DNA from: Oscillospiraceae bacterium | GTDB lineage: Bacteria; Bacillota; Clostridia; Oscillospirales; Acutalibacteraceae | Length of the DNA: 43,772 nt | Assembly (NCBI GenBank): GCA_031282735.1 | Contig: JAITDE010000100.1 | Location: forward strand, 1 to 43,772 | Reading direction: 5' to 3' | Part shown: positions 1-43,772 of the stretch, piece after piece | Layout of the letters: every line of letters starts with the position of its first letter | Position numbering within the stretch: position 1 is the first letter of the stretch | The notes under the pieces: model-generated | The model's input: only the letters and a program-made list of their open reading frames with translations | Told to the model about the DNA's origin: nothing | Database searches by the model: none | Made by a program: the position numbers and the translations under genes

Positions 1-14
1 GCGAAGCGACAAAC

Positions 15-869
15 TTGTTGCTTGACAACGTCGTTTTGGATGAACTTGTCGCGCCAGATGATAATTATTATTACGCAATTGATGTTCGCTTGGAAGCCAG
101 CAATTTGACGGAAAGTTATTTGCTGTATTCTGGAGAGAAAAAGGCGACGCTTGAGGGCGAAAAAATCATTAAAGATGCGGTGGACGCGGCGAAACCGAAG
201 CCCGTTGTAAAAGTCGCTGACCACGTTGAAATTGTCGACGCGCGGGATTACATCATCGGTACTGACAAGACAGGCGACGACGCGGAGTGGATGGCCATTG
301 CCAGACAAGTTCTAAACGGTGAGGAGTATTACCTGATTGTTCGCCGTGAGGTGGTGGGAAACTTCGCATTCGATGATGACACGAATAACTACACCGAAAG
401 CACTCTCAAAACAGAAATGGATGCTTGGTGGGTCGGATTCAGTGGTGCTTTAAAAACCTATACAGTAGCCCACAACGCGCTTGAGCGGCTTGGAACAGAC
501 TTTAGGCATGTTGAGCCTTATACAGGCCTTAGTGCGCCCGACGCAGATAGCGGATTCAAAGGTGCCTTCCCGCTGAGCGTGGATGAAGCGGCTGAATACA
601 TGAGTCGAGCTTACCACGACGACACCGGTCCTTTCCAATATAACACCAGTGATGGAACAACGAGCGGATCTCCGTTGACAGCATATACCAACTGGGAAAC
701 TTTGACGGATGAAGAATCTAGAGGTTCGTGGCTTCGTTCGCCGTCGTTGTTCTCGTCCGTTCAGACGTCCGCTCTTTATGTTTCTGCTTTTATTGACGCC
801 CAGTATATCGATAACGACAGTTTTGGCGCCCGCCCCGCTTTGTGGGTGCGTGCAGACATTTTTGCTTAA
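15..869 (+). CDS. DUF6273-like domain protein, probably 5'-truncated by the window edge
   Basis: ORF open to the window edge; C-terminus '...SWLRSPS...ARPALWVRADIFA' resembles the DUF6273 C-terminal signature. Confidence 0.55.
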   Translation: MLLDNVVLDELVAPDDNYYYAIDVRLEASNLTESYLLYSGEKKATLEGEKIIKDAVDAAKPKPVVKVADHVEIVDARDYIIGTDKTGDDAEWMAIARQVLNGEEYYLIVRREVVGNFAFDDDTNNYTESTLKTEMDAWWVGFSGALKTYTVAHNALERLGTDFRHVEPYTGLSAPDADSGFKGAFPLSVDEAAEYMSRAYHDDTGPFQYNTSDGTTSGSPLTAYTNWETLTDEESRGSWLRSPSLFSSVQTSALYVSAFIDAQYIDNDSFGARPALWVRADIFA

Positions 870-900
870 ACAAACGACATTTTTTCTGACTTGAATAAAA

Positions 901-932
901 CACCAGCCCGTGAAAAATCTCACGGGCTGGTG
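901..932. terminator. Bidirectional terminator between convergent genes
   Basis: Perfect 13-bp stem CACCAGCCCGTGA-AAAATC-TCACGGGCTGGTG, with A-rich/T-rich flanks, between convergent ORFs 15-869(+) and 952-2943(-). Confidence 0.85.
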
Positions 933-951
933 CTGTTTTGTGGGGCTTTTT

Positions 952-2943
952 TCAGGAAAAGCAGATGCGCAAGAACGTTCCAACCTGATAAATCAGGAGC
1001 GCGGCGGCGTAAGCGAACAGGCATTGGTAGGCAATGCAGAAAAGCGCGTTGCGAAGTTTGCCCATTTCGCGGCGCATGGCTTGCATGGCGGCGACGCAAG
1101 GTGCGCAGAGCAGGTTGAAAATCAAAAAAGCATATCCGCCAATCGCATCGCACTGCGCCGTCAGCGCGTGATAACCGCTTGCCCGCGATGTGAATCCAAA
1201 CAAAATCGCGAGCGTGGATACGGCGTTTTCTTTGGCGACGAAAGCGGTCAGCGTTGCGGCCACCATTTGCCATGTGAATCCCAACGGCGCGAACAGAAAA
1301 ACAAGCTTTGAGGCGATTGCCGCCAATATGCTTTCGTCGGGGAATACCGCCGTGCGAAACCCGTTTTTATCCAAGGCGTAGTTTGAAAGAAACCACACGG
1401 CGATCGCGCTCAAAAAAATGACGCTGGCGGCGCGTGACAAAAACGACGCCGTGTGCCGCCAAACGTCGCGTATTACATTCATTGGGCTCGGCAGATGATA
1501 CGGTGGTATTTCGAGCAGAAAACTGCGGTTTTTTTTCCCGAAGACGCGCAGTTTTTGCAGCAGAAGCGACGAAACGCAAACGCTTGCGATACCAATCAAG
1601 TATACGCTTGCCGCAACCCACCATTTGCCGCCGAAAAAAACGCCCGCAATCAGCGCAATCACAGGGATTTTTGCGCCGCAAGGCAAAAATGTGCATGTCA
1701 AAATTGTCGTGCGCCGCGCCGCCGCGCTTTCGATGGTTCGCGTGGCGATCACCCCCGGCACGCCGCAACCTGTCGAGAGCAAAAACGGCACGAACGACTG
1801 CCCTGTCAGACCAATCCGCACAAAAAAACCATCCAACAAGAACGCAATCCGCGCAAGATAGCCTGTCGACTCCAAAATACTCAGGCAAAAAAACAACAGC
1901 ATCATTTGCGGCACAAATCCAACCACCGTGCCAACGCCGCGCAAAACGCCGTCGATCACCAACGAAATCACCCAAGAACGGACGTTGAGTACGTGCAACA
2001 GCGCAAGCGCGACGCTTGGCAGGCTCGGGATCACCTTGCCAAATACCATCATCCCATCGCCGAACAAACCATCCGTCAGCAGTGCGGAAAGCGACGCGCC
2101 GACCGTCGATACGGAGAAAATATAGACAAGACTCATGATCGCCGCAAAAAGCGGGAGCGCAAAAACACGATGCGTCAAGATTGCGTCGACGGTGTGCGAC
2201 GGTGTACGCGATTCGCTTTTTTTGTAGCCCGTTTTGAGCAGACGTTCAATCTGCGCGTAACGCTGCGCCACAAGAATTGCCGCCGCCTCGTCGTCGTTTT
2301 TGAATTCGATCGCGGCGATTTTTTCGTTGATCAATCGCGTGCGCGGATAGCCGCTGTCGCCGTTGAATGTTTTGATTGCGATCAAGCGGTCGTTGGATAT
2401 TTCAGCCAAAACCGCTTCCACTTCGTCCGAAAAGCGCAAAGGATTGGGCAGCTTTTTGTTCGGCGATACCATTTCACGAATCAGTTCGCCGAAACCAATC
2501 CCTTTGGTTGCCGAAACGCCGACCGCGGGTGCGCCGAAAGCGTTGGAAAGCGCCTGCAAATTGAGATAATCGCCGCGCTTGCGGATTGTGTCGATCATGT
2601 TGACCGCAATCACGACGGGCACACGTAGTTCCAGCAGCTGCGTCGTCAAATAGAGATTGCGCTGCAAGTTTGTGCCGTCCACAATGTTCAAAATCGCGTC
2701 GATTTTCAAATCGGAAATGGCATCGCGGGCAAGGCGTTCCTCAGGCGAGTAGGGCGAGAGGGCATAAATCCCGGGGAGGTCGAATATCGTCACGCGATCG
2801 CGTCCCAAAAGTTTGCCCGCCGTAACTTCAACCGTAATGCCGGGAAAATTCCCGACGTTCTCACGCGCTCCCGTCAGGGCGTTGAAAAGGCTTGTTTTGC
2901 CGCAGTTTGGATTTCCGACAAGTGCAATGCGCAAAAAAATCAC
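952..2943 (-). CDS. feoB: Ferrous iron transport protein B
   Basis: N-terminal G domain 'IALVGNPNCGKTSLFNALTG...VGNFPGITVE...DLPGIYALSPYSPEE' and multi-TM C-terminus with 'LLSTGCGVPGVIATRTI' and 'FLPCGAKIPV'. Confidence 0.95.
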   Translation of the reverse strand: MIFLRIALVGNPNCGKTSLFNALTGARENVGNFPGITVEVTAGKLLGRDRVTIFDLPGIYALSPYSPEERLARDAISDLKIDAILNIVDGTNLQRNLYLTTQLLELRVPVVIAVNMIDTIRKRGDYLNLQALSNAFGAPAVGVSATKGIGFGELIREMVSPNKKLPNPLRFSDEVEAVLAEISNDRLIAIKTFNGDSGYPRTRLINEKIAAIEFKNDDEAAAILVAQRYAQIERLLKTGYKKSESRTPSHTVDAILTHRVFALPLFAAIMSLVYIFSVSTVGASLSALLTDGLFGDGMMVFGKVIPSLPSVALALLHVLNVRSWVISLVIDGVLRGVGTVVGFVPQMMLLFFCLSILESTGYLARIAFLLDGFFVRIGLTGQSFVPFLLSTGCGVPGVIATRTIESAAARRTTILTCTFLPCGAKIPVIALIAGVFFGGKWWVAASVYLIGIASVCVSSLLLQKLRVFGKKNRSFLLEIPPYHLPSPMNVIRDVWRHTASFLSRAASVIFLSAIAVWFLSNYALDKNGFRTAVFPDESILAAIASKLVFLFAPLGFTWQMVAATLTAFVAKENAVSTLAILFGFTSRASGYHALTAQCDAIGGYAFLIFNLLCAPCVAAMQAMRREMGKLRNALFCIAYQCLFAYAAALLIYQVGTFLRICFS

Positions 2944-3022
2944 CCCGCACAGCCTATGCGCGGGATGGCTTTTTTATACTATTCTCAATAGCACGATAAA
3001 AATGCAACTGGTTTTTGTATTG

Positions 3023-3076
3023 CCGCGCGAAGCGGGAAAAAGTCTTTTTGCTTACTTTTTCTTCAGAAAAAGTAAG
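3023..3076 (-). repeat. Dispersed 3'-end repeat, module 1 (copy at 3 kb)
   Basis: On the minus strand: CTTACTTTTTCT-GA-AGAAAAAGTAAG + CAAAAAGACTTTTTCCCGCTTCGCGCGG; near-identical to 38170-38228. Confidence 0.8.
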
Positions 3077-3700
3077 TCAGTCTTGCGTTTCGCTTGCGGG
3101 GCTATCAATCACCGGCGCGGGTGGATTGTGCATGTAATGCGGCTGCGGCAAATGCTCCGGAATGGGCGGATTGACTTCTAAAATGGGGTTGTAATAAGGC
3201 AATGTGCGCGGCTTTTCGATAAAATCGGAAGCCTGGGAGCTGTATGCGCACGACGCCGTCGCCGAAGCCGGCTGTGCCGCCGCGAATCCGCTTGCCTCCG
3301 CGCCCGCCGCACCCGTACACGCCTCCGCCCACCAGCACGGCGGGGGAACTGGAATACATTGACCGTCGGGTGACATCAAAACCCATGGTGGCCGTGCGCA
3401 ACACGAAGCCGGCGGCATTTGCCTCCAACCGCACGCGCCGCCGTTCGGCACACAGCAACCCAGACCAAATCCGTCCATTCCGTATGCGCAACCCGTGTCG
3501 AACGGATGATTGTTGTTATTGTTGTTGTTATTATTGCTCACAACAATACTTCCGCCCGGACCGAAGCCGACATAGCTTTGCCCATAATGAGGACCATAAG
3601 GTAAAAAAGGATAACGCGCGTAAGACGCACGGGTAGCCGTTCCCGTTTCCGCCGCACCGGTCTCGCCCGGATCGCAGCAATCACAACCGCAACAAAACAT
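3077..3700 (-). CDS. Cys-rich low-complexity protein with poly-Asn tract (possible spore-coat or surface protein)
   Basis: Likely start 'MFCCGCDCCDPGETG'; contains SNNNNNNNNNH, paired Cys and Pro-rich tail. ORF track start at 3733 is upstream of this Met. Confidence 0.5.
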   Translation of the reverse strand: MFCCGCDCCDPGETGAAETGTATRASYARYPFLPYGPHYGQSYVGFGPGGSIVVSNNNNNNNNNHPFDTGCAYGMDGFGLGCCVPNGGACGWRQMPPASCCARPPWVLMSPDGQCIPVPPPCWWAEACTGAAGAEASGFAAAQPASATASCAYSSQASDFIEKPRTLPYYNPILEVNPPIPEHLPQPHYMHNPPAPVIDSPASETQD

Positions 3701-3802
3701 TATGTATATACCTCCCATGTCTTTTGCCCGCAAAATACAATCAATTTAGGATATTATATGCGTGCGCGGAACAAGAGGTGAAACGCGAATTTGTCGGTCA
3801 AA

Positions 3803-5257
3803 TCAAGCCTTCCGGCTCCGTTCGGCGGTGTTTGCGTGATATGTCTCAACATTGATTTTCGTTTTCTTCCATTTGCCCGAAGCCAGATAGACGATATCAA
3901 TCAACATCGAAACACCGGTGGCGATCGGCGCGGCGAATCCCATGCCCATGATGCCCATTTGCAAAACTTTGCCTAAAATCCACGCGGCGGGAACGCGCAC
4001 CACAAGCGAACTGATCAATCCGACCACAAGCGAAAACTTCGTGTGCCCCGCCGCCATCGCAAGCCCTGTAATGTTGAACACAAACGCGACAAACAAATAA
4101 TCATAACTAATCGAACGGATATAAACGACGCTTTGATCCACACAAGCGAGCGCGACTTCGGGGTCAAGCCCCGCGCTTTCATCGCCCAAAAAGAAGCGAA
4201 CGATTGGTTGCGCGAACGTTTGCACGAGCACGAACATCACCACCGTTATCGCGATCGCAATGCCGATCCCCGTGATTGTGGTGCTGAACGCGCGCTTGGG
4301 TTTGCTCGCGCCCAAGTTCTGCCCCGCCATGGAAGCAACCGCCGACTGCATGGCAAAGGTGGGTAGAATCGCGACGGAATTGACTTTTCCCGCAACACTT
4401 AGCGCGGTCGTGCCAATCATCCCCGCAATGGAGTTCGCAACGCCTGTGAGCACCATGAACGACAGCGAAACGGCCGTTGTGCCGATGGATGTCGGCAAAC
4501 CGATGGTGACCAAGCTCTTTGCCGTCGCACGGTCGATGCGGAATGATTTGAGACGGAAATCGAAAACAAAATTCTTTTTGCGCAAAAAGATAACCGACAT
4601 CACAAAACTGACACCCTGCGAGATCACCGTCGCCCACGCCGCCCCTGCCGCGCCCATATCAAGCGGTCCGCAAGCGACATAGTCCAGCACAATATTAAGC
4701 ACCGCCGCAATACCCACGAACAGCAAGGGGTGTTTGGAATCCCCCATACCGCGCAAAATCGCGCTCACGGCATTGTATCCAAAAATAAAGAACAACCCAA
4801 CGGTGCATACCTGCACATATTTGAGTGTTTCGTCATAGGCAAGCTCGTCGGACAAAAGCTTTAAAATATGGGGGTTTGCAATGAGCATGACGACTGTCAT
4901 CACCAACGCCGCCACACCGTAAAGTGTGAAGATTGTGCCGATGGTTTTTCTGAGCGCGTCCTGTTTTCCCGCACCGACAAGCTGGGCAATCAGCACCGTG
5001 CCGCCCACCGCCAAACCCGCAATAAGGTTGATCATCAGGATTGTCACTTGCCCGCCCACACCCACGGCGGAAGCTCCCACCGCGCCGTTAAAACGTCCGA
5101 CAAAAAACATATCCGCCATATTGTAAAGTGCCTGCAAAAAATTCGATGCCAAAAACGGCAACGAAAACAACACAAGATGTTTTGCAACACTTCCCTGTGT
5201 GAGGTCTTTTTGGAATTTGCTCAAACAATTTTTCTCACTTTCTTCAACTTTCTTCAT
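3803..5257 (-). CDS. MATE family efflux transporter
   Basis: Multi-TM protein; 'LFSLPFLASNFLQALYNMADMFFVGRF' and 'GQNLGASKPKRA' motifs. Confidence 0.93.
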   Translation of the reverse strand: MKKVEESEKNCLSKFQKDLTQGSVAKHLVLFSLPFLASNFLQALYNMADMFFVGRFNGAVGASAVGVGGQVTILMINLIAGLAVGGTVLIAQLVGAGKQDALRKTIGTIFTLYGVAALVMTVVMLIANPHILKLLSDELAYDETLKYVQVCTVGLFFIFGYNAVSAILRGMGDSKHPLLFVGIAAVLNIVLDYVACGPLDMGAAGAAWATVISQGVSFVMSVIFLRKKNFVFDFRLKSFRIDRATAKSLVTIGLPTSIGTTAVSLSFMVLTGVANSIAGMIGTTALSVAGKVNSVAILPTFAMQSAVASMAGQNLGASKPKRAFSTTITGIGIAIAITVVMFVLVQTFAQPIVRFFLGDESAGLDPEVALACVDQSVVYIRSISYDYLFVAFVFNITGLAMAAGHTKFSLVVGLISSLVVRVPAAWILGKVLQMGIMGMGFAAPIATGVSMLIDIVYLASGKWKKTKINVETYHANTAERSRKA

Positions 5258-5263
5258 TTGTCT

Positions 5264-5311
5264 CTTTCTTTTTCAAAAAAAGAAGCAAAAGAACTTTGCC
5301 GCTTCACGCGG
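5264..5311 (+). repeat. Dispersed repeat, module 1 variant
   Basis: CTTTCTTTTTC AAAAAAAGAAG CAAAAGAACTTTGCCGCTTCACGCGG; same layout as 26452-26501. Confidence 0.65.
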
Positions 5312-5324
5312 TAACACGGATTCG

Positions 5325-7088
5325 CTAAAGCTTCCCCCGCGTAAATTCCCCCGCGCATGGCTTGCAATCGGCATAATCCCGCAAAACCGCAGCGCATTGC
5401 GCACGCGATTCCGTCGTAAACGAAAACAGACGAATATCCATCTCGGGCAGTTTTTTATCCGCCAGCCATATCGGGCGCGAATTATACATCACCGCGCAAG
5501 CGCACTTGCAACGCACAGGAAATCGCACACCCTTGCGGTCTATGACCGCCCCATTGCCGCCGCATGCCTTGCAGCCAATCGCCGCGCGGACAGGGCAAAC
5601 GCGCATCAGCATCAACGCCATTCGACCGTAGATCACAGCCCCCGCCGGAATGACGCGCCGCATATCGCGCAATTGCGACGCCGTGCACTCGGGCGACACA
5701 ACCGCGCGTTCCGCGCCAAAATCGCGCAAAGCGCAAAGACTCTCGCTGTTGCAAACCTGAAGCCCCTCGCCGCCGACGGGAATTAACCCGCTTTCCCGCG
5801 CCAACGCGATGCCGTCCAGCGTGTGCGCCATCGCGCGACGTGCGCCGGCCTCTTTCGCGCGGCGCAATTGGGACAAAACCGCCGCGCCGCCGCCGAAAAT
5901 ACCTGCGGGGATCTCAACGTCAGCTTTCCAGCGCGCAATGTTTTTTTGCGGCGTATCGCAAGGCAAAAATATTTTTTGATTTTTTTCGAATGCAATACGC
6001 GGTATTTGCTCATGGCTCAAAAAGCGCAGCCAGATTTCTTTTTCGCTCGATGCCAATGCGGATATTTGCGTTTTTGTTTGCGCGATCGTGTCGATTTGCA
6101 CGGGCTGTGCCGCAATATTTTGCCGCCGATCACGCGAATATTCCATGTTTCGCAGTTTTTGCAAAAGCGCGGGCGGCATGGTATCTTTCGTGTCCCTGCG
6201 CCCAAACATATCCGAATCGCGTTTGTTCAAAAAATAACCTTGGGTGAAGCCGTCGCGGCTGAACGCTTGGCGTAATTCATCTTTTGTAACAGTCGGCGGT
6301 TTGCCGTCCAGCGCATGGCGGAACGCCGTCACAGCCGCCGCGGCATATTCGGGGCGTTTGCGGCGACCCTCAATTTTGAACGAAGCGATCCGATCAAGCG
6401 GCGGTTCTGTCACATAATCAATGAGGGAAAGATCCTTTAAACTGAGCGCGTAACTTGATGCGAACGCGCCGTTTACGCGCCACGGCAAGCGGCAGGGTTG
6501 GGCGCAACTGCCCTTGTTGCCGCTGCGATCGCCTAGAGCCGCGCTGAGCAAGCACTGCCCCGACACCGCCATGCAGTGTGCGCCGTACACGAATACTTCC
6601 AAATCAACGGGCGCATGATCCAGCAACGCCGCAATTTCTTCCCTTGTGCATTCGCGCGGCACAACCGCACGAACAACGCCCAACCCACACAGCAACGCCA
6701 TCCCCGCCGCCGTTTGCACGGAACACTGCGTGGAGGCATGAAGAGGCGTGTTCGGAAAACGTTCGTGCAATCGGCGCATCAGTCCCAAATCCTGCACGAT
6801 CAGCGCGTCCGCGCCAAAATCGATTGCCGTTTGCGCAAGCGCGATCGCTTGCGGCAATTCGCGGTCGGTCAGCATGGTGTTGAGCGTCAGATAGAGGCGT
6901 ACACCCTTGTTTTTGCACAGAGCAATGGCCTCCCGCAATTGGTCAGGCGAAAAATTCCGCGCACCCGTCCGCGCGTTGAACGCACTGCCGCCCAGATAAA
7001 CCGCATCCGCGCCGCACCGCAATGCCGCAAGCAGCATCGCGGCACTGCCTGCGGGTGCCAACAATTCGGGAATCACTTTATTTTTCAT
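5325..7088 (-). CDS. U32 family peptidase (YhbU/RlhA-like)
   Basis: '[32 protein letters not shown]', '[40 protein letters not shown]', '[14 protein letters not shown]'. Confidence 0.93.
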
Positions 7089-8268
7089 TCAAAGCGGCGA
7101 TCCCAGGCAGTTCTTTGCCCTCCAAAAACTCCAGCGACGCGCCGCCGCCCGTGGAGATGTGCGACATTTTGGATGCAAAACCCAATTTTTGCACCGCCGC
7201 CGCTGAATCGCCGCCACCGATGATCGAGATAGCGTCGCTGTCGGCAACGGCTGTTGCAACGGCGATTGTGCCTGCCGCAAAGCGTTCCCATTCCGAAACG
7301 CCCATCGGTCCGTTCCAAATAATCGTGCCGCTGCCCTTGAGTGCCTCGGCAAACAACACGCGGGTTTTTTCGCCGATGTCAAGCCCCATCCAACCATCGG
7401 GGATTTGTGTGGAATCCACCGTTTTGGAGGGCGTTTGCGGGTCGAACGCTTCACCGACGACGGTGTCGACAGGCAGGAGGAATCGCACGCCTTTGTCCTT
7501 GGCTTTTTGCAGCATCTCCAGCGCCAAATCAAATTTATCCGGCTCACAGAGCGATGTGCCAACAGTGTGCCCCTGCGCCGCGAAAAACGTGTAAGCCATA
7601 CCGCCGCCGACAATTAGGGTGTCCACATTATCCAGCAAATTGCTGATGACACCGATTTTGTCAGAGACTTTCGCACCGCCCAAGATCGCGGCAAGTGGAC
7701 GCTTTGGCACTTCCAAAGCCGCGCCGAGGAACTCAATTTCTTTTTTGATCAAATAACCGCAAACGGCGGGGATATAATCCGCGACACCTGTCGTCGAGGC
7801 ATGGGCACGGTGCGCCGAACCAAACGCGTCATTCACAAAAACATCCGCCAGCGCGGCGAATTGCTGTGCAAGCGCGGGATCGTTCTTGGTCTCCCCTTTT
7901 TCAAAACGCACGTTTTCAAGCAGGAGCACTTCGCCGTCCCGCAATCCCGCGGCAAGCGATTGCGCACTTTCGCCGACCACGTCGGTCGCCATTTGGACCT
8001 CTTTGCCGAGCAGTTCGCTCAGGCGTTTTGCCACGGGCGCAAGCGAAAACGCGGGATCGGGCGCACCTTTCGGACGCCCTAAGTGCGAACAAAGGATGAC
8101 GCGCGCGCCATGCCGCAAAAGATATTCGATTGTGGGGAGCGAGGCGACAATACGTTTATCGCTGGTGATGGTTTCGCCGTTGAGCGGCACGTTGAAATCG
8201 CAGCGCACAAGCACACGTTTGCCCGCGACGGCAACGTCTTCCACGGTCTTTTTGTTGAGTACATTCAT
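7078..8268 (-). CDS. pgk: Phosphoglycerate kinase
   Basis: '[25 protein letters not shown]', '[10 protein letters not shown]', '[14 protein letters not shown]', 'GGGDSAAAV'. Start placed at MNVLNKKTV; its 3' end overlaps the U32 start by 11 nt. Confidence 0.96.
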
Positions 8269-8300
8269 TGCAAACAACCTTTCCATTTTAGAATACTTCT

Positions 8301-8329
8301 ATTTTAACGTAGAATGCCCTTTTTTGCAA
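8301..8329 (-). promoter_or_regulatory. Predicted sigma-A promoter for pgk
   Basis: Minus strand TTGCAA - 17 nt - TAAAAT, ~35 nt upstream of the pgk start. Confidence 0.6.
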
Positions 8330-8446
8330 GTAAAATTTTTGTGACGATCACGTTATTGATCAAATAATCAAAAGTTTTCTGATTGATCAACAGTTTTTTA
8401 CATGCCGGCACGCAAAAAAACATTTTCGCCAAAACATAAAAAATGG

Positions 8447-8475
8447 TTGACTTTTTTTTTTTTTTCTGGTAAAGT
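8447..8475 (+). promoter_or_regulatory. Predicted promoter with poly-T spacer
   Basis: TTGACT (8447-8452), TAAAGT (8470-8475), 17-nt spacing; T run 8452-8465 lies in the spacer. Confidence 0.5.
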
Positions 8476-8528
8476 TATATATGGTCACTTTGAGGTGATA
8501 CATTTGAGAGAAACGGGGGCGTAGCCAT

Positions 8529-10337
8529 ATGATGAAAATCCATTTGGGAACTCATTTAAACCGCTTTACCGAATATTATCCGAAGGGATCGGACGGTATT
8601 CCCGCAACGCTCCGTCAATCGGCTCAAACGATTGCGCCGGACGCGTTTTTGCGGCAAATTGAATTGCCCTTGCCATCCAAACGCCACGCGTATAAAATGG
8701 CTCTGCAAGGCAGGGACGGCACGGTGTGGCTGGGCGCCTCCACAGGCGTCACCCGCTACGACCCCAACGCCCCGCGCAAACAGGATCGCGTGCAATATTT
8801 CAGCGCGGAACGCGATTTGCTCGACAACGATGTGCGCGCCATGATGCTCGCGCCGTCGGACGATGAAAGTGTTTATGAATCCATTTGGGTGCAAACAAAA
8901 ACGGGCGCGACGCGTATCACTTTGCGTTGGCTTGATCCCGAAGAAAAAGCGAATATCCTGCTGGAGGAATCCCTGCGGGTGGTCGACCGCCGCGGCATGT
9001 ATTCCCAACGCGGACTTTCGGTGCCGCTGCGCCCCGAAACGGCATTGCCCTTCAACGAAAGCGACAACGACGGGTGTTTTGGATCCGGATTTGCAATTGC
9101 GGAATTGCTGCACTATGCGACGCTCAAGCGAGAGTTGGGCGCGGATCACCCCGAAACACAACGCATTCGAAAAATCGTCACGCGCGCGAGTGAGGCGCAG
9201 CTTCTGTTGCTCTATATGCCATGCCGAGGCGATGGCTTCGCGGCGCGAACATACCTCCTGCCGACTGAACCTATCCCGAACGGCGGCATGTTTTTCCGCA
9301 AGATGGGCGACGGCACGGCGGAAGTCGTGACGACGCACACATCGCTCGAAAACAATACGGCGGGCAAACGTATCCCCTGCACCGAACAAGTGCCCGCGCG
9401 GCTCGCAAAACTCTATGAGGACGAGGGTTACACCGAAAAGGGATTGGTCTACAAGGGCGACACCAGCAGTGACGAGATCACGTTGCATTTTTCGCATTTG
9501 TATTTTTTACATATGATTTTAGGGCAAGACGATCCTGAACTGGACGAACTTGCCGTCAACGCTTGCCGCAAATTGATGCGGCATATCATTGACCATGGCT
9601 TTGAGCTATACGACGCTTTCGGCGAACCGACCACATGGGCAAAATGGAGCGAGCGGTACTTTCAATTCGGCAATCTCGGCTGGTGCGACGCGTGTCTCAA
9701 CGCTGCGGAAGTGCTGATGTATCTGCAAGTGACCAAAAATGTGACGGGCGAAGACGAGCCTTGGCAATCGGCATACGATGCTTTGATTGCCAAAGGTTAC
9801 GACGATATCACCCAATGGCATTGCGATCGGTTGCACCAATCGGTGACGGGCATGGGAATTGAGGAAAGCGAAGAGATCATGTATGGCGACCATATGCTGG
9901 CGACCATGGCATTTTGGATGCTCATCAATCTGACCCCCGAAGGGGAAAGTAAGGAAAAGTTCCGCAGGGGCTATGCCGCGTGGCGCGGAAGTATTGGGCG
10001 CGAACACAACGCGGGCTATGATTTCCCCTTCTTGCTGTCTTGCCCCGATGCCTCGGCGGATATGGACATGCTCGCGTTCTGGTTTGAACGACACCCTGTG
10101 AGCCGGCTTGCGACGAGTGTCAGTGCGACCGCAAGGCACGATATGCCCGAACGCATCCTTTTTGGCAAAACAAGCGAACTGGGCTGGCTTCTGCCGCCCG
10201 ACGAATGCAGTATTGCAAAATACGACAGATCCCCGCATTCCTATCGAAACAGGGAAGGCGGCGCGAAATGCGTGGAAAGCTGTTACGTTTACACATTCGC
10301 CTACTGGATTGGGCGATGGTACGGCTTTATCGCTTGA
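8529..10337 (+). CDS. Uncharacterised 602-aa protein; short propeller-like segment 'GRDGTVWLGASTGVTRYDP' near the N-terminus
   Basis: Long ORF preceded by a promoter-like sequence and followed by ABC genes on the same strand; 'DGTVWLGASTGVTRY' resembles two-component-regulator propeller repeats. Confidence 0.7.
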   Translation: MMKIHLGTHLNRFTEYYPKGSDGIPATLRQSAQTIAPDAFLRQIELPLPSKRHAYKMALQGRDGTVWLGASTGVTRYDPNAPRKQDRVQYFSAERDLLDNDVRAMMLAPSDDESVYESIWVQTKTGATRITLRWLDPEEKANILLEESLRVVDRRGMYSQRGLSVPLRPETALPFNESDNDGCFGSGFAIAELLHYATLKRELGADHPETQRIRKIVTRASEAQLLLLYMPCRGDGFAARTYLLPTEPIPNGGMFFRKMGDGTAEVVTTHTSLENNTAGKRIPCTEQVPARLAKLYEDEGYTEKGLVYKGDTSSDEITLHFSHLYFLHMILGQDDPELDELAVNACRKLMRHIIDHGFELYDAFGEPTTWAKWSERYFQFGNLGWCDACLNAAEVLMYLQVTKNVTGEDEPWQSAYDALIAKGYDDITQWHCDRLHQSVTGMGIEESEEIMYGDHMLATMAFWMLINLTPEGESKEKFRRGYAAWRGSIGREHNAGYDFPFLLSCPDASADMDMLAFWFERHPVSRLATSVSATARHDMPERILFGKTSELGWLLPPDECSIAKYDRSPHSYRNREGGAKCVESCYVYTFAYWIGRWYGFIA

Positions 10338-10498
10338 ATGCGTAACCTTCTGAAGAAGGAAAAATATGCTTTGCACTTTTGATGCCGAATCGCAGTTCGG
10401 CGCGGATATCAACACAATACGATGCCTGAATTGATGTGATCAGTTCGGGCGCGTGAGCTTGCTTGCGCTCGACCAAACGACCTGATAGGAGTATTCAC

Positions 10499-12850
10499 AT
10501 GAAACATAAAAAGCGCAAGGATGCCGCAAAGGCGAAACGCCGCGGCACTTTGCCCAAAAACGTTTTGAATTTGTTGGAATCCCAAAACCTGCGCACGGAT
10601 GATTTTATCTTTTCCGCCGTCGGCGACATGGATAACGACGGCAACTACTGCGCCAATTGGCTGGCGTTCGACGACAAAGGGCTTTACATCGCTTTCGGCA
10701 CGGAAGAAACCGTCAAGAAAAAGAAACGAAAATTCCCCGAAGCGGCGGTGAAACTCACAGGACTTTCGGCATTGCCGCTGGAAGATGTTGAAGAACTGAA
10801 AATTGAACGCTATGTGACCACGGGGCGGCTGATTGCCGTCGAAAAAGGCGAGGAACGCCCGCTCACACGGTTTTCGATTGGCAAAACGGGCGATATTCAA
10901 AAATTCGCGGATTGTTTCAACGCCAAAATCAACGGAAAAGCTCTTGCGTCTTGGCTCACGGTGTTTGACGACACGCTCTATTGCCCCAAATGCGGGGAAC
11001 GCTATCCCGATTCCCGCAAAGTCTGCCCCAACTGCGTCAAAAAAAGTTCAACGATCAAAAGGTTGTTCGGGTTTTTCAACGGGTTCCTCCCGCAAATGGG
11101 ATTGATTCTGTTGCTGCAAATTATTGCGTCCTGCTTCGGCGTGATATTGCCCAAATTCAGCACGGAGATGCTCTTCGACGACGTGCTCAACGCCGACAAC
11201 CCCGATTCGTCTGAGGCAAAACTTGCCGCGCTGGGTGTACTCGTGCTTATGCTCATCGGCATTCGCGTGGCGGATCTCCTCTTTCGCCTCGGCTTTGAGT
11301 GGATTCTCACAGGCGTGATGCCAAAGATGATCTACAACATCAAAGTGCAGATTTTCACCTCGATGCAGCGGCTCACGGTCGGATTTTATTCCTCCAAACA
11401 AACGGGGCAATTGATGGACCGCGTCACGGGTGATGCCAACAACATCTATTGGTTCTTTGTGGACGGCGCGCCGTTTATCGTGATGAACGCCGTGCGGATG
11501 ATCGGCATTTTGCTTTTGATGTTCTTGATCAGCTGGAAACTGTCACTGCTCACGCTGCTGTTGTTGCCGCCCATTGTCGCCTTGGCTGTGTTCGGCGATT
11601 CCATTTTCCGCCGCCTGCACCACCGCATCTGGGCGCAAAACGCGCGGATGACCTCCATGCTCAGCGATAATATCAACGGGCAACGGGTGATCAAAGCGTT
11701 CTCGCGGGAAAACGCGGAACTCGAACGTTTCTCCACCATCAGCCGCAACGTGCGCGACGCGCAATTGGAGCAGGCGAACAAAGAAAACACGCTCTTCCCG
11801 CTCATGACGGCACTCGTTTTGATTTTGAGCACATTTGTGCTGGTGGTCGGTGCGCGCTTCGTGATCGGCGGCGAAATCACCATCGGTCAATTGCTGACTT
11901 ACACGGTTTATTTGACCATGATACAAGGACCGATTGAGTTCTTCATGTGGGTTTTCAACTGGTGGGCGCGCGCGGTGGACAGCGCACAGCGTCTGTTTGA
12001 AATCATCGACGCAAAGCCGGATATCACGGAACAAGACAATCCAACAATACTCAATCCGTTTCGCGGCGATATTGAAATCAGCGAATTGGAGTTTGAGTAT
12101 GAACCGGCCGTGCCGATCATCAAAAAAATCTCTCTGCGTGCCGAGGCGGGTAAAATGCTCGGCATTGTGGGCAAAACAGGCGCGGGCAAAAGCACCATCG
12201 CCAATTTGATCTCCCGCCTCTATGATCCAAAAGCGGGCGTGATACGTATTGACGGCACGGACATAAAGGAGCTTTCGTTTGCGCAACTGCGAAAAAACAT
12301 CGGCTTGGTGTCGCAGGATATCTATTTGTTCACAGGAACGATTGCCGACAACATCCGCTACGCCAACATCGGCGCGAGTTACTCTGAAGTGATTGCGGCG
12401 GCAAAGGCGGCATCGGCGCACGATTTCATCCTCAAACTTCCCGATGCCTACGAAACGCGCGTGGGCAACGGCGGGCAATCGCTATCGGGCGGCGAAAAAC
12501 AGCGCATATCCATTGCAAGGGCCGTTCTGCAAAATCCCAAAATATTGATTCTGGACGAAGCGACCGCCGCTATGGACACCGCAACTGAACGCAGTATACA
12601 GGAATCCTTGCGCCAACTCAAAGCGGGACGCACGACCATCGCAATTGCGCATAGACTCTCAACCCTGCGCGACGCCGATTATCTCGCGGTCGTCGACGAC
12701 GGGACGTTGGTGGAATACGGCACGTTTGCGGGGTTGATTCAACAAAAGGGCGCGTTTTATAAGCAATACAAAATCCAATCGCAGTCGTTGGCGGCGGTAT
12801 CCATTATCGGCGAAGAAAGTACCGTTCAAGCAGACAAAACGGACGAATGA
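10499..12850 (+). CDS. ABC transporter, fused permease/ATPase, with N-terminal extension and zinc-ribbon-like Cys4 motif
   Basis: 'YCPKCGERYPDSRKVCPNC' before the TMD; Walker A 'GKTGAGKST', signature 'LSGGEKQR', Walker B 'ILILDEATAAMD'. Start at MKHKKRKD. Confidence 0.92.
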   Translation: MKHKKRKDAAKAKRRGTLPKNVLNLLESQNLRTDDFIFSAVGDMDNDGNYCANWLAFDDKGLYIAFGTEETVKKKKRKFPEAAVKLTGLSALPLEDVEELKIERYVTTGRLIAVEKGEERPLTRFSIGKTGDIQKFADCFNAKINGKALASWLTVFDDTLYCPKCGERYPDSRKVCPNCVKKSSTIKRLFGFFNGFLPQMGLILLLQIIASCFGVILPKFSTEMLFDDVLNADNPDSSEAKLAALGVLVLMLIGIRVADLLFRLGFEWILTGVMPKMIYNIKVQIFTSMQRLTVGFYSSKQTGQLMDRVTGDANNIYWFFVDGAPFIVMNAVRMIGILLLMFLISWKLSLLTLLLLPPIVALAVFGDSIFRRLHHRIWAQNARMTSMLSDNINGQRVIKAFSRENAELERFSTISRNVRDAQLEQANKENTLFPLMTALVLILSTFVLVVGARFVIGGEITIGQLLTYTVYLTMIQGPIEFFMWVFNWWARAVDSAQRLFEIIDAKPDITEQDNPTILNPFRGDIEISELEFEYEPAVPIIKKISLRAEAGKMLGIVGKTGAGKSTIANLISRLYDPKAGVIRIDGTDIKELSFAQLRKNIGLVSQDIYLFTGTIADNIRYANIGASYSEVIAAAKAASAHDFILKLPDAYETRVGNGGQSLSGGEKQRISIARAVLQNPKILILDEATAAMDTATERSIQESLRQLKAGRTTIAIAHRLSTLRDADYLAVVDDGTLVEYGTFAGLIQQKGAFYKQYKIQSQSLAAVSIIGEESTVQADKTDE

Positions 12851-12867
12851 CGAAAGGAGCGAACTTG

Positions 12868-13401
12868 ATGTCGCTTACAATAGAAAATCTGGAAAAAGAA
12901 AACACGAAAAAAATGGAAACAACGTTCACCGATCCCGCGGCATGTGTGTTTTTCAAAAACCCAAACGGCTTTTTGGGGTTGACAATCGGCGACGCCGTGC
13001 ACAAACGTGTGCAGCTACGCCGTGCGCTACCTTTCAGCGCGCCCGCCAAATATGTTTTCGTGCTGGACATGGACGACAAAGAACTTGCCGTTTTGGAGGA
13101 TCTCGCCGCGCTCAATGCCGAAAACCGCGCCTTGGTTGACGAAGAACTCGCCATGCGCTACTATTACCCCGAAATCACCCAAATCAAATCTGTTAAAGAC
13201 AAAAACGGCGCACACTATTTTGAATTAATGATCGGCAGCGTGAAGAAAAATATTGCCGTCAAGGATCTTTCAAAAAACCTGAAACAGCTTGAAAACAATA
13301 CCGTAATTATCATTGACGTCGACGGCAACCGTTACTTCATACGCGACGTACTCAAAGTGCAACGCAAGAGTTTGCGCGCACTTGAGCCGTACCTGTATTG
13401 A
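12868..13401 (+). CDS. DUF1854-like protein
   Basis: Small protein between two ABC exporter genes; 'DPAACVFFKNPNGFLGLTI...VQLRRALPF', 'LEDLAALNAENRALVDEELAMRYYYPEI', 'IRDVLKVQRKSLRALEPYLY' fit DUF1854. RBS AAAGGAG before MSLTIENL. Confidence 0.75.
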   Translation: MSLTIENLEKENTKKMETTFTDPAACVFFKNPNGFLGLTIGDAVHKRVQLRRALPFSAPAKYVFVLDMDDKELAVLEDLAALNAENRALVDEELAMRYYYPEITQIKSVKDKNGAHYFELMIGSVKKNIAVKDLSKNLKQLENNTVIIIDVDGNRYFIRDVLKVQRKSLRALEPYLY

Positions 13402-13425
13402 TCGCCCCAAAGGAGGGAAAATCAA

Positions 13426-15612
13426 ATGACGGCTTTTCAACAAACGGTCACATTCGACCGTGCGCCCGACGGGCAAATATGCGAAGGCAAGCTCATGTTC
13501 CGCAACGATACGCTGCTTTGCATCCAAAATGGGCACAGCACAACGTTTACGCTGAAAGATATCGCGAAACTCCAGCAATACACCGACGTCGGCTGCGCCC
13601 GCCTAGAGATCCGCGCCAAAACACCGGACGGCGGGGAATCGCCTCCCTGCAACAACATCTTGGTTTGCAGGTTTTCGATGACGTACGCGGAGGAAATCGG
13701 CGACTTATGCAAGATGGTGAACCACTGGATCGACACGGGGGAATACCCGAAAGAAAAGGAAATTCCAGCACGGCATTGCGAAAAATGCGGACGCAGTTTT
13801 TTGCCGGGCATGCGCGTTTGCCTGTACTGCACGGACACAAAACGCATTTGGAAACGGCTTTGGGCTTTGCTCGCGGGCAGAAAACATTTGTTTTTTATCT
13901 CGGCTGTTTTCATGATTCTGTTCAATCTCTGCCAGCTTGCCGCGCCTTTACTGACCCGCCAGATGCTGGACAGTCTGCTCATCCCGACACTGGAGGGTAT
14001 CCCCACTGTTCTGCCGTTTGGTTGGAGCGTGACGCACGCGCTGACAATGTGCGGCATTGCCATCGGCTTGGGCTATGCGCTCGGGCAAATGTGTCTTGGC
14101 TTCTCCAACCTTATAGCACGCCGATTGGGCGCGGGATTCACCAACCAATTGCGTTGCCTCATCTATGACAAAGTCCAAAATTTGTCGATCTCCTCCATGC
14201 AGAACCATGAGGCGGGCGATTTGATGCGCCGTGTGTCGGAAGACACCGATCAAGTGTATGATTTTATGATAGGCATGGGGCGGGCTTGCATCGAAAAAAT
14301 ACTGATGTTGCTGATCGTCGGCGCGATCATGTGCGTCACAAGCCCGCTTTTAACGCTAGTTGTGTTTGTCCCCGTGCCAATCACCCTGTTTTTCTACAAC
14401 CGATTTTGGCCTGCTTCCGCGCGCCGTTACAACAAAAGTCTCCGCTACTTTGGGCGGGAGAAAACTGTTCTGCGCGATATCATCAAGGGTATCCGCGTGG
14501 TGAAAACCTTTGGCACGGAAGCCCGCGAAATCGCGAAATTCGACAAAGTGAGCGGCCAACTGTGCCGCGCCCAAACCATTTCGGAACGATTTTGGGTGTT
14601 GCTCTTTCCGAACATCCGCTTGATTTTGGCAATTTCAGAAACACTCGTTTGCCTTGTTGGCGGACGGATGGTGCTCCAAGGCACACTTTCGGTCGGTTCA
14701 CTCCTGCAATTCACGTTGCTCACAGGATCGGTTTTTGAGCCAATCCGCTGGATGAGCTTTGCACCGCAGGCAATCTCCCGCACAAGCGCAAGCCTAATCA
14801 AGATGTTCGAAGTGATCGACGAAGAAAACACCGTGCCGCTGGTCGACACGCCCGTCACCCCCGCAATCAACGGCGCGATCGCGTTTGACGGGGTGCAGTT
14901 CGGCTACAAATCGTTTGAGCCTGTACTCCAAAACATCAACATCAAAATCCAACAGGACGAAATGATCGGTTTGGTGGGGCATTCGGGCGCGGGCAAATCG
15001 ACGATGATCAACCTGATGATGCGGCACTACGACGCGGATATCGGCGCGATTCGGATTGACGGCACGGATATCCGCGCGTTTGATTACAACTATCTGCGCG
15101 AAAACATCGGCGTGGTGTTCCAGGAGACGTTCCTTTTTTCCGGCACGGTTTTTGAGAACATCGCCTATGCCAAACACGACGCTTCGCCCGAAGCCGTCTT
15201 CCGCGCGGCAAAACTCGCCAATGCCCATGATTTCATCTTGCAACTGCCCGATGCCTACAACACCATTGTGGGCGAGGATGGGCACACGCTCTCGGGCGGT
15301 GAACGGCAGCGTGTGGCAATCGCCCGCGCAATTTTGAAAGATCCCAAAATTTTGATTTTGGACGAAGCGACTAGCGCGCTCGATCCCGAAACGGAGGGCG
15401 TGATTCAGGAAGCGTTGCAGCGTTTGGTGAAAAACCGCACAACCATCGCCATTGCCCACAGGCTGTCGACGCTCCGTTATGCGGACCGTCTGGTGGTGCT
15501 GGACCACGGAAAAATCGCCGAAGTCGGCAGCCACAAAGAGTTGCTGGAGCAAAAGGGCATTTACTACGGGCTTGTGACGGCTCAGCGGCAGATGAACGCG
15601 GCGAAGCGTTAG
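13426..15612 (+). CDS. ABC transporter, fused permease/ATPase, second of the pair, with N-terminal extension and Cys4 motif
   Basis: 'HCEKCGRSFLPGMRVCLYC', Walker A 'GHSGAGKST', 'LSGGERQR', 'ILILDEATSALD'; RBS AAAGGAGGG. Confidence 0.93.
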   Translation: MTAFQQTVTFDRAPDGQICEGKLMFRNDTLLCIQNGHSTTFTLKDIAKLQQYTDVGCARLEIRAKTPDGGESPPCNNILVCRFSMTYAEEIGDLCKMVNHWIDTGEYPKEKEIPARHCEKCGRSFLPGMRVCLYCTDTKRIWKRLWALLAGRKHLFFISAVFMILFNLCQLAAPLLTRQMLDSLLIPTLEGIPTVLPFGWSVTHALTMCGIAIGLGYALGQMCLGFSNLIARRLGAGFTNQLRCLIYDKVQNLSISSMQNHEAGDLMRRVSEDTDQVYDFMIGMGRACIEKILMLLIVGAIMCVTSPLLTLVVFVPVPITLFFYNRFWPASARRYNKSLRYFGREKTVLRDIIKGIRVVKTFGTEAREIAKFDKVSGQLCRAQTISERFWVLLFPNIRLILAISETLVCLVGGRMVLQGTLSVGSLLQFTLLTGSVFEPIRWMSFAPQAISRTSASLIKMFEVIDEENTVPLVDTPVTPAINGAIAFDGVQFGYKSFEPVLQNINIKIQQDEMIGLVGHSGAGKSTMINLMMRHYDADIGAIRIDGTDIRAFDYNYLRENIGVVFQETFLFSGTVFENIAYAKHDASPEAVFRAAKLANAHDFILQLPDAYNTIVGEDGHTLSGGERQRVAIARAILKDPKILILDEATSALDPETEGVIQEALQRLVKNRTTIAIAHRLSTLRYADRLVVLDHGKIAEVGSHKELLEQKGIYYGLVTAQRQMNAAKR

Positions 15613-15642
15613 CGTTTGCCGCACAGTCGCAAGCAAAAGTCG

Positions 15643-16020
15643 CTAAAACAGATTGCCCCAACTTAGCTTTTCCATTTCGCGAATTGTCTTCACACATTGA
15701 ATGGAACGTATGCATTGCTCAATATATAAATCAAATTTGTTTGATTTTGCGTAATCGGGGAGCGTACCTAATGTCCATTCGAGTTCATTCAAATTGGTGT
15801 GCGGCAACAGAATGTGCAAAAAATTTTCGCTTTTCTCCCATTGGCGCATGACTTTTTCGGTGATTTGCTCCACGGATTCTTTTTTTTCGGCGGTATCCAA
15901 AGCTTGCCGCAACGCCGTGGTGAGTTCCCCTGTCACTTTTTCAAGATGTCCCGCACAAAACAACGCCGCTCCAACCGCGAAAACGATCAGGCAAATGGAT
16001 GCAATCAAACGCAATTTCAT
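15643..16020 (-). CDS. DUF4363-like membrane-anchored protein
   Basis: N-terminal TM 'MKLRLIASICLIVFAVGAALF', small size, directly downstream of a DUF421 gene with overlapping ends. Confidence 0.6.
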   Translation of the reverse strand: MKLRLIASICLIVFAVGAALFCAGHLEKVTGELTTALRQALDTAEKKESVEQITEKVMRQWEKSENFLHILLPHTNLNELEWTLGTLPDYAKSNKFDLYIEQCIRSIQCVKTIREMEKLSWGNLF

Positions 16021-16694
16021 CCGCGCACCTCTTTCGGCACACAAAATACATCGCCCGATTTGTTCATCGTCAAAAGCATGATGGATTTTTCGGGCGTTTT
16101 TTGCTTTTTGATGATTGCCTCCAACTGCGGTAGCGTCAGCCCCGCGTCCGCCAGACGTTCGGGAATCCGCTGTCCATCATACACCAAAACAACGGGGATA
16201 CCGTCGTCCTTTGGCTGCAATTGTAAATCTTTGATTGTAACACCGCGCTGTGCGGGCTTTGGCAGCGCACTAATTTTTCCGGTGGTTTCCACAATGCAAC
16301 TCTGCACCTGCGAGATATCGAATAAATCTTTTTGGCGCAGGGCTTCCATTAAATCGTCGAGCGAGATGCGCAAGTTTTTCAACTGTGCCAAATCGGGTTT
16401 GCCGTCTTTGATCACTTGAATGGAATGCCCCTGCGTGAACACGCGGTAACGGTTTGATTTGACGGCAAAAATGGAGTTGAGTATTTCAAAGCCGACCAAA
16501 ATCGCCGCCGAAATGAGCGACGTCGCCATGGGGATGGAATTATCCTGTATGGGAATCGCGACGAGTTCCGAAAGTAAGATGGTTACGACGAGTTCCGTGG
16601 GCTGCAATTCACCCACTTGCCGTTTGCCCATCAAGCGAATGGCCGCCATCACGACCAAATACAAAATTGCAACGCGCAAAACGGTAATCAGCAC
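16017..16694 (-). CDS. DUF421 domain-containing membrane protein (YetF/YdfS-like)
   Basis: 'AILYLVVMAAIRLMGKRQVGELQPTELVVTILLSELVAIPIQDNSIP'; GTG start with AGGAGG RBS at 16694. Confidence 0.85.
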   Translation of the reverse strand: MLITVLRVAILYLVVMAAIRLMGKRQVGELQPTELVVTILLSELVAIPIQDNSIPMATSLISAAILVGFEILNSIFAVKSNRYRVFTQGHSIQVIKDGKPDLAQLKNLRISLDDLMEALRQKDLFDISQVQSCIVETTGKISALPKPAQRGVTIKDLQLQPKDDGIPVVLVYDGQRIPERLADAGLTLPQLEAIIKKQKTPEKSIMLLTMNKSGDVFCVPKEVRG

Positions 16695-16808
16695 AAAACA
16701 GCCTCCTTGTGTGTCTATGTCCTTAGTATGGGCGGCTTGTTTTGGATTATGATCTAGAAAATGGTTTTTACAAATTGCTTCATTTATAAATCGATTCAAA
16801 AGAATAAA

Positions 16809-16831
16809 GCCCGCGGAAAAATTCCGCGAGC
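16809..16831 (-). terminator. groEL terminator
   Basis: Minus strand GCTCGCGGAA-TTT-TTCCGCGGGC followed by TTTATTCTTTT. Confidence 0.75.
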
Positions 16832-16856
16832 TTGCATTGTGTTTTGGTGTGTCTGC

Positions 16857-18853
<1,997 letters not shown>

Positions 18854-18880
18854 TTAGCACTCGTCTTGCTTGAGTGCTAA
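18854..18880. promoter_or_regulatory. CIRCE element (HrcA operator) upstream of groESL
   Basis: TTAGCACTC-N9-GAGTGCTAA, exact match to the CIRCE consensus. Confidence 0.95.
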
Positions 18881-18995
18881 ATCTATTATAGCCATATCAC
18901 GCAAAAAAATCAAGCGTTTTTGCCGCGAATTTACATTATTTACATTTCATTCACAAAGCCTACACAAAGGCGTGACAAACCAATCGGATATCAGA

Positions 18996-19027
18996 ACAAG
19001 AGACGGAGAAAATCCTCCGCCTCTTGT
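18996..19027. terminator. Stem-loop downstream of the SpoVM-like ORF
   Basis: ACAAGAGaCGGAG-AAAATC-CTCCGcCTCTTGT, long stem with one A/C mismatch; no strong T tract. Confidence 0.5.
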
Positions 19028-19059
19028 GTTTTGGGTCCGTTGAATCTTACATATGTAAG

Positions 19060-19146
19060 TTAAACACCATCGTCTTTTTTGATACGGAACAGAATGCGCA
19101 AAATTCCGCGCAAAGCCCTTGGACTACGCAATACGACGACTTTCAT
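19060..19146 (-). CDS. spoVM: SpoVM-like stage V sporulation peptide (28 aa)
   Basis: Manual reverse-complement translation MKVVVLRSPRALRGILRILFRIKKDDGV*; RBS-like AAAGGGGG upstream; absent from ORF track (too short). Confidence 0.75.
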   Translation of the reverse strand: MKVVVLRSPRALRGILRILFRIKKDDGV

Positions 19147-19172
19147 TCATGTTTTCCCCCTTTCTTTCCGCA

Positions 19173-19328
19173 CTAACAGCGCAACAGGCGGATGAGTATC
19201 ACGAGTGCGCAAAAAATCACAAGAACAAGCACGAACACCGCAACCGACGGCACGACAGCTGCCAGCAAAAGCCCCAAAACAAACGCCGCCAGCAACGGTC
19301 CAACGCTTTTCCCCTGCCCTATCCGCAT
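19173..19328 (-). CDS. Small membrane protein (51 aa)
   Basis: Manual translation MRIGQGKSVGPLLAAFVLGLLLAAVVPSVAVFVLVLVIFCALVILIRLLRC*; two hydrophobic segments; absent from ORF track. Confidence 0.55.
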   Translation of the reverse strand: MRIGQGKSVGPLLAAFVLGLLLAAVVPSVAVFVLVLVIFCALVILIRLLRC

Positions 19329-19397
19329 GTTCTCACCCCTCAACTGTTGCTACTGCATTCTATTCGCGGCAAAGTCTTTTGGTGATTCATCCAAAAT

Positions 19398-19431
19398 GCC
19401 CCCAGCCCGCCCTGATGGAGGGGATGGGGGC
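19398..19431 (-). terminator. GC-rich stem-loop after the heptad-repeat gene
   Basis: Minus strand GCCCCCATCCCC...GGGCTGGGGGC followed by ATTTT. Confidence 0.5.
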
Positions 19432-19477
19432 TTGCAATTTTACGTCTTGCATCTAGTATCCGATGTCCGGACGGGTT

Positions 19478-20674
19478 CTACGCCCGACATGATTTTTCGG
19501 CGACCTGAACAATTGGCTGAACAGGATCAATCGCCGCCGCGGATACGTCAATTGCCGCTTGCCGGGGCAAGATTGGCCGCGGCAACGTCAAATCGACATC
19601 CGGAACAGACAAGTTGACCGGCGGCAACGTGATATTCGGGCATGCCAACGCGGCACGGATCGGTTGCGTGGAAACATACAGAGGATCGGGCACGGATTGC
19701 ACCGACGGCAATTGCACATCCGCATTCGGCATCGCCAAATGGATATCCGGAATTTGGATATCGATAGCGGGAGCTTCCATGCGCACTTTCGGAAGCGTTT
19801 TGTCGATTGCGGGGATTGCCACGTCAATTTCGGGCAGCTCGACATCGATCGGCGGAATATCCAGCGCAATTTGCGGCAACGGCGCTTCGATGGCAGGCAA
19901 GGTGAGGTTCACGTTGGGCGCGGCGATATTCACATCCGGCAAAGCAAGATTGACCGTTGGCATGGACAACTCCACATCCGCCATATCCAAGTTGACATCG
20001 GGGATGGCAAGATCAATCGTTGGCAGCGTAACATTGACTTCCGGCAATTCCAAACTCACGTTCGGCAACTCCACATTCAAATCCGAAACTTCCACGTCCA
20101 CATCGGGAATACTGACGCTGATTTCAGGCAGTTCCAAGTTGACGGGCGGCATTGACATGTTGATTTCGGGCAACGCAAGCTGAACGTCGGGCATGCTCAT
20201 CACAACATCGGGAATCGAAACATTCACGAATGGTTGACTGACGTTCAATTGCGGCTGAGACACATGCAATGCCGGCTGTGTCAAGTTGACGAGAGGAGGC
20301 GTCACATTCACTTTGGGCGGTTTCACGTTGATTTGCGGCTGTGCGACGTTCACCTTCGGCGGCGTTACGCTGATTTGCGGTCTGGTCACGTTGATTTTCG
20401 GCTGGGTCACATTCACTTTTGGTTCAGCGACGGTGAAACATGGCTGCGAAACGCGCACTTGTGGCTGCGTAAAATGAACCTCCGCATCGCGAACGACAAG
20501 TTCGGGCTGATTGAATTCCAGTTCAGGCGCGGCGTAATTGACTGCGGGCTGCAAAACGATGGGTTTCGCAAGCGGTATCCGCAAATCCGCTTGGGGATTG
20601 TCGTATTGGCAAACGTTTGAAAGAATTCGTATAAATTGTTTTCCTTGCTCTTCGGTGATTGCATAACGATACAT
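19478..20674 (-). CDS. Heptad-repeat protein (P-x-[VI]-[ND]-[VL]-x-x, 40 consecutive repeats)
   Basis: Single ORF; 'PKVNVTQPKINVTRPQISVTPPKVNVAQPQINVKPPKVNVTPP...PEINMSMPPVNLELPEISVSIPDVDVEV'. Confidence 0.85.
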   Translation of the reverse strand: MYRYAITEEQGKQFIRILSNVCQYDNPQADLRIPLAKPIVLQPAVNYAAPELEFNQPELVVRDAEVHFTQPQVRVSQPCFTVAEPKVNVTQPKINVTRPQISVTPPKVNVAQPQINVKPPKVNVTPPLVNLTQPALHVSQPQLNVSQPFVNVSIPDVVMSMPDVQLALPEINMSMPPVNLELPEISVSIPDVDVEVSDLNVELPNVSLELPEVNVTLPTIDLAIPDVNLDMADVELSMPTVNLALPDVNIAAPNVNLTLPAIEAPLPQIALDIPPIDVELPEIDVAIPAIDKTLPKVRMEAPAIDIQIPDIHLAMPNADVQLPSVQSVPDPLYVSTQPIRAALACPNITLPPVNLSVPDVDLTLPRPILPRQAAIDVSAAAIDPVQPIVQVAEKSCRA

Positions 20675-20825
20675 AGTCTTTGACCAGTCGGGACAGACTG
20701 GTTTTCCTCACTTTCGGTGATATTGAACGGACAAGAAAGACAAGCCGTTCGCTACACTATATGCGAACAGCTTGTATGTGTTCCAAATATCACAGGCAAA
20801 AAACGCCCGAAAATCCCGCGCCTTT

Positions 20826-21863
20826 TTATTGAGCCTCGGCCAGCAATTCGGTTGTGCTCAAATCGGCGCTTGCACACCAAAATTGATTGTCCCGCACATA
20901 ATACACCCAACCATCGGCGACACCGACCACGCTTTCGCAAGGGATTTTTTGAAGCATCGTGTAGTCTCTGTTGGTGTCTTTTTCAAGATTTTGCAGTTTG
21001 AATGTCTTGAATACTTCGTCATTTTCGGTATAAACGCAATTGACCGTGCCGCTATCCACGGCGATTGCGTACCATGACTTGTCGGTTTCAATGGGTAGCG
21101 GCAAACAGTACAATATACCCATCGTTTTTTCCGACACCACATAAGCGCGATTGGCGGCATCAAGCTCCGTTTGGAATTGATCCGGCAGAACGAACGGCTT
21201 GCGCGCCAAGTGACCGTTCTGCGTGCCGTAGATAAAATCGACCGTTTCGCTTGCGGTGTCAAAAAGCCATCCATCGGCAAGGCGTTTTACAAGTTCGGCT
21301 TCCGCCGAATCGCCGTCAATCATTGCCGTCGTCTCCCGCGGATACTCCGCGGTCAAATCCAGCACGGCGCACCGTTTTTTGCCGTAAGTATAGAGCTTCC
21401 GCGCTGTGGAAGCAATATAGTAACTGTCGATCGGCTTATCAGTCAGCAGTTGTTCATCCGCAGGATTTTCCGCGTTAAATCGATAGAGCTTTCCGTCCGT
21501 TCGTATATAGTACACAAACAGTCCGTCCGCCTGAAGCCGATGCAGACCGGCATCGGCTTGCAATTCTTCCAAATCCGCGCCGCTTTCGGGGCGAACGCGA
21601 TGAAGCCGGATCGTATCATCATCGGCGTTTGCCAAAGTATAATACACAAAACCATTGGTCATGCAACATTCGTGGACATCGTTTGCGATTAACTTTCTTT
21701 GCACGTCGCCGTATTTTTGATACAGTGCGCCGTTGAACGTGAAATACAAGTAACCATCGACGAGTTGGATCGACATTGGTTTTGTTTGCTCGGGTTTTGC
21801 GCATGCCGAAAACAGCAAGGCGGCGGCGACCGCAAGCGCAAACAAACGCGGCAGCTTTTTCAT
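20826..21863 (-). CDS. Putative lipoprotein, DUF5050-like
   Basis: 'MKKLPRLFALAVAAALLFSACAKPEQ' signal with lipobox; repeated 'VYYIRTDGKLYRFNAE'-type beta segments. Confidence 0.65.
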   Translation of the reverse strand: MKKLPRLFALAVAAALLFSACAKPEQTKPMSIQLVDGYLYFTFNGALYQKYGDVQRKLIANDVHECCMTNGFVYYTLANADDDTIRLHRVRPESGADLEELQADAGLHRLQADGLFVYYIRTDGKLYRFNAENPADEQLLTDKPIDSYYIASTARKLYTYGKKRCAVLDLTAEYPRETTAMIDGDSAEAELVKRLADGWLFDTASETVDFIYGTQNGHLARKPFVLPDQFQTELDAANRAYVVSEKTMGILYCLPLPIETDKSWYAIAVDSGTVNCVYTENDEVFKTFKLQNLEKDTNRDYTMLQKIPCESVVGVADGWVYYVRDNQFWCASADLSTTELLAEAQ

Positions 21864-21940
21864 GCAATCCCCCAAAATCTAATGTCCAATAAAATCTTAT
21901 AAAATCTTATAAAGAAAAAACGCAAAAGCAGGGTGTTCAA

Positions 21941-22477
21941 TCATTCCGTCGGGCTGTTTTTTCGATACTGATATAAGACTTCGTCCAGCGGGACTTTTGC
22001 AACCGTGTTGAACAAATTCGTCGCCGCCATGATTCCCGCAAACGAGATGAGCAGAACGATTTGTTCTTCGCTGTAACGCGCTTTGAGCTGATCGTAAATG
22101 GCGGGATCAATGTTGTGCGGGTCCTCCGAAATGGAAAATCCAAACTCCATGAGCAATTGCTCTTCGTCATTCAAGTTTGGATTTTCGGGATCGTCGCCTG
22201 TGTCGATCAATATTTTGCGGAAGAACGTGGAACACACCAAGCAGCGGTTGCCGACCGAAATGGCGTAGGAATACAGCGACACCGCGCGATCGCTGATGAA
22301 ATCACTGAGTAAATCCGCCAGCGCGTACCATTCCATATAGACGTCAAATGATTTTGTATTGTGCAAAAGTGTGCGCTTCATGTTTGTGACGCGCCCATGT
22401 TTGGCAATCTGATCTTCGTAACGCGCCCGCACGGCCTCCGCCGCAGTTTCATATTCGGTCATGGATAAATAACTCAT
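21941..22477 (-). CDS. Carboxymuconolactone decarboxylase/AhpD-like protein
   Basis: 'LLHNTKSFDVYMEWYALADLLSDFISDRAVSLYSYAISVGNRCLVCSTFFRK' resembles AhpD-like folds. Confidence 0.55.
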   Translation of the reverse strand: MSYLSMTEYETAAEAVRARYEDQIAKHGRVTNMKRTLLHNTKSFDVYMEWYALADLLSDFISDRAVSLYSYAISVGNRCLVCSTFFRKILIDTGDDPENPNLNDEEQLLMEFGFSISEDPHNIDPAIYDQLKARYSEEQIVLLISFAGIMAATNLFNTVAKVPLDEVLYQYRKNSPTE

Positions 22478-22526
22478 AAAATCCCCCTTTTTGATGCAAA
22501 CAGTATAGCACAAACACAGTCAAAAA

Positions 22527-23729
22527 TCAAGCCCGCGTGTGCGCCAAAGCAAGCAATTCATCAACAATAATCGCCGCGACTTCCGCCTTGCTCAACAATG
22601 GCAAGCGTTTTGTGGCGTTTGCCGTGATGATCGTAACCCGATTGGTGTCGTGAGCAAAACCCGCGTTTTCTTGCGTGACATTGTTCGCCGCGATCATGTC
22701 CAAATGTTTGCGCACGAGCTTTTCGCGCGCGTAGTCTTCGGCGCGTTCGGTTTCCATCGAAAACCCGCAAAGCAACTGTCCCGCACGGCGATGTTCCCCC
22801 AAATACGCCAAGATATCGGCGGTGCGTTTGAGCGGAATTGTCAAATCGCCGTCCCGCTTTTTTTGCTTTTGGTCAAAATATTGTTTCGGCGTATAATCGG
22901 CGACCGCCGCCGCCTTGATGATAATATCCTGTTCGGGCGCGCGCGAGACGACGGCTTCAAACATTTCGGCGGCATCGGTCACGGACACAAAATCGACAAA
23001 CAGGGGCGCGGTCACTTCGGCATAACCGCTCACCAGCGTAACCTCCGCGCCGCGCATCGCGCAATTGCGGGCAAGCGCATAGCCCATTTTTCCGCTGGAG
23101 TGGTTGCTCAAAAAGCGCACGGGATCAAGCCTTTCGCGGGTTGCGCCGGCGGTAACGAGTACCTTTTTGCCTTGCAAATCCTTTTTAAACGCGATTCGGC
23201 GCAAGATATATGCAATCAAAACCGCCTCATCGGGCATTCTCCCCGCACCGATATCGCCGCAAGCAAGCCTCCCCTCGGCAGGTTGGATGATCTCAAAGCC
23301 CAATGTTTCAAGCAAACTCAAGTTGCGTTGCGTGACGGGATTTTGCAACATTTGGGTGTTCATCGCGGGCGAAACCAGTTTGCCGCACGCGCAGGCAAGA
23401 ATGGTCGTCGTGAGCATGTCGTCCGCCAATCCATGGGCAAGTTTTGCAAGGACGTTCGCGGTCGCGGGGGCAAGCAGAACGATATCCGCACGTTTCGCGA
23501 GCGAAACGTGTTCCACGCTGAATTGAAAATTGCGGTCGAACGTATCCGTCAAACACTTGTTGCCCGTGAGCGTCTCGAACGTGATCGGATTGACGAACTT
23601 CAGGGCGTTTTGCGTCATGAGCACATGCACGTCCGCGTGCAGTTTGACAAGCGCACTGGCAAGCGCCGCCGCTTTGTACGCCGCAACACTTCCGCTCACG
23701 CCCAACAGCACAGTTTTATCTTTCAGCAT
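22527..23729 (-). CDS. coaBC: Bifunctional phosphopantothenoylcysteine decarboxylase / phosphopantothenate-cysteine ligase
   Basis: 'VLLGVSGSVAAYKAAALASALVK', 'HVSLAKRADIVLLAPATANVLAKLAHGLADDMLTTT', 'VLVTAGATRERLDPVRFLSNHSSGKMGYALA'. Confidence 0.96.
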   Translation of the reverse strand: MLKDKTVLLGVSGSVAAYKAAALASALVKLHADVHVLMTQNALKFVNPITFETLTGNKCLTDTFDRNFQFSVEHVSLAKRADIVLLAPATANVLAKLAHGLADDMLTTTILACACGKLVSPAMNTQMLQNPVTQRNLSLLETLGFEIIQPAEGRLACGDIGAGRMPDEAVLIAYILRRIAFKKDLQGKKVLVTAGATRERLDPVRFLSNHSSGKMGYALARNCAMRGAEVTLVSGYAEVTAPLFVDFVSVTDAAEMFEAVVSRAPEQDIIIKAAAVADYTPKQYFDQKQKKRDGDLTIPLKRTADILAYLGEHRRAGQLLCGFSMETERAEDYAREKLVRKHLDMIAANNVTQENAGFAHDTNRVTIITANATKRLPLLSKAEVAAIIVDELLALAHTRA

Positions 23730-23734
23730 AAGTA

Positions 23735-24508
23735 TTACTTCTCTTCCGTATTTTTCAAAAACAACACGCGTAATCCTTTCAGCAACAGGGCGGGATCATA
23801 AATGATCTTTTTTTTGCAATGAGGCAGAATCGCTTCGGCACAGCCGCCCGTTGCAATCACGGTCATCGGTCTGCCGATCTGCTCCTCAACGCGTTCGAGC
23901 AAGCCGTCGATGCAGGCGGCGTTGCCGAAGATCAAACCGCTTTTCATGCTATCAATGGAGTTTGAACCAATCACACTGCGCGGCGCTTCAAAGGCGATGC
24001 GCGGCAACTGCGCCGTGCGCGTGATCAGTGAATCCAGCGCGGTTTTGGGTCCCGGCAGAATCACGCTGCCAATGTAACGCCCTTTGGCGTCGATTACCGA
24101 AAAAGTCGTCGCCGTGCCCATGTCGATCACCGTCAAGGGCGGCTTGTATTCTTTGAGTGCGGCGACCGCGTCCACAACCAAATCGCTACCCAATTGAGCC
24201 GGATTGTCGGTTGTGATGTGAAGCCCCGTTTTCACGCCCGGACCGACGACCATCGCGGCAAGCCCCGTCACCTTTTTGACGGCTTGGCAAATGGTGTCGG
24301 TCAACTGCGGAACAACGGACGACAATGCGCAGCCTTTGATTTCGCTGACACTGATGCCGTGCAATTCAAACAGATTTTTGAAATCAATGGCGTATTCCAG
24401 TTCACTTTTGGCGGTGTTGGTGGAAAGCCGTTCCATGAACACCAAATCATCTTGATGCAAACAGCCAAGGGTGATGGTTGTATTGCCCATATCGATTGCA
24501 AATAGCAT
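23735..24508 (-). CDS. coaX: Type III pantothenate kinase
   Basis: 'MLFAIDMGNTTITLGCL', 'LGSDLVVDAVAALKEYKPPLTVIDMGTATTFSVID'. Confidence 0.95.
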   Translation of the reverse strand: MLFAIDMGNTTITLGCLHQDDLVFMERLSTNTAKSELEYAIDFKNLFELHGISVSEIKGCALSSVVPQLTDTICQAVKKVTGLAAMVVGPGVKTGLHITTDNPAQLGSDLVVDAVAALKEYKPPLTVIDMGTATTFSVIDAKGRYIGSVILPGPKTALDSLITRTAQLPRIAFEAPRSVIGSNSIDSMKSGLIFGNAACIDGLLERVEEQIGRPMTVIATGGCAEAILPHCKKKIIYDPALLLKGLRVLFLKNTEEK

Positions 24509-24542
24509 CGGTTTTCCCCTCTCCATATAGCCCGCAAACGCC

Positions 24543-24696
24543 CGCGCGCCCCTGCGAGGAGCACCCGCTTCGCGCTGTCATATCTAGCCCACGCAAATAT
24601 AAATCAGTCTAAAAATGACCGCGCGCCCCTGCGGGGAGCAGTCGCTTCGCGCTGTCATTTGCACCCCACGCAAATATAAATCAGTCTAAAAATGAC
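24543..24696. repeat. Two tandem 77-bp units (module 2), with a third partial unit following
   Basis: Units start at 24543 and 24620; both end CCCACGCAAATATAAATCAGTCTAAAAATGAC. Confidence 0.9.
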
Positions 24697-24727
24697 CGCA
24701 CGAAGCGGGTGCTCGCCGCAGGCGTTT

Positions 24728-24764
24728 TTCTTCAGAAAAAGTAAGGCAGAAAAAGTAAGTAGCC
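24728..24764 (-). repeat. Dispersed repeat, module 1 (degenerate or partly duplicated copy)
   Basis: Minus strand GGCTACTTACTTTTTCT-GCCTTACTTTTTCTGAAGAAAAA; first 17 nt identical to 38170-38186. Confidence 0.7.
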
Positions 24765-24768
24765 CCGT

Positions 24769-26349
24769 CTACGGTTTATCGCGCCGCAAATAGGCAATCA
24801 GCAACAGCAACGCGATCAGCGGCGAAAACGGCAGCATCACGAGAATAAGGCAAACCAAACAAAGCAAAATGGGAAGCCCCTTTTTGCTCGGGCGCACCGT
24901 TTCCTCAAAATGCGGACAAAGTGCCGCGATATCTTTTTCGTTCGCGTCAAACGGCAATACGGCGCCGCTGTCCCGAATTCCCGCGTTGTAAAGCAACGGC
25001 TCAACCAAGGACCGCACGGATGCCGCACCCTTGACCAGTTTTTCGATCTTGATGCCGAGCACGTTCAGGAAAGAATCAATCACATTGAGAAGCCCAATTG
25101 TGATTTTGTATTGCGCGGTGTCGGGCGTGAACGGACTGTCGCCAGCAAAAAGATACATCACAAGTTGAATGATGAACTCCACCACGCTGTCGTTTTTGAC
25201 GTGCGCCCAATCGGCGGGTTTCATCCCCGTTTCGGCTTTGACCCACTTTGCAACCTTGCCGATGGTCAGTTTTTGCAAACATTTGGCGATCGGTTTTAAA
25301 ATCCAGCCGAATTTGTAACTTACGCGCGGTTGAACGCTGAACGCTCGCGCCATCTCGGCAAATCGGACGGTATCGCTCGCTGCGGCGGCAACCAGATCGC
25401 GAATCATCCCGAAAAATTGATGCTCCATGTGGCTGTCGAGTGTGCCGCCAATCGGCTCAAACGCCACCGGCTCGGTGATTTTTTCGGCTTGCACGGCAAG
25501 CATGCGATTGTTTTTATCCGCAACGCAAAAGCGAAACGTGCCGGGATAACCGATCAGCGACGCCGTGGATATATCATAAAACAGGCTGCCGTTGGCAGTG
25601 ATCTTATAGGAAATATCCTGTATGTGCGTGTGTCCCGTGAAGCAAAACGGAATTCCCCATTGCGCGAAAAGCTCCGTGAAGCGTTCGTGCTGATACATCA
25701 TGTCGTTTTTGCCGATGATTGCGTAAAACGGCGACGGCGCAATCATCGGGTGATGCGTCATGGGGATTAAGTATTGATTGTCTTGTTTGGCAAGCTCGGT
25801 TTGCTCGTGTATCCAGCCCAGCATTTCTTCGCTGAACCCGCTATGACCCATGCCGTCGCGGTCGTCATTGAGCGCAAGCAAGCGGTAGCCATCCGCAAGT
25901 TGCGCGGTGTAAGAATGGCTTAAGCGGTGCACGGCGATTGCCTCTTGCGGACCGAACGGATAGTACATATCCCAAAGGGCTTCGCGTTCGGCATGCGGGG
26001 CGGGGCGTTTGACATCACCCTCATAGATGCTTCCCTTGTCGTAATCGTGCGTGGCCGTAATCACAAACACGCGTTTGCCCGCCTCCCGCAAACCATGAAG
26101 GCAGGCGATCATTTCCTCATGCCCCCAAAGCTCGCCGTTGTTGACCACATCACCCGAGAGTAGCACGATATCCGCGCGATCGTCTTTGGCGATTTGCCGA
26201 AAAGCGGCTTCAATGGTTTCCTGCGCGTCTTTGAGCAGCTTTTGGCTTTTTTGATTGTCGAGCGCATAGGCCGCGCCGTCCACGCCCAAGCGTTTGGAGT
26301 AATAGTGCGTATCGCTGATCACGAAAAAAGACAGATTCGGCAGTTGCAT
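24769..26349 (-). CDS. Metallophosphoesterase (calcineurin-like), C-terminal hydrophobic segment
   Basis: 'FFVISDTHYYS', 'LLSGDVVNNGE', 'VITATHDY', 'PMTHHPMI', 'FTGHTHIQD'; RBS AAAAGGG upstream of MQLPNLSF. Confidence 0.88.
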   Translation of the reverse strand: MQLPNLSFFVISDTHYYSKRLGVDGAAYALDNQKSQKLLKDAQETIEAAFRQIAKDDRADIVLLSGDVVNNGELWGHEEMIACLHGLREAGKRVFVITATHDYDKGSIYEGDVKRPAPHAEREALWDMYYPFGPQEAIAVHRLSHSYTAQLADGYRLLALNDDRDGMGHSGFSEEMLGWIHEQTELAKQDNQYLIPMTHHPMIAPSPFYAIIGKNDMMYQHERFTELFAQWGIPFCFTGHTHIQDISYKITANGSLFYDISTASLIGYPGTFRFCVADKNNRMLAVQAEKITEPVAFEPIGGTLDSHMEHQFFGMIRDLVAAAASDTVRFAEMARAFSVQPRVSYKFGWILKPIAKCLQKLTIGKVAKWVKAETGMKPADWAHVKNDSVVEFIIQLVMYLFAGDSPFTPDTAQYKITIGLLNVIDSFLNVLGIKIEKLVKGAASVRSLVEPLLYNAGIRDSGAVLPFDANEKDIAALCPHFEETVRPSKKGLPILLCLVCLILVMLPFSPLIALLLLIAYLRRDKP

Positions 26350-26427
26350 CGCGCGCACCCTTTTCATTCTGGTCTGGTAAGATGCTCTCATCATAGCACA
26401 TCAATCGTAAAAAAGCAACTTCTTTTT

Positions 26428-26459
26428 CTCTTCTTTTCTCTTCTTTTTTCTCTTCTTTT
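26428..26459. repeat. Polypyrimidine short tandem repeat (three CTCTTCTTTT units)
   Basis: Units at 26428-26437, 26438-26447 and 26450-26459. Confidence 0.75.
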
Positions 26460-26501
26460 CTTGAAAGAAAAGAAGCAAAAGAACTTTAGCCGCTTCGCGC
26501 G
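26452..26501 (+). repeat. Dispersed repeat, module 1 variant
   Basis: CTTCTTTTCTTGAAAGAAAAGAAGCAAAAGAACTTTAGCCGCTTCGCGCG. Confidence 0.65.
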
Positions 26502-26541
26502 TTGATTTGCGGTATTCCCTTTCATGGCGTGAAAAGATTTT

Positions 26542-27384
26542 TCATCCAATCCGCATTGAAATATTGCAAGTCCGCACAGAATGCGTCAGCATACCAAGCG
26601 ATATCACATCCACGCCCGTTTCCGCAATCGCGCGGATGTTTGCGTCCGTCACATCGCCCGAAGCCTCCATCACCACGCGAATGCCGTTTTTGTGATTCCG
26701 CGCCAGCGCAACGCCCCGCTCCATTTGCGTAATCGACATATTGTCGAACATGATCACATCGGCGCAAGCGTCCAAAGCCTGTTCCACTTCATCCAACGTA
26801 CGCGTTTCCACCTCAATTTTGACCATATGACCAATGTTGCGCCGCACTGCCGCAATCGCTTCGGCAATTGAACCGCAGGCATCAATGTGATTGTCCTTGA
26901 GCATCACGGCGTCCGATAGTCCGAACCGGTGATTTTTGCCGCCGCCGCACGCAACTGCATATTTTTGCAGAGAACGCAATCCCGGCAGCGTTTTGCGCGT
27001 ATCGGTCACCGCGCAGCGTGTGCCGCGCAGGAGTTCGACCATACGCGCGGTTGTTGTGGCAATCCCGCTCAAATGCTGCAAAAAGTTGAGCGCAGTGCGC
27101 TCGCCCTGCAACAGCGGCGCGGTGTGCGTCTCCAGTTCCAGCAATACGTCGCCCGATTGAAAGCGATCGCCGTCTTTTTTGCGCAAATTGAATACGGTTG
27201 ATTGATCCAAAAGCTCGAAAGTGCGTGTGAAGCATTGTGCACCGCAAAAAACGCCGTCCTGCTTCGCGAGCAGGTAGGCTTTGCTATGATGTTCAGGCGC
27301 AAAAATGGAGGAAGACAAATCGGCATATGGTATGTCTTCTTTGAGCGCGGTTTGGATGAGTGCGTCTATCTCAAACGAAAGCAT
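26542..27384 (-). CDS. nadC: Nicotinate-nucleotide (quinolinate) pyrophosphorylase
   Basis: 'EDIPYADLSSSIF', 'GERTALNFLQHLSGIATTTARMVELL', 'TRKTLPGLRSLQKYAVACGGGKNHRFGLSDAVMLKDNHI'. Confidence 0.96.
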   Translation of the reverse strand: MLSFEIDALIQTALKEDIPYADLSSSIFAPEHHSKAYLLAKQDGVFCGAQCFTRTFELLDQSTVFNLRKKDGDRFQSGDVLLELETHTAPLLQGERTALNFLQHLSGIATTTARMVELLRGTRCAVTDTRKTLPGLRSLQKYAVACGGGKNHRFGLSDAVMLKDNHIDACGSIAEAIAAVRRNIGHMVKIEVETRTLDEVEQALDACADVIMFDNMSITQMERGVALARNHKNGIRVVMEASGDVTDANIRAIAETGVDVISLGMLTHSVRTCNISMRIG

Positions 27385-27474
27385 CAAAAAAAGCCCCCTG
27401 ATTTTTAATATTTTTAATATTTTTGCGCTACTATTTTTTTTGAAAGAAAAAGTATAATGTCCAAAGTCCAGCGT

Positions 27475-28935
27475 CTAGGACAGCAGCTCTTCCAATATCA
27501 GCGCGGCGACACAGGCAAGCGAGAGTGTTTCGGCGTAGTCACGCGTTACGGCGTAATCGCCCGTGCGGAGCGTTTCGTAAATTTCACGCATGCGGCTTGC
27601 GCCCGACGGCAGCGCCGCGACTTCGGGGAACACAAAAAAAGCGTGCTGCATGGTCGCGCGGATTTCGTCCTTGAGCGCGGTTGAAATTTCCTGCGCGGCC
27701 GATCGATAAGGCAGCGCAACGGCATCGCAGCCGCTTTGCGGTGTTTTTTGAAGGTAACTTAAGATATCATTTGCCGCGTGACGGCTGAACACAAGGGCTT
27801 CCGGCAACGAATTGCTTGCCAAACGATTGCCGCCGTGCAATCCCGTGTGTGCGCATTCGCCTGCGGCATACAACCCGGGCACACAGGTGCGTCCGCACAA
27901 ATCGACATCAACGCCGCCCATCAGATAGTGCTGGCACGGAAAAACAGGGATAAAATCGCTTGCGATATCAATCCCGCGCACCTTGCACGCGGCATCAATG
28001 GCAGGAAATCTTTTTTGCAAAAACGCCGCGCCGCGATGACGGATATCCAAATAAAAATGACGCGAACCCACGCGGCGGGATTCCATCAAAATCGAACGCG
28101 AAACAACGTCGCGAGGCGCAAGCTCCAAACGCTGGTCATAGTTTTGCATAAAACGCCGATGATAGCAATTGAGCAAATACGCGCCCTCGCCGCGAATCGC
28201 TTCGCTAATGAGAAACGGATCTTCGTCGTTTTGTGCGGCAAAAGCGGTTGGATGAAACTGAATGAAGTGCAAACGCTTTGTCTTCGCGCCGAGTTCATAG
28301 GCGAGACGAATGCCGTCGCCTGTGGAAACGGCGGGATTTGTGGTGTAACGATACACGCGCCCGATGCCGCCTGTGGCAAGCAATAAGGCACGGCAAAAAA
28401 AACGCTGCGCACCATCGCCGCAAATTGCGTCGATCGCAAAGCCGTTTTTTGTGCGCACGGCAAAACAGGCTGTCGCATCCTCTAAGAGTGTTACGTTTGG
28501 GAGCGCAAGCACATGCGGCAGGAGTTTATCCACCATTTCTTTGCCTGTTTGGTCTTTGTGGTGCACAATGCGGCGGCGGCTATGTCCGCCCTCCAGTGTC
28601 TTATTCAGTTCCCCCTGCGCGTTGCGGTCAAATTCCACACCCAAATCCATCACATGGCGCACGTCCTGCGGGCCTTCCGTCACCAGCGCGTCCACAGCGG
28701 CCTTGTCGTTGATATAATTGCCCGCGATCAGCGTATCTTCGGCGTGGAGCACAAAGCTGTCGTCGTCTTCTTCCAACACCGCGGCCACGCCGCCCTGCGC
28801 CAACGCCGAGCCGGAGTCCGTTGGAGACTGCTTGGACAAAATAAGCACGCGCGGCGCGGGGGCGCATTGCCCCAAATGGAGCGCCGCGTACAGCCCCGCC
28901 AATCCGCTGCCTAAAATGATAACGTCATACTGCAT
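27475..28935 (-). CDS. nadB: L-aspartate oxidase
   Basis: 'MQYDVIILGSGLAGLYAALHL', 'SALAQGGVAAVL', 'LEGGHSRRRIVHHKDQTGKEM', 'GLYAAGECAHTGLHGGNRLASNSLPEALVFS'. Confidence 0.95.
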   Translation of the reverse strand: MQYDVIILGSGLAGLYAALHLGQCAPAPRVLILSKQSPTDSGSALAQGGVAAVLEEDDDSFVLHAEDTLIAGNYINDKAAVDALVTEGPQDVRHVMDLGVEFDRNAQGELNKTLEGGHSRRRIVHHKDQTGKEMVDKLLPHVLALPNVTLLEDATACFAVRTKNGFAIDAICGDGAQRFFCRALLLATGGIGRVYRYTTNPAVSTGDGIRLAYELGAKTKRLHFIQFHPTAFAAQNDEDPFLISEAIRGEGAYLLNCYHRRFMQNYDQRLELAPRDVVSRSILMESRRVGSRHFYLDIRHRGAAFLQKRFPAIDAACKVRGIDIASDFIPVFPCQHYLMGGVDVDLCGRTCVPGLYAAGECAHTGLHGGNRLASNSLPEALVFSRHAANDILSYLQKTPQSGCDAVALPYRSAAQEISTALKDEIRATMQHAFFVFPEVAALPSGASRMREIYETLRTGDYAVTRDYAETLSLACVAALILEELLS

Positions 28936-28953
28936 AGCGCTTCCTGTCATTCA

Positions 28954-30231
28954 TCAATTTCTCGTCAGTAACTCCTCGCGCTTGGGACCGTTTGAAACCA
29001 GCGTGATCGGCACGCCGATTTCGGATTCGATGAAAGCGACATAATCCTTTGCCGCCGGCGGAAACGCGTCGAACGACGTGATGCCGCGCAAATCCTGTTT
29101 GAATCCCCGCATGGTTTTGAATACGGGCTTCGCCTTGGCAAGCAGAGGCGTTACGGGAAAATCGCGCGTCACCACGCCGTCGATCTCGTAGCCGACACAG
29201 AGCTTGATTTCATCTAAGTAACTCAAACAATCAATTGCCGTAAGCACCGCCTGCGTCGCGCCTTGCACTTCACAGCCGTAGCGTGTGGCGACGCAGTCGA
29301 ACCATCCCATGCGCCGAGGACGCCGCGTGGTCGCACCGTATTCGCCGCAATCGCCGCCATGTTCGCGCATCAAAGACGCTTCCTCGCCGAAAATCTCACT
29401 CACGAACGCGCCCGCGCCGACTGCGGAGGAATACGCCTTTGTGACGCAGAAAATATCGGTGATTGCATGTGGAGGCACACCCGCGCCGATCGCGCCGAAG
29501 CCAGCCAGCGTGGAAGACGAAGTCGTCATGGGATAAATCCCTTGGTCGGGGTCGCGTAGCGAACCCAACTGACCTTCCAGCAAAATATTTTTGCCCGCCT
29601 TGTGCGCACCGCGCAAAAGCTTGCCCGTGTCGCCCACAAATGGCGCAAGCCAATCGCGTTGCGCGACCAGGGACGTGAACAGTTCGCACGAATCCAGCAA
29701 CTCTTTGTGATAAACATGCTCAAGCAACAGATTTTTATACGCGCAAATTGCCTCGACATGTTCGCGGAGCGTGTCTTCATGGAACAACTCGCAAACCTGA
29801 ATGCCCGTTTTGGCGTATTTGTCGGCATAAAACGGCGCGATGCCGCTTTTTGTTGAACCGAATTGCTTGTCGGCCAGCCGCGCCTCCTCGTAGCAATCGA
29901 ACAGCACGTGCAACGGCAAAAGCACCTGCGCGCGCTCCGAAACAATGAGTTGCGGCATAGGCACGCCTTGCGCGATCAAGTCTTCCAGCTCGGCTTTGAG
30001 CTTCGCGATATCCAGCGCGACACCATTGCCGATCACGTTGATGATGTTTTGATGGAACACGCCCGACGGCAACAAATGGAGCGCAAAACGTCCAAAATGA
30101 TTGATAATGGTATGCCCCGCATTTGCGCCGCCCTGAAAGCGAACCACAATATCGGCTTGCGCGGCAAAATGGTCAGTGATTTTCCCTTTGCCCTCATCGC
30201 CCCAGTTTGCGCCGACAATCGCTCTTACCAT
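28954..30231 (-). CDS. purA: Adenylosuccinate synthetase
   Basis: 'IVGANWGDEGKGKITDHFAAQADIVVRFQGGANAGHTI'. Confidence 0.97.
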   Translation of the reverse strand: MVRAIVGANWGDEGKGKITDHFAAQADIVVRFQGGANAGHTIINHFGRFALHLLPSGVFHQNIINVIGNGVALDIAKLKAELEDLIAQGVPMPQLIVSERAQVLLPLHVLFDCYEEARLADKQFGSTKSGIAPFYADKYAKTGIQVCELFHEDTLREHVEAICAYKNLLLEHVYHKELLDSCELFTSLVAQRDWLAPFVGDTGKLLRGAHKAGKNILLEGQLGSLRDPDQGIYPMTTSSSTLAGFGAIGAGVPPHAITDIFCVTKAYSSAVGAGAFVSEIFGEEASLMREHGGDCGEYGATTRRPRRMGWFDCVATRYGCEVQGATQAVLTAIDCLSYLDEIKLCVGYEIDGVVTRDFPVTPLLAKAKPVFKTMRGFKQDLRGITSFDAFPPAAKDYVAFIESEIGVPITLVSNGPKREELLTRN

Positions 30232-30294
30232 AGCTATCTCCCTTACTATATCGCAGAAATCCGCGTTTTTTATTGCTTATCAAAGCAACGTTAT

Positions 30295-30323
30295 ATGATA
30301 TCACATCTTATATTGCTTGTCAA
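30295..30323 (-). promoter_or_regulatory. Predicted sigma-A promoter for purA
   Basis: Minus strand TTGACA - 17 nt - TATCAT. Confidence 0.65.
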
Positions 30324-30367
30324 GCGAAAATTGAAAAATATTTTTTGATTTATTTTCAACCATGCGA

Positions 30368-30396
30368 TTGACAAATGATTTTTTACATGTTATACT
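30368..30396 (+). promoter_or_regulatory. Predicted sigma-A promoter for rpmG-secE-nusG
   Basis: TTGACA - 17 nt - TATACT. Confidence 0.75.
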
Positions 30397-30473
30397 ATTT
30401 GCACCTCTCGCAGAGGGGTTCTTTTTTTGCCCGATGCAATTTGAGGGAGCCAATACAATTAGGAGGCAAACAA

Positions 30474-30623
30474 ATGCGCACGAAAATCACACTTGCCTGC
30501 ACCGAATGCAAGCAGCGCAACTACAACAAACTGAAGAACAAAAAAAACACGCCGGATCGCTTGGAGCTGAGCAAATACTGCCGCTTTTGCCGCAAGCACA
30601 CCGTGCACCGCGAAACGAAGTAA
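30474..30623 (+). CDS. rpmG: 50S ribosomal protein L33
   Basis: [49 protein letters not shown] (49 aa); RBS AGGAGG. Confidence 0.95.
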
Positions 30624-30636
30624 GGAGGCTTTTCCT

Positions 30637-31083
30637 ATGGCTGAAGACAAAAAATCCTCCAAGGACTTCCATACGCAGGAATCCGAACGGGAAGCAAAAG
30701 AAAAGGTAAAACGCGCCGAAAAGACGAAAACCGCAAAGAAAGCCTCGAAAAACTTCAAAGCAAAAACCGCTGCGGCCGCCAAAAAGTTCCGCAAGTTTTG
30801 GAGGGATTTTTTCGGCGAAATCAAAAAGATTGTTTGGCCGGACTTTAAAACCGTGATGAAGAGCACCGGGCTGGTGCTTGCAACGGTTTTGATCATCGGT
30901 ATCTTTGTGTGGATTCTCGATTTCGGTCTGACGCAAGGTGTGCGTGCGCTCAAAAACGCGGCGGAAGCGACATCCCCCGCCACAACGCAAGACGCAACGG
31001 CTGAAACGACTCTCGCCGTGCCGACGACCGAGGCGGTCACTGTCGCCGAAACAGCGGAAACGACGACGGTCACGCAATCGTAA
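30637..31083 (+). CDS. secE: Preprotein translocase subunit SecE with charged N-terminal and Thr/Ala-rich C-terminal extensions
   Basis: 'KKFRKFWRDFFGEIKKIVWPDFKTVMKSTGLVLATVLIIGIFVWILDFGL', between rpmG and nusG. Confidence 0.92.
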   Translation: MAEDKKSSKDFHTQESEREAKEKVKRAEKTKTAKKASKNFKAKTAAAAKKFRKFWRDFFGEIKKIVWPDFKTVMKSTGLVLATVLIIGIFVWILDFGLTQGVRALKNAAEATSPATTQDATAETTLAVPTTEAVTVAETAETTTVTQS

Positions 31084-31142
31084 GAACCCCTAAAGTTTTA
31101 GGCATATCTCAGTTTTGCACCTACCAGAAAGGGGGGTTTGCG

Positions 31143-31697
31143 TTGGAACGCGAAGCGCGTTGGTATGTTGTGCACACCTATTCGAGCTACGAAAACAAAG
31201 TCGCCGCGAACATCGAAAAAATTGTTGAGAACCGCGGTATGCAAGATTTGATTTTGGCGGTCAACATCCCCACCGAAACGGTTGTTGAGGTTGGTGAGGG
31301 TGGCAAACGCAAAGAAGTGGAACGCAAAATTTTCCCAGGTTATGTATTTGTGAAAATCGCGGTGGAATACAACGACGACGGCATGCCGAGCATCAGCGAC
31401 GAATGCTGGTACGTTGTGCGTAATATTCGCGGCGTGACCGGTTTTGTGGGTCCGGACAACCGTCCCTACCCCTTGGATGAAGAAAAAGTGATTGAAATGG
31501 GCGTCGAGAAGCGGCGTGTCGAAGTCAGCTATGACGTCGGCGATACGGTCAATATCATTCATCCTTCGTTCGAGGGTTTTTCGGGGCGCGTCGTGTCGAT
31601 CAATCTTGAGCAAAACACGGTCAAAGTCGCCATTACAGCGTTGTTCGGCAAAGAAACCATCACGGAGCTTGAAATGGACTTTGTGGAGCGCGTCTAG
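31143..31697 (+). CDS. nusG: Transcription termination/antitermination protein NusG
   Basis: 'ARWYVVHTYSSYENKVAANIEK', 'FPGYVFVKI', 'VRNIRGVTGFVG', KOW 'GDTVNIIHPSFEGFSGRVVSIN'; TTG start. Confidence 0.96.
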   Translation: MEREARWYVVHTYSSYENKVAANIEKIVENRGMQDLILAVNIPTETVVEVGEGGKRKEVERKIFPGYVFVKIAVEYNDDGMPSISDECWYVVRNIRGVTGFVGPDNRPYPLDEEKVIEMGVEKRRVEVSYDVGDTVNIIHPSFEGFSGRVVSINLEQNTVKVAITALFGKETITELEMDFVERV

Positions 31698-31793
31698 TTT
31701 TGAAATAGCCGGTAGCGTTTTCGTTGCCGCTATGCGTGGGAGGGGATCCTTTGAGGGTCGCCGCCGGAAACCACATATATTGGAGGAAAGAAC

Positions 31794-32219
31794 ATGGCAC
31801 AAAAGGTCACAGGGTACATCAAATTGCAAATCCCGGCGGGTAAGGCCACGCCCGCACCGCCTGTTGGTCCCGCTTTGGGTCAGCACGGCGTGAACATCAT
31901 GGCATTCACCAAGGAATTCAACGAACGCACCAAAAACGACGTTGGTCTGATTATTCCCGTCGTGATTACCGTGTACGCCGATCGCACGTTTTCGTTCGTC
32001 ACCAAGACGCCGCCCGCCACCGTGCTGATCAAAAAGGCTTGCGGCATCGAGAGCGGTTCGGGCGTGCCGAACAAAACCAAAGTCGCAACCATTACCAGTG
32101 CGCAGGTGCGTCAAATTGCCGAACAAAAAATGCCTGACCTCAACGCGGGCAGCATCGAAGCCGCAATCTCCATGATTGAAGGCTCGGCGCGTAGCATGGG
32201 CGTTGCGGTGAAGGACTGA
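31794..32219 (+). CDS. rplK: 50S ribosomal protein L11
   Basis: '[37 protein letters not shown]'. Confidence 0.98.
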
Positions 32220-32233
32220 GAGGAGAGTAGAGC

Positions 32234-32926
32234 ATGAAACACGGAAAAAAATACAACGAAGCCGCCAAATTGGTGGATCGCGCAAAGCTCTATGATCCAA
32301 GCGATGCTTTGGCAGTCGCCATTCAGACGGCCACCGCGAAGTTCGATGAGACTGTGGAGCTTCATGTGCGTTTGGGGGTTGACTCCCGTCACGCGGATCA
32401 GCAAGTGCGCGGCGCGGTTGTGCTCCCCAACGGAACAGGGCGCAGTGTGCGCGTTGCTGTTTTTGCCAAGGGCGACGACGCGAGAGCGGCTCAAGAAGCC
32501 GGCGCGGAAATTGTCGGCGCGGAAGATTTGGTTCAGCGTATTCAAGGCGAGGGCTTTATGGATTTTGATGTCGCCATTGCAACGCCCAGTATGATGGGTC
32601 TTGTGGGACGTTTGGGTAAGATTTTGGGTCCGCGCGGTTTGATGCCAAGCCCAAAAGCTGGCACAGTTACGCCCAATGTGGCGCAAGCTGTTACCGAAGC
32701 GAAGGCTGGTAAAATTGAGTATCGCCTTGATAAGACGAATATCATCCACTGCCCGATCGGCAAAGCGTCTTTCGGTGTAGGTAAGTTGCAGGAAAACTTC
32801 AACGCGCTTTTGGATGCCATTGTGAAGGCGAAACCCGCCGCCGCGAAAGGTCAATACATCCGCTCATGCGTTTTGGCGACCACGATGGGGCCTGGCGTAC
32901 GGATTAACCCCTCAAAAGTCGGTTAA
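32234..32926 (+). CDS. rplA: 50S ribosomal protein L1
   Basis: '[21 protein letters not shown]', '[27 protein letters not shown]'. Confidence 0.98.
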
Positions 32927-32956
32927 TACAAACGCATATAGCACACTCAATAAAAG

Positions 32957-32996
32957 CAAACAGCCTGCGGGAGTTTCCTGCGGGCTGTTGTTTGCG
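32957..32996 (+). terminator. Stem-loop closing the rpmG-rplA operon
   Basis: GCAAACAGCCTGCGGG-AGTTT-CCTGCGGGCTGTTGTTTGC. Confidence 0.65.
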
Positions 32997-33058
32997 ATGA
33001 TTGCTATGCTTTTTCCGCACGTCGAAATCCAATGCCGTGGCTATATTTGCAAAATCCC

Positions 33059-33087
33059 TTGACAAGCGGTCTGAATTGCGCTAAAAT
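33059..33087 (+). promoter_or_regulatory. Predicted sigma-A promoter upstream of the DUF2344 gene
   Basis: TTGACA - 17 nt - TAAAAT. Confidence 0.65.
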
Positions 33088-33151
33088 TGGCGCATGTTAT
33101 CATGGGAAATGTGTGTGCGCGGACACAATCACGCCCAAAAGGAGAAACTTC

Positions 33152-33823
33152 ATGCATCCATTACGCCTGCGGTTCAAAAAGTGCGGACGCGCGAAATATA
33201 TTTCGCATCTTGATTTGATGCGCGCCTTCACACGGGCGGTGCGGCGAGCGGATCTGCCGCTGTGGTACACCGAGGGCTTTCATCCGCACGTGTTTTTGTC
33301 GTTTCCGCTCCCCCTTCCCTTGGGGCAGGAGAGTTTGTGTGAAGCGGTTGATTTGCGGCTGGAATCGCCCGTGCCGCCCGACGAGATCGCAGCGCGTATG
33401 CAAACGGCTTGCCCTGAGGGGATCACGATTGTTTCGGCGGGCGAACCATGGTGCGCGGCGGGCGAAATCGCGCAAGCGGTCTATGATATCGCTTTCACGT
33501 TTGAAAACCCGCGCATCGCCGAAGTTTGGCTGGCGCAGGCGGAGGATTTGCTCCGCGCGGGCGAACTGACCGCCGTAAAAACGGGGAAGCAGGGGCGGCG
33601 CAAAGTGCAAAAAGAAATCGCGCTCGCGCCCATGATTGCGGCTTGCGCCTTTGAACGTGCCGATTGCTTTGTGCGTTGCAGGGGTACGTTTGCGGCGGGG
33701 AGCGAAAAAAATTTGAATCCCGTTTTGCTCTGCGAAGCGCTCAACCAAAACGCCCTCGCGCCGATCAAGCGCGATATTGTGCGCACCGCGTTGCTCAAAA
33801 GCGACGGCGACACGTGGGAATAA
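33152..33823 (+). CDS. TIGR03936/DUF2344 family radical SAM-associated protein
   Basis: 'LRLRFKKCGRAKYISHLDLMRAFTRAVRRADLPLWYTEGFHPHVFLSFPLPLPLGQESLCEAVDL'. Confidence 0.9.
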   Translation: MHPLRLRFKKCGRAKYISHLDLMRAFTRAVRRADLPLWYTEGFHPHVFLSFPLPLPLGQESLCEAVDLRLESPVPPDEIAARMQTACPEGITIVSAGEPWCAAGEIAQAVYDIAFTFENPRIAEVWLAQAEDLLRAGELTAVKTGKQGRRKVQKEIALAPMIAACAFERADCFVRCRGTFAAGSEKNLNPVLLCEALNQNALAPIKRDIVRTALLKSDGDTWE

Positions 33824-33846
33824 TCCAAAGGAAAGAAATCACAAAT

Positions 33847-34977
33847 ATGTTTGAATTGCTCACAACGCAAAACGCCGCGCGGCGCGGTGTTTTTTCAACG
33901 CCGCACGGCACGGTGCAAACGCCCGCCTTCATGAACGTCGCAACTTGCGGCGCAATCAAAGGCGCGGTTTCGGCGTATGACTTGGTCAATTTGCACGCCC
34001 AAGTGCAGTTGTGCAACACCTATCATCTGCATTTGCGCCCGGGCGATCAGCTTGTCAAAGATATGGGCGGCTTGCGGGCGTTCACCGGCTGGAACGGCGT
34101 GATATTGACGGATTCCGGCGGTTTTCAAGTGTTTTCGTTGGCGAAATTGCGTAAAATCACCGAAGATGGCGTGCGTTTTCAGTCGCATATCGACGGTACG
34201 CGGATTTTTATGGGACCGGAGGAGAGCATACAAATCCAATCCAATTTGGGCTCGACCATCGCAATGGCGTTTGACGAATGCATCGAAAATCCCGCGCCGA
34301 TGGATTACGTCGAAGCGTCCTGCGCTCGCACGTATCGCTGGCTTTTGCGCTGCAGGGAGGAACTTGCCCGTTGTAACGCGCGGCATGATACGGTCAATCC
34401 AAAGCAAATGCTGTTCGGGATCAATCAGGGATCGACCTACGAGCACCTGCGCACGGAGCACATGCGGCAAATTGCCGCGCTGGATTTGGACGGTTATGCC
34501 ATCGGTGGGTTGGCCGTGGGCGAAAGCGCGCGGGATATGTACCGCGTCATCGCCGCAGTCGAGCCTGAAATGCCGCAAAACAAACCGCGCTATTTGATGG
34601 GTGTCGGCACGCCGGGGAATATTTTGGAGGCGGTGGGTCTCGGTGTTGACCTGTTCGATTGCGTGATGCCAAGCCGCAACGCCCGCCACGGGCATTTGAA
34701 CACTTGGCAAGGCGTGATCAATCTGAGCAACAAAAAATATGAACGCGACAATTTGCCCATTGACGAAAGCTGTGCGTGTCCCGTTTGCCAAAGGCATTCG
34801 CGGAGCTATCTGCACCACTTGTTCAAGGCAAAAGAAATGCTTGCCATGCGCCTTTGCGTGATGCATAACCTCTATTTTTACAACCATTTGATGGAAGAAA
34901 TCCGTGCGCGTTTGGAACAAGGCACGTTTGAAGCATTCCGCAAACAATACGCAGACTTGTTGGATCAGCGGATTTGA
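33847..34977 (+). CDS. tgt: tRNA-guanine (queuine) transglycosylase
   Basis: 'GTVQTPAFMNVATCGAIKG', 'LTDSGGFQVFSLAKLRKITEDGVRFQSHIDG', 'IGGLAVGES', 'DCVMPSRNARHG'. Confidence 0.97.
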   Translation: MFELLTTQNAARRGVFSTPHGTVQTPAFMNVATCGAIKGAVSAYDLVNLHAQVQLCNTYHLHLRPGDQLVKDMGGLRAFTGWNGVILTDSGGFQVFSLAKLRKITEDGVRFQSHIDGTRIFMGPEESIQIQSNLGSTIAMAFDECIENPAPMDYVEASCARTYRWLLRCREELARCNARHDTVNPKQMLFGINQGSTYEHLRTEHMRQIAALDLDGYAIGGLAVGESARDMYRVIAAVEPEMPQNKPRYLMGVGTPGNILEAVGLGVDLFDCVMPSRNARHGHLNTWQGVINLSNKKYERDNLPIDESCACPVCQRHSRSYLHHLFKAKEMLAMRLCVMHNLYFYNHLMEEIRARLEQGTFEAFRKQYADLLDQRI

Positions 34978-35078
34978 CCTGAAATGTGCGAAAAACAAAC
35001 AAAATCCACTTGCTTATTGTGAAAAAAGTGCTATAATGAACAAAGGTGTTCCATTGAAATTGTGACGGGGGAATTCCA

Positions 35079-36329
35079 ATGTTTTGTTTTTGGCAATTTA
35101 CCGATACGCACCTTTCTCACCGCGACGACCCGGCGGTGCACGCCGAAATCGTCAGCGAACCGAATCAGCTGGATTTGGCGCACAGTGAGGCGCTGATCGA
35201 TGCAGGTTTAGAGGCCTTTTTGCGCGATCCCAACTGCGAAGCACTGCTCATTTCGGGCGATTTGACAAATAATGGTCACCCCGACGAACATCGTCTGATG
35301 CTCGAAAAGCTGCGCCGCACCGCGCGCCCCGGCAAGCGAATCATTGTCATTACCGCAAGCCACGACGTCGGCAATACGCACAAATACAATACGCCGGCGC
35401 AACTGCGCGAATGGTACGCGGAGTTCGGTCCAAACCAAGCGATTGCGTCGTTTGACGATGGTCTCGCTTTTGTTGTGCAACTCTGCGGCGGATTGCGCCT
35501 GCTTTGTGTCAACGATCACGACGGCGCGGATTGGCTGGCGTGGGGTACGGAGCAAATTCAACAGGCGCACGCGGCGGGGGACGCAATCATCGGCATGACG
35601 CATTGCCCGACTTTGCCGCCGTCCTCCATCTATGGGCTCATGACGCCGAGCAGGATTTTCGGCGGAAAATCGGCGGAAAACACGCGTATACTTGCCAACG
35701 CGGGGCTATGCCTGATGCTCACGGGGCATTCGCATATCCACAATATTTTGCGCATCCAAACGCCCGAAGGCAATCCGTATTGGGACGTGAACACGGGCGC
35801 ATATACGGCGGGACCCGGCAAATTCCGCGCCCTGACGTTCGATCGCAATCATATTTCGGTCGTTTCAAAGGATGTTCCCAACGGCGAGGGGCTGCGCGCT
35901 CATTTTGAACAGCTTCTGCAAAATATTTTTGATGGAATGGTCGGCGATTTCGATCTGTTCGCACACAGCGTCAACGGCATCGGCATGACGCCCGAAGATG
36001 CCTACAAAAACAAAAAGCTGTTTCGCGCGTTGGGCTGGTTCACGCACCACACGACGCTCGGCGGGCTGGGCAGGCTTCTCTGTTGCCGCATTCCCAAAGA
36101 AGTGCGCCGCACGCGTCTGCGTGACATGGTGTGCAAGATTGTGCTCAATATGTATTACGGCGAAGAACACTACGGACCGCAAACGCCCATGGGGCAAGCG
36201 TTTGCGGCGATTGGCAAACGTCTGCCGAAATCGCTGGCGGCAAAGTGCAAAGCCGACGATATGGCAGGCTTTATGCTTTCGATGATCTATGATCCCACGC
36301 CAGACGACGCGGCGGAAATTGACTTGTGA
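35079..36329 (+). CDS. Metallophosphoesterase (calcineurin-like)
   Basis: 'FWQFTDTHLSHRDD', 'LISGDLTNNGHPDEH', 'VITASHDV', 'GMTHCPTL', 'LTGHSHIHN'. Confidence 0.88.
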   Translation: MFCFWQFTDTHLSHRDDPAVHAEIVSEPNQLDLAHSEALIDAGLEAFLRDPNCEALLISGDLTNNGHPDEHRLMLEKLRRTARPGKRIIVITASHDVGNTHKYNTPAQLREWYAEFGPNQAIASFDDGLAFVVQLCGGLRLLCVNDHDGADWLAWGTEQIQQAHAAGDAIIGMTHCPTLPPSSIYGLMTPSRIFGGKSAENTRILANAGLCLMLTGHSHIHNILRIQTPEGNPYWDVNTGAYTAGPGKFRALTFDRNHISVVSKDVPNGEGLRAHFEQLLQNIFDGMVGDFDLFAHSVNGIGMTPEDAYKNKKLFRALGWFTHHTTLGGLGRLLCCRIPKEVRRTRLRDMVCKIVLNMYYGEEHYGPQTPMGQAFAAIGKRLPKSLAAKCKADDMAGFMLSMIYDPTPDDAAEIDL

Positions 36330-36361
36330 TTTTTTGTCCGTAAAAAAAGTTCAGAAACCCC

Positions 36362-36390
36362 TTGCAATCACCGCGAAGATGTGGTATACT
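36362..36390 (+). promoter_or_regulatory. Predicted sigma-A promoter
   Basis: TTGCAA - 17 nt - TATACT upstream of the secreted protein gene. Confidence 0.7.
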
Positions 36391-36436
36391 TGGCATGTCC
36401 AAACACTAACATGCCAAAAAGGAGGAAACTCAGAAC

Positions 36437-37300
36437 ATGACAAAACGTATTCTAGGCGCATTGCTCGCGGTCGTTATGGTTCTTTCCGCATTCGGTGCAG
36501 TCGCCGCATCCGCCGCAACCGCTCCCGCAGGTACGCTGGAGTATGCCCTTCCCGAAGACGGTTTTTCGCTCAGTGTGTCCAGCAAAGCTTGGGAATGGAA
36601 ACAAGTCCACTATCTGCCGGGTGGCGATTATGCCACAGATTTTTTCAATGAGATCACAGCAGGAACCGTCACTTGGGCGTGGACGGCTATCTGGACCACA
36701 GATCAAGGCGTAGTCCACAACCAAAAAATCGAAAGACCCAATGGATTCACTGACAGTAAAGAGCCGTCAGCAAACCGTCTCACGCTCAGTGTCCAGCCCG
36801 GCGACGCGAAGCACTTCGGTCAATTCGCAGTTAGCCTGTCGATCACCATGGGCGGCAAGACGGTCACCAGCCGTCCGGTCAACATTTACCTGATTGATGG
36901 CGAATCCTTTGACAAAGTGGTTGCCGATGCCAACGATCACATTGCCAACCCCGACAATCGTTACACCGAGAAGTACATTGAGAACCTCAAGAGTGCGCTC
37001 AAATCGGCGAACAATTATAAGACCGATGCCGACGCAACCGTTGAGGGCATTGAGTTGGCAAAAACCGATCTCCAAGCCGCCATTAACGGTGATGGCGTTG
37101 AAAAAATGTATCAGCTTGTTGGCTGGGGCTTTATCGACAATATGTTTTCGGATGAATCACTTGCCACCATTTGGACAGTGATCGATGTTGTTGCAGTGCC
37201 TTACGCGTGGCTCAACGATTTGCTCGGCGATGTTGACTGGCTCACCGTGTTTTCCGGGCTTATTTCCGGTCTCACCGCGATCATCGGCTTGGCCATCTGA
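36437..37300 (+). CDS. Secreted protein of unknown function (signal peptide; possible FIVAR-like helical segment)
   Basis: N-terminal 'MTKRILGALLAVVMVLSAFGAVAASAATA'; helical region 'FDKVVADANDHIANPDNRYTEKYIENLKSALKSANNY'; hydrophobic C-terminus; RBS AGGAGG. Confidence 0.7.
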   Translation: MTKRILGALLAVVMVLSAFGAVAASAATAPAGTLEYALPEDGFSLSVSSKAWEWKQVHYLPGGDYATDFFNEITAGTVTWAWTAIWTTDQGVVHNQKIERPNGFTDSKEPSANRLTLSVQPGDAKHFGQFAVSLSITMGGKTVTSRPVNIYLIDGESFDKVVADANDHIANPDNRYTEKYIENLKSALKSANNYKTDADATVEGIELAKTDLQAAINGDGVEKMYQLVGWGFIDNMFSDESLATIWTVIDVVAVPYAWLNDLLGDVDWLTVFSGLISGLTAIIGLAI

Positions 37301-37320
37301 TTCTAACTTTGACGCACGGA

Positions 37321-37351
37321 GCCGCTTGTCTTTTCGACAGGTGGCTTTTTT
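37321..37351 (+). terminator. Rho-independent terminator
   Basis: GCCGCTTGTC-TTTTC-GACAGGTGGC-TTTTTT. Confidence 0.8.
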
Positions 37352-37353
37352 GC

Positions 37354-37382
37354 TTGACGCGCACGCCAAAACATAGTATAAT
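37354..37382 (+). promoter_or_regulatory. Predicted sigma-A promoter for tpiA
   Basis: TTGACG - 17 nt - TATAAT. Confidence 0.8.
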
Positions 37383-37417
37383 AGCAGGGTAAAAACATCT
37401 AGAAAGCAGGATATACA

Positions 37418-38188
37418 ATGAACAAAGCGCTTCGCAAGCCCGTGATTGCGGGCAACTGGAAAATGAACTTGACTCCCGACGAAACCGCCGCGCTCATCGA
37501 GCAGATGAAGCCGTTAGTCGCCGATGCCGCGTGTGATGTCGTGCTCTGCGTACCATTTGTCGATATTGCCGCCGCGCAAGCCGCCGCCGCAGGTTCGAAC
37601 ATTCAAATCGGTGCGCAAAACTGCCATTGGGCAAACAGCGGCGCGTTCACAGGTGAAATTTCCGCACCCATGCTCAAAGCGATCGGCGTTGGGTATGTTA
37701 TCGTTGGGCACAGCGAACGCCGCACCTATTTTAACGACAGCAGCGAAACCGTCGCCGCCCGCACGCGTGCCGCGCTTGACGCGGGATTGACAGTGATTCT
37801 CTGCGTTGGCGAAACGCGGTCTGAGCGTGAGCAGGGTATCACCCAGGAAATTGTACGCACGCAAACCAAGATTGCCCTTCAAGGCGTGAGCGCGGAAGAG
37901 TTGAAGCGCGTCATCGTCGCCTATGAGCCCGTGTGGGCAATCGGTACAGGATTGACGGCGACGGCGGAACAGGCGAACGAAGTCAACGCGTGGATTCGCG
38001 CTCTATTGGCGGAGCTTTATTCAATCGATGCCGCTAATGGCGTCGTGATTCAATACGGCGGTTCAATGAACGCCGCCAACGCTGGCGAACTCCTTGCGCA
38101 GCCGGATATCGACGGCGGTCTCATTGGCGGCGCGTCGCTCAAAGCGCAGGATTTCAGCGCGATTATTAAGGCTACTTACTTTTTCTAA
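37418..38188 (+). CDS. tpiA: Triosephosphate isomerase
   Basis: 'RKPVIAGNWKMNLT', 'VIVGHSERR', 'VAYEPVWAIGTG', 'IQYGGSMNAANAGELL'. Confidence 0.97.
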   Translation: MNKALRKPVIAGNWKMNLTPDETAALIEQMKPLVADAACDVVLCVPFVDIAAAQAAAAGSNIQIGAQNCHWANSGAFTGEISAPMLKAIGVGYVIVGHSERRTYFNDSSETVAARTRAALDAGLTVILCVGETRSEREQGITQEIVRTQTKIALQGVSAEELKRVIVAYEPVWAIGTGLTATAEQANEVNAWIRALLAELYSIDAANGVVIQYGGSMNAANAGELLAQPDIDGGLIGGASLKAQDFSAIIKATYFF

Positions 38189-38228
38189 AGAAAAAGTAAG
38201 CAAAAAGACTTTTTCCCGCTTCGCGCGG
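38170..38228 (+). repeat. Dispersed repeat, module 1 (tpiA copy)
   Basis: GGCTACTTACTTTTTCT-AA-AGAAAAAGTAAG-CAAAAAGACTTTTTCCCGCTTCGCGCGG. Confidence 0.85.
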
Positions 38229-38231
38229 TTG

Positions 38232-38259
38232 TTTTTAGACTGATTTATATTTGCGTGGG
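38232..38259 (+). repeat. Module 2 core, inverted relative to the 24.6-kb copies
   Basis: TTTTTAGACTGATTTATATTTGCGTGGG; exact reverse complement of 24588-24615 and 24665-24692. Confidence 0.9.
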
Positions 38260-38472
38260 CTGAATATCAGCGCGAAGCTCCATGATACGCGGCAACCCGT
38301 ACCTTTTGGTGCGGGTTGTCAAGGGTGGATGTCATAGTTAATTGTAAATTTTTTGTGAACAGCACTTATGCTATCTTCTTTCCGCAGAATAAAGCCAGCA
38401 ACTACTGCGCGCATCGTCCTTTGCGTCGCCGAATCACAATTATCACAGTAAAAAATAATTCTTGACAAACCC

Positions 38473-38501
38473 TTGACAAACCAGCGCACGTGTGCTATAA
38501 T
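38473..38501 (+). promoter_or_regulatory. Consensus sigma-A promoter of the R-M operon
   Basis: TTGACA - 17 nt - TATAAT; TTGACA also at 38462 through an 11-bp tandem duplication. Confidence 0.85.
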
Positions 38502-38572
38502 GTCCCAGAAACAGAGTTTTGCGACTCTTTTGAATCACAAAATTAGCAGTACAGAAATTGTGAGGTGGTAAA

Positions 38573-39148
38573 TTGAGACTATATGATTGTACTAGCATAC
38601 GAACAGGACTGGTGCTGTCCCGAAAAGAGGCTCCCTCTGGGACGCGAGCTTATGCGTATATGGCACTTACGTTGAAAGCCTTAAACGAAGACGGAACGAT
38701 TGACCACAATTCAACAGAGCCATATAATGCGTCCGAGCCTTTGAAACGGGATTACTTCACCCGCAAAAATGATATTCTGTTGCGTTTGAGTGCGCCTTAT
38801 ACAGTGGCAATCATTATGGATGGTGATGAAAATTTGCTCGTTTCAGCTCACTTTTCTATAATTAGAGCGGAACCGAATCGGATTAACTCGAATTATCTTC
38901 ACTGGTGGTTAACCCAAAACCGCAAACGATTCTACAAAGAGGCAAGCGGTGGGTCAATGATGGGAACAATTAGCTCCGGATATATTGGTCAAATGGAAAT
39001 TTCTCTGCCTTCGATTGCAGAACAGTCGATTATAGGGAGCATTATTCAACTTTCATATCGCGAGCAAAGGCTACTGGCATTACTGACTGTGAAGAAGAAA
39101 CTGCTTATAGACGGTGTCTTACGCAACTGTGTTACACCGAAAGAATAG
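38573..39148 (+). CDS. Half-size Type I restriction specificity subunit-like protein (single target-recognition domain)
   Basis: 'YFTRKNDILLRLSAPYTVAIIMDGDENLLVSAHFSIIRAEPNRINSNYLHWWLTQN...GYIGQMEISLPSIAEQSIIGSIIQLSYREQRLLALLTVKKKLLIDGVL'; TTG start. Confidence 0.8.
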   Translation: MRLYDCTSIRTGLVLSRKEAPSGTRAYAYMALTLKALNEDGTIDHNSTEPYNASEPLKRDYFTRKNDILLRLSAPYTVAIIMDGDENLLVSAHFSIIRAEPNRINSNYLHWWLTQNRKRFYKEASGGSMMGTISSGYIGQMEISLPSIAEQSIIGSIIQLSYREQRLLALLTVKKKLLIDGVLRNCVTPKE

Positions 39149-39161
39149 GAGATGTTGAGAT

Positions 39162-40676
39162 ATGACAACGCGAAAAAACATTGAAAATACGCTCTGGAAA
39201 GCCTGCGACAGCTTTCGCGGCAAGATTGACAGCAGTCGCTACAAGGATTACATCCTGGCAATGCTTTTTGTTAAATACCTAAGCGACCTTAACAAAGAGC
39301 GACGCGCCGAATATGCTCGGCAATACAATGGCAACCAAGCCCGTATTGACCGCGCAATGAGCCGCGAACCGTTTGTGCTTGATGATACTTCAACCTTCGA
39401 CTACCTCTATGAACACCGTACAGACACTAAAATTGGACAGATGATAAATATTGCGCTTTCAGCAATAGAGGAGCGCAACGGGTCAAAACTCCGCAACGTG
39501 TTCAGGGCGATTGATTTCAATTCGACGGTAGACCTCGGTGAACCTCGCGAAAAGAATGCTGTACTCAAAAATCTGTTGGAGGACTTCAACGGACTTGACC
39601 TTTCACCATCGCAACTCGACAGCAGCGACATCATTGGTGATGCTTATGAGTATATGATTGCCAACTTTGCCTCCGACGCGGGCAAGAAAGGCGGAGAATT
39701 TTTTACCCCAAGCCGCGTGTCGGAGCTTGTAGCAAAACTCATTCAGCCTCGTGAAAACGACCGCATCTACGATGCGACCTGCGGGAGCGGCGGACTGTTG
39801 CTCAAAGCGTATCGCGAAGCGGGGAGTAACAAAGTGGCTATCTATGGGCAGGAGCGTAATGCTCAAACGTGGGCGTTGTGCAAAATGAATATGTTCCTGC
39901 ACAATATCTCTGACGCGACTATTTGGCAAGGCGATACTCTGGCTAATCCTCAGAACATTCAAGATGACAAGCTGATGAAATTTCAGGTAGTGGTTGCCAA
40001 TCCCCCGTTTTCGCTTGACAAGTGGGACAGCGGTTTCCTGCCTGACGAAAAGGGCAAGATGTCCGCGAGCCTTGACCCTTGGAAACGGTTTGAGTGGGGC
40101 ATACCGCCGGTCTCCAAAGGCGACTACGCTTTTGTGTGCCATATGCTTCATTGTCTTGACGACAGCACCGGAAGAATGGGCATCGTACTCCCGCACGGCG
40201 TATTGTTCAGAGGAGCGCAGGAGGGAAAAATCCGCCGTACCATTATCGAAAACTTCAATCTGCTCGACGCGGTAATCGGTCTTCCTGCAAATCTGTTCTT
40301 TGGTGCGGGTATTCCGGCGTGTATACTCGTGTTCAAGAAGAACCGCTCGACTCGTGATATTTTCTTCATAGACGCTTCCGGTGACGGCAACTATGAAAAA
40401 GGCAAGAACCAAAATATCTTGCGGGAATCAGACATTGAGAAAATCATTACAACCTATCGCACTCGTGCTGTCATTGATAAGTACAGCTATAATGCGACGT
40501 TTGATGAGATACGGGAGAACGATTTCAATCTTAACATCCCGCGATATGTTGACACATTCGAAGAAGAACCGGACGTAGACATCGCCGCCGTCAAAGCCGA
40601 AATCGCAAGTATTGAAGCTGAACTTGCCGGGGTGCAGGCGCAAATGGCGCGGTATTTGAAAGAATTGGGAATTTGA
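39162..40676 (+). CDS. hsdM: Type I restriction-modification system methyltransferase subunit
   Basis: 'ENTLWKACDSFRGKIDSSRYKDYILAMLFVKYLSD', 'IYDATCGSGGLLLKA', 'VVANPPFSLDKWD'. Confidence 0.96.
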   Translation: MTTRKNIENTLWKACDSFRGKIDSSRYKDYILAMLFVKYLSDLNKERRAEYARQYNGNQARIDRAMSREPFVLDDTSTFDYLYEHRTDTKIGQMINIALSAIEERNGSKLRNVFRAIDFNSTVDLGEPREKNAVLKNLLEDFNGLDLSPSQLDSSDIIGDAYEYMIANFASDAGKKGGEFFTPSRVSELVAKLIQPRENDRIYDATCGSGGLLLKAYREAGSNKVAIYGQERNAQTWALCKMNMFLHNISDATIWQGDTLANPQNIQDDKLMKFQVVVANPPFSLDKWDSGFLPDEKGKMSASLDPWKRFEWGIPPVSKGDYAFVCHMLHCLDDSTGRMGIVLPHGVLFRGAQEGKIRRTIIENFNLLDAVIGLPANLFFGAGIPACILVFKKNRSTRDIFFIDASGDGNYEKGKNQNILRESDIEKIITTYRTRAVIDKYSYNATFDEIRENDFNLNIPRYVDTFEEEPDVDIAAVKAEIASIEAELAGVQAQMARYLKELGI

Positions 40677-40763
40677 ACGGAGGGAATAAAGACGAGTGGG
40701 CACGGATTGCTACTGCATTGATATTGCAGAGCATAATAACACGATGATTGAAGCGAGGAAACA

Positions 40764-41942
40764 ATGGCTAAGAAAACGAAGATACCCAAAGGGTGGAAAA
40801 CTGTAAGATTGGGTGAAATTGCAACACCGATTAAAGAAAAGACTGGTGGTCGAAAATTTGAAACACTCAGCATTTCTGCCGGAGTTGGTTTTGTCAACCA
40901 ATCCGCTAAATTCGGGCGTGAACTTTCAGGCAAGCAATATGTAAATTATGTTATTTTGCACTGCGGTGATTTCTCTTTTAATAAAGGGAATTCCCGCCGC
41001 TATCCCTATGGGTGTACTTATATGCTTCGAAATCGAGAAATCGCCGCTGTGCCGAATGTGTTTTACAGCTTTCGTATCGCCGATTTCTGCGGCGAATTCT
41101 ATGAGCAACTCTTTCTGTTTGGCTGGTTTAATAGGCAGTTAAAGCGTTTGATAAACACTGGCGTTCGTGATGACGGGCTTTTCAATCTATACAAATCTGA
41201 TTTTTACGGATGCACAGTCCCCCTCCCTCCCCTGCTGGAGCAAACCCGTATTGCCGAAATCCTCACGACCGCCGACAAGCTAATCGCGGTCAAGGAGCGG
41301 CTTATCGCCGCCAAGCGCAAGCAAAAGCGGTGGCTGATGCAAAATCTGCTGACAGGTCGGATTCGATTGCCGGGGTTTGACGGGAAGTGGGAGAGTGTGC
41401 GGTTGGGGGAGGTGTGTATTTTCCGCGACAGTGAACGAGTGCCTATTGAATCACAAGAACGCCAAAGTAGACAAGGTGCGTATCCGTATTATGGGGCAAG
41501 TGGAATAATCGATTATGTAGACGATTACCTTTTCGATGAAGAACTCATATTGTTAGGCGAGGATGGCGCGAATATTCTGAACAGGAGTACCCCGCTTGCG
41601 TTTATTGCAAAGGGCAAATATTGGGTGAACAATCATGCCCATGTAATCCAAACGTTGCCAAGCTGCGATATGCATTTTCTTTGTGGACGGTTGGAAGTCA
41701 TTGACTATACAATCTACAATACTGGGACAGCGCAACCCAAACTCAATCAAGATGTATGCAAGAGAGTTAAACTCACTATCCCGTCCCTCCCCGAACAACG
41801 CGCAATCGCCGAGCGACTCACCGCCGCAGACCGCGAGATTGAATTGTTATCGCGAGAACTGGAACAACAGCGGCAAGTCAAAAAATACCTTATGCAACAA
41901 CTGCTTACGGGCAGAATACGAACAAAGGGAGCGAATGTATGA
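40764..41942 (+). CDS. hsdS: Type I restriction-modification system specificity subunit (two TRDs)
   Basis: 'IPKGWKTVRLGEIATPI', central 'LLEQTRIAEILTTADKLI', second 'KWESVRLGEVCIF', C-terminal 'LPEQRAIAERLTAADREIELL'. Confidence 0.95.
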   Translation: MAKKTKIPKGWKTVRLGEIATPIKEKTGGRKFETLSISAGVGFVNQSAKFGRELSGKQYVNYVILHCGDFSFNKGNSRRYPYGCTYMLRNREIAAVPNVFYSFRIADFCGEFYEQLFLFGWFNRQLKRLINTGVRDDGLFNLYKSDFYGCTVPLPPLLEQTRIAEILTTADKLIAVKERLIAAKRKQKRWLMQNLLTGRIRLPGFDGKWESVRLGEVCIFRDSERVPIESQERQSRQGAYPYYGASGIIDYVDDYLFDEELILLGEDGANILNRSTPLAFIAKGKYWVNNHAHVIQTLPSCDMHFLCGRLEVIDYTIYNTGTAQPKLNQDVCKRVKLTIPSLPEQRAIAERLTAADREIELLSRELEQQRQVKKYLMQQLLTGRIRTKGANV

Positions 41943-42364
41943 GCAACAATGAAATGGATATGCTCGTTGCGGAAATCCGCGCGATAATGGAGGCGGCGCG
42001 GACAAACCTTTCCCGCGAGGTCAACACGACTATGCTGAATACCTATTGGCAGGTCGGACGCACAATCGTAGAGCGTGAACAGAACGGAAATCTGAAAGCA
42101 CAGTACGGTAAAAAGCTCCTGATTGAATTGTCAAAACGCCTAACGACGGAACTCGGACGCGGCTATTCGCGCTCAAATCTTTACAATATGCGCGAACTAT
42201 ATTTGCAGTATCCAAAAATCCAGACGGCATCTGGAAAATTGTCGTGGTCGCATTATCTTGAGCTTTTGTCGGTTCAAGAGCAAGACGCCAGAGCGTTTTA
42301 CGAGCAAGAATGCGCTAACGCGAGATGGTCGGTCGAGGAAAGGACGTTCTTATTGGCGAGCTAA
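41939..42364 (+). pseudogene. DUF1016 (YhcG-type) N-terminal domain remnant, nuclease domain missing
   Basis: 'EIRAIMEAARTNLSREVNTTMLNTYWQVGRTIVEREQ...YGKKLLIELSKRLTTELGRGYSRSNLYNMRELYLQYP...LSWSHYLELLSVQEQDARAFYEQECANARWSVEE' then stop; starts ATGA-overlapped with hsdS. Confidence 0.7.
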
Positions 42365-42406
42365 AAGCCTTGTTGGAACAAGAAAAGAGCAAGAGCGAGG
42401 GTGAAA

Positions 42407-43772
42407 ATGATGATGGTGAACAATCCTAATGTATACCTCGAAAAAGAGTTTCAGGCACAGGCGCTTGACGTGCTAATGAAGTTGGGCTATACGGCACTGA
42501 CGCCCGAAGAGTGCTTTTCCCAACGCGGCGGACGATATAACGTCTTGCTCAAAGATATTCTTCGCAAAAAGCTCCACGAACTGAATATCTTCGAGTACGG
42601 CGGCAGCGCCTACCGCTTCAAACCCGCCAATATTGAGCGAGCGATTGACGAACTGGACGCGAATCTCGCGGACGGACTGATAAAAGCAAGCGAGAAAATC
42701 TATGACGCGCTTCTGCTTGGTCGCGACTTGCCGGAAACACTAGCAGATGGACGTTCGCTTTCGTTCAATCTGCGCTATATCGACTGGGAGCATATCGAGA
42801 ATAATGCTTTCCACGTTACGAGGGAATACGCAGTCGGCAATGCGGCGGGCGATGGCGGGGCTATCCCCGATTTGGTGCTGTTTGTGAACGGCATACCCTT
42901 TGGAGTGATTGAGTGTAAAGCACCGACACTGCCGGAGAATCTTGGTGTTGAGCAACATATCCGCAATCAAGGCGCGGCGTATATCCCACAGCTTTTCAAA
43001 TTCGCGCAGGTATTGCTTGCGAGCAACAAAAACGCTTGCCGCTATGCCACTGCCGGAACAAGCAAGAAGTATTGGAACATTTGGAAAGAGCAAAACGCCG
43101 ATTGGCTGAATGAGCAGCTCGGTCTGTGTGTGGTTGACAGAACACCCACTGAACAGGACAAAACATTGATATCGCTGTTCTCGCCGGAGCGACTGTTGTT
43201 GCTCACGCGCTATTTTGTCCTCTATGACGCGAATGTCAAGAAGATTGCGAGGTATCAGCAGTTTTTCGCGGTTGAGAAAATCATCAAAACCATAAATACG
43301 AACGACCCCGTGACGGGCAACCGTCAGAGCGGGGTTATTTGGCATACACAGGGCAGCGGGAAGTCGCTTACGATGGTTATGCTTGCCAAGCACCTGTTGG
43401 ATCAAGTGCGCGGCTGCAAGGTTGTCATCGTTACTGACCGCACAGAGCTAGACAGACAAATAGAGCAGACATTCAGCCATACCCGGTTGAAACCCGCCCG
43501 TGCCACAAGTGGGAAGAATCTGATTGCCCTCATCAATGATGGTAAATCCGATATCGTTACGGCGATTATAAATAAATTCAATACAGTAGAGAACAGCAAA
43601 ATCAAAAACGATAGCCGCAATATATTCGTGCTTGTGGACGAAAGCCACCGCACAAATTACGGTTCGTTGGCGGCGAAGATGCGGCTTGTGTTCCCGAACG
43701 GATGCTATATCGGGTTCACCGGAACGCCGCTGATGAAGAACGAAAAAACCGCCGCAAAGTTTGGCAATAAGT
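42407..43772 (+). CDS. hsdR: Type I restriction endonuclease subunit R, truncated by window end
   Basis: Manual translation 'MMMVNNPNVYLEKEFQAQALDVLMKLGYTALTPEECF...IPDLVLFVNGIPFGVIECK...GVIWHTQGSGKSLTMVMLAK...VLVDESHRTNYG'. No stop before 43772, which may explain its absence from the ORF track. Confidence 0.95.
   Translation, partial: MMMVNNPNVYLEKEFQAQALDVLMKLGYTALTPEECFSQRGGRYNVLLKDILRKKLHELNIFEYGGSAYRFKPANIERAIDELDANLADGLIKASEKIYDALLLGRDLPETLADGRSLSFNLRYIDWEHIENNAFHVTREYAVGNAAGDGGAIPDLVLFVNGIPFGVIECKAPTLPENLGVEQHIRNQGAAYIPQLFKFAQVLLASNKNACRYATAGTSKKYWNIWKEQNADWLNEQLGLCVVDRTPTEQDKTLISLFSPERLLLLTRYFVLYDANVKKIARYQQFFAVEKIIKTINTNDPVTGNRQSGVIWHTQGSGKSLTMVMLAKHLLDQVRGCKVVIVTDRTELDRQIEQTFSHTRLKPARATSGKNLIALINDGKSDIVTAIINKFNTVENSKIKNDSRNIFVLVDESHRTNYGSLAAKMRLVFPNGCYIGFTGTPLMKNEKTAAKFGNK

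Follow-up and report, generated by a model that had tools for sequence, protein, structure and literature searches.

The gene described here lies on the minus strand of a 43,772-nucleotide stretch of an Oscillospiraceae contig (JAITDE010000100.1; hereafter the window) and encodes, from an ATG start codon, a protein of 398 residues with 59 prolines (15%) and a single glycine. It is present in one copy in its genome (1.79 Mb, 98.6% complete). Downstream lies groES-groEL, and upstream are a DUF5050-like protein, a weakly matching peroxidase-related protein, coaBC and type III pantothenate kinase, so that the neighbours are housekeeping genes and the context is not that of a phage. In eight congeners, other genes are found upstream of groES. 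Since the gene is placed between two hairpins (Table 1), it is probably monocistronic. The ATG has no Shine-Dalgarno sequence close by; a GAGG lies 31 nt upstream, and looping-out of the 7-bp hairpin between the two may bring it to ~11 nt from the start codon as a ribosome binding site. Ribosome binding sites looped out by a hairpin are described for some T4 genes. A sigma-70 promoter scan at the gene gave no site, and an Rfam search of the window gave no match.

Table 1. Features of the heptad gene and its flanks (positions in the window)
Feature	Positions	Strand	Basis
CDS, 398-aa heptad-repeat orphan protein	19478..20674	-	ORF list and codon use
Non-repeat head, residues 1-42, MYRYAITEEQGKQFIRILSNVCQYDNPQADLRIPLAKPIVLQ; sole predicted helix at 8-23, low confidence	20549..20674	-	sequence and AF2
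Zone 1 (residues 43-147; heptads 1-15): net charge +2, with a hydrophilic residue or Pro (Q/P/R/D/E) at position 7	20234..20548	-	sequence
Zone 2 (residues 148-329; heptads 16-41): net charge -26, with a hydrophobic residue (L/I/M/V/A) at position 7	19688..20233	-	sequence
Residues 330-398: slip by one at 331, good units at 351-364 (PPVNLSV PDVDLTL), non-repeat tail ending in KSCRA	19481..19687	-	sequence
Long-stem hairpin followed by a U-rich tail, 5' of the heptad gene; probably terminates the DUF5050-like gene	20740..20775	-	fold
GAGG (20706-20709) and a hairpin of 7 bp (20683-20702) shortly ahead of the ATG	20683..20709	-	sequence and fold
GC-rich hairpin after the stop codon, then CATTTT; possible terminator	19398..19431	-	sequence

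The adjoining DUF5050-like gene (20826-21875, minus strand), probably encoding a lipoprotein, is a second poorly conserved gene, with no more than weak matches in congeners and none in genome_contigs. Between the heptad gene and groES, a 56-residue hydrophobic ORF (19173-19343, minus strand) has no Pfam match and could encode a small membrane protein. Elsewhere in the window (10463-15612, plus strand), two adjacent ABC transporters flank a DUF1854 protein; for all three, the best NCBIfam models are 'cyanophycin metabolism-associated', with matches far below the cutoffs.

Residues 43-329 (287 residues) form a continuous series of 41 heptads, with no insertion or deletion; a preliminary description, made from the letters of the window, had recognised the unbroken register and counted 40 units. 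Proline opens 38 of the 41, the exceptions being AEVHFTQ, SDLNVEL and ADVELSM, and 41 of the 59 prolines fall into one mod-7 class, where shuffling the residues 20,000 times gave at most 20. Position 3 is V/I/L/F/A in every unit (41/41), position 5 is V/L/M/F/I/Y/A in 39/41, and position 4 is N or D in 24/41 (N 17, D 7). The hydrophobic fraction at positions 1 to 7 is.05/.17/1.0/.07/.95/.24/.63 over all units and.04/.15/1.0/.08/.92/.27/.96 in zone 2. Reading by eye revealed no signal peptide, transmembrane segment or catalytic motif in the 398 residues, which agrees with the preliminary description on the first and last of these.

The boundary between the two zones falls exactly between units 15 and 16 (PQLNVSQ / PFVNVSI). 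With P scored as non-hydrophobic, position 7 is hydrophobic in 1/15 units of zone 1 and in 25/26 of zone 2 (Fisher 6e-9), and the net charge passes from +2 to -26. The best breakpoint scores 8.2, compared with at most 3.5 in 1,000 shuffles of the units. The switch in charge and side chains is therefore sharper than had been claimed; two distinct zones are there, but to call the early one 'basic' is slightly strong, as its net charge is +2 and it opens with acidic or neutral units. No higher-order period was detected up to lags of 6-12 units, save that zone 2 shows a weak trend at two units (fraction 0.0165 of the shuffles, in one out of 12 tests). Lag 3 is not above the shuffles, so a three-unit super-period is not seen.

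Several frames are open on both strands of the gene because of the 21-nt period. Codon use in the minus-strand heptad frame fits that of the genome's genes (0.141 nats/codon; two genes nearby, for comparison, give 0.08 and 0.22), whereas that of the plus-strand ORFs overlapping it does not (0.017-0.047 nats/codon). At the protein level the heptad units are 30% identical and at the DNA level 47%, and no two of them have the same DNA. Neighbouring units use the same codon for the same residue in 35 of 98 cases, where random pairing predicts 38.2. As this sharing is not above random, the repeat does not stem from a fresh DNA duplication or slippage; the heptad pattern is old or built by selection, and probably kept by selection at the protein level. 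We take the ORF to encode a real and strikingly regular orphan repeat protein.

Searches with the full protein gave no believable relative among 60 relatives, and none was seen in 13 congeners; nor did a 42-column repeat profile (A1) give one among ~1,000 genomes in overlapping sets (150 family, 396 order, 392 class and 399 phylum genomes). The head alone (residues 1-45) has no relative in 398 genomes of the family set. The protein has no match in genome_contigs or PHROGs and nothing meaningful in the PDB, profile search included; a search of E. coli DNA gave no match, and literature searches found no description of the heptad repeat. In Pfam, no family scored above its gathering cutoff, so that the match to a characterised family envisaged in the preliminary description was not found; the herpesvirus gp350 C-terminal family (PF20678), at 22.3 bits against a cutoff of 26.4, is probably driven by composition.

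Other candidates were rejected on inspection. The match in G044 is a periodic-Pro frame containing stops, those in G884 are interrupted by stops, that in G458 is antisense to a pyrD-like gene, and those in G551 and G590 contain no heptad protein. Matches on Streptomyces and Burkholderia plasmids are simple 7-residue DNA repeats, and those in Deinococcus and B. wiedmannii are antisense to annotated genes. The match in G997 (L053:1447-1677, contig C11) is an apparently intergenic tandem repeat that reads LPSLDFSPPSLNLT in one frame. This repeat shows that short DNA repeats can mimic the heptad. By sequence, the protein is an orphan among the genomes, phages and plasmids searched.

Among annotated phages, the only group that matches the whole protein is formed by fifteen records of Prevotella Lak megaphages (MK250023, MK250016 and 13 more). 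The Lak protein, unannotated and 1366-1387 residues long with TAG read as Q (L031:1165-5265 in MK250023; L035:1168-5331 in MK250016), also carries, in its middle, ~41 heptads of the form P-[E/D]-[M/F]-N-[L/Y]-x-x that follow one another without a gap. The heptad columns of the two proteins agree best at zero shift, also when Pro is left out (0.767, compared with at most 0.537 in other registers). Unlike those of the window, the Lak heptads alternate in pairs (PEMNLDK / xDxNYVE, e.g. PEMNLDK PDQNYVE), and their position 7 is K/H/E. The Lak head is a phage domain of 570-571 residues, whereas the head of the window protein has 42 residues and no family matches, and only the Lak protein continues after the heptads with a run of 14-residue repeats (NTSLPDMDMTYLNT-like). 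The two proteins are ~20% identical. Because profile A1 matches the Lak heptads at no better than E 0.14, convergence is likelier than homology or descent; for the same reason, the genome surveys made here would miss look-alikes that distant. PHROGs and Pfam gave only sub-threshold matches for the Lak protein. Its head domain has a stretch in common with proteins of the jumbo phages PAU, pT24 and PTm1, and the relative in PTm1 lies beside a gene annotated as baseplate hub/tail lysozyme, which makes a virion role of the Lak protein plausible.

How such a chain may be organised was approached with AF2. The single sequence gave a pLDDT of 33.7; an in-register alignment of four segments of ten units each gave a pLDDT of 70, but a pTM of 0.14 and no assigned strands, and Foldseek with the low-quality model returned nothing. 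An extended structure of the beta type, suggested earlier alongside a solenoid-like rod, suits the regular amphipathic alternation, but AF2 gives no confident fold.

Our preferred reading, to which we assign a probability of roughly 0.4, is that the protein is a cytoplasmic, low-complexity, self-associating structural or scaffold protein that would work by its shape and not by catalysis. The cytoplasmic location is proposed because no export signal was seen. Each heptad, P1-x2-phi3-[N/D]4-phi5-x6-(x/phi)7, could form a two-residue turn at P1-x2 (often P-D, P-E or P-N) followed by a five-residue strand at positions 3-7. In a hairpin with such two-residue turns, residue 7 would pair with residue 3 of the next unit on the same side of the sheet, and positions 3, 5 and 7 of all units would therefore lie on one face, opposite positions 4 and 6. 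Zone 2 would then be a sticky arm, whose continuous hydrophobic face, ~26 units long, and acidic polar side would lend themselves to face-to-face packing with another copy or to packing on a hydrophobic surface, while zone 1, with its polar position 7, would be a soluble, hydrophilic arm, and the head (residues 1-42) may anchor or nucleate. We infer the strand/turn geometry, the self-association and the structural role from the sequence pattern; among geometries that would bring 3, 5 and 7 of all units to one face, a P-x turn with a five-residue strand is the simplest, and a beta-arc solenoid would have this effect as well.

Several observations argue for this structural role: the near-perfect alternation within each unit with P at each reset, the gap-free register over 287 residues, a pattern free of fresh slippage and probably kept at the protein level, codon use like that of the genome and unlike that of the antisense ORFs, the single Gly and the lack of a visible export signal. 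By analogy, the in-register heptads of Lak in a probable virion part point the same way. Against it stand the AF2 models and the empty Foldseek search, a Pro content that is also typical of disordered or extended spacers, the absence of a detected ortholog among the genomes searched, and a strand/turn model drawn from the pattern only.

Nearly as likely, and a serious contender, is that the protein is an intrinsically disordered, extended scaffold or entropic spacer. Even Pro spacing would keep the chain open, the heptads could serve as short linear binding sites or membrane-contact patches, and the zones would have different partners, with the long tail of periaxin or the central repeats of AHNAK as analogues. 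The 15% Pro, the low-confidence AF2 model and the in-register AF2 chain without assigned strands fit this view, as does the PEVK-rich pentapeptide region of periaxin, which is expected to be extended or disordered (PMC7072810). However, 80/82 cells at positions 3 and 5 hold a hydrophobic residue across the 287-residue block, a strictness that a mere spacer would not need, and position 7 switches in a block.

We consider it unlikely that the protein is an intertwined homotrimeric beta-fibre or a small-coil beta-solenoid rod in which each unit makes one side of a triangular prism. Phage needles are built in this way from 8-residue units, and left-handed beta-helices from 6-residue units. All units are equivalent and free of insertions, and similar heptads occur in the Lak protein, whose head relative adjoins the baseplate hub gene; but lag 3 does not exceed the shuffles and only the weak two-unit period of zone 2 is seen, Gly is almost absent, no PDB profile match was obtained, and the neighbours are housekeeping genes outside a phage context.

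A species-specific spore coat or mother-cell structural protein is, if anything, slightly less probable. SpoIVA and Spo0A are encoded in the genome, so the organism can probably sporulate, and spore coats hold many lineage-specific, low-complexity cytoplasmic proteins. A spore-envelope role had first been suggested by a SpoVM-like ORF nearby, yet a SpoVM-like word search and a search for the short pattern M[KR]..P[KR].G both came back empty; consensus scans at the gene showed no sigma-E-type site and no sigma-K-type -10, and no sporulation-specific gene is among the scanned neighbours, all of which weakens the suggestion.

That the ORF is no gene, or a decaying or noise ORF held open by a 21-nt DNA repeat, is very improbable: its orphan status, its weak Shine-Dalgarno and the several frames left open on both strands would allow it, but the units differ in DNA, codons for equal residues are redrawn at random, and codon use is genome-like on the minus strand only.

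We find the protein of interest for its strict pattern without recent duplication, its sharp zone switch at one position and its in-register look-alike in a megaphage. A repeat so regular, and not the product of fresh DNA duplication, calls for a definite architecture, and the family libraries, the structure archive and the related genomes that were searched offer no explanation. It is conceivable, though on balance we doubt it, that repeats of the form P-x-phi-[N/D]-phi-x-x make up a structural class with more than one origin (in the window orphan, in Lak virions and perhaps in AHNAK), folding into an amphipathic meander or prism in which position 7 determines the stickiness, and here into a zoned, self-assembling cytoplasmic rod or sheet. 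If folded, the protein would define a minimal beta unit of seven residues in which a single position switches solubility, useful for fibre design and for interpreting similar megaphage and AHNAK-type blocks; if disordered, it would clearly exemplify a heptad scaffold in bacteria.

Coiled coils share the period of seven with the window protein, but its hydrophobic residues at 3, 5 and (7) are not 3-4 spaced, and 59 Pro, in nearly every unit, leave no continuous helix. A left-handed beta-helix of hexapeptides does not fit the seven-residue units, the missing three-unit period and the lack of a Pfam match. Functional amyloids of the Curli/Fap type have imperfect repeats rich in Gly and Gln/Asn and carry a Sec signal peptide; the window protein has 1 Gly in 398 residues and, by eye, no signal peptide.

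The tail of a Bacillus conjugation transmembrane protein of the pLS20_p028 family (e.g. WP_243821217.1) also runs through dozens of Pro heptads without a gap (PTVQGSA PTVSQPA), and tblastn matches it to the window protein at 1e-10. Unlike the window heptads, its units are near-identical, rich in Gly/Thr/Gln, not hydrophobic at position 5 and borne on a transmembrane protein; this tail looks like a flexible linker. On the B. thuringiensis plasmid p133753 (L029:202-4152), a membrane protein of the same family has >40 Pro heptads in its C-terminal tail.

The central repeats of AHNAK and the PEVK-rich region of periaxin share with the window protein short Pro-spaced units that alternate between hydrophobic and polar residues. 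For AHNAK, this likeness is drawn from the general pattern of its units. As the preliminary description held, it is an analogy only: the head of the window protein has 42 residues, and a Pfam scan of the protein found no PDZ domain. AHNAK is a 700 kDa protein with a PDZ head and repeat units of ~128 residues (PMC10682155), and higher-order repeats of that length are absent from the window protein, whose whole block spans 287 residues. The PEVK-rich region of periaxin consists of short pentapeptide repeats rich in Pro and Val; its unit has five residues (PMC7072810), whereas that of the window protein has seven.
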